A DNA stretch of 60,308 bases from an archaeon (GTDB lineage Archaea; Nanobdellota; Nanobdellia; Woesearchaeales; GW2011-AR9): positions 1-60,308 of the forward strand of contig JAHFQW010000008.1 of NCBI GenBank assembly GCA_023259115.1. The letters run 5' to 3'. The position numbers were made by a program, and so were the translations under genes. Of the stretch, positions 1-60,308 are shown in pieces. Under the pieces are notes generated by a model, which saw only the letters and a list, made by a program, of their open reading frames with translations, ran no database searches and was not told where the DNA came from. How positions within the stretch are numbered: the first letter of the stretch is position 1; each line of letters begins with the position of its first letter.

Positions 1-714
1 TCACACCATAAACAAAAACTTCAAGAAGCAACGGAAAAAAAATATTCCTACCTCCTCTGCTTATTTGACAGAGAAGAATCACTCTTCGCCCTCACCAAGA
101 CTAGAGGGTATGAAATCATCCTCTCATTGAAAGGCGACGTTCCAAAAAAAGCCCAAACCATTGAAATCAAAAAAGATTTCCATCAAGAAATAATCTCCCT
201 GCTAGAATCATATAACCAACGTTTTCATCCAGAAAAAATTATCATTGCCTCACCTGCATTCTATAAAGAAGACTTGATAAAAAAAATAAACCAACCAGAA
301 TTAAAAACAAAAATTATTCCAGCAACTTGTTCTGACATCTCTGAAACATCCATCAATGAAGTGCTCAAAAGCCCCGAACTCAAAAACACTCTTCAAACTT
401 CACGTAGCCGAGAAGAGCAGTTATTGGTAGAAGAATTGTTAAGCGCAATTAGTAAAAACGGACCAGCTGTATATGGGTTTAAAGAAGTTAAATCGGCAGG
501 CGAAAGTGGCGCCATCAAAACTCTCCTCATCACTGAAAATTGCATTCAACACCTAAGGCAACAACAAAAATACCAAGAATTAGATCTTCTTCTCAAAATA
601 ATTGACAGTAACCAAGGAAAAGTGCACATTATTTCCTCAGAACATGACGGAGGTAAAAAATTAGATGGCCTGGGGGGCATTGCCGCTATTCTGCGATACA
701 ACTTATCTTGGTAA
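1..714 (+). CDS. pelA: mRNA surveillance protein pelota, C-terminal part (5' truncated by window edge)
   Basis: Open frame continues upstream of the listed start (SHHKQKLQEATEKKYSYLLCLFDREESLFALTKTRGYEIILSLKGDVPKK); C-terminal eRF1_3-like region with AVYGFKEVKSAGESGAIKTLLIT and SSEHDGGKKLDGLGGIAAILRY. Confidence 0.93.
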   Translation, partial: SHHKQKLQEATEKKYSYLLCLFDREESLFALTKTRGYEIILSLKGDVPKKAQTIEIKKDFHQEIISLLESYNQRFHPEKIIIASPAFYKEDLIKKINQPELKTKIIPATCSDISETSINEVLKSPELKNTLQTSRSREEQLLVEELLSAISKNGPAVYGFKEVKSAGESGAIKTLLITENCIQHLRQQQKYQELDLLLKIIDSNQGKVHIISSEHDGGKKLDGLGGIAAILRYNLSW

Positions 715-940
715 AAGTAAAAGATCTCTCACAAAATGATAAATAGGTAAAGCTTAAACGGCCCGAAAAAGAAAACATATATAAACAAATTATTTTTCTA
801 AACACCAAAGAAAAATAAAAATATATCGTGTAAATATTAACAGAAAACAACACCCGCACCTATACGTTGCAAAACCACAACCTTTTAATAGTAGTGGAAT
901 ATACTGATGATTAAGTAACAAAAAAATATAATACTCATTT

Positions 941-963
941 ATAAAAAGGAGGGGGTTTTAAAA
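941..963 (+). promoter_or_regulatory. strong Shine-Dalgarno-like purine run (aaaaaggaggggg) before TrmB-family gene
   Basis: ggaggggg about 10 nt upstream of ATG at 964. Confidence 0.5.
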
Positions 964-1770
964 ATGATTGTAAAAGACGAACTATTAAGTAAATTACGCC
1001 GGTACTTCGACCTAAATTTATACGAAGTAAAATTATGGGCCGCATTATTAAGCAGAGGTGTTTCCACCGCAGGAGAACTATCTGATATTGCTGATGTTCC
1101 CAGATCAAGAAGTTATGACGTTCTAGAATCATTAGAAAAGAAAGGCTTTGTCATAATGAAATTGGGCAAACCCATCAAATATATTGCCATTCCACCTAGT
1201 GAAGTTGTTGACCGTGTAAAGAAAAATATGAACAACGACGCACTAGAAAAAATCAAGCGGCTTGACACGGTAAAAGGTTCACCCCTCTTGGGAGAACTTG
1301 AGAGTCTGCACACTAATGGCATTGCTTTAGTGGACCCATCAGAGATGAGCGGTTGCTTGCGAGGAAGAAATAACCTCTACAACCATTTAGACTTGTTAAT
1401 CAAAGATGCGAAAAAAAGTGTTAACATCGTAACCACTGAAAAAGGTTTCATGCGTAAAGCAGAAGGTTTGAAAGCAAGCTTAGAAAAAGCCAAGAAAAAA
1501 GGTGTGAGAATCCGCATTGCCGCACCAATTACCAAAGACAACAAAAAACAAGTTGATTCATTGCGAGGTATCGCTGACATCAAACACAATGATAAAATCA
1601 ATTCCCGTTTTGTAACTGTTGATGGCAAAGATATGGTTTTCATGACTCTTGACGACAAAGAAGTACATCCATCGTATGACTTAGGTGTGTGGGTAAAAAC
1701 ACCTTACTTCACCTCCGCTATGGATATGCTCTTTGATAACGTTTGGGACAATAGCAAAAATACTCAATAA
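964..1770 (+). CDS. TrmB-family transcriptional regulator (N-terminal HTH, C-terminal PLD-like sensor)
   Basis: LSRGVSTAGELSDIADVPRSRSYDVLESLEKKGFV winged-helix followed by TrmB-type C-terminal domain. Confidence 0.88.
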   Translation: MIVKDELLSKLRRYFDLNLYEVKLWAALLSRGVSTAGELSDIADVPRSRSYDVLESLEKKGFVIMKLGKPIKYIAIPPSEVVDRVKKNMNNDALEKIKRLDTVKGSPLLGELESLHTNGIALVDPSEMSGCLRGRNNLYNHLDLLIKDAKKSVNIVTTEKGFMRKAEGLKASLEKAKKKGVRIRIAAPITKDNKKQVDSLRGIADIKHNDKINSRFVTVDGKDMVFMTLDDKEVHPSYDLGVWVKTPYFTSAMDMLFDNVWDNSKNTQ

Positions 1771-1896
1771 AAAACCTATCTTTTTGTTTTTATTTTTTTT
1801 TCTCATTACATTTTCTATCATTTAAGAACCATCTTCTTGAAAAATCCCTCCACCTATCAAGATAATTTTATAAAGCTCATTTCTTTTCTAAACACA

Positions 1897-3423
1897 ATGG
1901 AAATTATCTCTCTTATTGCCAAATTACATCCCCTTGAACGTAAAGTTCTCCCGCTTATAACCAAAACCGGTGAACTCCATGCACTCTCTCACGCCGCGCA
2001 ACTCCAAGAAGTTGAAGTAATGCGCGCATTGCAATGGTTAGAAAACAAAAATCTAGTTCATCTACATACTGAAAAAAAAGAAATCATCTCGTTGGATAAA
2101 AACGGCCAAACATATAAACAACATGGCCTGCCTGAAAAAATATTTCTTCAATCTCTCAGCGACACCTATCAATCACTCTCCCAAATTGCTCAAAAAACCT
2201 CCCTCTCAACCGAAGAACTCAACGCCTGTATTGGCTTGCTCAAACGTAAAGCGGCCATAGAATTGCAAAAAGACAAAGAACTCTCAATCAAAATCACCGC
2301 ACAAGGCAAACAACACCTCAAACAACCATCATTAGAAGAACAATTTCTGCAAACGACGTTTCCCCGTGATCTCTCCTCTCTCAATACTACTGAAAAAATC
2401 GCTCTCGAAGAACTCAAACACCGCAAAGAATTTCTCAGAGTAGAAGAACAAAAAATCACCACCGCCGCTCTCACCAAAGACGGCCAACAAATTGCTTCAC
2501 ATCCCGACCTTAAAAAAGAAGTTACCAACCGCCTCACCAAAGAAATGCTCAAGACGGGATCGTGGAAAAAACAAACCTTCCGCTCGTATGATGTCGAAAT
2601 AAACGTCCCCGCCATTCATCCCGGCAAAATTCATTTTGACAACGAAGCCCTTGAATACATCAAACGCATCTGGCTTGACTTAGGATTCCAAGAAATGAGC
2701 GGCAATTATGTCCAATCCGCATTTTGGGATCTCGATGCCCTATTCGTACCGCAAGATCATCCCGCTCGAGAAATGCAAGACACATTCTATCTCGAAGGTA
2801 AAGCAAAGCTTCCCACACAACTCTTCAACAAAATCAAAGCCGTCCATGAAACCGGTGCCAACACAAAATCCACCGGCTGGCAGTATAAATTTAGTAAAGA
2901 AGAATCAGAACGAATCTTACTGCGCACACACACAACCGTTCTCTCCGCACAAACACTTGCCAAATTAAAACCTGCTGATCTTCCTGCCAAATTTTTCGCC
3001 GTAAGTAAAGTCTTTCGCAACGAAGCACTCGACTGGAAACATTTATTTGAATTCTATCAAGTCGAAGGTATTGTCATCGACCCTCATGCCAACCTCCAAC
3101 ATCTCAAAGGCTACATTCGTGAATTCTATCAAAAAATGGGCTATGAAAAAATAAGAATGCGTCCTGCCCACTTCCCCTACACCGAACCAAGCCTAGAAAT
3201 TGATGTATTTCATCCCATCAAAAAACAATGGGTCGAACTCGGTGGCGCCGGCATCTTCCGCCCTGAAGTCGTTATCCCTCTACTTGGCTTTGACTGCCCC
3301 GTCCTAGCCTGGGGTCAAGGTATGGGCAGAATCATAGGCGAATACTGGAACATTACCGACATCCGTGACTTATACAAAAACGACCTCAAACAACTCAGAG
3401 AAATGAAAGTACTCATCAAATAG
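1897..3423 (+). CDS. pheS: phenylalanyl-tRNA synthetase alpha subunit (listed ORF starts at 1837; ATG 1897 preferred)
   Basis: Class II aaRS motifs: FDNEALEYIKRIWLDLGFQEM, FWDLDALFVPQDHPAREMQDTFYL, HTTVLSAQTL, FRNEALDWKHLFEFYQVEGI, ELGGAGIFRPEV. Confidence 0.96.
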   Translation: MEIISLIAKLHPLERKVLPLITKTGELHALSHAAQLQEVEVMRALQWLENKNLVHLHTEKKEIISLDKNGQTYKQHGLPEKIFLQSLSDTYQSLSQIAQKTSLSTEELNACIGLLKRKAAIELQKDKELSIKITAQGKQHLKQPSLEEQFLQTTFPRDLSSLNTTEKIALEELKHRKEFLRVEEQKITTAALTKDGQQIASHPDLKKEVTNRLTKEMLKTGSWKKQTFRSYDVEINVPAIHPGKIHFDNEALEYIKRIWLDLGFQEMSGNYVQSAFWDLDALFVPQDHPAREMQDTFYLEGKAKLPTQLFNKIKAVHETGANTKSTGWQYKFSKEESERILLRTHTTVLSAQTLAKLKPADLPAKFFAVSKVFRNEALDWKHLFEFYQVEGIVIDPHANLQHLKGYIREFYQKMGYEKIRMRPAHFPYTEPSLEIDVFHPIKKQWVELGGAGIFRPEVVIPLLGFDCPVLAWGQGMGRIIGEYWNITDIRDLYKNDLKQLREMKVLIK

Positions 3424-3441
3424 GAATATATTTTAACCAAC

Positions 3442-4392
3442 ATGAACATCGTAATCCTCCATGAATGTTTTTTCAATGAACAACATCTCACTAGACTTAA
3501 AAAAATAGGAATAGTGAGTGTATACCAAGACACCGATTCCGAGCAGAAAGCTATAGCTCGCCTGCAAGATGCAAACATTGTCATTGTAGACCAATTTATA
3601 ACCCCCTTCGATAAAAAAGTATTAGAAAGTGCAAGACATATCAAATTAATTGTTCTCAACAGCATTTCCTATAGTAATGTAGATCTTAAAACTGCAAGCA
3701 GGTTAGGGATAAAAGTTGCCAATGTCGCAGGATTTTCCAAACAAACCGTAGCCGAATTTACCCTAGCCCTACTCTTTGCCATAAATCGAAAAATCACGTT
3801 AGCCGACAGACTAATGCACCAACATCCCCTCGAACTCGACCCAGGAAATACACAACATCAACAATTCATTGGTTTCGAACTCAAAGGAAAAACTCTAGGC
3901 ATCATTGGATTGGGAAACATCGGTACAACTGTCGCAAATATAGCCCAGTCTTTAGGTATGAAAGTAATTGCCTACAGTAGAAGTCAAAAAAAAGTAACCA
4001 ATGTAAAAATAGTATCTCTCCCTGAACTTCTCAAAACCAGCGATATAATCACTCTCCATCTTCCACTCAATCCCAAAACAAAAAATATGATTGCAAAAAA
4101 AGAAATAAATCTCATGAAACACAACGCCATTATCATTAATACATCTCAACCAGAAATAATTGATATAGATGCGCTCACCAACGCATTGCAAACAAAAAAA
4201 ATATATGGTGCTGCACTAGATTGTGGAAACATAATCCCAAAAGATCATCTCCTCTATAAACAAGATAATGTCATACTCACACCCCACATGGCCTCATTTA
4301 CACATGAAGCATTTTTTGAAAATATGCCCCATCAAATCATAGAAACAGTAGAAGCATTCATAAAGAGAAAACCTATAAATATAGTAAATTAA
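3442..4392 (+). CDS. D-isomer-specific 2-hydroxyacid dehydrogenase family protein
   Basis: GKTLGIIGLGNIGTTVANIAQSLGMKVIAYSR Rossmann motif; LHLPLNPKTKNMI; ILTPHMAS. Confidence 0.92.
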   Translation: MNIVILHECFFNEQHLTRLKKIGIVSVYQDTDSEQKAIARLQDANIVIVDQFITPFDKKVLESARHIKLIVLNSISYSNVDLKTASRLGIKVANVAGFSKQTVAEFTLALLFAINRKITLADRLMHQHPLELDPGNTQHQQFIGFELKGKTLGIIGLGNIGTTVANIAQSLGMKVIAYSRSQKKVTNVKIVSLPELLKTSDIITLHLPLNPKTKNMIAKKEINLMKHNAIIINTSQPEIIDIDALTNALQTKKIYGAALDCGNIIPKDHLLYKQDNVILTPHMASFTHEAFFENMPHQIIETVEAFIKRKPINIVN

Positions 4393-4436
4393 TCAAAAAA
4401 AAGAAAATAAAGAGAGAAAATAAAAGCCCATTCCAA

Positions 4437-5048
4437 ATGAAAATAATCGATTTAAGTATGCCTCTGGACAACAAAACTCCTGCCTATCCCGGAGATGAAA
4501 GAATTCACATAGAAGATATTGCTAGAGTAGAACAAGATGGTTATAGTAAAAAAAATATTAGTTGTAACACTCACTGTGGCACCCATATCGACGCGCCGAT
4601 ACATATGGTAGTTGGTGGGAAAAACCTAGACCAATTTGCTCTAGATCATTTTATGGGGGAAGTTGTCTTAATTGATGTACGAAAAAAAGCCATAACTAAA
4701 GATTGCCTCAAAGATAAAAAAATAAATTCAAATAGTGTTGTACTCTTTTTGACAGGTCAATCAGATAACTGTTATAAAGAATATTACCAAGGAACAAAAT
4801 ATATCCCAGAAGATGTAGCACAAGACTTGGTAAAATTAAAAATCAAAGCCATCGGCGTTGACGCACTAAGCCCTGATACTGACCCCTACCCCATTCACAA
4901 AATCCTCTTGCCCAAAAATATCCTCATTATAGAAAATCTAATGAATCTAAAAGAGCTCATCGGAAAAGAATCAACCATTCACTTCTTTCCTCTTAAAATA
5001 ACCCAAGGAGACGGCTCACCCTGTCGTGCTATCGCGTTTGTTAAATAG
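4437..5048 (+). CDS. cyclase / kynurenine formamidase-like family protein
   Basis: HCGTHIDAPIHMVVGGKNLDQF matches the metal-binding HxGTHxDAPxH motif of the family. Confidence 0.88.
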   Translation: MKIIDLSMPLDNKTPAYPGDERIHIEDIARVEQDGYSKKNISCNTHCGTHIDAPIHMVVGGKNLDQFALDHFMGEVVLIDVRKKAITKDCLKDKKINSNSVVLFLTGQSDNCYKEYYQGTKYIPEDVAQDLVKLKIKAIGVDALSPDTDPYPIHKILLPKNILIIENLMNLKELIGKESTIHFFPLKITQGDGSPCRAIAFVK

Positions 5049-5062
5049 AAAAGAAATATACC

Positions 5063-6802
5063 ATGCCCACCGTAACCCTCAACAAAACCATCTTTGAACA
5101 ACTCGTAGGTAAATCCCTCACATTAGAACAGCTCAAAGACCGCATCAGTATGCTCGGAACAGACCTAGAATCAATTGAAGGAAACCAAATTAACGTCGAA
5201 ATCTTCCCCAACCGCCCCGACATGCTCTCAGAACAAGGCTTTGCTCGCGCCTTCTCTTCGTTTATTGGCGTCAAAACCGGATTAAGAAAATACACACTCC
5301 AAAAAAGTAACCTCAACGTGAAAGTAGACAAATCTGTGGCGATGCGCCCCTACACCGCCTGCGCCATCATCAAAAATCTTAAACTCAACGATGAAAAAAT
5401 CCGTGAACTCATGCAAATCCAAGAAAAACTAGCCACCACTCACGGCCGAAATAGAAAAAAATCAGGCTACGGCATCTATCCTCTCAACGCCATCACGTTC
5501 CCTATTCACTACATCGCCAAAGACCCTAAAACAATTGAATTCCAACCTCTCGGCTTCAACGAAATTCTCTGCGCAAATCAGATTCCTCTCCTGCATCCTA
5601 AAGGCAAAGCCTACGCCAACATAACAAAAGAGTGGACAAAATATCCCTTCTTCATCGATGCAAAAAATAATATTCTCTCCATGCTTCCTTTTACAAATTC
5701 ACACCAAAGCGGTAAAGTCACACCGCAAACCAAAGATGTCTTCATCGAATGCTCTGGTACAGATCTTCATAATGTCCAAATTGCACTCAACATCATAACA
5801 ACCGCACTAATTGATATGGGTGGCACTGCCTACTCCCTAGACATCATCTACCCAACCAAAACTATCACCACTCCCAACTTCACGCCAAGATCAATCAAAC
5901 TCGATCAGAAATACATCAACTTGCGTCTTGGCCTGCAACTCAAAGAAAAAGACTTCAAAACGCTCCTAGAACGCATGGGCTATGGCTATCAAAAGAACAC
6001 CGTTCTCATCCCCTGTTACCGCAACGACATCCTCCACCAAGTAGATCTCATGGAAGACATCGCCATCGCCTATGGGTATGAAAACTTCAAAGAAGAAATA
6101 CCCAACGTCGCAACTATTGGCCAAGAAGCAGCTCTAGAAACGTTTCTCACCAAAGTTCGCCACATTCTCGTTGGATTAAACATGCTCGAAGTCAAAAGCT
6201 ATCATCTCATGATGCAGCAAGAACTCACCCAACAAATGAGCTCTCTACCTCAACCACAGAATCAACCAAATCACAAAATATCTCCTCAACCCATTCAATC
6301 CACCGCCACTCAAATCTTCACTCCACCAATCACCCTCAAAAACGCCGTCGGCGACTTCAACACACTGCGCAACTCCGTCATTCCCAGCCTGCTCAAAATC
6401 TCCGCTCAAAATCAACACCATGAATACCCGCAAAAAATCTTTGAAATCGGCAGAATCTTTCAAAAAGACACACAAAATTCCACCGACACAGGCATTGTAG
6501 AAACAGAAACCCTCTGTGTTTCTCTATCCCACGAAACCGCCGATTTGACAGAAATCCGCCAAATCCTTGACGCCCTCTGCCTTCTGCTAGATATAAAAAT
6601 AAATATAAAAGAAACAACCAACCCCTTCTTCATCAACGGCCGCGCAGGTTCCATTCTTCTCAACAACGAATCAATTGGCACCATTGGTGAAATTCATCCT
6701 CAAATCCTCACCAACAGGAATATTACCATGCCTATTGTTACATTTGAATTAAATCTAGAAAAACTATTTGAAAAAATGAAGAATAAGCGAATAAGTAGAT
6801 AA
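5063..6802 (+). CDS. pheT: phenylalanyl-tRNA synthetase beta subunit
   Basis: ESIEGNQINVEIFPNRPDMLSEQGFARAF; DLMEDIAIAYGYENF; ITLKNAVGDFNTLRNSVIPSLL. Confidence 0.96.
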   Translation: MPTVTLNKTIFEQLVGKSLTLEQLKDRISMLGTDLESIEGNQINVEIFPNRPDMLSEQGFARAFSSFIGVKTGLRKYTLQKSNLNVKVDKSVAMRPYTACAIIKNLKLNDEKIRELMQIQEKLATTHGRNRKKSGYGIYPLNAITFPIHYIAKDPKTIEFQPLGFNEILCANQIPLLHPKGKAYANITKEWTKYPFFIDAKNNILSMLPFTNSHQSGKVTPQTKDVFIECSGTDLHNVQIALNIITTALIDMGGTAYSLDIIYPTKTITTPNFTPRSIKLDQKYINLRLGLQLKEKDFKTLLERMGYGYQKNTVLIPCYRNDILHQVDLMEDIAIAYGYENFKEEIPNVATIGQEAALETFLTKVRHILVGLNMLEVKSYHLMMQQELTQQMSSLPQPQNQPNHKISPQPIQSTATQIFTPPITLKNAVGDFNTLRNSVIPSLLKISAQNQHHEYPQKIFEIGRIFQKDTQNSTDTGIVETETLCVSLSHETADLTEIRQILDALCLLLDIKINIKETTNPFFINGRAGSILLNNESIGTIGEIHPQILTNRNITMPIVTFELNLEKLFEKMKNKRISR

Positions 6803-6828
6803 AAGAAAAACAAAGAAAAAAATAGAAC

Positions 6829-7206
6829 TTATTCTTTCTTCTTCGCACGAGCAGCCGTCTTCTCTTTAACTGCTTTCTTCTCAGCCGGCTTTGCCCCAAC
6901 TTGCGCACTCTTCTGCAAAGCTTTTCGTACCATAACTGCTCGAGCCCCAACTTGCTTGGGATTTGTCACCCACACAGGCAGTCCTCGTGCTTCAAACTCT
7001 CGCGTCACCACCTCATGACTCGCACCAGATTTAATATTCACAACTTCATCCAATGGTTCAAGATGCGAGATATTCACTTTGCGACGTCGCACATTACCAT
7101 CAACCAAAACAGAATTGCTATCCAGTTGCTCAACCACAACACACCTTCGTCCTGCATCTCTGCCCGCAATCTTCACACACATCCTTCCTGATTCAAATAA
7201 ACTCAT
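6829..7206 (-). CDS. rpl14e: 50S ribosomal protein L14e (likely start 7206)
   Basis: MSLFESGRMCVKIAGRDAGRRCVVVEQLDSNSVLVDGNVRRRKVNISHLEPL; KOW-type protein, gene next to L34e. Confidence 0.9.
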   Translation of the reverse strand: MSLFESGRMCVKIAGRDAGRRCVVVEQLDSNSVLVDGNVRRRKVNISHLEPLDEVVNIKSGASHEVVTREFEARGLPVWVTNPKQVGARAVMVRKALQKSAQVGAKPAEKKAVKEKTAARAKKKE

Positions 7207-7484
7207 TGTACTCCCCTCGCTCTCAATTGTAATAATCTCTTTGTACATCCCGAACAAAGCACACCACCATATGGTCTCTCTGGTCTTTTTTGTGTCTTAG
7301 GCAATTTACTTATAGCCGCAGGTCCTCCTCGTGGCACACCTGCTAACTGCACACCACACTGCGCACAATGCGCCTTCTTCGGTTTTCGCGCTCGATAATG
7401 CACCGTCACACGACTTCCCGGTGTTCGTACAAATATTCTTCGTAAACTTCTTGACTTATATTTTCCTGCTGGCATTATATTCAC
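7203..7484 (-). CDS. rpl34e: 50S ribosomal protein L34e
   Basis: KSRSLRRIFVRTPGSRVTVHYRARKPKKAHCAQCG ... RPERPYGGVLCSGCTK. Confidence 0.94.
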   Translation of the reverse strand: MNIMPAGKYKSRSLRRIFVRTPGSRVTVHYRARKPKKAHCAQCGVQLAGVPRGGPAAISKLPKTQKRPERPYGGVLCSGCTKRLLQLRARGVQ

Positions 7485-7754
7485 CTTTCATTATCTATTT
7501 TTTAACTATTGTCATATCAACCATCTAACCAATCTAGAAACAAGAAATCAGATACTTCCATAATTCATAAGTAACCGATCCGAGTCGCCTCCAGATTTTC
7601 CTACCACTGAGGATTATTACCTAAAATAACGCTTTATTTATAAAGATTTTGCGGGAAAAAATTCTAGAGGCATCACTTCGTATCCCACAAAAGAACATAT
7701 AACTACAAAAAAGTAATGAAAAATTTAAAAAGAAACCCCCCTAAAATACCCTAA

Positions 7755-8789
7755 ATGACTCAGCCAAAAAAAGCATTAGAATACATTGAAGATTTAATTC
7801 GAATTAACGGCGCAACTAAAAAACTCTTCCAAAAAAGAAAAATCTTCCTCTCAGAAAGATATGGTTTTCCTTCATATTATGCCATACGTGGGAAGAAACC
7901 CCATACTCTTCCTAATACCATCCCATTAGAATACAAAACCTGGCCCGTAATAAATCAAGACAAGAAGGAACTGCTAGAAATCGAAGCCGCATGTGAACGA
8001 CTAGGAAGAAAATTTTTCCATCTGCAAGAAAATGAAGATTTACAGATACGCAACCGAGAATATATGATTGAAGGTAGTACCCTGCCAATAAAAGTAACAT
8101 ACGAACGTTTAATAAATGAAAAGAAAGGAAAAAAAGAAGAAATAACCACTCAAATAGGGTCTATCTACGTAAAAGAAATTAACTTAAATCGTATTTATAT
8201 CGGCTTTCTCTACGCTTTAGCAACAAGAAAAGAACCCAATTTTTTCTTCTCTGAAAACTCAGTAATAGAACAAGAAGTGAAAGGGATTAATCTCATTGAT
8301 GCATACAACATACAACCTGATTTTCTCACTCACCCTCATTGGAAAAGAGAATTAGTTCGTCTAAGCGTACTCACAAACTTTCTTTCTCTTAACGATTGTG
8401 ATAATGGATATAATATTATTGTAACACCAAAAAAAGAATTTGTAATCATTGATTTCGATAAAGCATTCTGGGAAAAAATGCCACAACCAAGTGAACAAAT
8501 CATCAACCCTTTTGTATACAAAGTAAAAAGAAAAAAAAGTATAGAAATCTATGAACTCCCTGACGAAAAACTCACTCGTCACTTTGCCAAAAGAGAATTA
8601 GAAACACTCATCAAACAAGAAAAAAATCGTATTGTTCAAAACATAAGCCTAGAAATGGATAAATTCCATGAAACAATCAATGCTATGTCATCCTCTCGCT
8701 ATTACAACGCCGCCGTAAAAGAATTATATGAGGAAAAAGACGTAACCTCTTACTTTCTCAAAAAACTCTTTGAATTTGGCCGTGCCTAA
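7755..8789 (+). CDS. hypothetical protein, possible divergent protein-kinase-like fold
   Basis: Long ORF; weak kinase-like pair LNDCDNGYNIIV...FVIIDFDKAFW. Confidence 0.55.
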   Translation: MTQPKKALEYIEDLIRINGATKKLFQKRKIFLSERYGFPSYYAIRGKKPHTLPNTIPLEYKTWPVINQDKKELLEIEAACERLGRKFFHLQENEDLQIRNREYMIEGSTLPIKVTYERLINEKKGKKEEITTQIGSIYVKEINLNRIYIGFLYALATRKEPNFFFSENSVIEQEVKGINLIDAYNIQPDFLTHPHWKRELVRLSVLTNFLSLNDCDNGYNIIVTPKKEFVIIDFDKAFWEKMPQPSEQIINPFVYKVKRKKSIEIYELPDEKLTRHFAKRELETLIKQEKNRIVQNISLEMDKFHETINAMSSSRYYNAAVKELYEEKDVTSYFLKKLFEFGRA

Positions 8790-8794
8790 CACAG

Positions 8795-9562
8795 CTAATA
8801 CACATTCATCACTTTTCTCAAGCCAATACTAAACCCAATCGAGAACACAATATACCACGCCAGCCATCCCGGATACCATCCAAACAAATTAAACGTATTG
8901 CCCAGTGGTCTCAACTTATTATAATTGATTTTAATCTGCTCAATATCTGAATGATCAAACAATGTAAACGCATCCGCCGTTTCCAATCTGGTTGAGACTA
9001 ATATCATCTTACTCTGCACAACATCAGCTTGTTTTATTGTAATGGTATGCTCCCCCTCTGTTGCACTACGCAATGACCATATCGCTTCTTTACCTTTAAT
9101 CTCTTGTTCCACCCCATTAAGTACCTCTGTTTTATCATCAACTACAATCATCACTTTGCCCGTAATCCCCTCTTTAAACACACCTGTAACACTATACGAC
9201 TCATGTGGAAAAATCGGTTCAAACGCCATATGTCCCGCCATCCAGCCAAAAATAATCAAAATAGGAATCATCGTAAATAACGTTGGCTTCAGGGAATGCT
9301 TCATATATTCAAAATTCGTTGCCATCGCTTCTTTTTGAATTTTCATCATCTCTTCAGGTTTATCACGTACCGCCTTCATCTTATCTTGAAAATCTTTTTG
9401 CGCCTCCTTCAATCGCTTCATTTCCACCTGATTACTCAAATACTTATACGCAATCGTCACAATAAACGTAATAAGAAGCGAAAACACTAAAATTCCTAAA
9501 AACGGACTCTTATTTAACAGAGGTAAAAACACCGGATTAAATACTGGATCTAAAAATGCCAT
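8795..9562 (-). CDS. EMC3/TMCO1 family (DUF106) membrane protein, Oxa1/YidC superfamily
   Basis: MEIPL-type membrane topology; QVEMKRLKEAQKDFQDKMKAVRDKPEEMMKIQKEAM coiled coil; LKPTLFTMIPILIIFGWM. Confidence 0.88.
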   Translation of the reverse strand: MAFLDPVFNPVFLPLLNKSPFLGILVFSLLITFIVTIAYKYLSNQVEMKRLKEAQKDFQDKMKAVRDKPEEMMKIQKEAMATNFEYMKHSLKPTLFTMIPILIIFGWMAGHMAFEPIFPHESYSVTGVFKEGITGKVMIVVDDKTEVLNGVEQEIKGKEAIWSLRSATEGEHTITIKQADVVQSKMILVSTRLETADAFTLFDHSDIEQIKINYNKLRPLGNTFNLFGWYPGWLAWYIVFSIGFSIGLRKVMNVY

Positions 9563-9698
9563 TAAAAATCATTTTGAGCTAATTCTTTATAAAACTAATG
9601 GAAAAGAACACATTCACTTCCTAACCGCTCTACAGTTTAACCAGTCTATATACTCTCTTAGCGAAAATTATAAATATCCCAACCTCCCCATATAAATT

Positions 9699-9944
9699 AT
9701 GAGCACGCAGCTTACTCTACAAGATGGCACAGAATTCTCTATAAGATATTGTGCATCAAACCGCCCTGTAATATACGGTTTTCAAAAAAGCGAATTAGAA
9801 AAACTTCTTGCCACAAAAGATACCGATCTCGTTATGTTCAATGGAAAAGAGATGCCCTACGCTCAAGCATCCCAACAACTCGGCCCCATTGCCGCATATG
9901 TCCCCAACCCAGGAGATTATCTCAAAATTTCTAACATTCTATAA
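9699..9944 (+). CDS. hypothetical protein
   Basis: 81-aa ORF in otherwise unassigned space; TATA-like cccatataaatt immediately upstream. Confidence 0.5.
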   Translation: MSTQLTLQDGTEFSIRYCASNRPVIYGFQKSELEKLLATKDTDLVMFNGKEMPYAQASQQLGPIAAYVPNPGDYLKISNIL

Positions 9945-9992
9945 ACCGATAAAACTCATCATAATAAAGAAATATCTACAACGACAAACACC

Positions 9993-10991
9993 TCATTTCT
10001 CCTCTTTTCCACATCCTTCAAACACATACCCTGGCAAATACGCCTTCTTAAAATATTGATAGAACTCAATCATATTAAAATCCGCAATCAAATCTTTATA
10101 CTGCTCACGCAACTCCACAATAATCGCCCGCACCCGTATTTTATCAAACGCCTCGATATCAATTTCCATATCCCAATCTCCCACCGTCTTACTCATCTGC
10201 ACAATCTCTTTTGTCAATAACAAATGCTTCAACAGCGCATCTTCTCGCTCACGGCTAAAATTATGTAGACGCAAAAATAATCGAAACTTCTCAATACCTA
10301 ACTGATGCGTGTTCAATAAAAACTTAAACCCCTTCACCACTTTCTTCTTCTGCAACTCTTGCACCGCACTCTTCACCGTTCGAATATTCATATCTGTGAG
10401 CTGTGCCAGTGTCTTCATTCTCGACGTAGGATGCTCAACTAAACTACGTACAACCCTCATCTCTTGCCCAGAAAACTGCTGCACCAATCTATCTCCCCCA
10501 ACAATTCTCTCATGTTCTGTTACCAACACGCGCGAACCATCTTGCAAAAGATACATCTTAGGATACACATGCGTTACCACATTGAGCAAAATTTTATACG
10601 TATTTAGCGTCGGAATCACACTTGCAATCTTCTTCAACTCTTTGTTAAACCTCGACGCATTAGGAGCACCAATTTCAATTGCAAAATCAAATTCCCCGCT
10701 CAATTCATACATCGCCATCACATAAGGATTCTCTTTTAACGTCTTAATAATCTCAACCTTATCCGACTCGCCAATATATCCTCCTTTGAAATACACCCGA
10801 AACAACATCACCCCAAAATAAGAATAATCAACCACGGTATGCGGGCTAAACACCACCCCCTCTTCCTCTAATACATCTAAAGAATACTTTAACCGCTGCG
10901 AACTTTTCTGTAATATTCCTGCCGCCTCTTTAATCTTCAGCCGCGCATTCTCCGTGTACAAATATACCAATTCCCTATCCACCGAGCCCAT
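9993..10991 (-). CDS. Lrp/AsnC-type transcriptional regulator with duplicated HTH/ligand regions
   Basis: Two HTH segments (LYTENARLKIKEAAGILQKSSQRLKYSLDVLEEEGVV and LVEHPTSRMKTLAQLTDMNIRTVKSAVQELQKKKVV). Confidence 0.82.
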   Translation of the reverse strand: MGSVDRELVYLYTENARLKIKEAAGILQKSSQRLKYSLDVLEEEGVVFSPHTVVDYSYFGVMLFRVYFKGGYIGESDKVEIIKTLKENPYVMAMYELSGEFDFAIEIGAPNASRFNKELKKIASVIPTLNTYKILLNVVTHVYPKMYLLQDGSRVLVTEHERIVGGDRLVQQFSGQEMRVVRSLVEHPTSRMKTLAQLTDMNIRTVKSAVQELQKKKVVKGFKFLLNTHQLGIEKFRLFLRLHNFSREREDALLKHLLLTKEIVQMSKTVGDWDMEIDIEAFDKIRVRAIIVELREQYKDLIADFNMIEFYQYFKKAYLPGYVFEGCGKEEK

Positions 10992-11097
10992 GTGATACCA
11001 ATAGTTTTATTTATTAATAAATCTTTCCAAAATAATGCTAAAAAATAAAAGAAACACTTCAAAAACATATAAATAGAATATCGCCTTCATAAAGCAC

Positions 11098-11943
11098 ATG
11101 TCACCTCAAGTCACTCATGACACCCTCTTTGATAGCCTCCTACGCTATCATGTGCACAACCTCAACGCGTCTCTTCCTTATATATCTAACGGTCAAATTC
11201 ACGGTCTAAATCTCGCTCCTCTTCTTGAAGGACAAAACGAAAACCCTTACTACAAAGGCCTACTATTAGTCTATGATGGAGAAACCATCCTCGACAAAGC
11301 CCGAGAAATTGTTCTACGTAAACAAACCGGCATTCGTGAATCAATCCATGTCCCAACCCTCGAGAGCTTCCTAGGTCATCTCTCCTCCCAACCCGACGAC
11401 GATGGTGTATTCTTATATAACACCGTCAACGGCACCATCACTAAAGTCAAAGGTGAACTCAAAAATCATGACCCTCATAACGAAACCGATTTAGATCAAT
11501 TATTACAACAAGCCCTCCCTGCAGATTTCCTCTCCACAAACGGCCGCATCCCTTCCTACGACGCCGGAAACAAAACCTCCATTGCCATGATGGTTCCTCG
11601 CCTTCTCCCTCAAGTCAAAACCGCCATCATCAAAAGAACCGCCTATGGCCATTTAGGCATGGGAAAATTAGCCGAATTTGGTCCAAATGGCCTCACCCAA
11701 GAATTATACTTTGAACACGATCCGACTCATCGAGGTCCCTACATCAACGAACAACAGCACATTATCGGTGTACATAAAGAATACCAGCCACAAAATAATG
11801 CTCCTCCTCAACTCAAAAAAGTATCTTATGTCTACACTAACTCAGATCAATCCATTCACTACGCCCCTCGCATCGTGTACAACACCCCCTCCTTACCCGT
11901 TGTGCCACGTGCTGGGGCGAGTGAATCTTTTATTACGGTGTAA
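11098..11943 (+). CDS. hypothetical protein
   Basis: 281-aa ORF; TATA box at about 11068-11075; its 3' end is duplicated at 12711-12794. Confidence 0.75.
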   Translation: MSPQVTHDTLFDSLLRYHVHNLNASLPYISNGQIHGLNLAPLLEGQNENPYYKGLLLVYDGETILDKAREIVLRKQTGIRESIHVPTLESFLGHLSSQPDDDGVFLYNTVNGTITKVKGELKNHDPHNETDLDQLLQQALPADFLSTNGRIPSYDAGNKTSIAMMVPRLLPQVKTAIIKRTAYGHLGMGKLAEFGPNGLTQELYFEHDPTHRGPYINEQQHIIGVHKEYQPQNNAPPQLKKVSYVYTNSDQSIHYAPRIVYNTPSLPVVPRAGASESFITV

Positions 11944-11960
11944 ATAATTCTCAAAGAAAA
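11879..11960. repeat. direct repeat copy 1 (~82 bp)
   Basis: acaacaccccctccttacccgttgtgccacgtgctggggcgagtgaatcttttattacggtgtaaataattctcaaagaaaa. Confidence 0.95.
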
Positions 11961-11984
11961 TATTTTAACTCAGGTTAAACATAT

Positions 11985-12299
11985 TCAAACTTCCACACCT
12001 CGCTTTACTGCTTCTTGTACAATACCAAGCATCTGCTTCTTTTGTTCAAATTCTGCAGGAGTATAACATAAAATATCCATCGCCGCAGGTATTTCTCGTT
12101 TCAAACGATATATCTTTGCTCCTCTTTCCTCAAATTCCCATTGCGTAAACACCGGACTAATCAACAAAAAATCATAGTCGCTATCTTTTCTCGCAACACC
12201 TTTTGCCCGAGAACCAAATAGTATAATTCGACAAGGTGAAATAGTACCCCTAACTACTGCAACAAACTGTCGAACTACTTTATCTTTTCTTTTGTCCAC
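11985..12299 (-). CDS. MNT-type nucleotidyltransferase (antitoxin of HEPN-MNT module)
   Basis: ILFGSRAKGVARKDSDYDFLLISP, the GSxAxG...SDxD nucleotidyltransferase motif. Confidence 0.9.
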   Translation of the reverse strand: MDKRKDKVVRQFVAVVRGTISPCRIILFGSRAKGVARKDSDYDFLLISPVFTQWEFEERGAKIYRLKREIPAAMDILCYTPAEFEQKKQMLGIVQEAVKRGVEV

Positions 12300-12655
12300 T
12301 GTAGGATCACCCTCGCTTCGGCTATATGTATACGTGCTTTCTTTTGATCATAAAATTTTGCAGGGATTTCCGGTGCAGCACCAGGATAACGAGAGGAAAA
12401 ATAAGTAACTGTTAATTTTTCAGCCAAAGAATATACTTCACTTGGAGCACCCACTAGACGCCCCAACTCTACTAAATCATGAACTTTTGGAGGTAAATTT
12501 CCAGTTATAGAAATGAACAATGCTTTTAGCGCTTTTTCTGCACACTGTTGCGCAAACACGACCGCCGCATAATAATCTTTACTTGTAAAACAATGTCGTG
12601 CCGTTTTAAAATCTGCAGTAGCCTGCTCCATCCACTGTTGCATATCATTCCTCAT
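12275..12655 (-). CDS. HEPN-domain protein (toxin of HEPN-MNT module)
   Basis: WMEQATADFKTARHCFTSKDYYAAVVFAQQCAEKALKAL ... HDLVELGRLVGA ... YFSSRYPGA; overlaps MNT gene by 25 bp. Confidence 0.9.
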   Translation of the reverse strand: MRNDMQQWMEQATADFKTARHCFTSKDYYAAVVFAQQCAEKALKALFISITGNLPPKVHDLVELGRLVGAPSEVYSLAEKLTVTYFSSRYPGAAPEIPAKFYDQKKARIHIAEARVILQWTKEKIK

Positions 12656-12710
12656 TTATTATAAGAACATTTTGAAATATAAATAACTATCGTTCTTTGG
12701 TTTCACATTC

Positions 12711-12794
12711 ACAACACCCCCTCCTTACCCGTTGTGCCACGTGCTGGGGTGAGTGAATCTTCTATTACACTGTAAAAATAATTCTAAAAGAAAA
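12711..12794. repeat. direct repeat copy 2 (~84 bp)
   Basis: acaacaccccctccttacccgttgtgccacgtgctggggtgagtgaatcttctattacactgtaaaaataattctaaaagaaaa; a few mismatches and a 2-nt indel relative to 11879-11960. Confidence 0.95.
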
Positions 12795-12802
12795 AAAAGA
12801 AA

Positions 12803-15800
12803 TTACTTCACCGCCGTGATGTAGAGCTGTGGCAGTTTCTGCTTCTGTGGATAGATTAAGAGCAACTCTTGAGGGTTATTAATAGGCTGTTTGTATACCA
12901 AAGCAGTGCCAAGAGAAGTATATCCATAACTGACATCTTGTTTGCCGTCTGGCATTTTTAATACTACACCAGAAAGTGAGGCTCGAACTTGTCCATCAGC
13001 TGTACCTGTGAGAGTTAATGTTATGTCCGATGGCTTAATCGAATCATAATTTTTTGTAGGGGCTGTTTGTGTGACAACAATTTTACTCTCATCCACTTTC
13101 TTAACGGTCCATACCGAACCATAGCCATCAGTATAACTCTCTTTGTCCGCTTTAAGAGCTATTTTACCTGCTCCTGTGGCAGAAGCAATAGGAGAGAGTA
13201 TTTTGTTATCATTGGCATCGTATAACTGCAAAGAATAATCTTTGACTGACGTTTTTATCAAACCAATTTCATGTGTTTTTTCAGAAGTGAGGCCTTTGTA
13301 TTCGATATCAAACAAGTTATCCATTAAGATTTGTTTTTCATCTCCTTTTGAAGTGATGGTATCTCTTAATGTCTTACCCACACCCACAAAATAATTGTCT
13401 TGTGCCGTCATATTGACATCGATAAAATTAAGCGAGACTTTCCCATTATTCTCAACACCTGAAATAATCACCGCTGTCCCATCAATATCTTCCGAATCAA
13501 CTTTTAAATTATACATTGCTTTGTTATCCGTGATATCATTATCACGAAACTCCACGAGATGATTTCCTCTATCTAACAACAGAATAATGCTCTTTGGAAT
13601 ACCTTTTCCATTTGTACCCTCTCTCCTTGCAGAAATGACATTGTACGCTTCACCAAGTATATTTAATTTTGTACCGTTAAAGTCATTCAAATACACTCCT
13701 TGAGCATCACTCGCCCATTCATTGTTAGTTATATCAGAGCTGGCAGGAGTGGTAAATTCCATTCGATACCGTGCAATTTGCCTTCCTGAAGGGATATGGA
13801 AATAATCTGCATCAACGTTATCATTATCATTTCGATCATACTTGACAAGTTCGTTTGTTGTTTTTGCCTTAGTGTCACCCCAACTACTCGAATCAAAAAA
13901 CAGATGTTGCGTATATCCAAATGTTTGCTTCTTGGTGACCCAACCCCCATCATTGAGTGCGTTAAGTTGATCTTTACTCAAAGAAGGATAGATATCATGG
14001 ATATTTTCACCTCGTATCATGGAGCTAGATACATTGCTATTGGCCATCTCTAATTTATTATTTGGAGTTGATACTAGTACAGATTCACTATTATTTTGCC
14101 CATTATAATCCTTCCCGCAAGGGGGACCGGGTACTATTGACATTTTTCCTGAACACGCATCAAAAGTGTATGTTGTTGTTTTATAGAAAATACATTGCGA
14201 AATTGAAGTAGCTAGATTACAAGGACAATCTATCTTTGAATGAGTAATATATACCTCAGCTACAGTACCACTCATACTTTTAAATGAAATATCTAATAAT
14301 CCTGCCAGTAATACATTCTTATCATTGCCAGCGGTACTTATCACCTCGCTGAGCTTGCCACCCATAGGCACATAATAATCCTGTTGTGCCATCATATTTA
14401 TCTCAAGAGTGGAAATAGTTAAAGTTTCATTAGTGTCAGTGCCAGAAATGATTACTTTTGTTCCAGGTACATCTTTACCATCTAACTTAAGCGGATATGT
14501 TCCCGTATTATCGGTGATCTGATCATCGCGTAGTTCGATGACTTGCGCACCACTCTGTAACGTTAATTTGACACTTTGATCTGGACTTTTAGTATCAGGT
14601 CTTTCTGCAGAAATCACAGTATAGAGTTTTCCAAAAAGCGCTAAGCCTGTATTCATGAAATCATCCAAATACCCGCCATTGGTGTCAGTAGCTCCAGTCG
14701 AATCCGTTACAGAAGAATGAGCAGTGGTTATAAATTCCAACCTATATTTTGCAATTTGATGATCTTTTTGCACAAAGAAATAATCTCCGTTCATACCATT
14801 TTGATTAACAGATTTCACAAGTTCACTCGTACCAGATGCATCATCAAAAAATAAATATTGATGATACTTAAATATTGGTTGTTGATTTGTTACCCAAGCA
14901 CCATCTGCTAACGTCTCAAAATCATCTGCATCAATGAATGTACTTATGTCGCGTATAGTTTTTCCTTTCTCATACTGCTTTGTAGATGTACCAACTTTCC
15001 ACAGTGCATCTCCCCCTGAAGAAGCTGAACAGCCTGTGACTCCCTTTGGTTCCCCGCACACTCCTCCACTCCCCTTCCCATCCTTACATCCACCATCACA
15101 CTTGACAATCTCCGTACCGCCGGATTGGGTTTTATCATCAAAACAATAATATTCATACACATAATCAGAGGAATCTACTTTAATGCCTGCCGCAGAAGAA
15201 CCAACTGCTCCCTTGCTGCAAAAATCAGTAAACTGCTCGCCTTTGGGTGTGGTTAACGTCCCTTTGGTCCAATAGTCTTTACCATTATCAGAATCAATAC
15301 ACGATCCTTTCTTATATCCACCGCCACCACCGCCAGACGAAGAACTACTACTACCACTACCCCCAGAAGTACTAGGAGGCACACATTTCCCTTCTGCACA
15401 TTTCGCACTCGCGCCATACGACTCACTACATTTTAAATTGATAGAGGTATACTCATTATTATTACAAATCCCTTCAAATAAATACACCCCATCCTCAGAA
15501 CAATAATCTTCTTTGCCTTGTGGATACATAGCAGAAATAACTGTTCCTTTCGTTAAGAAATCTTGAGCATCCGAATCCGTACACGGCGGATTTCCCCCAT
15601 AGCCCGTTACAGGTTTTGATGTTGTGGGACAAACGCAAGAATCTTTTTGACCAACCCAGCCTTTTGCAGAACACTTCCAATTCTGTAAATCAGTACCACA
15701 TACAACTTGACCATCCGTTCCCGTCACAGGCGTTCCATCACACGTAGTTCCACCTGCACACGAAACCACTGCCAAAGAAATTGTTTTACTTTTAGCACAA

Positions 15801-16105
15801 TATTGCCATGCCGTTGTTTCTTTACTACCAGAAATATATGCCGGTTTACCATTCTTACTCACCGTCTTCGTCGCACACCACGGTTGTCCCGCACTATCAT
15901 ATTCGGTACATCCATCAAAAGGTCCTTGCAACTTCCCTGCTCCATCCTGATACCACCACTTTCCTGCCACACATCCTCCATCAGAAAACCCCGCAATCGC
16001 TTGACCAGCAAAACTAGTTTGTCCTTGACCGGGTTTACCACAACTAGAAACAACAAATAATAAACTAATAAGAACAACACTAAATACTAATTTCATCTTC
16101 ATCAT
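12803..16105 (-). CDS. large secreted lipoprotein with Cys-rich N-terminal region, Gly/Ser linker and duplicated S-layer-like domains
   Basis: Lipobox LLFVVSSC; many Cys/Gly motifs; GGSGSSSSSSGGGGGG linker; two internally similar blocks (…FGKLYTVISAERPD… and …LGEAYNVISARREG…). Confidence 0.85.
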   Translation of the reverse strand: MMKMKLVFSVVLISLLFVVSSCGKPGQGQTSFAGQAIAGFSDGGCVAGKWWYQDGAGKLQGPFDGCTEYDSAGQPWCATKTVSKNGKPAYISGSKETTAWQYCAKSKTISLAVVSCAGGTTCDGTPVTGTDGQVVCGTDLQNWKCSAKGWVGQKDSCVCPTTSKPVTGYGGNPPCTDSDAQDFLTKGTVISAMYPQGKEDYCSEDGVYLFEGICNNNEYTSINLKCSESYGASAKCAEGKCVPPSTSGGSGSSSSSSGGGGGGYKKGSCIDSDNGKDYWTKGTLTTPKGEQFTDFCSKGAVGSSAAGIKVDSSDYVYEYYCFDDKTQSGGTEIVKCDGGCKDGKGSGGVCGEPKGVTGCSASSGGDALWKVGTSTKQYEKGKTIRDISTFIDADDFETLADGAWVTNQQPIFKYHQYLFFDDASGTSELVKSVNQNGMNGDYFFVQKDHQIAKYRLEFITTAHSSVTDSTGATDTNGGYLDDFMNTGLALFGKLYTVISAERPDTKSPDQSVKLTLQSGAQVIELRDDQITDNTGTYPLKLDGKDVPGTKVIISGTDTNETLTISTLEINMMAQQDYYVPMGGKLSEVISTAGNDKNVLLAGLLDISFKSMSGTVAEVYITHSKIDCPCNLATSISQCIFYKTTTYTFDACSGKMSIVPGPPCGKDYNGQNNSESVLVSTPNNKLEMANSNVSSSMIRGENIHDIYPSLSKDQLNALNDGGWVTKKQTFGYTQHLFFDSSSWGDTKAKTTNELVKYDRNDNDNVDADYFHIPSGRQIARYRMEFTTPASSDITNNEWASDAQGVYLNDFNGTKLNILGEAYNVISARREGTNGKGIPKSIILLLDRGNHLVEFRDNDITDNKAMYNLKVDSEDIDGTAVIISGVENNGKVSLNFIDVNMTAQDNYFVGVGKTLRDTITSKGDEKQILMDNLFDIEYKGLTSEKTHEIGLIKTSVKDYSLQLYDANDNKILSPIASATGAGKIALKADKESYTDGYGSVWTVKKVDESKIVVTQTAPTKNYDSIKPSDITLTLTGTADGQVRASLSGVVLKMPDGKQDVSYGYTSLGTALVYKQPINNPQELLLIYPQKQKLPQLYITAVK

Positions 16106-16150
16106 AACACACCTCTAATTATAATAATGAGATAAGAATTGTTTTCTTCT

Positions 16151-16174
16151 TTATAAATTTAAGCTCCCCCCCCC
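16151..16174 (-). promoter_or_regulatory. predicted archaeal TATA box with an upstream G9 homopolymer (minus strand)
   Basis: Minus strand reads CCGGGGGGGGGAGCTTAAATTTATAAAG upstream of the lipoprotein start at 16105. Confidence 0.6.
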
Positions 16175-16207
16175 GGTAGTAACAAAAAAAGAATAGAGAT
16201 AGTTTTC

Positions 16208-17140
16208 TTATTTCTTGTATCGGTAACTTCTAATTTGATCTATAATCAGGTCCAACATCTCAGTAATATAACTTTTATACTCATTTTTATCCGCTTTTTC
16301 GATAGCTCGGTAATATGGTTCTCTCTTTTCAAAAGGAATAAAGAACATAGGATAACCTTTCTTCAGTAAGATAAAATTCATTACGGCTCTGGAAGTTCGA
16401 CCATTTCCATCCTCAAATGGATGAATCCAGGCAATTTTAGCATGAATAATAGCCGCTAATTCAAAAGGATGGAGTTTGTTTTTATTGGTGTTGTACCATC
16501 CGAATAAATTAAGGAGATGCTTCTTAACCTCTTCGTGCTTAGGTGGAAGATGATTTGAACCCTGAATTTGCACATCAAAAAAACGCACACGTCCACTATA
16601 AACTACGCTTGTGTTTTTAGTTAAAATTCCATTTATTTTTTCTAAGAAGCGCTTGTTTAAGTCCCCTTTATACCATTTTAGGTATTCTAAACACTCCTTT
16701 CCGTTAAGGGCTTCATTATAATCTTCTGCTCTAACTCCAGAAGGAATGACTTTATCTTTTAGGATTAAAGCCGTTTGTCTTAAAGTTAATCTGTTACCTT
16801 CAATAGCATTAGTGTGATAGGTAAAACGAATAACAAAATCTTCATTCAGCTTTTCTCTAACACTTTTTGGGATTTGTTTAAGCCATTCTTTGTAGCTCTC
16901 TCTGAGATCCTGCAATGTTTCAGCGTCGTGTTCAGAAAGATAAGAATATTCTGATTTTTTAATGAATTGTTGTGATTCTACTTCAATTTTCTTGGTAAAT
17001 TGAGCAAGTTCCTCTGTAGTGGGTTGTTTATCCCCCAGATAAATACGCACTTTTTTCCATTTGTTGAGGCTTAAGCGGATGTTTTTAGTGAGGTAGAAAT
17101 ATTCTTTCTTATTGCGTTTGATGATTTCTACATAAGCCAT
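16208..17140 (-). CDS. Fic/DOC family protein (likely start 17140)
   Basis: Fic core motif HPFEDGNGRTSR; inhibitory-like TNAIEGNRLT upstream. Confidence 0.93.
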   Translation of the reverse strand: MAYVEIIKRNKKEYFYLTKNIRLSLNKWKKVRIYLGDKQPTTEELAQFTKKIEVESQQFIKKSEYSYLSEHDAETLQDLRESYKEWLKQIPKSVREKLNEDFVIRFTYHTNAIEGNRLTLRQTALILKDKVIPSGVRAEDYNEALNGKECLEYLKWYKGDLNKRFLEKINGILTKNTSVVYSGRVRFFDVQIQGSNHLPPKHEEVKKHLLNLFGWYNTNKNKLHPFELAAIIHAKIAWIHPFEDGNGRTSRAVMNFILLKKGYPMFFIPFEKREPYYRAIEKADKNEYKSYITEMLDLIIDQIRSYRYKK

Positions 17141-17359
17141 GTAGGGATGTATGGGCACATTATATTTAAATGTTTTGGTAAAATGGGGACATACAAATAA
17201 TCTTAAGCAAAGCCTCTTGAACCATATAGAATTATTGACTAATACTAAAAAGTCAAGGATAATTTCCAATTCTAAATTATTTAGAACGGGGAGTATCTAC
17301 GCGGATATTTACTAAAATAATTAGTAAAATTTATAAATACTAATAATATTACTAATAAA

Positions 17360-17608
17360 ATGACCGAAGTAATGATTACCAGAGGAGGCCAAATCACCCT
17401 CACCAAAGATGTACGCCAGAAATTAAACGTCCGCGAAGGCGATACTGTCCTCATCAATGTGCTAGGTGACTCAGCCATGGTGAGCAAACGTGACCCCAAC
17501 GCATTTAACAAACACAACTTTCTACCAGAAAACTTTTCCAAAACACTCAAACGTATAAGAACATTTTCCATGGAAGAACGATTGCACAGATTAGGCATAA
17601 CAAAATGA
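17360..17608 (+). CDS. vapB: AbrB/VapB-type antitoxin
   Basis: MTEVMITRGGQITLTKDVRQKLNVREGDTVLINVLGDSAMV swapped-hairpin fold. Confidence 0.9.
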   Translation: MTEVMITRGGQITLTKDVRQKLNVREGDTVLINVLGDSAMVSKRDPNAFNKHNFLPENFSKTLKRIRTFSMEERLHRLGITK

Positions 17609-18045
17609 GATTATTATTTGATACATCTATACTTGTAGAAATCGACCGCCAAAATGAACAAGTGGTTACACTTCTTAAAAAATGGGTGCAAGAAGGAAAA
17701 GAACTCGTAATTAGCACCATAACCGTTGCAGAAATTCTAACAGGATCATATCTTCATCGTGATATTCGAACCGCCGTGCTCACCGCCAAAGAAGTACTAA
17801 ATCAATTCACCTGGCTTGAATTAGACGGAGAAATTGCTGAAACTACCGCAAAATTATATGCCTATCTTCTTCTGGAAAAAAAAGAGAAGTCAATAGAGTA
17901 TCCCGATGTATTGATTGCCGCAACCGCTCTTGCCCACAACTGCGACGCCATAATCACCTTGAATAAAAAAGACTTCTGCCTCTTTCCCCACATAAAGGAA
18001 AAAATATATACTCCAAATGAATTTGAAAAGAGAAAAAATCTGTAA
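17605..18045 (+). CDS. vapC: PIN-domain toxin
   Basis: MRLLFDTSILVEIDRQN ... YPDVLIAATALAHNCDAIITLNKKDF; 4-bp overlap with vapB. Confidence 0.92.
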   Translation: MRLLFDTSILVEIDRQNEQVVTLLKKWVQEGKELVISTITVAEILTGSYLHRDIRTAVLTAKEVLNQFTWLELDGEIAETTAKLYAYLLLEKKEKSIEYPDVLIAATALAHNCDAIITLNKKDFCLFPHIKEKIYTPNEFEKRKNL

Positions 18046-18059
18046 TGGTATCACATTGA

Positions 18060-18164
18060 GTGGAGGTATACGATTATGGAAAAATCTTAGATACAGAATA
18101 TGCAAAGCAGATTTTAGCTTTTCTAGATAAAACATACCCTCTTCTCAAAGAAAAAGTAAAGTAA
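18060..18164 (+). pseudogene. possible truncated coding remnant downstream of vapC
   Basis: Open 34-aa frame VEVYDYGKILDTEYAKQILAFLDKTYPLLKEKVK* without an evident N-terminus. Confidence 0.3.
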
Positions 18165-18177
18165 CTTCTTTAACTCT

Positions 18178-19566
18178 TCATTCCATAAACTTCTTCACAG
18201 CCGGATTCATATCCATCATATGCTGTTTCGCAATCTCTTCATACAACTTATACACAATCATCACTGCTAATAATATCCCCGTACCTCGCGCCAACGCCCC
18301 AGTCAAATCAGCCAGTGCCGCAAGTAACCCAATCGATGCCCCGCCAACTAACGTCAGAGGCCAAATGTATCGCTCTAAAATTTTCTCCAAAACCCGTTCA
18401 TCACGTCGAAAACCCGGAATCTGTAACCCTGAATTCAAAATTTGCTTCGCCTGGCTAGCCGCATCCATCCCTGATGTTTGCACCCAAAAAATACTAAACA
18501 CCACTGCTCCGCCCACCATCAAAAGAGTATAAAAAAACGCCTGTCCCACTTGCCCCCACGTAAAACTTCCCCGAATAATACTCTGCACTAAATCTGGCGA
18601 ATGAATCCAATACACAAGACCGCTCACAGGATTATTGCCCGAAAACGTCCCAAAAATAGGATGCCCCCACTTCTCCAGTAATCGCGCAAATAACTGAATA
18701 TTCGCAATCAACGCCGCAACTAAAATAACTGGAATATTTGAAGTATAAAAAAAATTCAACGGCCAGCGCATACTATACCCTCGTACCCGTCCAAAAGATA
18801 AAGGAATCTCCACCTTCATCGCCTGACCATAGACACAAATTGCAAATACCACAATCGTAGAAACAATTGCCGCAAACATCAACGCCGCCGTAGTCACATC
18901 ACCAATCGACAACGATTGAAACAACGCCGGAATCGCTCCAGACGCAATTTCTGGATTCGTAGGAGAAGGTAAAAAATTAAACGCTCGGATAAAAATTTCT
19001 TGCGCCACACCCGCCGCAATAAATAAACTAATACCTGAGCCAAACCCCCACTTCGAAATCACTTCATCCATAAACATAATTAAAATTCCACCCAGCACCA
19101 ACTGAAAAATCAACAACAACTCAAACTGCAAAAATAACGGCGTGCCCGCAAGCGACGGCGACGGCGCTAATCCACCCATAAATACATATATACAAGACTC
19201 AAAAATAACAAAAAATACTCCCAAAAACTTCTGCAAACCTTGAAACTTCTTCTTTCCTTCATGTGACGCCAAATCAAACTTCAAAATCCCTGTTCCATTC
19301 AACAACTGCAGCACAATTGACGCCGTGACTAGAGGTCCAATTCCTAAACTAATAATTGAACCAAACGATGCACCTAAAATAATCGATAAAAATTCAAACT
19401 GTTGTAACGCATTCTCACCTAACCCATAAAGTGGGATATGTCCCATCACAAAAAACAACACGAGAATAATCAGCGTCCACTTTAACTTTTCCTTAAACGG
19501 CAAACGCTTCTGAAACGGAGCTTTTACTTCTGGCAGATACGACACAAACGTATCTAAAATCCCCAT
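18178..19566 (-). CDS. secY: preprotein translocase subunit SecY
   Basis: Multi-TM protein; GIGPLVTASIVLQLL; WGFGSGISLFIAAGVAQEIF; SQAKQILNSGLQIPGFRRDERVLEKILERYI. Confidence 0.97.
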   Translation of the reverse strand: MGILDTFVSYLPEVKAPFQKRLPFKEKLKWTLIILVLFFVMGHIPLYGLGENALQQFEFLSIILGASFGSIISLGIGPLVTASIVLQLLNGTGILKFDLASHEGKKKFQGLQKFLGVFFVIFESCIYVFMGGLAPSPSLAGTPLFLQFELLLIFQLVLGGILIMFMDEVISKWGFGSGISLFIAAGVAQEIFIRAFNFLPSPTNPEIASGAIPALFQSLSIGDVTTAALMFAAIVSTIVVFAICVYGQAMKVEIPLSFGRVRGYSMRWPLNFFYTSNIPVILVAALIANIQLFARLLEKWGHPIFGTFSGNNPVSGLVYWIHSPDLVQSIIRGSFTWGQVGQAFFYTLLMVGGAVVFSIFWVQTSGMDAASQAKQILNSGLQIPGFRRDERVLEKILERYIWPLTLVGGASIGLLAALADLTGALARGTGILLAVMIVYKLYEEIAKQHMMDMNPAVKKFME

Positions 19567-19625
19567 AAAGTATCTCCTCCGTAATTTAATTTAACGTGAT
19601 TTAAAATAGCATGAAGTCGTAATAT

Positions 19626-20084
19626 TTACGCACTCGCCATTGCCTCTGCGGACACAACATCCCCACCACTTGCTTTGATCTTCTCCGCCGCTTGCGCACT
19701 ACATCTCTCAACGGTTACTTTCAACGCAACAGCTGCATCACCCGCCCCAAGCAACTTCGTATATCCCAACGCCGTTAAATTAACACTGTAACCTTTTCCT
19801 TCTTTAGCCGCTTTTCCTTCAGCCACCCATCGGCCTAACTTCTCAACCGTCAAATCACCAATATTAATAGCTCTGACAACTGTGGCGTCTCGGCGTGCTC
19901 GAAAACCAACACTACCTAAATAAGCATACTTAATCCCTGCTTTCTTCTGTCCTGCTCGCTTACCCGTTCCCGCCATACCACGGCCCCCGCGACTACCCGC
20001 TCCTCGCCGCTTCTTGCGCATACCACCGCCGTGATTACTACTTCCACGATACTTTCCCACTTTCTTACGTTTGTATACAACCAT
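19626..20084 (-). CDS. rpl15: 50S ribosomal protein L15
   Basis: KYRGSSNHGGGMRKKRRGAGSRGGRGMAGTGKRAGQKK. Confidence 0.95.
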   Translation of the reverse strand: MVVYKRKKVGKYRGSSNHGGGMRKKRRGAGSRGGRGMAGTGKRAGQKKAGIKYAYLGSVGFRARRDATVVRAINIGDLTVEKLGRWVAEGKAAKEGKGYSVNLTALGYTKLLGAGDAAVALKVTVERCSAQAAEKIKASGGDVVSAEAMASA

Positions 20085-20134
20085 TATTATTCACCAAATA
20101 TTAATATTCACAAATTGATATTCACAATATCCAA

Positions 20135-20641
20135 TTATAACATCCTCTGAATTAAATCATTAATTTTCTCGCCTCGATTTCCTAATCCGCCACCTGCGAT
20201 AAACGCCACTTTAATTCCCTTGCGTCCAAACCCTTTTCGAGGAGGACTTAATCGAAAATAAGGCAGATAATCTTTTCCTGCAACCGAGAGCATATCATAC
20301 GAATACTTTTTCTTGCTATCCATCTTGCGGCCTAAAAAGAGCACGCCGCGCTTCTTCACCAGTTCACCAAACACGTCATCAGAGATTGGCCCATACGTAA
20401 CATAATCTTTCACTCGTACAACCATCCCACGAATGGAAGGTGTATCTTCAACAATCGTACAATGGTTTTTTCTATTTAAATGCAACATGCGTAACGTATC
20501 TTTCGTTTCCCTATTCAAATCAATTAACCCGCGAACAAGTACTACCACTAACTTTCCTGCACTCTTCTCTGATTGTGGTGCCACTTTCTTTGCTAGTTCC
20601 GTTTTCTTATCCACATTCATATTCTTCACAATTGTTGCCAT
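20135..20641 (-). CDS. rpl30: 50S ribosomal protein L30
   Basis: VVLVRGLIDLNRETKDTLRMLHLNRKNHCTIVEDTPSIRGMVVRVKDYVTYG; syntenic position. Confidence 0.95.
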   Translation of the reverse strand: MATIVKNMNVDKKTELAKKVAPQSEKSAGKLVVVLVRGLIDLNRETKDTLRMLHLNRKNHCTIVEDTPSIRGMVVRVKDYVTYGPISDDVFGELVKKRGVLFLGRKMDSKKKYSYDMLSVAGKDYLPYFRLSPPRKGFGRKGIKVAFIAGGGLGNRGEKINDLIQRML

Positions 20642-20710
20642 AGTCAATACCTTTTAAATTACATTCGAAACTATAATTTTTATAATACTTGTTAATCTCA
20701 CATTAATCAT

Positions 20711-21565
20711 TTACACAACTTGTTCAGCCTGTGCTTCTACTTTTTCTTCTACCGGCATCTCGGCACGAACACGTCCTTCTACAATTCCTAACTTTGCCAC
20801 ATCTCCTGGCTTAATTTTCACTTCAGATAATTTTTTAAGTGCATCAAACAACGCATAAATCAAATTTAATTTAGTCTTGGTCTGCCCCTCAGTTGTACTC
20901 CAGACATCTTTTATCCCTGCAAGCGCTAAAATCTTTGCACACTCTTTCTCAATACATAAGCCTTTTCCTTTTGGTGCCGGCATCAAAGTGATACGCACAG
21001 ACCCGCATCGACCTGTTACCGCAAACGGAATCGAATTCGCCTCTCTTTGATCTGTTTCCCAACTGCCACATCCCCGTCGGATACGAAGTAAATGTAATCG
21101 AGCATTACGTCGCGCTTTATCCCGTGCAGGAACTGTCTCTTTGCTTTTTCCAAGACCCATCCCCACATATCCGTTCTTATTGCCAATAATACAACAAGTA
21201 GTAAACTGGATTCTATTTCCTTCTTTAGTCTTCTTCTGTGTCTGCCTGAAAATCCGACGTTGTCCACCGCCAAATTTACCCTTCGCCTGGCCAATCAACA
21301 ATAAATCTTCTTCCAAATCAGGCAATAATTTTGTTGCAATCTCTGCCTCTAAAATCGTGTATCCTTGATCAAACACCACATCAATATCAGAAATCTTACC
21401 TTCCTTCACCATCTTACCTAACGCTGTCTTAGGCTGCCATGCTGCTTCTCGTGCCTGTACTTCCTCAAGCCCAACATCTGCCGCTTTGACTTCTACATCA
21501 CTCTTTCGAGCTCCCGCTCTTCTCTTTCCAAACTTTTCCCTTGCTCCAAATTTCTCTTTTGCCAT
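20711..21565 (-). CDS. rps5: 30S ribosomal protein S5
   Basis: RIQFTTCCIIGNKNGYVGMGLGKSKETVPARDKARRNA; syntenic position. Confidence 0.96.
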   Translation of the reverse strand: MAKEKFGAREKFGKRRAGARKSDVEVKAADVGLEEVQAREAAWQPKTALGKMVKEGKISDIDVVFDQGYTILEAEIATKLLPDLEEDLLLIGQAKGKFGGGQRRIFRQTQKKTKEGNRIQFTTCCIIGNKNGYVGMGLGKSKETVPARDKARRNARLHLLRIRRGCGSWETDQREANSIPFAVTGRCGSVRITLMPAPKGKGLCIEKECAKILALAGIKDVWSTTEGQTKTKLNLIYALFDALKKLSEVKIKPGDVAKLGIVEGRVRAEMPVEEKVEAQAEQVV

Positions 21566-21664
21566 AGTAGTATACACCAATTGTAATATGTAATTGACCG
21601 CAATATGTAATTATTTTTTTATTCTTTCTAACTTACTTTAATTTGTTATCTCTCCCATAACTTT

Positions 21665-22252
21665 TTATTTCATTTTCTCTTGCAACACTTTTTGCTTAAC
21701 CGCATCAAAAGCCTGTGACATCTGTTCAGGCGCCGCATTGCTTTTTAAATATTGTGTAAATTGTGAAGCATTCTTTCCTTGCTTTTGTGACGCGTAATGC
21801 GCAATATGCCCACCCTTTAATCTCTCAGCAGGCATCTGTCCAACTTCTGCATCATGAGGCACCTGCATACCGCCATCAACTAAACCTTTCAAAAATGCAA
21901 AACACTTGCCGCCTTTTAATGGTTGTTTAAATCCCGTATCTAATACCGCTTCCTTAATCCCTAACGCAACCGCTCTGCGAGCAAATAAAACACCTGTTAG
22001 ATACGCCGCAGGAATATTTTTAAAAGAATATTTCCATCCTAATGAACTCAATCCTTTTCGTGAATCCACACCAACTAACACTTTATCGCCACTCGGTGCA
22101 AACGTAATTAACTGCGCTAAAATTTTCTGATTAGTAAATCGCAAAACAACTCGAGGCATCTGACCCATCAACAAACGTAATCGCTTCTTATAATTAGTTC
22201 TCGCTTCACGCTTGCGTCTGTACAACACTGTTCTAGGTTTTAATGATTTCAT
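21665..22252 (-). CDS. rpl18: 50S ribosomal protein L18
   Basis: TNYKKRLRLLMGQMPRVVLRFTNQKILAQLI; syntenic position. Confidence 0.95.
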   Translation of the reverse strand: MKSLKPRTVLYRRKREARTNYKKRLRLLMGQMPRVVLRFTNQKILAQLITFAPSGDKVLVGVDSRKGLSSLGWKYSFKNIPAAYLTGVLFARRAVALGIKEAVLDTGFKQPLKGGKCFAFLKGLVDGGMQVPHDAEVGQMPAERLKGGHIAHYASQKQGKNASQFTQYLKSNAAPEQMSQAFDAVKQKVLQEKMK

Positions 22253-22292
22253 GATAAGTATGAAATAAATAAGTCAAAAGAGATATGACTTT

Positions 22293-22751
22293 TTATTTTC
22301 CTCCCGTTTTCGCGTTTACTAAGTTACGCTCTGCCAGATACAATTTAATGTGACGCTTATTCCTAAAGTATCCGCCTTTACACATATTATATAATACTCT
22401 ATAATTTTGTGTTGAAACTAAATTTTTTTCACGCAACTCCCGAATGAAATTTCGCTGTGTTCGAATACGTAACATCCATTGTTCTTTTCGTGGCACCGCT
22501 GCAAAATGAGACCCTTCTTTACTTCCTCTATTCTTACGTCGTCCTTTTCTTTTCTGAGCTGCCAACTTTCGTGCTCTTCCCCTTGATTGCTCATTGACAC
22601 CTGCTTTGTAAATTTTACCAACCGCCACCAATCCACGAATATCGGAACGTGTAATCGCTTTTTCTATATCTGCCGAAGCGTCCGCTGCAAAACGCACTTT
22701 ACTCGCAGCTGTACCCAGCACAGATGCCGCTAATCTTTTTTTAGGATTCAT
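22293..22751 (-). CDS. rpl19e: 50S ribosomal protein L19e
   Basis: RGRARKLAAQKRKGRRKNRGSKEG; RTQRNFIRELREKNLVSTQNYRVLYNMCKGGYFRNKRHIKLYL. Confidence 0.96.
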   Translation of the reverse strand: MNPKKRLAASVLGTAASKVRFAADASADIEKAITRSDIRGLVAVGKIYKAGVNEQSRGRARKLAAQKRKGRRKNRGSKEGSHFAAVPRKEQWMLRIRTQRNFIRELREKNLVSTQNYRVLYNMCKGGYFRNKRHIKLYLAERNLVNAKTGGK

Positions 22752-22843
22752 AGTCTCACGTTGGTATATTTTATTGATCTTTTCTTATTGACATTTCTTA
22801 TTACGATTTTCTTATTACTGTTTTAGGTTTTTATTAATGCTTT

Positions 22844-23488
22844 TTATTGACGTTTTATTAATTCTTTCTCCACCGCTTCCCTCTCTTCTTGTTGTACTTG
22901 TTGCGCATCTTCTTTCTGATCCGTTGAAGCCGCAACATTACTCGAAGTTTTTACTGCCTTCGCCGCTGATTTTGCCTCATCTTCTTTCTTCTTCTTCTCT
23001 TCTGCTCTCTTAAGTTTTTCTTGTTCTTTTTTCGTCTTCTCTTGTGTTTTTTGCACTTTTGCTTTAGTACGAATTTGAAATGCCGTTGTGATTTTCTCAA
23101 CCGTCTTTGCAATATTTTTGACGCTCAAAACTCGAATCTTTTTCTGCTCAGCTACTGCAAGTAACACTAACCGTTTTTTACCACCAACTGTACTCCCAAT
23201 CACCGCACCTTGTGTAACTGGATTCAAACGTGACATCTCTGCTTCGGTATGCACAACAATTTTTTGTAATCCCGAGGAATGTAATCCTCGAACCGCTCTA
23301 GGTGAACCATATCCTGGACGAGGCAGCGCCAACCGATTACCTGTACGCTGACGTATGGGAGAATGTAATCCCCGTGGATACCTCCATCTCGCTTTAACCC
23401 CTGCTTGATACTTTGATTCTTTAACCACAAAGCCCGGCTTACCCTTCTTTGCTTTTTTTCGAATCTCCAATAATTTTTTAATATCCAT
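22844..23488 (-). CDS. rpl32e: 50S ribosomal protein L32e with long charged C-terminal extension
   Basis: ARWRYPRGLHSPIRQRTGNRLALPRPGYGSPRAVRGLHSSGLQKIVVH; ~70-aa K/E/A-rich tail. Confidence 0.94.
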   Translation of the reverse strand: MDIKKLLEIRKKAKKGKPGFVVKESKYQAGVKARWRYPRGLHSPIRQRTGNRLALPRPGYGSPRAVRGLHSSGLQKIVVHTEAEMSRLNPVTQGAVIGSTVGGKKRLVLLAVAEQKKIRVLSVKNIAKTVEKITTAFQIRTKAKVQKTQEKTKKEQEKLKRAEEKKKKEDEAKSAAKAVKTSSNVAASTDQKEDAQQVQQEEREAVEKELIKRQ

Positions 23489-23578
23489 TGTATATACACC
23501 AATTATCTTAAGTATTATTTCATTAACCTATTACTTCCAATCACATTTAACATCATATTTAATCTAATCCTAAACTCC

Positions 23579-24115
23579 TCATTTCCCACTCTTTGTAACA
23601 ATGTAACAACCATCCTGAAAAATACGTCTATCTCGATTAGTGATACGGCATAAATTCTCAATTTTGGACGCCATCAAGCCTGCTTTCTCTTTATCAGTAC
23701 TAGTAATTATCACATCAGTATCCTTCACCTTAACATCAACACCTTTCACAAGAGCGACTTTTCGTGGCACCGCTTCCCCTAAAAAGTTCTTAATCACAAA
23801 ATCCTGTCCTGCAACTGTTACAGTCATAGGAAAATGACCGGAACAAATTTTAAGTAAATACGTATGAACTTCTTGAACTCCTTTGACCATATTAACAATA
23901 TGTGCTTTAAATGAACCAACCATCATCTTTTCACGTTTAGTCCCTTTTGTCACTTTGAGTAAAACTTTTCCACCCTCAACACTAATCATAACACGAGGAT
24001 GAACTAATTCACGCTCAACTTCTCCTTTAGGACCTTTTACACGAAGCACTGTTCCCGTATACGTTGCACTAACTCCCTGTTCCAAAAGTACTTCCCGAAC
24101 AATGTCATCTTTCAT
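23579..24115 (-). CDS. rpl6: 50S ribosomal protein L6
   Basis: VLRVKGPKGEVERELVHP; KAHIVNMVKGVQEVHTYLLKICSGHFPMTV. Confidence 0.95.
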   Translation of the reverse strand: MKDDIVREVLLEQGVSATYTGTVLRVKGPKGEVERELVHPRVMISVEGGKVLLKVTKGTKREKMMVGSFKAHIVNMVKGVQEVHTYLLKICSGHFPMTVTVAGQDFVIKNFLGEAVPRKVALVKGVDVKVKDTDVIITSTDKEKAGLMASKIENLCRITNRDRRIFQDGCYIVTKSGK

Positions 24116-24161
24116 GGTATAATATAATTAATGATAGCAATTAAATTATTAAATTGTTAGA

Positions 24162-24563
24162 TTAATAACAATATGCTAACAGCTTCCCTCCAATATTCTT
24201 CTGTTTTGCATCAAGATGAGTCATAACTCCTTGCGGCGTTGACACCACAATTACTCCAAAATCTTTTGCAGGCAAGTATCGCTTCTCCCATTTTTCAAAC
24301 TCATTCTTCTTTGTTGAAAACCTTGGCTTAACAACCCCGCACTTATTGATATTGCCCAGCAAACTCAACTTCAAGATAGTCCCTCGGCCATCTTCTATTT
24401 CTTCATAGCCACCAACATAACTACGTTCTTGCAAAAGCGATAAAACTTTTTTAATCATCTTAGATGCGGGAACGAGCATTACTTCGCGCTTTCCCACTCG
24501 TTCTGCATTCATTATTTTTGACAACACTGCCGCCAACGGATCATTTAACATTTTTTCCCTCAC
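24162..24563 (-). CDS. rps8: 30S ribosomal protein S8
   Basis: DPLAAVLSKIMNAERVGKREVMLVPASKMIKKVLSLLQERSYVGGYE. Confidence 0.95.
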   Translation of the reverse strand: MREKMLNDPLAAVLSKIMNAERVGKREVMLVPASKMIKKVLSLLQERSYVGGYEEIEDGRGTILKLSLLGNINKCGVVKPRFSTKKNEFEKWEKRYLPAKDFGVIVVSTPQGVMTHLDAKQKNIGGKLLAYCY

Positions 24564-24637
24564 TTCAAATCATGTATTGTTATATTTTGTTGTATTATTA
24601 TTTTAACTTTTTAATTTTAATTTTTTATCAATCAGCT

Positions 24638-24868
24638 TTAACTGAATTTTTTAAATCCCAAGCCCAACGCCATCTCCCGAAAACACAATCGGCATAAATG
24701 TAACGTATACTTGTTAATTTGTGCGCCATTTCGACCACAGTTTTTACACTTGCGCAACCCAATGCCGCAACTTCGTTTTTTAGGTTGATTGTGTTTGATA
24801 TACTTCGCTTTTTTAACCGGCTTTGCATCCAGTTGCGTAAACATTTTACGATAATCGCTTGTTGTCAT
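24638..24868 (-). CDS. rps14: 30S ribosomal protein S14 (zinc-binding type)
   Basis: GLRKCKNCGRNGAQINKYTLHLCRLCFREMALGLGFKK. Confidence 0.94.
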   Translation of the reverse strand: MTTSDYRKMFTQLDAKPVKKAKYIKHNQPKKRSCGIGLRKCKNCGRNGAQINKYTLHLCRLCFREMALGLGFKKFS

Positions 24869-24871
24869 GGC

Positions 24872-25390
24872 TTAATTGACCTCCACTCCTTGGTGCTTCA
24901 AAAAAGCCATTGCGTCTTCTTTGGTAATTCGTTGAGCTCGACCCACTCTTGTTTGCTTATTTCGACGTCGTTTAACACGATATCCCGGCCTCTCTAACGT
25001 AACGGCTACTTCTAACCCCATAATCTTAAGTTCAGGATCGTACTCAATCCCACCAATATCAATATACTCAGGAATACCAAACGAAACATTACCCTGCATA
25101 TCAAAATTACTCGCAGACAACTTATTTTCTTTTGCGACAAGTAACCTTTTAAGCAACTGTTCCGCATTCTTACGCACGGTAACCTTACATCCAATCGCCA
25201 ATCCCGGACGTAATCCCCACCCAGGAATCCTCTTGCCCGTAATTGTTTTAACCGGCTTGTAGGGTTTACCTAAAATTTCCAGTAACTTGAGACCTCTTTT
25301 AAGTAAATCTTCACTTTTGCCAGATCCCACATTAAGCGTAACTTTCGCTATGTGAATCTTCTTCATTGGATTTTCGATTGCTTTTTTCAT
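24872..25390 (-). CDS. rpl5: 50S ribosomal protein L5
   Basis: NPMKKIHIAKVTLNVGSGKSEDLLKRGLKLLEILGKPYKPVKTITGKRIPGWGLRPGLAIGCKVTVR. Confidence 0.96.
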   Translation of the reverse strand: MKKAIENPMKKIHIAKVTLNVGSGKSEDLLKRGLKLLEILGKPYKPVKTITGKRIPGWGLRPGLAIGCKVTVRKNAEQLLKRLLVAKENKLSASNFDMQGNVSFGIPEYIDIGGIEYDPELKIMGLEVAVTLERPGYRVKRRRNKQTRVGRAQRITKEDAMAFLKHQGVEVN

Positions 25391-25457
25391 GGTTGAATAG
25401 TATAAATCATATCAATTTATTTTTTTAATTTTTCAATTTATTCTTTAACTAAATTAC

Positions 25458-26147
25458 TTATTTAGCGTGAATTGTCATCTCCGCCGTTTTTTCACCTACA
25501 ACGTAAACATACTCCCGTAATGTCTCAACTTCTTCTTTCTCGCGTTGATAAACCGCCTGTGAACCTTTTAGCGATTTTAATTGACCCACTTCACCACTAT
25601 GCTTCCCTTTTGTCAGAAAGATATGTGCTCCTTCTTTGAGTGGGAACACTTTCTTAATCTGTAAACTAGGCAGCGCCACAAGCACACTATCTCCCACTGA
25701 AATGGTAATATCGCTAGTGACATTCTTGCCATCGAATAAGTGATATTGGATTTTTTTACCACGCAACATCGTTTTGCCTACAACTTTACTCACTTTGATA
25801 GCGCTCTCCGCCGCGGGAATTTCTGCAATATGCAATCGCCCTTTATCATCTAATATAACACGATAATGTTTTTTATGATCCACAACAGTAATTACATCAA
25901 ATAATCCCACCATAAACTGATGATCTTTTCGTCTAACACCATCAACCAACACTTCTTTTGCGATAAGTAATTTCCTAATTTCACCCATTGTTACCGCCAA
26001 ATGCAAAACATCCCTCAAAATCGTCCCTAAAGCAAGACCCATCTCTAACGTATGCGCGCCAGGATTTGGACGAACTGCATACATATGTGCCGATCGATCA
26101 ATAAACCAGCTTTTGGGTGCCGCAATGCGCTTCATGTGATTTTTCAT
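25458..26147 (-). CDS. rps4e: 30S ribosomal protein S4e
   Basis: MKRIAAPKSWFIDRSAHMYAVRPNPGAHTLEMGLALGTILRDVL. Confidence 0.95.
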   Translation of the reverse strand: MKNHMKRIAAPKSWFIDRSAHMYAVRPNPGAHTLEMGLALGTILRDVLHLAVTMGEIRKLLIAKEVLVDGVRRKDHQFMVGLFDVITVVDHKKHYRVILDDKGRLHIAEIPAAESAIKVSKVVGKTMLRGKKIQYHLFDGKNVTSDITISVGDSVLVALPSLQIKKVFPLKEGAHIFLTKGKHSGEVGQLKSLKGSQAVYQREKEEVETLREYVYVVGEKTAEMTIHAK

Positions 26148-26177
26148 AATTTCAAACCTTGTTATTTTCTCACTTTA

Positions 26178-26627
26178 TTACTTTTTCACTTTATTATTTC
26201 TCAAATTAGTAGTAGGTGTAACTCCCGCAGTATCGCTTTTCTTGAAACTCTCAAGTTTAGTACGTCGTAGAGCATCTCCCAGATCTAACTCTGTAATCAT
26301 GACTACTGATGCACGTAGAGGAACAGCCACTTTGCTTCCATCTTTCTTAAGCGCATCCATCCCATAAACATAAATTCTCTCTCGCTTTAACTCAACTCGT
26401 TCCACTTTCCCTTCTTTCTTAGCAAATTGACCACGTAACACTCTTACCTTGTCGCCTTTGCGTACTTGCACCGCTCGCAATCCATATTTTTTTCTCAAAT
26501 CCACAGACAAATGAGCATGCATCAAACTCTGCTTGACATGTAGTGGAGCACTATAGCGATAAAGCCTCTGCTTTCTCGACTGCGTACTCGCCCTCCAAAC
26601 TCGCGCAAATGATGTTGTTTTTGTCAT
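26178..26627 (-). CDS. rpl24: 50S ribosomal protein L24
   Basis: MHAHLSVDLRKKYGLRAVQVRKGDKVRVLRGQFAKKEGKVERV. Confidence 0.95.
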   Translation of the reverse strand: MTKTTSFARVWRASTQSRKQRLYRYSAPLHVKQSLMHAHLSVDLRKKYGLRAVQVRKGDKVRVLRGQFAKKEGKVERVELKRERIYVYGMDALKKDGSKVAVPLRASVVMITELDLGDALRRTKLESFKKSDTAGVTPTTNLRNNKVKK

Positions 26628-26687
26628 AGTAATACTCAGTTAGTTATTCATCTCAGTTAGTTATTCATAGTGTATACAATCAACATT

Positions 26688-27089
26688 TTATACAATAATA
26701 CTCGCAACTTTAGCAACCATCGGCCATCTCTCTGCCACTTCTTTAGCGATTGGACCCTTGTAAATTGTCCCTTTGGGATTTCCTTTTTCATCTTTTAATA
26801 TCACACACGCATTATCCTCAAATTTAACTCGTGTACCATCCGGTCTGCGAAACTCTTTTTTTTGTCGAACAATAATTGCCGGAACAACCGTTTTACGCAT
26901 TTCTAATTTTCCTTTCTTGACCGCAACCATCACTAAATCGCCAATGCCCGCTGCCGGAAGTCGTCCGCGCACCGTCTTATGGCCAATAACTGCAATAAGC
27001 TTTACCACTTTCGCTCCCGAATTGTCACATGTTCCAACCTCTGCTTGAAGAGGTAATGCTCGAGGGATGCTACTTTTAAGGGTTTTCAT
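26688..27089 (-). CDS. rpl14: 50S ribosomal protein L14
   Basis: GTCDNSGAKVVKLIAVIGHKTVRGRLPAAGIGDLVMVAVKKGK. Confidence 0.96.
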   Translation of the reverse strand: MKTLKSSIPRALPLQAEVGTCDNSGAKVVKLIAVIGHKTVRGRLPAAGIGDLVMVAVKKGKLEMRKTVVPAIIVRQKKEFRRPDGTRVKFEDNACVILKDEKGNPKGTIYKGPIAKEVAERWPMVAKVASIIV

Positions 27090-27514
27090 TATTGTTCACC
27101 CTCAGTAACTTGTTTTGCCTGTTTCTTTTTGACTTTACCTGCCACTTCCTGCTCAATTTCTCTCTTTGTCAGTGCACTCGCCGGCGTTGTTACTTGAATA
27201 ATGACGTGATCTTTAGTTTTACTCAATGGTCTTGTCTTGACAGCCACAACTTCATCACCTAATTGCGCATCTAAACACATAGGATTATGAACACGCAATG
27301 TATAACGGCGAATTTCATAACGCTCATACTTAGGCACGTACGAAGACTTATGCCACTCAACTGTTGCCGATCGATTGGTATCTTTCTTGACAACCTTGCC
27401 CTGCAGCTGTTCTGGTTTTACCGTCAAGCCGCCATGGAAAGGACATTTTTTATCAGTACACGATTTAGCCGGAGCTGCTACTCCAAGCACGCTATGTTGT
27501 TGTGTTGTAACCAT
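27089..27514 (-). CDS. rps17: 30S ribosomal protein S17 (start trimmed to 27514)
   Basis: KCPFHGGLTVKPEQLQGKVVKKDTNRSATVEWHKSSYVPKYERYEIRRYTLRVHNP. Confidence 0.94.
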   Translation of the reverse strand: MVTTQQHSVLGVAAPAKSCTDKKCPFHGGLTVKPEQLQGKVVKKDTNRSATVEWHKSSYVPKYERYEIRRYTLRVHNPMCLDAQLGDEVVAVKTRPLSKTKDHVIIQVTTPASALTKREIEQEVAGKVKKKQAKQVTEGEQ

Positions 27515-27578
27515 TGTTTTCCCTATTATGTATATTATATCTATTTTGTTGTAAGTGTGATTTTTTAAACTTTTGTAG

Positions 27579-27839
27579 TTATCCTTTGACTCGTTCTTCC
27601 GGCCGCTTTGCCAACATCTTTCCTGACAACTTCCCCGTTGTATCCTCAACCTCAATCTCGATCTGGGTCTTGAGTAACCTTCGTTGTCTACCGCTACTCT
27701 CAACAAGCAACGTCATTTTTGTCTCATCAACTATTTTCCCTCGCAAACCTACAAGCCCTGGATTCGTGGAACCAACCACTTTAATCATTCGACCTATAAG
27801 TTCATGAGGATAACTTTTCTTTCCACCAAAATATTTCAT
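27579..27839 (-). CDS. rnp1: ribonuclease P protein component 1 (Rpp29/Pop4 homolog)
   Basis: HELIGRMIKVVGSTNPGLVGLRGKIVDETKMTLLVES; syntenic between SUI1/L29 and S17. Confidence 0.92.
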   Translation of the reverse strand: MKYFGGKKSYPHELIGRMIKVVGSTNPGLVGLRGKIVDETKMTLLVESSGRQRRLLKTQIEIEVEDTTGKLSGKMLAKRPEERVKG

Positions 27840-27849
27840 TTTGATGAAC

Positions 27850-28170
27850 CTACATACTGCCCATAGCATCGTCAAGCACAATCATCTCTTCCGGAAACCC
27901 TAATTCCACAAGCGTTTTCTTCGCGCGAAACTTGTGATCACCTTGTAGCTCGATTGCGCCGTTTTTCGCCGTGCCGCCGCATGCAAACTTTGATTTAAGC
28001 ATACGAAACACCTCATCAAGGTTTGCTTCTTTAGTAATACCCTCGATAATGGTGTACTTCTTGCCAAACTTTCTTTTTTCGATTTTAACAATGATTTTCT
28101 GTTGCTCGCGTGCAATAGTCTCACACACGCACAAATCTTGGGGTAGCCCACATTGATTACAAACAACCAT
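27850..28170 (-). CDS. sui1: translation initiation factor SUI1/aIF1
   Basis: IIVKIEKRKFGKKYTIIEGI ... SKFACGGTAKNGAIELQGDHKFRAKKTLVELGF. Confidence 0.94.
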   Translation of the reverse strand: MVVCNQCGLPQDLCVCETIAREQQKIIVKIEKRKFGKKYTIIEGITKEANLDEVFRMLKSKFACGGTAKNGAIELQGDHKFRAKKTLVELGFPEEMIVLDDAMGSM

Positions 28171-28175
28171 TGAGC

Positions 28176-28373
28176 TTAAACCTTCCTCCGTTCATGCAAC
28201 ACCATCATCAGCCTTGCAATGTTTTTCTTTGACTGTTTAAACTTACCCACATTGGCAACATTAGCGCCACTATGAACTTGACTATTTTGTTTTAACACTT
28301 CTTTTCGTAACTCACGCAGCCTAGCTTCTACCTCTTCTGATTGCAAATCTCGTAACGCTTTAATTGTTTTCAT
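28176..28373 (-). CDS. rpl29: 50S ribosomal protein L29
   Basis: LRDLQSEEVEARLRELRKEVLKQNSQ; NIARLMMVLHERRK. Confidence 0.93.
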   Translation of the reverse strand: MKTIKALRDLQSEEVEARLRELRKEVLKQNSQVHSGANVANVGKFKQSKKNIARLMMVLHERRKV

Positions 28374-28419
28374 GAGTGTGGATACCTTATTCTTTATACT
28401 TATTCATTAAACCGATTCA

Positions 28420-29247
28420 TTAGACTTTATCCTCAACTTCCTGTGAATCGTTCACTTTATTTTCAACCGCTTCATCCATTTTAGCCGTTTTTTCTTCTTC
28501 AACTTTTATTTCTTTCTTCTTGGGTGCTTTTTTCTTTTCACTCTTCTCCGCTTTCTCTCCTGTTTTTTTTCGTTTACTCTCTTTACCTTCAGTGGATGAA
28601 TCTTTTGGCACACTACCAACTAAAGGAGTTTCTTCCACTACCTGATCTAATTCTTTTTTGATTTCAACATGATCGGGTAGTACAATACCCGGAGGCATAA
28701 TACTTACTTGTACACCAATAATTCCTGTCTTTAATAACGCTGCAGTTTTCGCTTTGAGTACACCTGATGTCGCAATCTCGCCGCATTTCTTTAAATAACC
28801 TTGATAAAAACGCCAACTCTTTGCTCGAGCGCCTGGAATCTTACCCGAAATTAATAACTCAATACCCAGTGCACCCGACTTCATCACATTTTCCATAATC
28901 TTATGACCAATACTTTTAAATCGAGCGGAACCAAATCGCTCAAGTGATCCTGCAATCCTATCCGCCACAATCGCTGCATCAAGATAGGGATTCTTCACTT
29001 CATTAATTTCAATTTGGGGATTTTCTAACTTGAAATCCTGCTTCAACACCCTAGTCAAATCACGGATATTAGCACCTTTGGAACCAACAATTAAACTAGG
29101 TCTGCTAGCATAAATAATAATCTTCTCACCCAATGGAATTTTTTTTAACTTAATCTGCGAAATGCCCGCCCCTTTGAGTTTGCTCTCGACATATTGCTTT
29201 ATGTAAAACTCTTTTGTTTTTTGTGATATAAAGTCGCGCTCAATCAT
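28420..29247 (-). CDS. rps3: 30S ribosomal protein S3 with long charged C-terminal tail
   Basis: GIIVYASRPSLIVGSKGANI-type KH motif (IIIYASRPSLIVGSKGANIRDLTRVL); tail of about 70 K/E residues-rich. Confidence 0.95.
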   Translation of the reverse strand: MIERDFISQKTKEFYIKQYVESKLKGAGISQIKLKKIPLGEKIIIYASRPSLIVGSKGANIRDLTRVLKQDFKLENPQIEINEVKNPYLDAAIVADRIAGSLERFGSARFKSIGHKIMENVMKSGALGIELLISGKIPGARAKSWRFYQGYLKKCGEIATSGVLKAKTAALLKTGIIGVQVSIMPPGIVLPDHVEIKKELDQVVEETPLVGSVPKDSSTEGKESKRKKTGEKAEKSEKKKAPKKKEIKVEEEKTAKMDEAVENKVNDSQEVEDKV

Positions 29248-29296
29248 AGTGTATTTCCTTCATTAATTTTATATCTTTTTCTCTGTATATTCTTCA

Positions 29297-29809
29297 TTAA
29301 CCAGGCATGGTTTTTTTTGCTTTAGGTTTTTGTTCAACCTTGCTTTTCTCTTTTACAGATGAACTCTCCTTTTTGCTTGTTTTTTCTTTTCGTTCTGTAA
29401 CTTCAATTTCAATATGCGATCTTTTCGTTTTAAATCGCTGTCTCTTCCCCGTAAAAGGAATAGCTGCTTTATTAGCCAGCAATTTGGTTATCACTAAACT
29501 ATTAATATCAAGCCCTTTATATTGTGCGTTTGCTTCTGCTGATTGAATCAAACGCAGGAAAAATTTTGCTGCTTTTTGAGGATATCGACCGCTCCCCATT
29601 CCAGGTTTATGTCCTAAATCCATTGTCGCTTTTGTAAAAGGCAACGCTTTTTTCAAATGCATGATTTCCTCAAGATACACTTTCGCAAACGCCGTTTTCT
29701 TAAAACGAAAATGGTTGCTGATTTCTACCCCATGTTTTGTAGAGATAGGTAAATTAGTCATCCTTGCGCAAGCACTATGTACATGTTCCGTTTGTTGTTT
29801 GTCAGCCAT
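29297..29809 (-). CDS. rpl22: 50S ribosomal protein L22
   Basis: GHKPGMGSGRYPQKAAKFFLRLIQSAEANAQYKGLDINSLVI. Confidence 0.94.
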   Translation of the reverse strand: MADKQQTEHVHSACARMTNLPISTKHGVEISNHFRFKKTAFAKVYLEEIMHLKKALPFTKATMDLGHKPGMGSGRYPQKAAKFFLRLIQSAEANAQYKGLDINSLVITKLLANKAAIPFTGKRQRFKTKRSHIEIEVTERKEKTSKKESSSVKEKSKVEQKPKAKKTMPG

Positions 29810-29881
29810 CTGTATATTATTGAGAGGTATATTTGTGATACCCAAATCATGTTTTTTTTATTTTCTAGCTCACACTCAAGC

Positions 29882-30262
29882 TTATCTTGCCGTCACCGCT
29901 TTACTAGATCGTGTTGCCCCAATACCTGCCGAACTATGCGATACTGATTTTCTTGTCAATGAAAATTCCCCTAGCACATGCCCGATCATATCAGGAGCAA
30001 TGATTATTTGGAAAAACTCTTTTCCGTTATAGACTTTAAAGGTCTTGCCAATCATCGCAGGCACAATAACCATATCCCTGCAATGTGTTTTAATATTATT
30101 CTTACCTTCTTGTACAAGCTTAAGAACTTTCTGCTGTTGCTCAGTAAATCCTCTCTTGAGCGTTCGGCGTTGTCGAGCAGGAATCATTGTCATGAACTGC
30201 TTCATATCTAACTTCTTGATGTCCTCTTCCGACTTCCCTTGCCAAGTGAATTCTTTTGCCAT
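29882..30262 (-). CDS. rps19: 30S ribosomal protein S19
   Basis: KTHCRDMVIVPAMIGKTFKVYNGKEFFQIIIAPDMIGHVLGEFSLTRKSVSHSSAGIGATRSSK. Confidence 0.96.
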   Translation of the reverse strand: MAKEFTWQGKSEEDIKKLDMKQFMTMIPARQRRTLKRGFTEQQQKVLKLVQEGKNNIKTHCRDMVIVPAMIGKTFKVYNGKEFFQIIIAPDMIGHVLGEFSLTRKSVSHSSAGIGATRSSKAVTAR

Positions 30263-30293
30263 TGTTTAATATGCGAATGCAAACCTCATGTAT

Positions 30294-30995
30294 TTATCTT
30301 CTGCGCCCCGTTCTTCGTGGAGCAATTTTCCCAACTTTTCTACCCGGCGGTGCATCACGTGGAGACTGTGTTGGACGACCTTTAATGTGCGAACATTTCC
30401 CACCAAATGGATGATCAACTGCGTTCATGGAAATACCACACACATGAGCATATATCTTACCCAATGCTTTCATTTTCTTATATCTAGTTCCCGCTTTTAA
30501 AAACGGCTTCTCAGGTCTACCCGCTCCCGCCACAACACCAATTGATGCACGACAACTAGGTAAAAATAATCTCTCTTTTCGTGAAGGTAACTTAACCCTA
30601 ATACCTTCTTCTGTTTTGGATACAATCTTCCCATACGTTCCAGACGCGCGAACAACTTTTCCACCATCGCCGGGCTGTAATTCAATATTATGAATAAATG
30701 TTCCTTCAGGAATCTCTCCTAACTTTAACACATTTCCCTCTCGGCATTCTTCCCCGCCAACAGTTACCGTATCCCCAATCTTAATTCCTTGGGGTGCAAT
30801 AGTTAAACCTTTCTCACCAGTTAAAAACGAAACTTCCATCAACGGAGCCGTGTGCGCTGGACAATGAACAAAGTCAATAACCACCCCTTGCGTATCCATA
30901 GCATAATGTTTAGCCTGACCTGCAAAGTGATGACTAGCAACCCGATAAGTGGGCGTTCCTCGTCCTCGTCGTTGTGATATTAATCGTTTACCCAT
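30294..30995 (-). CDS. rpl2: 50S ribosomal protein L2
   Basis: MGKRLISQRRGRGTPTYRVASH; VDHPFGGKCSHIKGRPTQSPRDAPPGRKVGKIAPRRTGRRR. Confidence 0.97.
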   Translation of the reverse strand: MGKRLISQRRGRGTPTYRVASHHFAGQAKHYAMDTQGVVIDFVHCPAHTAPLMEVSFLTGEKGLTIAPQGIKIGDTVTVGGEECREGNVLKLGEIPEGTFIHNIELQPGDGGKVVRASGTYGKIVSKTEEGIRVKLPSRKERLFLPSCRASIGVVAGAGRPEKPFLKAGTRYKKMKALGKIYAHVCGISMNAVDHPFGGKCSHIKGRPTQSPRDAPPGRKVGKIAPRRTGRRR

Positions 30996-31026
30996 TTTTC
31001 TAATTCACCTAATTACAACCCATATT

Positions 31027-31386
31027 TTATATCAATCCTAAATCCGCACTAACATCAGATGCTAAATGTTGCGACGTTAAACGCACACTCGCTCTTTTCT
31101 GACCGCGAAATGAATTTTGTAATGTCACTTTTGCCACACGAACTTTAAATAACAACTCCACCGCTCGCTTCACATCAAACTTAGTCGCATGCGGATTAAC
31201 CGCAAATGCCAGCTTATTTTCAAACTCAATTTGTCGAATACTTTTCTCTGATGCTAACGGATATAACAACACAGTATGAGGATCAAACACATCTTTTACT
31301 ACACTTGCCACAGCGCCCGTAGCCATTTTGTTAGCAACTGCCGTCACCGATGTTCTCACTTTTTTTGCAATTATTGTTTTAGCCAT
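31027..31386 (-). CDS. rpl23: 50S ribosomal protein L23
   Basis: LYPLASEKSIRQIEFENKLAFAVNPHATKFDVKRAVELLFKVRVAKV. Confidence 0.95.
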   Translation of the reverse strand: MAKTIIAKKVRTSVTAVANKMATGAVASVVKDVFDPHTVLLYPLASEKSIRQIEFENKLAFAVNPHATKFDVKRAVELLFKVRVAKVTLQNSFRGQKRASVRLTSQHLASDVSADLGLI

Positions 31387-31393
31387 GTTTTAT

Positions 31394-32200
31394 TTAAATA
31401 TACAACTGTTTTTCTTTCATCACATCAAGTGCTTTCTCGCTCCAAAGCGTTACTCTTCCCGGCATTGCCCCAGGTGCTAATAATCCCACATTCAACGCAT
31501 TGACCTCAACTACTTCCACCCCTTCCAAATTTCGCGCTGATTTAAGTAGTGGACAATCACCGCTTACTACAAACAAGACACTCTTTTTACGTTGATATCT
31601 TCTGCCACGTCGCTTACCTAACCCCGCTCGCACTTTTTTCTGTGCTCCTCGTGCCAATTCATCTGCAAACCCTAACGTCACCAACGCTCGTTCAATTTCA
31701 CTAGTCTTATTGATCTGTTCAAATGAACTATCCACAATAAAAGGATATTCTGCTGGAAGCTTATGCCCTCGTTTTTCTACTAGATTTTTATGAACTGTTG
31801 CTGCCAACGCTGAACGAATCGCTTTGCGATTCTCTTTAACATTGATTTTTCTCTCAAGTACTTTCTCCGATTTAGGAGGATGTGCTCGTCGACCACCCAC
31901 TGTTTGTGAAGTGAACGCCCCCTGCCAATTCATACGCGTTCCACGTCGGGATAATACTTTTCGTGCTACCCGGCTGATACCAAAACCATAGGAACCACGA
32001 TAATCGCGTCGTCGCTTACTCACACTCGATGCGCTGCGCATACCTGCTTCAGGATGTGCCCCATACGCTTGTCGCCCTGCACTCTGTAGTGCATGTAACG
32101 CTCGCTTAATTAAATCAGGACGATATTCCTCGGAAAATTGCACTGGTAACTCTTTCTCTTTTCCGATTTTCTTATGTCCATCAACAATTGCTAATTTCAT
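31394..32200 (-). CDS. rpl4: 50S ribosomal protein L4
   Basis: AYGAHPEAGMRSASSVSKRRRDYRGSYGFGISRVARKVLSRRGTRMNWQGAFTSQTVGGRRAHPPKSEKV. Confidence 0.96.
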   Translation of the reverse strand: MKLAIVDGHKKIGKEKELPVQFSEEYRPDLIKRALHALQSAGRQAYGAHPEAGMRSASSVSKRRRDYRGSYGFGISRVARKVLSRRGTRMNWQGAFTSQTVGGRRAHPPKSEKVLERKINVKENRKAIRSALAATVHKNLVEKRGHKLPAEYPFIVDSSFEQINKTSEIERALVTLGFADELARGAQKKVRAGLGKRRGRRYQRKKSVLFVVSGDCPLLKSARNLEGVEVVEVNALNVGLLAPGAMPGRVTLWSEKALDVMKEKQLYI

Positions 32201-32216
32201 AAAGTAGATTCATTCC

Positions 32217-33179
32217 TCATTTTGATATATACGTTAATTCAGGCACATCTTTACTAATATATTTACTTGACCGTAGAGGAGCTGTTAAGACAACTTCGCG
32301 TTTATCTGCCCCAACTACCGAACCATGAATCAACACATAATGATTGTGAACAAGACCATACCCTTGTATCCCGCCTGTGCGATTAACATCAGCCGGATTT
32401 TGTCCTACACGCACAATCTTTTTATTATATTCTGTTCGTAAATGAAAACCCATCTTACCCGATTGCGCCACCGAAAACTCAACTCTCTTAGGCGTCCAAG
32501 ATCCTAGAGACGCAATTCCCCTCTTCACTTTCTCGGCTTTATGCTGACGAATGGGCACACCATATCGCTTAACTGTTCCTTGAAAACCTTTCCCTTTGCT
32601 CACACCATGAATATCAACTTGATTACCTGCATCAAATACATCGCTAACCATAATCTCTTTACCTAGCATTTTCCGAGCATACTCTAATTTGTCATTCTTA
32701 GCCCCGCCTATTCCCACTTCAAATAACTTAGGCTTCTTCGCACCAACCGAGGCCACTTTTGCAGGTAATGTTTGAACAAGTAAGCGTAAATCATCAAAAT
32801 CTTTAACCGCATCAAGCGATGCTTCTTTCTTTGGTAACTGCACACGACGATCAAGCATTTTATCAAGCTTTGGTGCAAAAATACTCGTCTGCTTTACTAG
32901 CCCATACACATCATGTTTATAGACTGCAACACCCGCAACAACCACCGGCGGACATTCTAAAATAGTCACAGGAATATTAATTGTTTCTCCTTTCGTTGGA
33001 CTCTTTGCTCGCATATCCGTAAACTGCACGTGCGTCATCCCTGCTTTATAGGCAATAAACCCTAGTGGCTTAACCTTTGCCTCTTTCACCCATGAACGTA
33101 CACGTACTAATGTATGCCGTGACCGTTTTCGCGGCCAAAACTGCATACTTCCTCGTCGCGGATGTCGTATATTACCCAT
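32217..33179 (-). CDS. rpl3: 50S ribosomal protein L3
   Basis: MGNIRHPRRGSMQFWPRKRSRH; VDIHGVSKGKGFQGTVKRYGVPIRQHKAEKVKRGIASLGSWTPKRVEF. Confidence 0.97.
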   Translation of the reverse strand: MGNIRHPRRGSMQFWPRKRSRHTLVRVRSWVKEAKVKPLGFIAYKAGMTHVQFTDMRAKSPTKGETINIPVTILECPPVVVAGVAVYKHDVYGLVKQTSIFAPKLDKMLDRRVQLPKKEASLDAVKDFDDLRLLVQTLPAKVASVGAKKPKLFEVGIGGAKNDKLEYARKMLGKEIMVSDVFDAGNQVDIHGVSKGKGFQGTVKRYGVPIRQHKAEKVKRGIASLGSWTPKRVEFSVAQSGKMGFHLRTEYNKKIVRVGQNPADVNRTGGIQGYGLVHNHYVLIHGSVVGADKREVVLTAPLRSSKYISKDVPELTYISK

Positions 33180-33220
33180 TGTATAATTACCGAATTAACT
33201 GAATATATCTTATGTATATT

Positions 33221-33239
33221 ATTAGTATATTATACTAAT
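33221..33239. promoter_or_regulatory. 19-bp perfect palindrome upstream of rpl3
   Basis: attagtata-t-tatactaat. Confidence 0.6.
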
Positions 33240-33485
33240 GTCACTAACTTATGTAAGCATAAATGGCTACAGAGCACAAGCCTATGCATGAGCATTTGTC
33301 AAATTGCCTATACGTAGTCACCATCCAGAACCTCAAGAGGTGATGGACGACTTTTTCAGGCAGTATGCGTGTCATCATTTAGTTATTTCACCAATAACCA
33401 GTGTGAACAACAACGCGTCTGACTCGTTCTCGTCGTTAACGACTCTTCAACCTACATCTATCTCGTTAACATCTCTCAACTCAAC

Positions 33486-33506
33486 GCCGCTTATTTATAA
33501 AGCTTT
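33486..33506 (-). promoter_or_regulatory. predicted BRE/TATA promoter for the r-protein operon
   Basis: Minus strand reads CGAAAGCTTTATAAATAAGC, giving a predicted leader of roughly 290 nt before L3. Confidence 0.55.
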
Positions 33507-33575
33507 CGTCGAGAATAAATTAAAGACGTAAAAGAAGAAGAAATGAGGATAAAAACAAGCACACTCAACGAGGGG

Positions 33576-34199
33576 CTACCAACGCAGGAAACAGCCGCCG
33601 TTGCTAAGATCGTCGCCACCATCGGCAGACGAGATGCAGACAAGGTCATGCACAAAGACCGCCCGCAGTTCATCGGTAGGAGTATTCTTTCTCACATCAA
33701 ATCCCATCTGTTTATGGGTGGAATGATATTTAGCACCATATGCTCTAAAGACAATATCTGTATATGCTCTCAGTAACGTTCTATCGCCTTCCATTACCGC
33801 AAGCCACGCAGGATGCTCCATAATCTCTGCGTTGGTTAATGATTGGTTATATTTTCCTTTTGAACAATCTAATTCAACTCCCATTATCGTATTATATTCA
33901 ACGGGCAAGAAGCGTTGTGAGAAATCTTTGTTGATACCAATCAATTCTGCACATTGAGGAATTATTTTAAATTGAGTTGTACCCGTTTTATACGCAATGC
34001 CTGTACATGAATCGAGCCATATATCAAACAAGCTATGATCGCCGGACTCATATGCTTCCACGCGTGCAAGAATATTTTCTTTGAATGTAAATGGACGTTT
34101 CACAGAGGCTGCACGTAATGCTTCAACACCACGTGCGTAGGTGGAGGCTTGTGGCATTAAGAGATATTTTCCGGCGATGAGATCAGTATCCATAACCAT
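33576..34199 (-). CDS. hypothetical protein
   Basis: Continuous ~208-aa ORF between peroxiredoxin and the r-protein operon. Confidence 0.7.
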   Translation of the reverse strand: MVMDTDLIAGKYLLMPQASTYARGVEALRAASVKRPFTFKENILARVEAYESGDHSLFDIWLDSCTGIAYKTGTTQFKIIPQCAELIGINKDFSQRFLPVEYNTIMGVELDCSKGKYNQSLTNAEIMEHPAWLAVMEGDRTLLRAYTDIVFRAYGAKYHSTHKQMGFDVRKNTPTDELRAVFVHDLVCISSADGGDDLSNGGCFLRW

Positions 34200-34224
34200 T
34201 CCAAAACAAACCTCCTTTATAAAT

Positions 34225-34704
34225 TTATTTCTTATTCTCAAGTAGTTTCTCTAACACTTCTCTTGCGTGCCCCTTCACACTCACCTCTCGCCAAATCTGA
34301 GCAATCTTTCCTTTAGCATCAATCAAAAACGTCGTCCGTAATACTCCATCATACTCTCGCCCCATAAACTTCTTCTTGCCCCACACACCATATTTTTTGA
34401 GCATCTCTTTTGACTCATCACTCAACAACATTATTTTCAACTTCTGCTTCTCTTGAAAATTGCAGTGACTCTTCACCGAATCCGGACTCACACCCACAAC
34501 TTCCGCTCCTGCCCGATGAAACTCTGACAATAACATCGTAAAATCAATACCTTCAATCGTGCAACCCGGCGTATTATCCTTGGGATAGAAATAAAGCACC
34601 AGCCACTTCCCACTAAAATCTTTCAACGAAATTTTTTTGTTCTCTTGATTCACCAGCGCAAAATCCGGCGCTTTCTCACCCACATTCAAAGACATAACCA
34701 TAAT
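34225..34704 (-). CDS. bcp: peroxiredoxin (AhpC/TSA, BCP type)
   Basis: GEKAPDFALVNQENKKISLKDFSGKWLVLYFYPKDNTPGCTIEGIDF. Confidence 0.95.
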   Translation of the reverse strand: MMVMSLNVGEKAPDFALVNQENKKISLKDFSGKWLVLYFYPKDNTPGCTIEGIDFTMLLSEFHRAGAEVVGVSPDSVKSHCNFQEKQKLKIMLLSDESKEMLKKYGVWGKKKFMGREYDGVLRTTFLIDAKGKIAQIWREVSVKGHAREVLEKLLENKK

Positions 34705-34853
34705 TATCACCCAAAGCGCAGAAAGTAATCTGAATTTATAAAACTCTCTTTAGTCCCACCCTTTCATTAAAAATCCAGGCCAACCTATGAGTGAAGTCAT
34801 AAAAATGGTTTCGTTATAGTAAATGTGTGAAATAATCAAATAGTAACCTACAG

Positions 34854-34943
34854 AGTACTTTGAATAACCCCTATATTCATCGATATTCAAAGTACTTCTT
34901 AGAGGAGTTTGACAAGTGTTATAGGGTTAATCAAACCCCTCTA
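34854..34943. repeat. minimal copy (C) of modular palindromic element: two adjacent hairpins
   Basis: agtactttgaat/attcaaagtact 12-bp perfect stem; gaggagtttga/tcaaacccctc stem with one mismatch; homologous blocks at 53011-53483. Confidence 0.85.
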
Positions 34944-34945
34944 TA

Positions 34946-35212
34946 TTATCGATCATATACTCGAGAACGTCTATCTATTCTGGCAATAAGTATTATTTTT
35001 TCTGTATCTTTTACACTATACAAAGCTCTATAATCACCAATTCTAAACCGAAAAAATTTTGTCCCATCACCACCTCGAGAAATAAATTTTGCATCACTGG
35101 GAACAGGATTCTCTCCTAATTTTTTAAGACGTTCAACAATCCTCTCGCGTATATGATTATCAAGTTTATTTAAGAATTTTTGAGTTTCCTGTGAAGCTTC
35201 TACAACATACAT
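34946..35212 (-). CDS. relE: RelE/ParE-family toxin
   Basis: VVEASQETQKFLNKLDNHIRERIVERLKKLGENPVP...FFRFRIGDYRALYSVKDTEKIILIARIDRRSRVYDR. Confidence 0.93.
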   Translation of the reverse strand: MYVVEASQETQKFLNKLDNHIRERIVERLKKLGENPVPSDAKFISRGGDGTKFFRFRIGDYRALYSVKDTEKIILIARIDRRSRVYDR

Positions 35213-35379
35213 CAGTTCAACCTTTTTGTTTTGCCTTCTTTAAGGTCTTTTTCTGCTTGACACAAAGAAGTAATATCCTGTTCTGTTAATACGACATCTG
35301 AAAGATGTTCTTTGATATAGATTAAATCAGATTCGATATGGGTTAATTTATTCATTATTTGTTGTACTTGTGTTGTCAT
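35212..35379 (-). CDS. small RelB-like antitoxin (55 aa, below ORF-track length cutoff)
   Basis: Translated by hand: MTTQVQQIMNKLTHIESDLIYIKEHLSDVVLTEQDITSLCQAEKDLKEGKTKRLN*; TGATG overlap with relE start. Confidence 0.8.
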   Translation of the reverse strand: MTTQVQQIMNKLTHIESDLIYIKEHLSDVVLTEQDITSLCQAEKDLKEGKTKRLN

Positions 35380-35453
35380 AATATTTTATATCTTAACTCA
35401 TTTATATAATTTTCTGCATGTTTTTTATTTTTCTGATTCATAAGTGTAAAACC

Positions 35454-35708
35454 TCACTTCTCACCCACTCTCCTCACCACAGACTCAAGTGTTTTCTTAT
35501 CCTTGCGTAAAACCGCATCATGCCCCGACCCCGGAAAATCTGTTTTCACCCAATTCTTCTTTCCACAATCATCACACTTCAGAGACTTGTAATGATGTTC
35601 TCCCAAAGAACCCTGCCACTCTGAGCGCCATAGCTCCTCTTTCAAACTCTCTGAGCAATACAAACACTGCACATTCCCTAACTGTGAAAGTATATGTTTC
35701 ATATACAT
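35454..35708 (-). CDS. small zinc-ribbon-like hypothetical protein
   Basis: CLYC...CDDC in an 84-aa ORF. Confidence 0.65.
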   Translation of the reverse strand: MYMKHILSQLGNVQCLYCSESLKEELWRSEWQGSLGEHHYKSLKCDDCGKKNWVKTDFPGSGHDAVLRKDKKTLESVVRRVGEK

Positions 35709-35841
35709 CTACGAACAAAACTTCATTTTAAATAGCTTACGCAAATCAAGCCAAATGAAAGAATTTCTATCTTAAACCATTATCAAGATTTGACCAAAAC
35801 ATTTAAATATATTGAAAAAATAGTGAAAAGATAGTGATACA

Positions 35842-36102
35842 ATGGATACTCCTTGGCAAATTGAAACGGTTGATATCACTGTAAGCAAACACTTTGCGCT
35901 CAAATATATGCGCAAATGGAATTGGGATTTTCACGATGTGCGTGATGCCCTTCGTCATGCCTATGAAATAAAAAAAGTGAGTCAACATAAATATGAAATA
36001 TACATCAATAAAAAGAGCTACAAAAAAATAATTACAATATACTATCACCCAGAACAAAAATTATTTTGCATCACCGGTTCAGACGGAGGTACACGACAAT
36101 GA
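35842..36102 (+). CDS. DUF4258-like putative toxin
   Basis: VSKHFALKYMRKWNWDFHDVRDALRHAYEIKKVSQHKYEIYI..KIITIYYHPEQKLFCITGS; paired with YgiT-type zinc-finger gene. Confidence 0.65.
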   Translation: MDTPWQIETVDITVSKHFALKYMRKWNWDFHDVRDALRHAYEIKKVSQHKYEIYINKKSYKKIITIYYHPEQKLFCITGSDGGTRQ

Positions 36103-36437
36103 AACCATGCCCATCCTGTGAAAAAGGAAACCTAACTGAAGTAGAAGATATAGCCAATGAATTAGAGGGATATATTTTCATTGTAAACGGACAACGTTGT
36201 TCCTCTTGCTCAGAAGAATTTATCGAAGAACACGCCGGACAAAAAATGATCACCACCGCCAAAAAACTTGGGCTCTGGGGAGAACCATTGAAACTACATC
36301 GTAAACTAAGCAGAAGTGCTCGTGGAACAGTATTACGCATCCCCACCGATATTGAAAAAAATCTCCATCTCAAAGGAACCGAAGACATCACCATTGCCAA
36401 AATAGGCGACAGAAAATTACTCATAGAAATAGAATAA
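36099..36437 (+). CDS. YgiT/MqsA-type zinc-finger antitoxin fused to an AbrB-like C-terminus
   Basis: CPSCEKGNLTEVED...CSSCSEEFIEEHAGQKM then ARGTVLRIPTDIEKNLHLKGTEDITIAKIGDRKLLIEI; 4-bp overlap with upstream toxin. Confidence 0.8.
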   Translation: MKPCPSCEKGNLTEVEDIANELEGYIFIVNGQRCSSCSEEFIEEHAGQKMITTAKKLGLWGEPLKLHRKLSRSARGTVLRIPTDIEKNLHLKGTEDITIAKIGDRKLLIEIE

Positions 36438-36490
36438 AAATGAACTAGTGTTCTAAACGCTTATAAATTACTTCTTCAGGAATCCCATGT

Positions 36491-37183
36491 ATGCACTTCG
36501 AAACAAAACTCAAACAACTCGCACAGATATATCCTTATTTCCCAAAAAAAGACGAGCAGCCAACATTAACTGAATTTCTCACCCAAACCTTCCAGGCGAA
36601 AGAAGTAAGATACTACCAAGCGCAAAGTTGGCAAGAGAAAACACATTGTGAAGTAGTATTTCCTGCCCCTGGACTACAAACGTATTGCCAATATACTATT
36701 CCTTTGCGCGAAGAGGTAACAACCTATCTTTCAAAAAACAACGAACCCGCCTCTCCACCAGCGGAAAACAGCTATATAGCCATGTATCTGCGTTATGAAC
36801 AAAATAGGGAACAAATCGAACAACTCCATGAAATTCGTCTCGATTTTGGCAATTCTATTCCTTTTGTTATAACCGGAGCGCAAAAACAAGTCAAACCCTC
36901 TGGTGCAAAAATATATACAAAAGAATCAGAAAAAGGTAAATTATACGCCTCTGATAACGGCGAAAGCCTCTACGCCAACTACCAATTGCACAGCACAGAA
37001 CCCTGCAAAACAGCGAAAGATGAAGATGAAAAACTATTAGAGATCAACCTTACCCTAAAAGGAGATGGAATTGATGGGATTAGTATCAAAACACAAAACC
37101 TAGGCAACACTCTTCTCACCTCTTTCTTCCAAGATATCGGCTATCTAGGGTTAGAACAATTAATCGACAAATCAACACTTTAA
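36491..37183 (+). CDS. hypothetical protein
   Basis: 230-aa ORF upstream of NOP5. Confidence 0.7.
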   Translation: MHFETKLKQLAQIYPYFPKKDEQPTLTEFLTQTFQAKEVRYYQAQSWQEKTHCEVVFPAPGLQTYCQYTIPLREEVTTYLSKNNEPASPPAENSYIAMYLRYEQNREQIEQLHEIRLDFGNSIPFVITGAQKQVKPSGAKIYTKESEKGKLYASDNGESLYANYQLHSTEPCKTAKDEDEKLLEINLTLKGDGIDGISIKTQNLGNTLLTSFFQDIGYLGLEQLIDKSTL

Positions 37184-37232
37184 CCATTCTCACCCAAACA
37201 TTTTAAAAACCACCCTTTTTCTAACACTCCAT

Positions 37233-38132
37233 ATGACATATGTCTTCAATCACATCATCGGACAAATCATCCTAGATCAAAATAGTAAAATACTAGACAT
37301 TATCTCGCCACAACAAACTCTTCCTTCAAAATACTCCTCTCTCGAACCACTTCCTCAAAATAAACTATTCCTCGCTCTCGCCCAAATAAAAGATCAAAAA
37401 TATTATTCTCAATTCAAACAACTCAATAGACTTCTCAATATAAAAGCCATGCAGCAATCAGTCAACGAAGATCAGTTAATCATCCAAGGCATTGCCAACA
37501 TCAACGAATTAGATAAACTCGATAACATCTTAAGCAAACGTCTGCGAGAATGGTATTCTCTGCACTTCCCCGAACTCGGTGAACGTATTACCGATCACGA
37601 AAAATACGCTAAGCTTCTCTTAGAAAAAACCAAAGCCCAACTCATCAGCGAAATAAAACAAACAGAAGAAAGCATGGGTGCAGAACTCTCAGAACTGCAT
37701 CTCGCCGAAATAAAACTCCTCGCACACCAAATTCTCTCACTCTATGAATTACGCCATAAACACGAACAATACCTCGAAACCGTCTTAAAACAATACGCCC
37801 CTAACTTGCAACATCTCGCAGGAACCACCATTGCCGCAAAATTAATTGAACTAGGAAGATCACTCAAAAATCTCGCGCTACTCCCCGCCTCCACAATCCA
37901 ACTGCTTGGTGCCGAAAAAGCCCTATTTCGCCACATCAAAACCGGCAGCAGAAGTCCCAAATACGGTGTCATCATCAACCACCCTCTCATCCAGCACGCC
38001 AAACGTGATGAAAAAGGCAAAGCATCAAGATCCTTAGCCGACAAACTTGCATTATGCGCAAGGCTCGACTACTTCAAAGGCGAATTCAAAGCATCGCAAT
38101 ATAAACAAGACCTAGAGACCAAATTCAAATGA
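37233..38132 (+). CDS. nop5: C/D box sRNP protein NOP5 (NOP56/NOP58 family)
   Basis: REWYSLHFPELGERITDHEKYAKLL ... APNLQHLAGTTIAAKLIELGRSLKNLALLPASTIQLLGAEKALFRHIKTGSRSPKYGVIINHPLI. Confidence 0.97.
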   Translation: MTYVFNHIIGQIILDQNSKILDIISPQQTLPSKYSSLEPLPQNKLFLALAQIKDQKYYSQFKQLNRLLNIKAMQQSVNEDQLIIQGIANINELDKLDNILSKRLREWYSLHFPELGERITDHEKYAKLLLEKTKAQLISEIKQTEESMGAELSELHLAEIKLLAHQILSLYELRHKHEQYLETVLKQYAPNLQHLAGTTIAAKLIELGRSLKNLALLPASTIQLLGAEKALFRHIKTGSRSPKYGVIINHPLIQHAKRDEKGKASRSLADKLALCARLDYFKGEFKASQYKQDLETKFK

Positions 38133-38803
38133 GCCAAAAACTAATCCCTCACAAAATATTTGAAATCTATCAAGAAGCAAGAGGCAGACGCCTCTTCACC
38201 AAATCTCTTATCCCGCAATACAATCCTTTTGACGAACGCACAATCACTGAACACGGCGAAGAATATCATGAATTTGATCCAACACGAAGTAAACTTGCTG
38301 CATCTATAATGAAAGGCACAACAAACGCCGGCATTCGAAAAAACGATGTTGTTCTCTACCTTGGCGTCTCGCACGGCTACACCGCGTCACACATCTCCGA
38401 TATGATTGGCCCAGAAGGATTAATATTTGGTATAGATCCTGCACCCCGAGTCATTCGCGATCTCGTCTTCATCTCCGAACACAGAACAAACATCATCCCC
38501 CTGCTAGTAGATGCCAATCATCCCGAAACATATATCCATCGCGTCTGCCAAGCCGATATTGTCTACCAAGACATCGCCCAGAAAAACCAAGCCGAGATTT
38601 TTCTCAAAAACTGCCAGCTCTTTTTGAAAAAAGGTGGATATGGCTTGCTCGCCATCAAAGCCAGAAGCATTGATATTAAAAAATCCAACAAACAGATCTT
38701 TGAAGAAATCCGTAAAAAAGTCGAAGCAGAAATGACCGTCATTGATTATCGCATTCTTGAACCATTCGAACACGATCACTGTATGATCATTGTGAAAAAG
38801 TAA
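38129..38803 (+). CDS. flpA: fibrillarin-like rRNA/tRNA 2'-O-methyltransferase
   Basis: YHEFDPTRSKLAASIMKGTTNAGIRKNDVVLYLGVSHGYTASHISDMIGPEGLIFGIDPAPRVIRDLV. Confidence 0.97.
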   Translation: MSQKLIPHKIFEIYQEARGRRLFTKSLIPQYNPFDERTITEHGEEYHEFDPTRSKLAASIMKGTTNAGIRKNDVVLYLGVSHGYTASHISDMIGPEGLIFGIDPAPRVIRDLVFISEHRTNIIPLLVDANHPETYIHRVCQADIVYQDIAQKNQAEIFLKNCQLFLKKGGYGLLAIKARSIDIKKSNKQIFEEIRKKVEAEMTVIDYRILEPFEHDHCMIIVKK

Positions 38804-38822
38804 TTTCTCAACACTAAAAAAA

Positions 38823-39503
38823 TCATCCCAAAATTATCCTAAACTCACGCATATCACTCAATAGATAATCCGGGTTATGGCATGCTAACTCTGCCCTCGT
38901 ATAATGTCCCGTGGCCACACCAACCGAAACATACCCACATTCTTTTGCGCTTTGCACATCTAATGGTGTATCACCAATCACATAAATATGTTGAGGTAAG
39001 AATAAACGATTTTGTTGTTCAAATCCTTGCACTGCTCGAAGAACAATTTCTGCTCTTCGTTTTGTCTGCACGATACTGCATCCCATCACTGAAAAATAAT
39101 CTCGTAATCCCGCACCCTGTAAGATCGCTTCCGCAATCGGCTCCATATTTCCCGTCACAATACCTCTTGCATAACCCTTCTGGCAAATAAAATCTAAACA
39201 ATCAACTACAGAATGTAAAACATAAGTAGGAATGTCTGGCTGTCCTAATCGCACAACCATCCGCCTTTCACTTTCTTGCACTAACTCATCCACTTTATGA
39301 GAAGTATACACTCCTCGTCCTTCCAAAATAGCTTTATGTCCATCATACTCTGGCGGACCAAATTTACTATGCAGCTCTGTTGGCATCAACTCAAACCCTG
39401 CCACATCAGTATACAACCGCATATACATCTCTTCCCATATAGAACGCAAATTAACTAACGTCCCATCAATATCAAACAGAAATAATTTATTATTTTGTTC
39501 CAT
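38823..39503 (-). CDS. HAD-superfamily hydrolase
   Basis: FLFDIDGTLVNL; GIVTGN; VIGDTPLDVQSAKECGYVSVGVATG. Confidence 0.92.
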   Translation of the reverse strand: MEQNNKLFLFDIDGTLVNLRSIWEEMYMRLYTDVAGFELMPTELHSKFGPPEYDGHKAILEGRGVYTSHKVDELVQESERRMVVRLGQPDIPTYVLHSVVDCLDFICQKGYARGIVTGNMEPIAEAILQGAGLRDYFSVMGCSIVQTKRRAEIVLRAVQGFEQQNRLFLPQHIYVIGDTPLDVQSAKECGYVSVGVATGHYTRAELACHNPDYLLSDMREFRIILG

Positions 39504-40431
39504 GAAATCTACCCCAATATTTCATCATAATATCTAAACCGTAATATGTCGGCGCCAGCACTTCATACTGCTTCAAATCCGAACCTGGAATTTTTCCATT
39601 TTCGAGCAATCGTCCAATCTCATCAGGATTTGATAACACCACCAGCTCTCTATGTTCTCGCGCATCCACCGCACCCATCCACGCATCAGTTGTAAAATAA
39701 CCCTTTTCCTTAGTCGTTTTTGCAACATACACAAAATCTGCTTCCAATGTTTTGGAATGGGCAACTAAACCTAGCATACGTAAATATATAATATCCTCTC
39801 TCCTAACTCCCAACTCTTCTTCTAACTCCCTTCGTGCATCATTCTCTGGATGAACCTTTGTAAGATTAGAATCAAACGTCATCCATCCTGCTGCGCCATG
39901 AATTGCCCCATCATACAAATCACTTTTGCGAATGCCAACGACAACATCACCTTCCAAAGTGAGCGTTAACATTGCCGCACCTAACCCTTGCGAAAAATAA
40001 AACCCCGGTCCTCGTACATGATCTTCAAGCTGTTTGAACCCTAGTTCTTGTAATAGAGCACTCTCTTTCTCAGATCTATTATAATCCTGCATACATTCGT
40101 GCCACACCGTTGGTCCGATACCCACAGTAAGATGTCGAAAGCCACCATCATCCTCAACAAACTCATGATGACTATATCGACACTTCAAATCACGCTTCGT
40201 CAATGGCGCACACTTCATCCCTCCCTCTTCCGTAACAGAACCTAAAGGTAAAGCAATCTTTGCCTCAATTAATCGCTCCAGCTGTCTCACTTTGTGCTCA
40301 AATGACGATGCACTCCCTGTCTCCAAAACTCCTCTTCCATAACCCGGATTAATTAAAATCTGATCTCGACCTCGAAAATAATGTTCTCGTTCATATCCAA
40401 TATGCACTATTCCTTTAAATTCATTTATCAT
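39490..40431 (-). CDS. NUDIX-domain protein with additional N-terminal region
   Basis: GAAGWMTFDSNLTKVHPENDARRELEEELGVRREDI Nudix-box-like; overlaps HAD gene. Confidence 0.8.
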   Translation of the reverse strand: MINEFKGIVHIGYEREHYFRGRDQILINPGYGRGVLETGSASSFEHKVRQLERLIEAKIALPLGSVTEEGGMKCAPLTKRDLKCRYSHHEFVEDDGGFRHLTVGIGPTVWHECMQDYNRSEKESALLQELGFKQLEDHVRGPGFYFSQGLGAAMLTLTLEGDVVVGIRKSDLYDGAIHGAAGWMTFDSNLTKVHPENDARRELEEELGVRREDIIYLRMLGLVAHSKTLEADFVYVAKTTKEKGYFTTDAWMGAVDAREHRELVVLSNPDEIGRLLENGKIPGSDLKQYEVLAPTYYGLDIMMKYWGRFHGTK

Positions 40432-40546
40432 GTTAATAACCCCACTAATATACCAAAAAAACTTCTCGATTTATAAACATGATGTTATAAAACTACTTTA
40501 AAGAAGTAACAAACCATTTAATACTCAAGCATTCACCCATCTATCC

Positions 40547-40831
40547 ATGAACCTCGCTTATGAAGCCGCCTACATGTTCATTTACGCCAAAAAACTCCAA
40601 CGAGTGGCAGATAAATTAAAATCATTAAGTAAAGACGCCCAGCACCATCTTCTAAAACACAACACCGCCCAAAATCCCAAAGACAAAGAGAAACATAAAA
40701 ATAAACATCAAAAAACCACACAGAAAATTCAAGACGTAATCAAACGCCACAACGAACTGCTCGCCAAACTTCATCATCATCAATTACTCTTTGCCTCAAC
40801 ATTACAACATGAACATAAGATAAAAGTGTAA
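40547..40831 (+). CDS. hypothetical small basic helical protein
   Basis: 94-aa Lys/His-rich ORF. Confidence 0.5.
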   Translation: MNLAYEAAYMFIYAKKLQRVADKLKSLSKDAQHHLLKHNTAQNPKDKEKHKNKHQKTTQKIQDVIKRHNELLAKLHHHQLLFASTLQHEHKIKV

Positions 40832-40839
40832 AGCAATCA

Positions 40840-41061
40840 TCAAACATATTTCAAAAAATCATCTCTTGTTAAACCTAAATCTTTTTTAATAATCTTATTC
40901 AATAATCCAGGTCCAATCTCTTCACCAGCATGATGTGGTATTGTTTTCCTTCCATCAGGATGCTTAAAAATCATATGACTACCCGTGGTATGACTGTAAA
41001 AAAAACCTAATTTTTCCACTATTCTAGCAACTTCCTTACCTGTCAAATGAGGAAGTTTCAA
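40840..41061 (-). CDS. hicA: HicA-family mRNA interferase toxin
   Basis: LTGKEVARIVEKLGFFYSHTTGSHMIFKHPDGRKTIPHHAGEEIGPGLLNKIIKKDLGL. Confidence 0.94.
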   Translation of the reverse strand: MKLPHLTGKEVARIVEKLGFFYSHTTGSHMIFKHPDGRKTIPHHAGEEIGPGLLNKIIKKDLGLTRDDFLKYV

Positions 41062-41064
41062 GAA

Positions 41065-41271
41065 TTACACCTCAATTTGTTGCACACCCACAAATTCTTG
41101 CACAACTTCAAAATGCGTATCTTGTAAATACCCACGAATTGCTTCTTTTGTACGTTCTAATAACTGATCCATACTCTTTGCTTGTGTATGACACCCAGGC
41201 AATCCCACCACCTCAGAAACAAGCCAACCCTCTTCATCTCGTTCAATTAAAATCGTATATTTGTGTGTCAT
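41065..41271 (-). CDS. hicB: HicB-family antitoxin
   Basis: YTILIERDEEGWLVSEVVGLPGCHTQAKSMDQLLERTKEAIRGYL. Confidence 0.93.
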   Translation of the reverse strand: MTHKYTILIERDEEGWLVSEVVGLPGCHTQAKSMDQLLERTKEAIRGYLQDTHFEVVQEFVGVQQIEV

Positions 41272-41316
41272 AAATCTTAAAAATGAAACAAACTATAAAA
41301 AAGTTTCGTCAAAAAA

Positions 41317-41559
41317 TCACTTCTCTTTCCGCTCTTTAATATGGATAATATTCACCGGACACACATCCGCCGCCTCTTGATTGATCGCTCGTGCTTCTTC
41401 GGTATTGATTTCTAACTCAAAATGATCCTCTTTCTTCGTAGAACCTTTTAAATCAGCAAGCCCTTCCTCATCCATTGTCCAAAACTCCGGTGCAATCGCT
41501 GCACACGCGCCGCAGCTAATACACTGATCTTTGTAATGTACTATTGTATGTTTTGCCAT
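41317..41559 (-). CDS. 4Fe-4S ferredoxin
   Basis: CISCGACAAIAPEFWTMDEEG ... AADVCPVNIIHI. Confidence 0.93.
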   Translation of the reverse strand: MAKHTIVHYKDQCISCGACAAIAPEFWTMDEEGLADLKGSTKKEDHFELEINTEEARAINQEAADVCPVNIIHIKERKEK

Positions 41560-41650
41560 CAGATAATAAGTATTATTCTATCCAATTTAGAAGTAATTTA
41601 TAAATTCTCTTCAACCAAAATCACATCCTCCCGACTCAAACCACCAAAAA

Positions 41651-41664
41651 GCTTATATAAATAG
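41651..41664 (+). promoter_or_regulatory. TATA box for near-leaderless lipoprotein gene
   Basis: gcttatataaatag about 20-30 nt upstream of ATG 41682. Confidence 0.6.
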
Positions 41665-41681
41665 TTTATTTAGCACCATTC

Positions 41682-42644
41682 ATGAAAAAGAGTGAGAAAA
41701 TAGGTGTAAGTATAGTACTAACCCTCGTTCTTATCCTCACATCTTGTGGTAGCCAAGTCCCCGGTGGAGATAAACCGATTGATACCGCCACCGCATTAAA
41801 CATCGTCAAAACCGGCACACTAGGCATTCAAATGCGTTTATTGCCTAATTACCCGCCACCCCTCATTTACGACAAAACCGAACTTGTCGCCATGATTGAT
41901 ATTGATAACAAGGGAAACTTCCCACTCGTGCCCGAAGACTGTTTCATCCAAATAACCGGATACGATCCCAATATTATCAAAGGCGGTCCAAATACCCTCT
42001 CTTGTGCCACAAATAACAACGGCCCACTCGAAGGAAAAACCGTCTACAACCTCAACGGCGGCACCAACCAAATCACTTTTACCTTCCCCGATGTCAGCTT
42101 ACCTCCTGGAGTATTTGATTATAGTCCCACCTTAAACTTTGTTGCCTGCTATCATTATCACACCACTGCCAATCCTGTTGTCTGTGTTGATCCACGCTTC
42201 TATCAAGTCACACCACAAGAAAAAACCTGCTTACCTAAAGCCGTAAGCTCAGGCGGCGGTGGTCAAGGCGCACCCGTAGGCATCAGCTACGTCAATGTCG
42301 AGATGGCCGCTGGAAAAGCCATCTTTGAAATCAATGTCATCAATTATGGTACGCCCGGACGCGTTATTGCCCGTGACACCGATTTACTCAACTGCGGCAC
42401 TTCCCTCTCAACACAACGCACCGATTTAGATAAAGTATATTATTCCGTCAGTATGGTTGGAAAACCCATTGATTGTAAACCCTACGGCTTCATCCGTCTC
42501 GTTAACGGCCAAGGTAAAATTGTCTGTAGTGCTCCCGTTGATGGCACAACCGCCTACGAAACCCCTCTCTTAATTGATTTAGATTACAACTACATCCAAT
42601 CATTCAAACAACTCGTCAAAATTGTACGAACCCCTGGAACCTAA
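41682..42644 (+). CDS. secreted lipoprotein, hypothetical
   Basis: Signal peptide and lipobox LVLILTSCGS; GTLGIQMRLLPNYPPPLIYDKTELVAMIDIDNKG. Confidence 0.82.
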   Translation: MKKSEKIGVSIVLTLVLILTSCGSQVPGGDKPIDTATALNIVKTGTLGIQMRLLPNYPPPLIYDKTELVAMIDIDNKGNFPLVPEDCFIQITGYDPNIIKGGPNTLSCATNNNGPLEGKTVYNLNGGTNQITFTFPDVSLPPGVFDYSPTLNFVACYHYHTTANPVVCVDPRFYQVTPQEKTCLPKAVSSGGGGQGAPVGISYVNVEMAAGKAIFEINVINYGTPGRVIARDTDLLNCGTSLSTQRTDLDKVYYSVSMVGKPIDCKPYGFIRLVNGQGKIVCSAPVDGTTAYETPLLIDLDYNYIQSFKQLVKIVRTPGT

Positions 42645-42779
42645 AAACTCCTATGCTAAACCCAAACCCCTCTAAACAACAACCAGCAAACCTTTAAATA
42701 CATCAGATTCATATCTATAATAACTTAATAACTGGATAAAGAAGAGATTTAACCCACAACAAAAAAAGAGGCGAACATC

Positions 42780-43688
42780 ATGAAAAATATCATATCAAAA
42801 ATTCTTGTAAGTATAGCTCTACTTGGTATACTGCTTATAGCCGGTTGTAATAGCACTCAACAAACACAGCCAACCAAAGGCATCTACGTCGGCGGCACAC
42901 AAGGCATCATGGCCAAATTTGAACCACTCGGTGTTGTTGAAAATACACTCTACAGCATCTTTGATTCGGAAACCTTCCCCATCGAAATAACTCTCACCAA
43001 CAAAGGAGAATATGATATTAAACCCAGTGACATAACCGTCTCCCTTCTCGGCCCAGCGCAAAGTGAATTCTCAGGTATCGCCTCCTGGCAGCTCAAGAAC
43101 CCTCAAACCATCGAAAAAATATCCGACCTCGTACCTGCCGGCGGACAAGACACCATTAATTTTGCCAAAGATGCCAAATACACCGCGCCCGTCACAGGTA
43201 TAATTCAACGCCAATGGTTTGCCAACATCGATTATTATTATGAGACCTATGCTATCGTTCCAGAAACTTGCCTCAAAGAAGATCTCACTGATACACGAGT
43301 ATGTCAAATCCAAGAAAAGAAATCATTCGCCGTCTCTAGCGCTCCCTTCACCGTAACCGATGTCAGTGAAGAAACCGCCGGAAAAGGTATCATGGCTTTG
43401 AAATTTCACGTCAAAAACACCGGTTCAGGAAAAATCGCCAAACCAACTAACGACTTTGGCATCAACGACGAATTCGCCTTCAGCCTTGATGACCCAGATT
43501 GGGAATGTAAATCCGCTGGTAAAACTAATGAAGGCCGCTTAATCACTGGCGAAACAGATGTTGTCTGTAAACTCAAAAACGCACTTGCCAAAGGTACACT
43601 TTCAACCAAACAAGTCAAACTAACCCTGCAATATAAATACCGCGACATCATCCAAGAGAAATTGCAGATAAAACAAAGTGCCAAGTAG
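42780..43688 (+). CDS. secreted lipoprotein, hypothetical (divergent paralog of preceding gene)
   Basis: Lipobox LLIAGCNS; GTQGIMAKFEPLGVVENTLYSIFDSETFPIEITLTNKG. Confidence 0.82.
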   Translation: MKNIISKILVSIALLGILLIAGCNSTQQTQPTKGIYVGGTQGIMAKFEPLGVVENTLYSIFDSETFPIEITLTNKGEYDIKPSDITVSLLGPAQSEFSGIASWQLKNPQTIEKISDLVPAGGQDTINFAKDAKYTAPVTGIIQRQWFANIDYYYETYAIVPETCLKEDLTDTRVCQIQEKKSFAVSSAPFTVTDVSEETAGKGIMALKFHVKNTGSGKIAKPTNDFGINDEFAFSLDDPDWECKSAGKTNEGRLITGETDVVCKLKNALAKGTLSTKQVKLTLQYKYRDIIQEKLQIKQSAK

Positions 43689-43769
43689 AGTTATTCTCTT
43701 TTTTTCTTAATTGTTTTTTAATCTCTAAATTCATTTTTGACTAAAAACATGCATTAATCAAACTCCTCT

Positions 43770-44102
43770 TTACCGTAGATTCAACTTTGCCTCTTTGCGC
43801 AATTTAATAATAAGTGCCTCTACTTTGGTAAGCTGTAATTTAGCATTATACACTCTCTGCTCAAACACTTCTTGTACCCCGATTAGAGAGGGAGTTTTAC
43901 GAGAAAGTAATTGCTCAGACACACTCTGAAGTTCACGTAATTCATGTGTAAATGAATTGAGCGCCCCTTGTAAACCCGCTACCTCAGACTGAAAATGATG
44001 TTCGGAAGTAATATGAGTATCCAAAATTCTCTTTGCCTCAGCAATCTTCCCTTCTTTTGCTTTTTGGGAAATACTATCTAACGTTTCATGAAAAAATACC
44101 AT
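43770..44102 (-). CDS. hypothetical coiled-coil protein
   Basis: 110-aa helical ORF. Confidence 0.65.
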   Translation of the reverse strand: MVFFHETLDSISQKAKEGKIAEAKRILDTHITSEHHFQSEVAGLQGALNSFTHELRELQSVSEQLLSRKTPSLIGVQEVFEQRVYNAKLQLTKVEALIIKLRKEAKLNLR

Positions 44103-44181
44103 GTTTTCTACCTCTTATGTTGTACCATTGGAACTACCAGGAATACAATATTTAATTCCCCTATTCGTACAACCTTCTAAT

Positions 44182-44667
44182 TTAATAGCCAAGGGGTTCC
44201 ACCTCCGGTATTAAATAACAAACTAATCCCCTCACGACAAACGCATTAAGCAGATGTTGGGAAACAAACCCCTCCTCATTTCTCGACACATATCTTTGAT
44301 GTGGTTCTGAGATTTGATGGGAATCGTACAGTTTTTCTTGCACACCTGAAATATTAAGTAAAAGGTAACTAGAGTAATTATGCGAAATGTGTGATATCGC
44401 CAAACCTCTTATCGCATTTTCATCTAAAAGAATATGAGAAGTTTGAACATGAGGAGAAAATAGAAAAACATCTCCCTGCTCAACAGGTGCAAGAGTTACT
44501 TTCCCATCAGGTTCAACATAATAGGGCACCGATACAGAAAACTCTGATAAATATGCTTTTGCCCACACTCGTGCATCAGTTTTTAAAAACGCCGCATCTC
44601 TAGGTGTAAACGTAATAATAAAATCATCCAACACAGGATCATTACTTATTTTTTGTTGTTCATCCAT
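44182..44667 (-). CDS. hypothetical protein
   Basis: 161-aa ORF, 10 nt from the next gene on the same strand. Confidence 0.65.
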   Translation of the reverse strand: MDEQQKISNDPVLDDFIITFTPRDAAFLKTDARVWAKAYLSEFSVSVPYYVEPDGKVTLAPVEQGDVFLFSPHVQTSHILLDENAIRGLAISHISHNYSSYLLLNISGVQEKLYDSHQISEPHQRYVSRNEEGFVSQHLLNAFVVRGLVCYLIPEVEPLGY

Positions 44668-44677
44668 AATCTACCTC

Positions 44678-45103
44678 CTAAAGAGTAATCTCTTTGCTAT
44701 TATATCTTTTAACTGCCTCATCTAGTGTTTTGGTAGAAACTCGTTTAAACAAATATTCTACATTCCACTTAAAATGAACTTCCTCCTCAACCACTCGTTC
44801 AACCCCTTGTAGCACTTCATTACGTTGAATCCATCGATCAAAATCCCCCTCCATATCACTCTGCATCAACACGGTATACTTACTTTCTAGCCTTCCACCT
44901 CGTTCTTCTAAGGTATAATTCTGAATCTTCATCACCGGCCGTATGCCAAATCCCACAAAACCACGATTCCGCAGAATCAGAACATCACCCAAATTATACC
45001 TATGATAGGGATTCTCTCGATACCAATCTCCTAATTTATCCCATAACAACCAATCTCCCGGCACAACTATATTCACAATTTGTCCTAAAGTCTTTTGTAT
45101 CAT
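44678..45103 (-). CDS. hypothetical protein
   Basis: 141-aa ORF, same strand and spacing as its neighbour. Confidence 0.65.
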   Translation of the reverse strand: MIQKTLGQIVNIVVPGDWLLWDKLGDWYRENPYHRYNLGDVLILRNRGFVGFGIRPVMKIQNYTLEERGGRLESKYTVLMQSDMEGDFDRWIQRNEVLQGVERVVEEEVHFKWNVEYLFKRVSTKTLDEAVKRYNSKEITL

Positions 45104-45148
45104 AGTGTATTATAAGAGGTAACCACCAATTTAACCCATATCTTTTTT

Positions 45149-45757
45149 CTACCACCAAACATACACTTTTGCTCCACCATCTTTATCTAGCACAGGTTCA
45201 AATTCTCTATGAAATAATCCCGTGATCTCTCGAATCCAACCTTCCTCCGAATCATCATCAACAATCTCTTTAATCGGAAAATATTCTTGACTCCCATTAC
45301 GAACATCCTCAAAACAAGTGCCTATCAAAAAGTTCCAATAAGATAATTTGAATGGTTCGGGATTATTTTTACTCCATTTGTTATATCTAGCAAAATGTTC
45401 ATGAATCAGTTTATAATCAGCATCATACTCTTCTTTTGTTGCCTCTATTGTTTTCCCTTCCCGCATAATCGTGTACTCTGATTTAAATCCTAATTTCTTG
45501 CCAGAAGCATCAGGGTAGCCATTTGGCATTTTATCGCCCGTTATTCTTTGGTAAGAATCAAAATGAGATTCTGCCTTCTTGATGCCAAGACCACGATAAT
45601 CATGAAAATCAATAAGGTATTTCTCTCCAATATGATCTGTAATATGAATATAATCTAACACCGGGTTCATAGATTTATCATAACCGTGAAAAAAATCATT
45701 AAACTTTCCCCAATCCTCTCGTTTCAATTCCTCTTCGAGCGTTACAGCTTGTGTCAT
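45149..45757 (-). CDS. hypothetical protein (start trimmed to 45757)
   Basis: About 202-aa ORF from MTQAVTLEEELKRED. Confidence 0.65.
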   Translation of the reverse strand: MTQAVTLEEELKREDWGKFNDFFHGYDKSMNPVLDYIHITDHIGEKYLIDFHDYRGLGIKKAESHFDSYQRITGDKMPNGYPDASGKKLGFKSEYTIMREGKTIEATKEEYDADYKLIHEHFARYNKWSKNNPEPFKLSYWNFLIGTCFEDVRNGSQEYFPIKEIVDDDSEEGWIREITGLFHREFEPVLDKDGGAKVYVWW

Positions 45758-45851
45758 CTTTAAACAGAAATATTGCCACAATAAATATCCATCCCTGAAA
45801 TAACACGCAAAATACGACATATTTAAATAAAATAAGCATATTTCACGTGGT

Positions 45852-46382
45852 ATGAAATCAAACAGCACCAAAACTCCTCTGTACCAACCAGGCATCATCT
45901 ACAGCAAACCCTATCCATTTGACGGCTATGACAAAAAACTTCTCCAAGAACTCGACAAAAATGCCCGTCAATCATTGGCCGACCTCTCCAAAAAAGTAGG
46001 CTTATCACGCGATGCTATTCGTCATCGCATCCAAAAACTCATCAACGCCAAAGTCATCGTTGCCTTCAAACCAATCTACAACACCCCTAATATGGGCTTT
46101 CCCATTATTAACTACGTCTTTATTGCATTATATAATCCCACCGAACAGCGAGAAAAAGAATTCATCAAATATTTAAAAAGCAATAAACATGTCACCTATA
46201 TCGCCAGTTTAATTGGCAAATGGGATTACATACTCGACATCATGGCGGAAAACCCAGGAAAATTTGATAAAATTATCAAAGAAATTCGCCACACCTTCCC
46301 TGATTTAATCAAAGATTATGAAGTCTACGGCGTCGTGCAAGAGTATGAATATGAAGAAATAGGAAAATTAGTATACCAATAA
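45852..46382 (+). CDS. Lrp/AsnC family transcriptional regulator
   Basis: LLQELDKNARQSLADLSKKVGLSRDAIRHRIQKLINAKVIVAFKP. Confidence 0.92.
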   Translation: MKSNSTKTPLYQPGIIYSKPYPFDGYDKKLLQELDKNARQSLADLSKKVGLSRDAIRHRIQKLINAKVIVAFKPIYNTPNMGFPIINYVFIALYNPTEQREKEFIKYLKSNKHVTYIASLIGKWDYILDIMAENPGKFDKIIKEIRHTFPDLIKDYEVYGVVQEYEYEEIGKLVYQ

Positions 46383-46421
46383 TATTAAACAAAAGAAATA
46401 AACATCAAAAAAACTAAGACA

Positions 46422-47519
46422 ATGAAAATCATAAATCAATCTCTATTAGACCGCAGTGATGCCTTCTTCAGATCTATAAAACCAACCGACAAAATTGCCC
46501 TTCTTCATGACACCGACCCTGATGGCACAACCTCAGGTAAAATAATCACCCACGCAATAGAACGTTTAGGTGGAAAAATTTCATTATTTCTCATCACAGA
46601 GCGAAAAATTCACACCATTAGCGATAAAATTATTTCTTCAATGAAACAACAACGCATCAACATCCTCATTACCACTGACAAAACCGTCGACTCAGGACCA
46701 GAACAGATAAAAAAAATAGAACAATTCGCCCATATCGTCATCTTCGACCATCACATCATCGAACATGATGTCTCCTCTGCAAAAACTCTCCTGCTCAAAC
46801 CCCAACTTATATTTGACACAGATAGACCAGACCAATATTGCAGTGCCAAAATTTCTTATGACATTCTTAACCGTGTCATAAATCTAAATGACCTCGATTG
46901 GATCTGTGTCTCAGGCATCATCGCCGATATGGCATTTCCCATGTGGAAAAAATTCATCGATAAAGTCTTCAAAAAATACAACCTTCCAAAAAAGAAAAAT
47001 CTCTTTGACACACAACTCGGTGAAATCGCCCAACTCATTTCTTACGCCGAAGCACTCGATGAACCAGAAACATGCTTCGAGCTCATCCTCAAATCAAAAA
47101 ATATCAACGACACATTAAAAAAGCTGCATAAATACAACAAAATAAAAAAAGAAGTAGATTATTACACCAACAACGCCGCATCCCTGGGTGAATGGCACAA
47201 TAAAAAATCTCTCCTCATCCTTGAAATAAAATCAAAACATAAAATTAAATCCATGGTTTCAAGCAAAATCGCCCACGCCCTCTACCCGCATAAAACAATC
47301 ATTGTCATACAAAAAATAGATAACCAAATAACCATCTCCGCAAGACGCAACGACCTCAAAAAAAATATGAACACACTCCTCAAAAAATCTCTTGGCTCTC
47401 TTCCAGGAAACGCTGGCGGCCACGCTCCTGCCTCTGGTGGTAGTGTGTCCATAAAAGAGTATCCTGCATTCAAAGAAAATCTAATACAAAATGAGAAAAA
47501 CATGAAACCCGCCCCATAA
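46422..47519 (+). CDS. DHH-family phosphoesterase (RecJ-like)
   Basis: ALLHDTDPDGTTSGKII; HIVIFDHHIIEHD; LGSLPGNAGGHAPASGGSV (DHHA1 motif). Confidence 0.9.
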   Translation: MKIINQSLLDRSDAFFRSIKPTDKIALLHDTDPDGTTSGKIITHAIERLGGKISLFLITERKIHTISDKIISSMKQQRINILITTDKTVDSGPEQIKKIEQFAHIVIFDHHIIEHDVSSAKTLLLKPQLIFDTDRPDQYCSAKISYDILNRVINLNDLDWICVSGIIADMAFPMWKKFIDKVFKKYNLPKKKNLFDTQLGEIAQLISYAEALDEPETCFELILKSKNINDTLKKLHKYNKIKKEVDYYTNNAASLGEWHNKKSLLILEIKSKHKIKSMVSSKIAHALYPHKTIIVIQKIDNQITISARRNDLKKNMNTLLKKSLGSLPGNAGGHAPASGGSVSIKEYPAFKENLIQNEKNMKPAP

Positions 47520-47575
47520 TCATTTTAGAAGTAGGAACATATCGCAGATGGAGATATCATAAAAAGAGCATCCAC

Positions 47576-48031
47576 ATGAAACTCAACATACACCTCGTAA
47601 AAACAAAAGAACAATTCGCTCAGTTTCTGCCTTTATACAGAGAAGCGCAAACAAAACCACCCACAGCAAAAATCATAAAAAATATAGAAAAAGACTTCTC
47701 ATCCTCCTCCCACCCATTTACCATTCTCCTAGCCAATCTAAATACAGAACCGGTAGGATTCATGATAATCATAGAAACATACTCCTCCTCTCTTGCACGC
47801 AAAACCATCTACCTTGAAGAATTTCATATCAAAGAAACACATCAAAACCAAGGAATAGGTAGACAGTTATTCCAATACCTCACCCACTACGCCAAACAAC
47901 AAAAAATCGCTCGTATCGAATGGATTACTCATAAAAAAAATATCAAAGCCCAGCAATTCTACAAAAAATACCCCACAAATAACGAACATGTATCTTATGT
48001 CTTATTATTAGATGATTTTGAGAAAAGATAA
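47576..48031 (+). CDS. GNAT-family N-acetyltransferase
   Basis: YLEEFHIKETHQNQGIGRQLFQYLTHYAKQQKIARIEWITHKKNIKAQQFYKKY. Confidence 0.9.
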   Translation: MKLNIHLVKTKEQFAQFLPLYREAQTKPPTAKIIKNIEKDFSSSSHPFTILLANLNTEPVGFMIIIETYSSSLARKTIYLEEFHIKETHQNQGIGRQLFQYLTHYAKQQKIARIEWITHKKNIKAQQFYKKYPTNNEHVSYVLLLDDFEKR

Positions 48032-48048
48032 ATTTTCTTAAAAAAAAA

Positions 48049-49134
48049 TCATAATTTATTGTAATTTATTTTAAAATTTTTCCCGCATACCTTTTGAAAT
48101 GTTGGGATCAGCACATCAAGAAAAGATTTTAGACTATCGCCATTATCTCTAAAAGAATTAAAATTAATTCCTGTTTTCTCTCCTAACTTAGAAAAATAAA
48201 GAGGTACATTCTCTGAATTCAAAAATCTCGAAACAGAACTAAGAAGTACTACTTCACATAAATATTTAAGAGCCGAATGAATTTCTAAATGAGTAATCGT
48301 ATAATTTTCTTTATCCGTGAACATTCCATCCATGAACCTATTCTGCGCAACGCTGCCATTGACTGCAAGCATTTTCCCTTGCTCAGCAAGCGCCAAGAAT
48401 GTTTTTATCACTTCTCCATCAATTTCAGCCAATCTCTTAGGAGCAATAAGCTGAATATCAATACCTAACTCATTGCGTGACCAAAAATTATATGATGAAG
48501 AAAAATCACTTTCACGAATATTTGTTCTTTCTGCACGTATGATTTGTCCCAGACAAAAATCTTTTCGTGCTGTCCTCTCCACCTCTTGAATAGAATCACA
48601 AACCGGTTTAGGGATATCATGAACAGCTAAATAAGGAGAAAACGGTAATGCCAAACTATTGAGGGAAACATCCCCGTATTCTTTTTGTGCCTCAACTGAT
48701 GAAACGGCCCCCCATATCCTCCCATAAGAATCAGAACCTTCTTCAAAACCATACCAATCCCACCACGCATTGGGATGAATCACTGACTCTCTCACTAACC
48801 TCATACCAAACAAACTACTATCACTCACACAATCTGCCCCAAAACCTTTAAAATTCAGCACGCCGTAAACCGTCCCATTTATCTCTAAAGGCTCATCCAA
48901 TAATACATCAACCGTTCGTCCTCGCCTATAGCCTCGTACAGAAATGATCTCGTGCTCAACTGATGCAGGTACATAACGTGGATGTAATAATACAGATTCC
49001 TGCAGCGTATCACCTGTAATCGGTACCCGTGCTAAAGTAAGAGGTTTTAATTCAAGAATAACAGGAAAGTCATGCCTGTATTCAACAGAACAGGAACGCC
49101 AACGAGTAATACCATTTTCAATTATACGAGACAT
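48049..49134 (-). CDS. hypothetical protein
   Basis: 361-aa ORF; no family recognised by eye. Confidence 0.7.
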   Translation of the reverse strand: MSRIIENGITRWRSCSVEYRHDFPVILELKPLTLARVPITGDTLQESVLLHPRYVPASVEHEIISVRGYRRGRTVDVLLDEPLEINGTVYGVLNFKGFGADCVSDSSLFGMRLVRESVIHPNAWWDWYGFEEGSDSYGRIWGAVSSVEAQKEYGDVSLNSLALPFSPYLAVHDIPKPVCDSIQEVERTARKDFCLGQIIRAERTNIRESDFSSSYNFWSRNELGIDIQLIAPKRLAEIDGEVIKTFLALAEQGKMLAVNGSVAQNRFMDGMFTDKENYTITHLEIHSALKYLCEVVLLSSVSRFLNSENVPLYFSKLGEKTGINFNSFRDNGDSLKSFLDVLIPTFQKVCGKNFKINYNKL

Positions 49135-49208
49135 CCGATAACCAGAATATAAATAAGATATAAATCTTTGGCAGAAAAATACTATTTAAGAATAGTCTCA
49201 AAAATATA

Positions 49209-49976
49209 TCACAACCACTTCTTCATAAACCCAACCAACAACATAGTCGCTCTCCCCATCATCCCTTCTTCCTTGTAAGTATGTCCACAGCCATGTAACA
49301 CCGCTAACTCATCTTCCTTCTTCAAAGAAGACATCAACTCTTCGCTCTCCTGCAACGGCACACTTGTATCTTGATCACCATGAAACACCAACACCGGGCA
49401 AGTAATCTTGCGTGCCTGAGCATACACATCATAACGCATTCCATCTTCCACCAGCGCATACTTCACATCCATTCCACCCCAACTTTTATCAAAATGTTTG
49501 TATCCTCTCTTCTTCCAATCACCTACATCTCCCCAATGTGCAACTAACTCTTCAAAATCAGATACTCCCGACTGCACAACCAATACTTTCACCCGAGAAT
49601 CCGTGGGAGTGTACAAGAGCACCGTCATTCCCCCTAACGAATGCCCCGTCAAACCAATTCGTGAAACATCTACTATTGGTAAACCACAAACACAATCAAT
49701 CGCACTCCTCAACACTCGCAGCTGCAAAGAAACCGTCATCTCCTCCCTCAAAATTTCACTCAACCCATTAGGCTCATCATAAAAATCAAACATAAATGCC
49801 GCAATGCCTGCCTCAGCTAACTTCTCACACATAAATCTATTCTTCAATTCATGAATACCACCACCAAACCCATGCACCAGAATTACCGCAGGAAATTTAC
49901 CCACCCCCTCCGGAATATAAGAAAATCCTCCAACACGTTTGCCTTCAAACAAAAAGAACGTCTTCTCAACTTTCAT
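49209..49976 (-). CDS. alpha/beta hydrolase (dienelactone hydrolase/peptidase S9-like)
   Basis: FPAVILVHGFGGGIHE; GLTGHSLGGMTVL; PVLVFHGDQDTSVPL; HGCGHTYKEEG. Confidence 0.92.
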   Translation of the reverse strand: MKVEKTFFLFEGKRVGGFSYIPEGVGKFPAVILVHGFGGGIHELKNRFMCEKLAEAGIAAFMFDFYDEPNGLSEILREEMTVSLQLRVLRSAIDCVCGLPIVDVSRIGLTGHSLGGMTVLLYTPTDSRVKVLVVQSGVSDFEELVAHWGDVGDWKKRGYKHFDKSWGGMDVKYALVEDGMRYDVYAQARKITCPVLVFHGDQDTSVPLQESEELMSSLKKEDELAVLHGCGHTYKEEGMMGRATMLLVGFMKKWL

Positions 49977-49989
49977 AGAAACAAATACC

Positions 49990-50946
49990 TCACTTCGTCC
50001 CAACCATCATCACAAACGCCAAAAAACTCTCTAATTGCACATACTCATCCGAACCTTCCACTAAACGAAACTCCACTTCGCCGCATTTATCAACCAGCTC
50101 CACTTTCTTGCGATCCTCCAATTTCAAATTCCAAATCTCTTTCTGAATCTGCTTAATCACATCAATTCCTGATAACCCATAATCAAGCATTAAAGATAAC
50201 AACTTTTTGCGCGAATCAATAAACTTCCCCCCTGCCGCCAAACTAAGCACTTCATTCACTTCTTTCGGTTTTGCAACAGACGCCATGGAATAAACTAGTT
50301 CTGATGTTACTTCATTCTTCAAAATCGCACAACTCTGCATAATATTTTCCAATCGTCGACAGTCACCTTCACATACCTCAAATAACGCCCTGCGTGCTTC
50401 AGGAAGCACTCTTAACCCTTCACCACGTGCAACGTTATCAATTACTTTATTCACTTCTTCTTCAGATAACGGTTTGAATCGAAACACCGCACATCGTGAT
50501 TGTATCGGATCGATAATCTTCGAACTATAATTGCACGAAAGAATAAACCTACACGTCTTAGTATAATTCTCCATCGTCCGACGCAACGCCTGCTGTGCCT
50601 CTCGCGTCAACGCATCGCTCTCATCCAAATAAATCAACTTAAATGGCACATTGCCAATCGCCTTGGTGCGGGCAAAATCTTTCACCTTCACTCGTACCAC
50701 ATCAATTCCTCGCTCATCTGACGCATTTAATTCTAACGTATTCTCGCGCCAATGCTCGCCAAACAACTGCTTGGCAATAACCAAAGATAACGTTGTCTTC
50801 CCCACACCCGCCGGTCCCGAGAAAAGCAGATGAGGCATATTCCCTGATTTCACAAACGCAGAAATCTTCTCCACAATCTCCCTCTGGCCTTTAATCTCTT
50901 CAAACGTACTTGGCCGATACTTCTCCGTCCAGATAGTAGATTCCAT
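49990..50946 (-). CDS. rfcS: replication factor C small subunit (start trimmed to 50946)
   Basis: MESTIWTEKYRPSTFEEIKGQREIVEKI; LLFSGPAGVGKTTLSLVIAKQLFG; IYLDESDALTREAQQALRRTMENYTKTCRFILSCNYSSKIIDPIQSRCAVFRF. Confidence 0.97.
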   Translation of the reverse strand: MESTIWTEKYRPSTFEEIKGQREIVEKISAFVKSGNMPHLLFSGPAGVGKTTLSLVIAKQLFGEHWRENTLELNASDERGIDVVRVKVKDFARTKAIGNVPFKLIYLDESDALTREAQQALRRTMENYTKTCRFILSCNYSSKIIDPIQSRCAVFRFKPLSEEEVNKVIDNVARGEGLRVLPEARRALFEVCEGDCRRLENIMQSCAILKNEVTSELVYSMASVAKPKEVNEVLSLAAGGKFIDSRKKLLSLMLDYGLSGIDVIKQIQKEIWNLKLEDRKKVELVDKCGEVEFRLVEGSDEYVQLESFLAFVMMVGTK

Positions 50947-51092
50947 ACAGTAGTAGGAAAAGTGCTCATTTATAAGTTTTTGGAATATATAGTAAATTAC
51001 CATATAAATCAAACAAAATGTTGCGAATTTCACTATAAAATCAACAACAAAAAAGAACAAACTCAAAAAAATAAATATCCATTCAAATTGTA

Positions 51093-51806
51093 CTAAAAAA
51101 GATTATCCTTATATCCCTCTTTCACAAGTACCTCTAATTCTCCCTCCACGCCAGGCCCGCAACTCCCCTCACGCAAATACCCAAACGCCGCCATTCCTTG
51201 AATTGCATCAAAATATTCTCGTCTTCCCCGCACTACCTTTAATACACCCTGTTGTGCGAAAAGCTCTTGCGCTCGTGCTGCCGCAGATTCCCCATCACCC
51301 ACAAACGCTAACAGATAGTACTCTCTTGAACGAGCCAATTTTGCCATGACCCGCTCTGGGGTCAACGAATAGCAATCACGAACATTTCCGGATTGAGAAC
51401 TGACATATAACAAAACTTCATAACTTGCACCTTTATCATCCATAAACTTAATCGGAACAGCATACTCACCTGGAAAAGTATATTGTAGGATTGTAGGAAC
51501 ATCAGAATTCATACCCATCCACGATTTAAAATAGTCTACACCTCGCAAGAATCGTGACTTGTATTCGACCGTATACACATCAGAAGATTGATTATTCGCT
51601 AGTTTCGGCTCTCCCACACTTTCCACTAAATGCGATACTTTTTTTTCCGCAAGATACTCATACGCTCTTGACACTGCTTCTGAAGCAGAAAAAGTAATCG
51701 TATCAAACTTCTGAAACGCCCAGTACTCTTCTAGTTTATCTTCATGATCATGCACAGGCGTGCGTGATGGAAAATCGTTCTTTCTCCTAAATAACCACTC
51801 CAACAT
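51093..51806 (-). CDS. hypothetical protein
   Basis: About 237-aa ORF, same strand as rfcS and mscS. Confidence 0.65.
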   Translation of the reverse strand: MLEWLFRRKNDFPSRTPVHDHEDKLEEYWAFQKFDTITFSASEAVSRAYEYLAEKKVSHLVESVGEPKLANNQSSDVYTVEYKSRFLRGVDYFKSWMGMNSDVPTILQYTFPGEYAVPIKFMDDKGASYEVLLYVSSQSGNVRDCYSLTPERVMAKLARSREYYLLAFVGDGESAAARAQELFAQQGVLKVVRGRREYFDAIQGMAAFGYLREGSCGPGVEGELEVLVKEGYKDNLF

Positions 51807-51855
51807 ACCACAGAAAGACAAGTACAATTATAAAAGAATTTCCATACTCTTCTAC

Positions 51856-52938
51856 CTACTTCTTCACATACACCACTTGTGTCGGATAAGGGATACGAAT
51901 CTTCGCTTTATTCAACGCATTATAAATTGCCTCAGTTGCCTCCATTTTGCGTGCCGCCTCATCGCGCCAATCATCCACCCAAAAAAACACGCGAAACTTC
52001 AGTGCAAAATCACCCATCTCATAAAATTGCACACTTGGCTCTTTCTTCTTCGAAATTCCCTCAATCTTTGAGACCGTATCCAAAATCACTTTCTTCACTC
52101 GAGAAATATCACTGCCATATTCCACCGTAAACTCCACTTTTGTTCGTACATCTAAACTTGGATGCGTAAAATTCGTCACCCGTGAATTTGCCAAATACCC
52201 ATTAGGTACATATAAAATTTCATTATCAAACGTCACAATCTTTGTTGTACGCAAGCCAATATCATGAATTTTCCCCACATCCCCGCTCTCCAGCTTTACC
52301 TTATCCCCTATTTGATAGGTCTTATCCATCATTAAATTAATGCCGCCTAAAATATTTTTTAATGAATCTTGTAATGCCAACCCTAACACAATACCGCTGA
52401 TACCCACTCCTGCTAAATAGGGCGTGATATCCACTCCCCAAATATGCATCACCCACATCAGTGCAATAATCACAAAAATCACTTTACCCAACTTATGAAA
52501 GAGTGGCAGCAGCACTTCATCAATTTGCGTCTTAGTCTTCTTCGCAAACGTCATTCCCCAACTCTCCACAATAATATCAAACACCCGCAGCAAGATAAAC
52601 AAAAATAATACCGCCATCAGCGAATCCACTAACTTCGACGTGAGTCCCAACCAGCCTAAATCCAATAACGCCAGCTTTAATCCATAAATCAAAATAAGAA
52701 AAAACACCGGTTTTTTTGTCTTCTCAAAAATCAAATCATCAATAATCGTCTCTGTTTTTCCCGCAACCTTCTTCAGATACAACCCAAACAAAAACAACAT
52801 AATCTGCGCAATTATACCTGACACAACTAAAATCGCCAGTGCAGAAGCATACCTATTCTGTAAATAAGGAATCGCCTGTACTTGAGCCAATAAATTCAGC
52901 AAAAATCCATCCGTAAGCCCCAAGAGTGAAATAACCAT
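51856..52938 (-). CDS. MscS-family mechanosensitive ion channel
   Basis: PYLAGVGISGIVLGLALQDSLKNILGGINLMMDKTYQIGDKVKLESGDVGKIHDIGLRTTKIVTFDNEILYVPNGYLANSRVTNF. Confidence 0.95.
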   Translation of the reverse strand: MVISLLGLTDGFLLNLLAQVQAIPYLQNRYASALAILVVSGIIAQIMLFLFGLYLKKVAGKTETIIDDLIFEKTKKPVFFLILIYGLKLALLDLGWLGLTSKLVDSLMAVLFLFILLRVFDIIVESWGMTFAKKTKTQIDEVLLPLFHKLGKVIFVIIALMWVMHIWGVDITPYLAGVGISGIVLGLALQDSLKNILGGINLMMDKTYQIGDKVKLESGDVGKIHDIGLRTTKIVTFDNEILYVPNGYLANSRVTNFTHPSLDVRTKVEFTVEYGSDISRVKKVILDTVSKIEGISKKKEPSVQFYEMGDFALKFRVFFWVDDWRDEAARKMEATEAIYNALNKAKIRIPYPTQVVYVKK

Positions 52939-53005
52939 TTAAACCGCTCAAACCGTAATCTCTTTAAATAGATTTCGATTAAGAAAAATAAATTAAACAA
53001 TTAAT

Positions 53006-53486
53006 AGAGGACTTTGAATAGCCTGTATATTCATCAATATATAGATACGGCAGTAAATTATTGAACATATAACAGCTGTATCTATATAGTACGGCACTAA
53101 CAAAATATTCAATTAATTAGTGCCGCACGTATAATAAACCACAGTTTATTTATTAGATCGCTGTGTCATATACTATATCCTCTACACAGTTATCTAAATT
53201 CAAAGTATACCAAAAGCACTAATTAATTCCAAAAATAGTTAGTGCCTTTGTATATACAAGAAAATAAGAAACAACTTATTTTCTGTACAGAAAACAAATC
53301 GTTGTTTGTTTTCTTGTACAACGAACATAACTATTTTAATTAAAAATTAGGTTCGTTGGTATACTTCTTAGAGGGGTTTGACAAGTAAAAATCACTTGCC
53401 TATTCGAACACTTGAGATGATTTTTACTCTTGAAAATGGTTTTTGCATTTTCATTGAGTTTTATAGGGTTAATCAAACCCCTCAAT
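53006..53486. repeat. expanded copy (A) of modular palindromic element with nested hairpin insertions
   Basis: Shares outer blocks with 34854-34943 and a 251-bp block (about 11 mismatches by eye) with 56279-56529; at least eight stems (see findings). Confidence 0.9.
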
Positions 53487-53513
53487 AAATTAAAAAGATA
53501 AAACAAAGAAATC

Positions 53514-53786
53514 TTAATCTTCTTTATCAGCCATATCCGTACTAGGAACAGCATTCTTAGAAATAATAATTACATCACCCACAGACTTCACCAATTGATG
53601 TGGCACAATCACACCTTTTGCACTGCCAATCACTCGGCTCAAAAATGACGTCTTGGTAGCTTTAATCTTCCATCCAGAGATTTTATTGCCTGCAACGATA
53701 CAATCCTCAATATCGCCAAAATAATCACCAGAATCTGTAAACACCTTCAAATCATAAGCATCCGACACTTTTCTCATTTTTAACAT
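53514..53786 (-). CDS. PRC-barrel domain protein
   Basis: RKVSDAYDLKVFTDSGDYFGDIEDCIVAGNKISGWKI ... GVIVPHQLVKSVGDVIII. Confidence 0.88.
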   Translation of the reverse strand: MLKMRKVSDAYDLKVFTDSGDYFGDIEDCIVAGNKISGWKIKATKTSFLSRVIGSAKGVIVPHQLVKSVGDVIIISKNAVPSTDMADKED

Positions 53787-53896
53787 TCAAACCACCTCAA
53801 TTTATATAAATATCATTTATTGTTTTTACACATGTATTTTTAATGAAATATGCCAGTGAGTATAAGTTTAAATACTTTTCTGTTATCGAGTAGTCA

Positions 53897-54583
53897 ATGG
53901 AACTCCAACTACTTGGCACATCTCATATAGCTAAAGAAAGTATCCAAGAAATTAAACAGCGAACACAAACTTGGAAACCTGACATCATCGCCGTAGAATT
54001 AGATCTCGAACGTGCCAACGACCTTATGAGCAACGAAACCCGCAAAACATCTATGAGCATCATTCCCGAAATTGGCATCAAAGGCTACCTTTTCGCCAAA
54101 ATTGGCCAAATTGTCCAGCAGCATCTAGGCAAAAGCGTGGGTATTTCACCAGGTTCAGAAATGAAAACCGCCATCGAACTAGCCCAAAAAGACAAACTCC
54201 ACATCGCCTTCATCGACCAGCCCATCCGCATAACGCTACGCAACTTCTCCAAACAATTCACCTGGAGAGAAAAATTCCGCTTTGCCCAAGACTTCTGTTA
54301 TGGTCTCTTCTTTCCCAAACGCTACGCAAAACAACTAGGCTTCACCCAATTTGATTTGAACAAAGTACCCAGTAAAGAACTCATAACCAAAATGATGCAC
54401 CACATGAAAAAAAACTACCCCAGCCTCTACAAAACATTAGTCGAAGACCGTAATCGCTACATGGTCAAACAACTCATAAAACTCATGCATGAACATCCCG
54501 ATAAGAAAATTCTCGCCATAGTTGGCGCAGGACATGAATCAGGCATGAAAGAACTACTCTTAAAAGTAGATATTGTAAGATGA
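53897..54583 (+). CDS. TraB/PrgY-domain protein
   Basis: LLGTSHIAKESIQEIKQRTQTWKPDIIAVELDLERANDLM ... AIVGAGHESGMKELL. Confidence 0.88.
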   Translation: MELQLLGTSHIAKESIQEIKQRTQTWKPDIIAVELDLERANDLMSNETRKTSMSIIPEIGIKGYLFAKIGQIVQQHLGKSVGISPGSEMKTAIELAQKDKLHIAFIDQPIRITLRNFSKQFTWREKFRFAQDFCYGLFFPKRYAKQLGFTQFDLNKVPSKELITKMMHHMKKNYPSLYKTLVEDRNRYMVKQLIKLMHEHPDKKILAIVGAGHESGMKELLLKVDIVR

Positions 54584-54605
54584 AATAACGTGAACTGTCA
54601 CTACC

Positions 54606-55238
54606 TCAGAAATCTCTTTTTCTCAAATAATTCTCCATTAACTGCGCATCAACTTTTCCGATAGGAATTATTTTTGAAACGTATTTCATTCCAATCCCCC
54701 TCGGACAATTTATTTGAAACGCAATAGAATGATTCTCTCCAAACCAGCTATCCGGCCTCAACTTATAATCTCTTGCTAAATCTGGATGAAATTCCAGAAT
54801 ATAACCTTTTCTTTGTTTAGTCTCTCTAATTAACGTTGCAATATCCGAATCCGTCAATCCTCTTTGACTCATTTCACAACGAACTCTTCTACGAGTAGAA
54901 TCAGAACAATTTCGCCACTCTTCATATTCCCCGATTGGAAACCCGCATCTCTTTTCAAAATAATCTCGCTCTACATGACCTCTCGCAAATCTTTGAGACC
55001 ATTCAACCGGATCCCAATCATTTTGTCCAAACGGTATTGGCGGAGTTAATCCATTTGCTTCCCAATTTTCTTGCACTGGCCAAATATAAATAAAATTGCC
55101 TCCTCTTCTTTTCTTAGAATTGCCCGTCAATACCCCTTTTTCAAATAATTGAACAACCATCTCGTAACTTGTTCCACGCATTCCTATAGGTAAAACATCA
55201 TCACCAGGTAATTTACGTTTTATATCTTCTGCATTCAT
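54606..55238 (-). CDS. hypothetical protein
   Basis: 210-aa ORF; IGMRGTSYEMVVQLFEKGVLTG near N-terminus. Confidence 0.65.
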   Translation of the reverse strand: MNAEDIKRKLPGDDVLPIGMRGTSYEMVVQLFEKGVLTGNSKKRRGGNFIYIWPVQENWEANGLTPPIPFGQNDWDPVEWSQRFARGHVERDYFEKRCGFPIGEYEEWRNCSDSTRRRVRCEMSQRGLTDSDIATLIRETKQRKGYILEFHPDLARDYKLRPDSWFGENHSIAFQINCPRGIGMKYVSKIIPIGKVDAQLMENYLRKRDF

Positions 55239-55395
55239 AAAAAGACATAATCTAAACGTAATATTTAAATCTTTTGAAATATAACTACTGAAGAATAATT
55301 AAATTTTTCAATCAAAATATACCTTGGAATAAGAACCACAAAATAGAGAACCAACAACAGAAATACTTTAAAAGTTAAAGAAAAGAAAGTATATC

Positions 55396-55746
55396 ATGCC
55401 CCAATACGTTCCCTATTACACCATTGTCCCGCAGCCTGGAACACAATTTCTTCGAGAGTTTGGCAGCAATACCCCTATGGGCAATCGTGACATGGATTCT
55501 GGTGAGTTTGGACGTCTTGCACAAACCGATTGGTCACAATATCACACATTAGTGAATGGACTATCATTAAGCCACTCATTTTATCATAGAGCCCCTAACG
55601 AACCGCATTGGATAGTCACTTCGCAAGGTGAGCAAAAATATCTCAAAGGCACCGCAGAACTAAGTCAATTTTACAATAATCTGCCTGCAAACGAAAAACA
55701 AAAAATCATCCAAGAAAAAAGTCCACTTGCCCAATTAATCAAATAA
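55396..55746 (+). CDS. hypothetical protein
   Basis: 116-aa ORF. Confidence 0.55.
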   Translation: MPQYVPYYTIVPQPGTQFLREFGSNTPMGNRDMDSGEFGRLAQTDWSQYHTLVNGLSLSHSFYHRAPNEPHWIVTSQGEQKYLKGTAELSQFYNNLPANEKQKIIQEKSPLAQLIK

Positions 55747-56180
55747 AATAACCCTCTCGTTCTACCGCTTGTGTAAAAGCAGAATAATATTCCCTAACAA
55801 CCCTCTGTTCTAAAACTAAACTATTTCTCTTTTCAAAATGAAACAAATCAAACACTCCTTTGAGACTTACTTTTTCCATTTCTGCCAAAAAAGTGAATGG
55901 ACCTCCCCTCGCCCCACATCCATAACAAACAAACGTATTTGTTTTTGGATAGAAATAAAGCGAAGCCGTTTTCTCTTGATGAAAAACACATAAAGACTTA
56001 TAATTTTCGCTAATAGGACCTCGAAAAACGTTCTCACCCAGATAATGCTTCGCCAAATCCACAACAGATACACGCTCTAGAAAATATTCAAAATCAAACC
56101 GCGATAAAAAATAACGCATATTGGATGTCTGATGTACAATAGTTGATAACTCACCCGTAAAAAGATCTAATTGCCCCATG
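55739..56180 (-). CDS. stand-alone CHC2-type (DnaG-like) zinc-binding domain protein
   Basis: CVFHQEKTASLYFYPKTNTFVCYGCGARGGPFTFLAEMEKVS matches the CxFHxEKTxSxxxxxxxxxxxCxGCGxxGxxxxFL pattern of DnaG. Confidence 0.85.
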
Positions 56181-56183
56181 AAG

Positions 56184-56530
56184 TATATCAAAGGCACTAA
56201 TTAATCATACGAGGTAGTTTGTGTCTTTGTATATATAAAAGCACGAACAAATATATGAATATTTCGTGCTTTTAGTATAGAGGACTTTGAATAACCCCTC
56301 TATTCATCAATATATAGATACGGCAGTAAATTATTGAACATATAACAGCTGTATCTATATAGTACGGCACTAACAAAATATTCAATTAATTAGTGCCGCA
56401 CGTATAATAAACCGCAGTTTATTTATTAGATAACTGTGTCAAATATTATATCTTCTACACAGTTATCTATATTCAAAGTATACCAAAAGCACTAATTAAT
56501 TCCAAAAATAGTTAGTGCCTTTGTATATAT
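56184..56530. repeat. rearranged copy (B) of modular palindromic element
   Basis: 251-bp core shared with copy A (53006-53256) plus extra left modules gtatatcaaaggcactaattaatc...tttgtatata and aaaagcacgaa/ttcgtgctttt. Confidence 0.9.
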
Positions 56531-56592
56531 CAAAGCTCAAACATTTAAAAAATAGAGCAAACATTCTTAAAATAGCCTGCATTTTACCCTCT

Positions 56593-56927
56593 GAAAAGTA
56601 GTAGTGGCAGGAGCAACGGGAATCTTGTAAAAGACACCCAGGAAAGTCCGTCCACCACAAACACGTTGCTTCCTCTAGGAAGACGGAGAAATTCCGTAGC
56701 ACTGGCTCAGACACGACACGTCCTGCAGGATGGGATGATTTGGCGAAGGATGTTGTGAAACATCCGAGTTAACCCTTTGACGTCCCTGCAGGGACCGATG
56801 AAACGGTGAATCTCAACGGGTGCAAGTCTGTTACAGACGCTCAGTAGAATGCTCCACACACAACTATCGGCAAAACCTGTTTTTGCTTTGGGTTGTACAA
56901 AAGACGGCTTACGCCACTCTACTTTTC
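56593..56927 (+). ncRNA. rnpB: RNase P RNA
   Basis: P1 gaaaagtagtagtggc/gccactctacttttc; CR-I caggaaagtccgtcc; gaaacggtgaatctcaacgggtgcaag; agtagaatgct; 3' acaaaagacggcttacg. Confidence 0.93.
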
Positions 56928-56984
56928 ATTTTTTACTTTTCCTATCCAAAAACCTTATAAAACCCGCCTCAAAACAAACTCAAC

Positions 56985-57146
56985 ATGGCCAACGACCAAA
57001 TGCGCTTACCCTCCGGACAAGGCGGCTTGATGCGTTTCGACGAATCAACCTCCAAAATCAAAATCTCACCTGGTGCCGTTATCATCTTATGTCTTCTCGT
57101 AATCCTAATCATCCTCCTTCTCCACTACTTTGGAAAAACGGTATAA
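56985..57146 (+). CDS. secG: Sec61-beta / SecG-type translocon subunit (53 aa, below ORF-track length cutoff)
   Basis: Translated by hand: MANDQMRLPSGQGGLMRFDESTSKIKISPGAVIILCLLVILIILLLHYFGKTV*, archaeal Sec61-beta pattern PSGxxGLxRfdeE followed by one TM helix. Confidence 0.92.
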   Translation: MANDQMRLPSGQGGLMRFDESTSKIKISPGAVIILCLLVILIILLLHYFGKTV

Positions 57147-57149
57147 ACC

Positions 57150-57485
57150 ATGTTCCCCGGCGTCAACCCTCGACAAATGCAGCAAATGATGCGCAAGATG
57201 GGTATTCAGCAATCCGATCTTAACGCCACCCAAGTCATCATCCGGCTTGCCGACAAAGAACTCATATTTGATCATCCTTCTATCGCCAAAGTCAACATGA
57301 TGGGTCAAGTTACTTTCCAACTCACCGGTGAATACACAGAACACTCTCTCTCAACCGCCCCCGAAATATCCGACGACGACATCCAAACCGTCATGGAACA
57401 AGCCTCAGTAAATAGAGATACCGCCAAATCTGCATTAGAAAAATCACAAGGCGACCTCGCCAAAGCCATCATGTCCTTGCAATAA
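57150..57485 (+). CDS. nac: nascent polypeptide-associated complex protein
   Basis: MFPGVNPRQMQQMMRKMGIQQSDLNATQVIIRLADKELIFDHPSIAKVNMMGQVTFQLTG plus C-terminal UBA. Confidence 0.95.
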   Translation: MFPGVNPRQMQQMMRKMGIQQSDLNATQVIIRLADKELIFDHPSIAKVNMMGQVTFQLTGEYTEHSLSTAPEISDDDIQTVMEQASVNRDTAKSALEKSQGDLAKAIMSLQ

Positions 57486-57516
57486 TCTTTTATATCACTC
57501 CCCTCTTAAACAATAG

Positions 57517-57969
57517 ATGAACCGCTCGCCTCTCCAAAACGCCCAAGAAGAACTCAACACCGCCCAATACCTTCTCAACGTCACCCTACGCTCACTCAAA
57601 GACCCCCACATTCTCGTCAACGTCATAATCCACATCCACTCCTCCCTCAACTACGCCATCACCGCTCTGCTCCAATATGACTACCAACATAATACTATCT
57701 CACGCAGCAATGAACCTCAAATTGTTCTCTATCAAAAAAGCGCCAAACTCCATCACCTCGAACCAACTCATCTCACCTTCATCAAAAAAATCAATCAAAT
57801 CATCGAACTCCATAAAAAGAGCCCCGTAGAATTCCAACGAGGAAATAAATACGTCCTCGCCGATAACCAATACCGTTTAGAACCCCTCACTCTCACTAAA
57901 ACCCAAGAATACGTTCAAACCACTGCTTTGTTTATAAACACTATAAACCAAATTACGAACAGAAAGTAA
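57517..57969 (+). CDS. hypothetical helical protein
   Basis: 150-aa ORF similar in pattern to the next gene. Confidence 0.7.
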   Translation: MNRSPLQNAQEELNTAQYLLNVTLRSLKDPHILVNVIIHIHSSLNYAITALLQYDYQHNTISRSNEPQIVLYQKSAKLHHLEPTHLTFIKKINQIIELHKKSPVEFQRGNKYVLADNQYRLEPLTLTKTQEYVQTTALFINTINQITNRK

Positions 57970-58008
57970 TAAAAAGGACTGCTTCTTTTTAAATGAGCCC
58001 TATACCCC

Positions 58009-58476
58009 ATGAATGAATACTTGCTAGAATCCCGTGAAGAACTCAAACGTTTAGAACACATCATCTACGTAAGCTTAAAATATACTCGCACCGTCGATGT
58101 CCTCATAAATGCTCTTAACCGCATGGTATCCACGTTTGACCTCATCATCGAGGCATTTCTTGAAAAAGCCAAAGAAGAAAATCTCATCCAATCCCTGCCC
58201 AAAAGCCCCGCCTTGCGTGCCACAACCGTCACAGACATTTATCCCGATGACAAAGAACTGCAAAAATATCTAACATTCTACGCTTTTCTGCGCACCATCC
58301 TCAAACTGCCATATAGCAAACGGGAAGAATATCGCCGTCATGTGACCTTAATCGTCCAACTCGAAAAATCCACTGCAGAAATCAACATCGACAACCTCGT
58401 CAATTGCGAAAAATTCATCCACGAATTCTATAAATACGCCTGGGGCGTCATCGTAGGCAACCCTCAAGAAGATTAA
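58009..58476 (+). CDS. hypothetical helical protein
   Basis: 155-aa ORF; EELKRLEHIIYVSLKYTRTVDVLINALNRMVSTFDLIIEAFL. Confidence 0.7.
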   Translation: MNEYLLESREELKRLEHIIYVSLKYTRTVDVLINALNRMVSTFDLIIEAFLEKAKEENLIQSLPKSPALRATTVTDIYPDDKELQKYLTFYAFLRTILKLPYSKREEYRRHVTLIVQLEKSTAEINIDNLVNCEKFIHEFYKYAWGVIVGNPQED

Positions 58477-58583
58477 ACGTAGTATAACCAAACATCATCT
58501 TCCCAAGATAAATTAATCAAACTCCTCTATACTCTCTTGCCAAAAACATTAAATAGCCCTCACTCTTTCCTTCTTAACAAAAC

Positions 58584-59300
58584 ATGACTCGTTTCATCGC
58601 CATCGTATCAGGAAAAGGAGGTGTTGGAAAAACCACCACCGCCATTAACATAGGGCAAGCTCTCACCGATCTTGGTAAACGTGTAATTGTCGTTGACGCC
58701 AACCTCGTAACTCCTAATATTGGCATCCATCTAGGCATCATGAATCCCGAAGGCACAATAAACAAATTTCTACGCAAAGAAAAAGATATTAAAGATATCA
58801 CCTATCATCATGAATCCGGCTTAACTTTTATTCCCGCTTCACCATCATATAGCGAATTCCAAAAAACTAATCCCCAAAAATTAACCGAAATTTTTGAACA
58901 CCTTGACAATACCGCTGACTACGTCTTAATCGACGCCCCCTCCGGGTTGGGCTACGAAGTCAGTCAAATTCTCAAAAACTCCGATGAAGCACTTATTGTA
59001 ACCACCCCTAATCTAAGCTCCGTTATGGACGCATTAAAAACCATCCAAATGGCTCGTGCCCATGACAACACCATTCCCGGCATCGTGCTAAACATGACCC
59101 ACTGGGCTTCCCGACATGAACTAACACCACAAGAGATTGAACGAATTGTAAATTATCCCATACTCGCAAAAATAAAAGTAGATAGCAGTATCCGTAAATC
59201 TCTGCACCGACAAGTCCCTCTGAATTATATTCAACCCCACTCCCGCTCCGCCAGACAATTTAAGAACATAGCAGAATACATCACATTGCACAAGAAATAA
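58584..59300 (+). CDS. minD: MinD/ParA-family P-loop ATPase
   Basis: ISGKGGVGKTTTAINIGQAL deviant Walker A; DYVLIDAPSGLG. Confidence 0.93.
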   Translation: MTRFIAIVSGKGGVGKTTTAINIGQALTDLGKRVIVVDANLVTPNIGIHLGIMNPEGTINKFLRKEKDIKDITYHHESGLTFIPASPSYSEFQKTNPQKLTEIFEHLDNTADYVLIDAPSGLGYEVSQILKNSDEALIVTTPNLSSVMDALKTIQMARAHDNTIPGIVLNMTHWASRHELTPQEIERIVNYPILAKIKVDSSIRKSLHRQVPLNYIQPHSRSARQFKNIAEYITLHKK

Positions 59301-59334
59301 GAAAATAACAGAACCACCCTCTAGAAAACAAACC

Positions 59335-59853
59335 ATGAAAATCCATCCAAAATTAAAACTCATGCAACAAGGTTGGAACGACGCTGAAATCAACCGAGCA
59401 CAAGCCATCTTAAATGACACCCAGCCACATGATATCTATCTTTCAAAAATCGTCTTTTGGAGTGCTCTCATCGTCATTATTTTTGCCAACCTTCTCGTCT
59501 CTCTTGTATTGATCCCTTTTATCACCGTTTTTAAGAGTTGGATGTTATATTCCATCGTCATCCTCCTCGCAGGAACAATTGGCTTTCTCTACAACTTCCT
59601 CATAACCGACATCGGACACCTCGAACGCCATCATCACGTTCTCGCAAGTATTATTGTCCCCCTCATCGCTCTGCTCAATGTCATCTTAACCGTCACCATC
59701 TCCAACAACATCATCACCGAACTCAAAATCAACAACTCTCAGCATAACCCCTGGCTGCTCAGCATCGTCTTTGTCATCGCCTTCATTCTTCCCTACTTAT
59801 TTGACCAGATGAAAACAAACTACCATGCCAGCCGAGCCGTAGTCATAAAATAA
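59335..59853 (+). CDS. hypothetical membrane protein (4 predicted TM segments)
   Basis: Hydrophobic segments after a short cytoplasmic helical region. Confidence 0.75.
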   Translation: MKIHPKLKLMQQGWNDAEINRAQAILNDTQPHDIYLSKIVFWSALIVIIFANLLVSLVLIPFITVFKSWMLYSIVILLAGTIGFLYNFLITDIGHLERHHHVLASIIVPLIALLNVILTVTISNNIITELKINNSQHNPWLLSIVFVIAFILPYLFDQMKTNYHASRAVVIK

Positions 59854-59919
59854 CATTAAAAAAGTAAAACATAAATGACATACTCCCTAAATAAATCCAG
59901 CTAAAGCAGTGGAACAATC

Positions 59920-60258
59920 TCAATAGTTAAATCTCTTTTCGTACTCTTTATGATCAAACCATTCTAGAATTATGTTCACAATTTTTAATTCATCACTTTC
60001 AATAGTGTACACCAATCGCCATGCGCTGGGTAAATCATACTTCCATAAATTAGTTATGTTGTGTTCTTGAACATATTTTTTTGGCCATAAATTCTTAGGA
60101 ATTTTAATGCCACAGGTTGGATTCTGCTTTAAATCATCCATAGCCCGATTGATGAATTTGTAGAGTTGCTTGTCTTCAAACTGTCATTCATTAAGACGTT
60201 CAAAGAGTTCTTTAAGTTTCTGGGAGATAAAAGCGACGTGGATTTGTTTGTTGTTCAT
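59920..60258 (-). pseudogene. RelE-like toxin gene interrupted by an in-frame TGA at 60184-60186
   Basis: Hand translation: MNNKQIHVAFISQKLKELFERLNE*QFEDKQLYKFINRAMDDLKQNPTCGIKIPKNLWPKKYVQEHNITNLWKYDLPSAWRLVYTIESDELKIVNIILEWFDHKEYEKRFNY. Confidence 0.8.
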
Positions 60259-60308
60259 CGTATGATTAAATCCTCTCTTACTAATCTCTTTATTCTTTCT
60301 GGATTGAA

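Follow-up and report, generated by a model that had tools for sequence, protein, structure and literature searches.

How did a run of hairpins lying inside other hairpins come to occupy positions 53006-53486 of an archaeal contig, and is it DNA or RNA that folds there? The window analyzed is the whole stretch of 60,308 nucleotides containing this locus. A first-pass annotation, made from the sequence alone, had aligned the locus to a ~90-bp minimal copy at 34854-34943, reported three palindromic insertions, and proposed a family that grows by acquiring hairpin units, either through MITE-like nesting or as an expanding structured RNA. The minimal copy aligns as described, and all of the palindromic stems listed for 53006-53486 were found where they had been placed. 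The 485-nt stretch folds far better than chance. As DNA, its folding energy was -85.5 kcal/mol, compared to -35.6 ± 4.0 for dinucleotide shuffles (z = -12.6); as RNA, the value was -140.1, compared to -80.9 ± 5.9 (z = -10.1). The element contains 4 perfect hairpins with a stem of at least 8, whereas 300 shuffles of the element had a mean of 0.27 and a maximum of 2.

We compared the element with its own genome (1.57 Mb in 54 contigs) using BLAST and obtained 75 matches at ~40 places. Reading these matches together with their flanks revealed several independent families, with two adjacent hairpins in each. The annotation had accepted that its reading would fall if only three such loci existed anywhere. 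This is not the case, given the 75 matches in the same genome, relatives in many genera, and 73 public stretches that carry a 21-bp end of the host element. Below, Lnnn denotes a locus and Gnnn a genome, with G000 being the window's own genome. The composite consists of a host element, A, with C, G, F (carrying D), and E, i.e., at least five guests, with D at the third level of nesting. C and G lie in loop 1 of A, F lies between its two hairpins, and E lies in loop 2. The features are as follows.

53003-53487, + strand: whole composite, host A (53007-53483) with its 4-bp target site duplication AATA (53003-53006 and 53484-53487), defined by the A ends and flanks.
53007-53041, + strand: A, hairpin 1 left arm plus the first part of its loop, GAGGACTTTGAATAGCCTGTATATTCATCAATATA, from the alignment to 34854-34943.
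53042-53131, + strand: guest C, double hairpin TAGATACGG..GCACGTA with a TA duplication, in loop 1 of A and adjoining G; empty site CATCAATATAATAAACC.
53132-53196, + strand: guest G, TAATAAACC..TTATCTA, also in loop 1 of A, with a TA duplication whose right copy has degenerated; A copies that lack G show the empty site CATCAATATTCAAAG.
53197-53207, + strand: A, right arm of hairpin 1, ATTCAAAGTA.
53208-53361, + strand: guest F, B-type double hairpin TACCAAA..TTGGTA between the A hairpins, TA duplication at 53206-53207 and 53362-53363; empty site CAAAGTACTTC.
53257-53316, + strand: guest D within F, 60 bp, CAAGAAA..TTTCTG-TA-CAGAAA..TTTCTTG, 2-bp duplication TA, linker TA at 53286-53287; F' copies are empty at L013:9836 and L020 and filled at L009.
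53362-53385, + strand: A, linker CTTCTTA followed by the hairpin 2 left arm, GAGGGGTTTGA.
53386-53456, + strand: guest E, a double hairpin (TAAAAATC..CATTTTCATTG) located in loop 2 of A and flanked by an AG duplication (53384-53385 and 53457-53458); empty site TTTGACAAGTTTTATAGGG at L061.
53457-53483, + strand: A, final part of loop 2 followed by the hairpin 2 right arm, GGGTTAATCAAACCCCTC, with the right terminal inverted repeat.
34853-34941, + strand: minimal A without guests.
56186-56530, + strand: second composite, with full B at 56186-56277, the left part of A from 56280, C at 56315-56404, G at 56405-56469, and the left half of F from 56481 to ~56530.

The three palindromic insertions are thus real and correctly positioned, and each resolves into one or more elements with boundaries of their own: the first into C and G, the second into F with D inside it, and the third into E. 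The description of the insertions as hairpin units holds insofar as the modules are palindromic. However, instead of being stems that were duplicated, each is a mobile element in its own right, and their palindromes are paired into double hairpins. That F carries a guest of its own, D, goes beyond the earlier description.

Copies with and without guests defined the exact boundaries, and the sites lacking inserts that the annotation had called for were found. The empty site of C comes from copies of A plus G that lack C (L029, L030, and L033); C beside G was seen only in the window copies, and C also stands alone (L025, L014, and L026). Loop 1 of A reads CATCAATATTCAAAG when empty and CATCAATA-TAATAAACC..TTATCTA-TATTC when filled by G. 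Copies of F elsewhere in the same genome are 97-99% identical by BLAST, and a second version, F', lies at CAAAGTCCTTC with a TC duplication. A copy of A has entered another A (L024 is filled, L022 and L023 are empty, at site AATATAGTT), and a copy of B occupies loop 2 of C at L026. L028 has four levels, namely, A, G, a D (D1), and a further double hairpin inside that D. Insertion of B, C, D, E, and G creates 2-bp duplications. About 12 insertion events, identified by eye, all fall in loops or between hairpins and none in stems; no formal test was made, and the pattern may reflect target positions and which copies stay recognizable. The MITE-like alternative offered in the annotation is upheld: modules occur elsewhere with or without one another, empty and filled sites exist, targets are duplicated, and A has an autonomous IS5-family partner. 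Taking the explanation as a whole, including the inferred movement of D and B described below, we consider it very likely that the locus is a nest of small nonautonomous mobile elements, each made of two adjacent DNA hairpins.

Other arrangements were observed around these copies. The second composite, which lacks the right halves of F and A, is located immediately upstream of the archaeal RNase P RNA (56597-56923). L064 and the minimal A at 34854 share a left flank (window positions 34829-34860), so the segment duplicated there extended beyond the element itself. At L014 (~280-540; C20) and L029 (~1986-2173), A lies directly beside or within another A fragment, which suggests that the TATA at A ends has been used repeatedly as a target.

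A is a MITE with the ends of an IS5-family transposon. It follows the plan GAGGACTTTGAATAACCCC..TATTCAAAGTCC TTCTTA GAGGGGTTTGA..TCAAACCCCTC, is ~90 bp long and gene-less, and is present in tens of copies. At L115 (the same locus as L184 of G032), the A ends TATAGAGGACTTTGAATAACCC lie 1.2 kb apart and enclose a 333-amino-acid protein, an IS5-family transposase (NF033581; E = 1.3e-57) with DUF772 (PF05598) and DDE_Tnp_1 (PF01609) domains. This autonomous copy belongs to another Nanoarchaeota genome. A is flanked by 4-bp duplications, mostly TATA but also TTCA, TTTA, TAAA, TACA, and, twice, AATA; for the L090 copy, the duplication reads as 5 bp, AAGTA. Of the features that define an IS5 MITE, shared terminal inverted repeats (TIRs), a short noncoding multicopy body, and a 4-bp duplication are all met, but a transposase in the same genome is not. 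In G000, which is ~4% incomplete, neither a PF01609 match nor a homologue of the L115 transposase was detected; this type of transposase is present in G032, with remnants in G010. With no such transposase detected in the window's own genome, the A elements there may no longer be able to move. MITEs can persist after their transposase is lost, however, so the missing enzyme is no bar to assigning A by sequence. A resembles IS5-derived MITEs in its ~90-bp length, lack of a gene, TIRs identical to those of the autonomous element, 4-bp duplications, and many copies. It differs in having two local hairpins, in hosting nested guests, and in that, for some genomes (L113 is one example, judged by eye), changes in the right arm accompany those in its inner partner and not those at the left end.

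An exact 21-mer from the A end, TATAGAGGACTTTGAATAACC, occurs in 73 stretches of public species genomes. The records belong to Woesearchaeota, Pacearchaeota, and Nanoarchaeota, with a few named just "archaeon" and three stretches in two bins labelled Thermoplasmatota. The contigs in these two metagenome-assembled genomes (L112, L153, and L156) end at or near insertion sequence copies bearing the A end, which could mean either misbinning or a real transfer. The 21-mer had no match in viral contigs. A viral origin was rejected, as both the A end and the D pattern are missing from 2.9 million viral contigs.

D is a double hairpin of ~60 bp with the plan CAAGAAA..TTTCTG-NN-CAGAAA..TTTCTTG and exact 7-bp TIRs, CAAGAAA/TTTCTTG. 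At the foot of each hairpin, one base on the outer arm is unpaired (C-A-AGAAA versus TTTCT-G). With the linker left free (NN), the pattern detected D in 20 of 51 genomes from the window's family; one more positive genome belonged to a different family of the order. D also extends beyond the window's genus. The reversed pattern, used as a control, had no match in 362 genomes. D sites are mostly outside coding frames or near gene ends, and 8 of 61 look coding if the insert is skipped. At L219 (G017:C2:972581-972640), D sits at the extreme 3′ end of what appears by eye to be a ribosomal protein L2-like gene and provides its stop codon. The joint expected upon excision, TTTCTTG-NN-CAAGAAA, was absent from the collected loci.

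The stems of D bear on whether the composite is instead an expanding structured noncoding RNA, a reading that accords with the good RNA folding (z = -10.1) and with covariation of the stems. Among 29 nonredundant copies of D, 277 of 290 cells at variable stem positions were Watson-Crick pairs, and several positions had three or four pair types, above the level in shuffles. Stem covariation, which the annotation had proposed checking, is therefore present, but G·T pairs (G·U in RNA) account for only 3 of the 290 cells, and this scarcity argues for a DNA palindrome rather than an RNA. Moreover, copies lie at sites that are unrelated to one another and carry target duplications, and individual modules are gained or lost independently of the rest. 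No Rfam family matched the window element or 19 related loci, so neither mark of a structured RNA, membership in a described family or G·U-tolerant covariation, was met. We give this reading almost no credence. Pairing between the loops of D (kissing loops) was also rejected; loop complementarity was below that of shuffles (97 versus 112.8).

The dinucleotide between the two hairpins of D is related to the site of insertion. For 64 distinct copies with flanks, an identical 2-bp sequence, XY, was present on both sides in 59. The linker was the reverse complement of both XY copies in 55 of the 64, with 10 different linker dinucleotides, and the rule was broken on at least one side in the remaining 9. 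We then removed copies within 4 differences of one another. In the resulting nonredundant set (n = 29), the linker matched the left flank in 26 copies, the right flank in 27, and both in 25. In 100,000 shuffles, the left match averaged 6.3 and never exceeded 19, against the 26 observed; without TA linkers, 19 of 22 matched on the left, against a shuffle mean of 5.8. Flanks that differ from their own reverse complement numbered 17; the reverse complement of the linker fit 16 of them and the plain linker none, ruling out a same-orientation copy of the flank. In >90% of flanks, XY is a pyrimidine-purine step. This statistical test was confined to D; C, G, and E were judged by eye.

Other families were compared with this rule. 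B has the plan TACCAAAGGCAC..TTTGTA-TA-TAC/TAT AAA..TTTGGTA, and its flank/linker pairs are TA/TA, TC/GA (in F'), and TG/CA (L294). B obeys the rule in all three kinds of flank, although only two cases are non-TA and no statistical test was applied. C has the plan TAGATACGGC..GCACGTA. E in the window has an AG duplication and, by eye, CT within its linker. A small second family, D2 (CACAA..TTGTG|CACAA..TTGTG), apparently has neither linker nor duplication, based on a handful of cases. In copies of A from Pacearchaeota and Nanoarchaeota (L131, L137, L178, L160, L132, and L162), the same inter-hairpin position holds another small double hairpin, TTCAACTT..AAGTTGAA TGTA TCAAAGAAC..GTTCTTTGA, which does not obviously follow the rule. 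The possibility that B, C, and G are Tc1/mariner (IS630) MITEs was rejected because TC and TG duplications exist in B and PF13358 is missing from G000 and most carriers.

The linker of D is not a stable part of the element. In 13 pairs of copies, its per-site difference was 0.38 at a body difference of 0.058. Given that the linker changes faster than the body, the target may template the linker, instead of the linker directing the element. Two copies in G200 (L236:1501-1560 and L259:5175-5234) are identical, with the same linker, TG, but have the flanks TA/TA and CG/CG, respectively; both fit the linker through G·T wobble. All four duplication bases differ between these two copies, and both duplication copies seemingly changed together. 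The surroundings are near identical, so the pair may be one old insertion that was later duplicated.

A fast-changing linker would suit an account in which all classes are ordinary MITEs moved by DDE transposases through their terminal repeats, the linker match arising later as quasipalindrome correction copies the flank during replication. Correction of imperfect palindromes is a known mutational process, A is a MITE of this kind, and D has exact 7-bp TIRs and 2-bp duplications. This account nevertheless needs correction in almost every copy, and the identical pair in G200 keeps a linker that only wobble-pairs with its flanks. In addition, DDE_Tnp_1 and DDE_3 are missing in several D-rich genomes, and DDE_Tnp_1 is not associated with D. 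We regard it as unlikely, though still worth keeping in view.

No enzyme was identified for B, C, D, E, or G. Y1 transposase, DDE_Tnp_1, and DDE_3 were all undetected in G000 (~4% incomplete). The enzymes of IS200/605, IS630, and IS5 were rejected as movers of D, being absent in several carriers, with Y1 and DDE_Tnp_1 showing no association. We infer instead that D moves as a folded single strand, a dumbbell, whose linker completes the crossover site for an unknown enzyme. The element would leave as a single-stranded circle closed by XY. Its two hairpins would stack into the dumbbell, such that the junction TTTCTTG-XY-CAAGAAA would face the linker strand TTTCTG-Y'X'-CAGAAA (an inference for both D and B), and the linker would serve as the second strand of a 7-2-7 crossover site, much as folding rebuilds integron attC sites. 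Acceptance would be restricted to chromosomal dinucleotides that pair with the linker, which would yield equal flanks and a complementary linker. Nesting would arise if the elements themselves provide AT-rich unpaired targets where insertion is harmless. It is possible, and we propose it only tentatively, that D and B represent a minimal class of mobile DNA carrying its own target code: a folded single strand of ~60 to 90 nt whose linker dinucleotide forms the opposite strand at the crossover site and is required to match, moved by an enzyme outside the known hairpin transposases, by which archaeal intergenic DNA grows hairpin in hairpin.

The IS200/IS605 family uses a similar logic. D shares with it subterminal hairpins with a single-base bulge and a short internal sequence complementary to the target. 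IS608 recognizes a tetranucleotide target by base pairing (PMC5934647). D and B could thus be derivatives of such Y1 HUH elements, with the linker as the guide and a single strand inserting 3′ of the matching dinucleotide. Y1_Tnp is found in some D-positive genomes, and the expectation of a target-complementary internal sequence is met (for D on both sides in 55 of 64 copies; for B with TA, TC, and TG). The expectation of a Y1 enzyme in the carrier is not: PF01797 was undetected in G000, G003, G016, G017, G020, G021, and G030, all of which carry D, and Y1 was present in 7 of 14 D-positive genomes versus 7 of 23 D-negative genomes (P = 0.30). Furthermore, D is symmetrical, and its 2-nt complementary sequence lies between the hairpins and matches both flanks, unlike the arrangement in IS608. 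We find this derivation doubtful.

A serine recombinase was also considered as the mover. Proteins of ~260 amino acids with Resolvase and Recombinase domains were present in 9 of 11 genomes with at least 3 copies of D, compared to 8 of the remaining 40 (P = 0.0003, without correction for ancestry). The crossover core of serine recombinases is 2 bp long, and if such an enzyme moved D and B, the 2-bp duplication and the linker would be the two strands of that core. In most members of one subgroup, the promoter contains a 7-2-7 palindrome, CTTAGGG-AG/CT-CCCTAAG, with the geometry of TTTCTTG-XY-CAAGAAA. Several facts oppose this: the protein is missing from G010 (100% complete, with 5 copies of D) and from G205, its gene lacks D-like ends, the palindrome is unlike the D box, and the G000 protein belongs to a subgroup different from that of most D-rich genomes. 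Double-strand exchange on a 62-bp circle or dumbbell is also hard to envisage. We judge it quite improbable that this enzyme is the mover and treat it as a lead only. At L303, L306-L312, L316, and L317, the palindrome lies right after the TATA box of the recombinase gene, with the central dinucleotide in both orientations between genera.

D also resembles REP/BIME elements, which are small palindromes, often paired, for which movement in trans by TnpA-REP has been proposed (PMC8266576). It differs from them in its 2-bp duplications and its variable matched dinucleotide, and the window's genome has no detected PF01797 protein. Elements in mitochondria are also similar. GC clusters of yeast mitochondria have AG or ACT flanking repeats, keep their hairpins, merge and shuffle, and are moved by an unknown agent (PMC4478555); double-hairpin elements (DHEs) were described in Allomyces mitochondria (Paquin 2000, as cited in PMC4478555). 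Like the archaeal elements, these are tens of base pairs long, hairpin forming, and gene-less, with short terminal direct repeats and no known mover. The archaeal elements meet the description of a mitochondrial-type double hairpin (two adjacent hairpins, no gene, sporadic copies, short direct repeats). They differ in residing in archaeal chromosomes and in having ten linker dinucleotides rather than a fixed target. In the part of PMC4478555 available, complementarity between linker and duplication was not found described for the mitochondrial elements. Any kinship would rest on analogy alone, since no sequence comparison was made. We found no account of such elements in these archaea in the literature, of which few subscription papers were covered.

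Mitochondrial double-hairpin elements have been described for decades without a mover. The archaeal set adds many copies, exact empty sites, and a numerical rule relating element to target, which together make the mechanism testable. The complementarity of linker and site hints at an undescribed way for DNA to pick insertion sites; if the linker codes for the target, few mobile DNAs with a programmable site would be smaller than these. A occurs widely across Woesearchaeota, Pacearchaeota, and other Nanoarchaeota. Some of the intergenic DNA in Woesearchaeota is accounted for by the nesting, which may also be why some assemblies break there.
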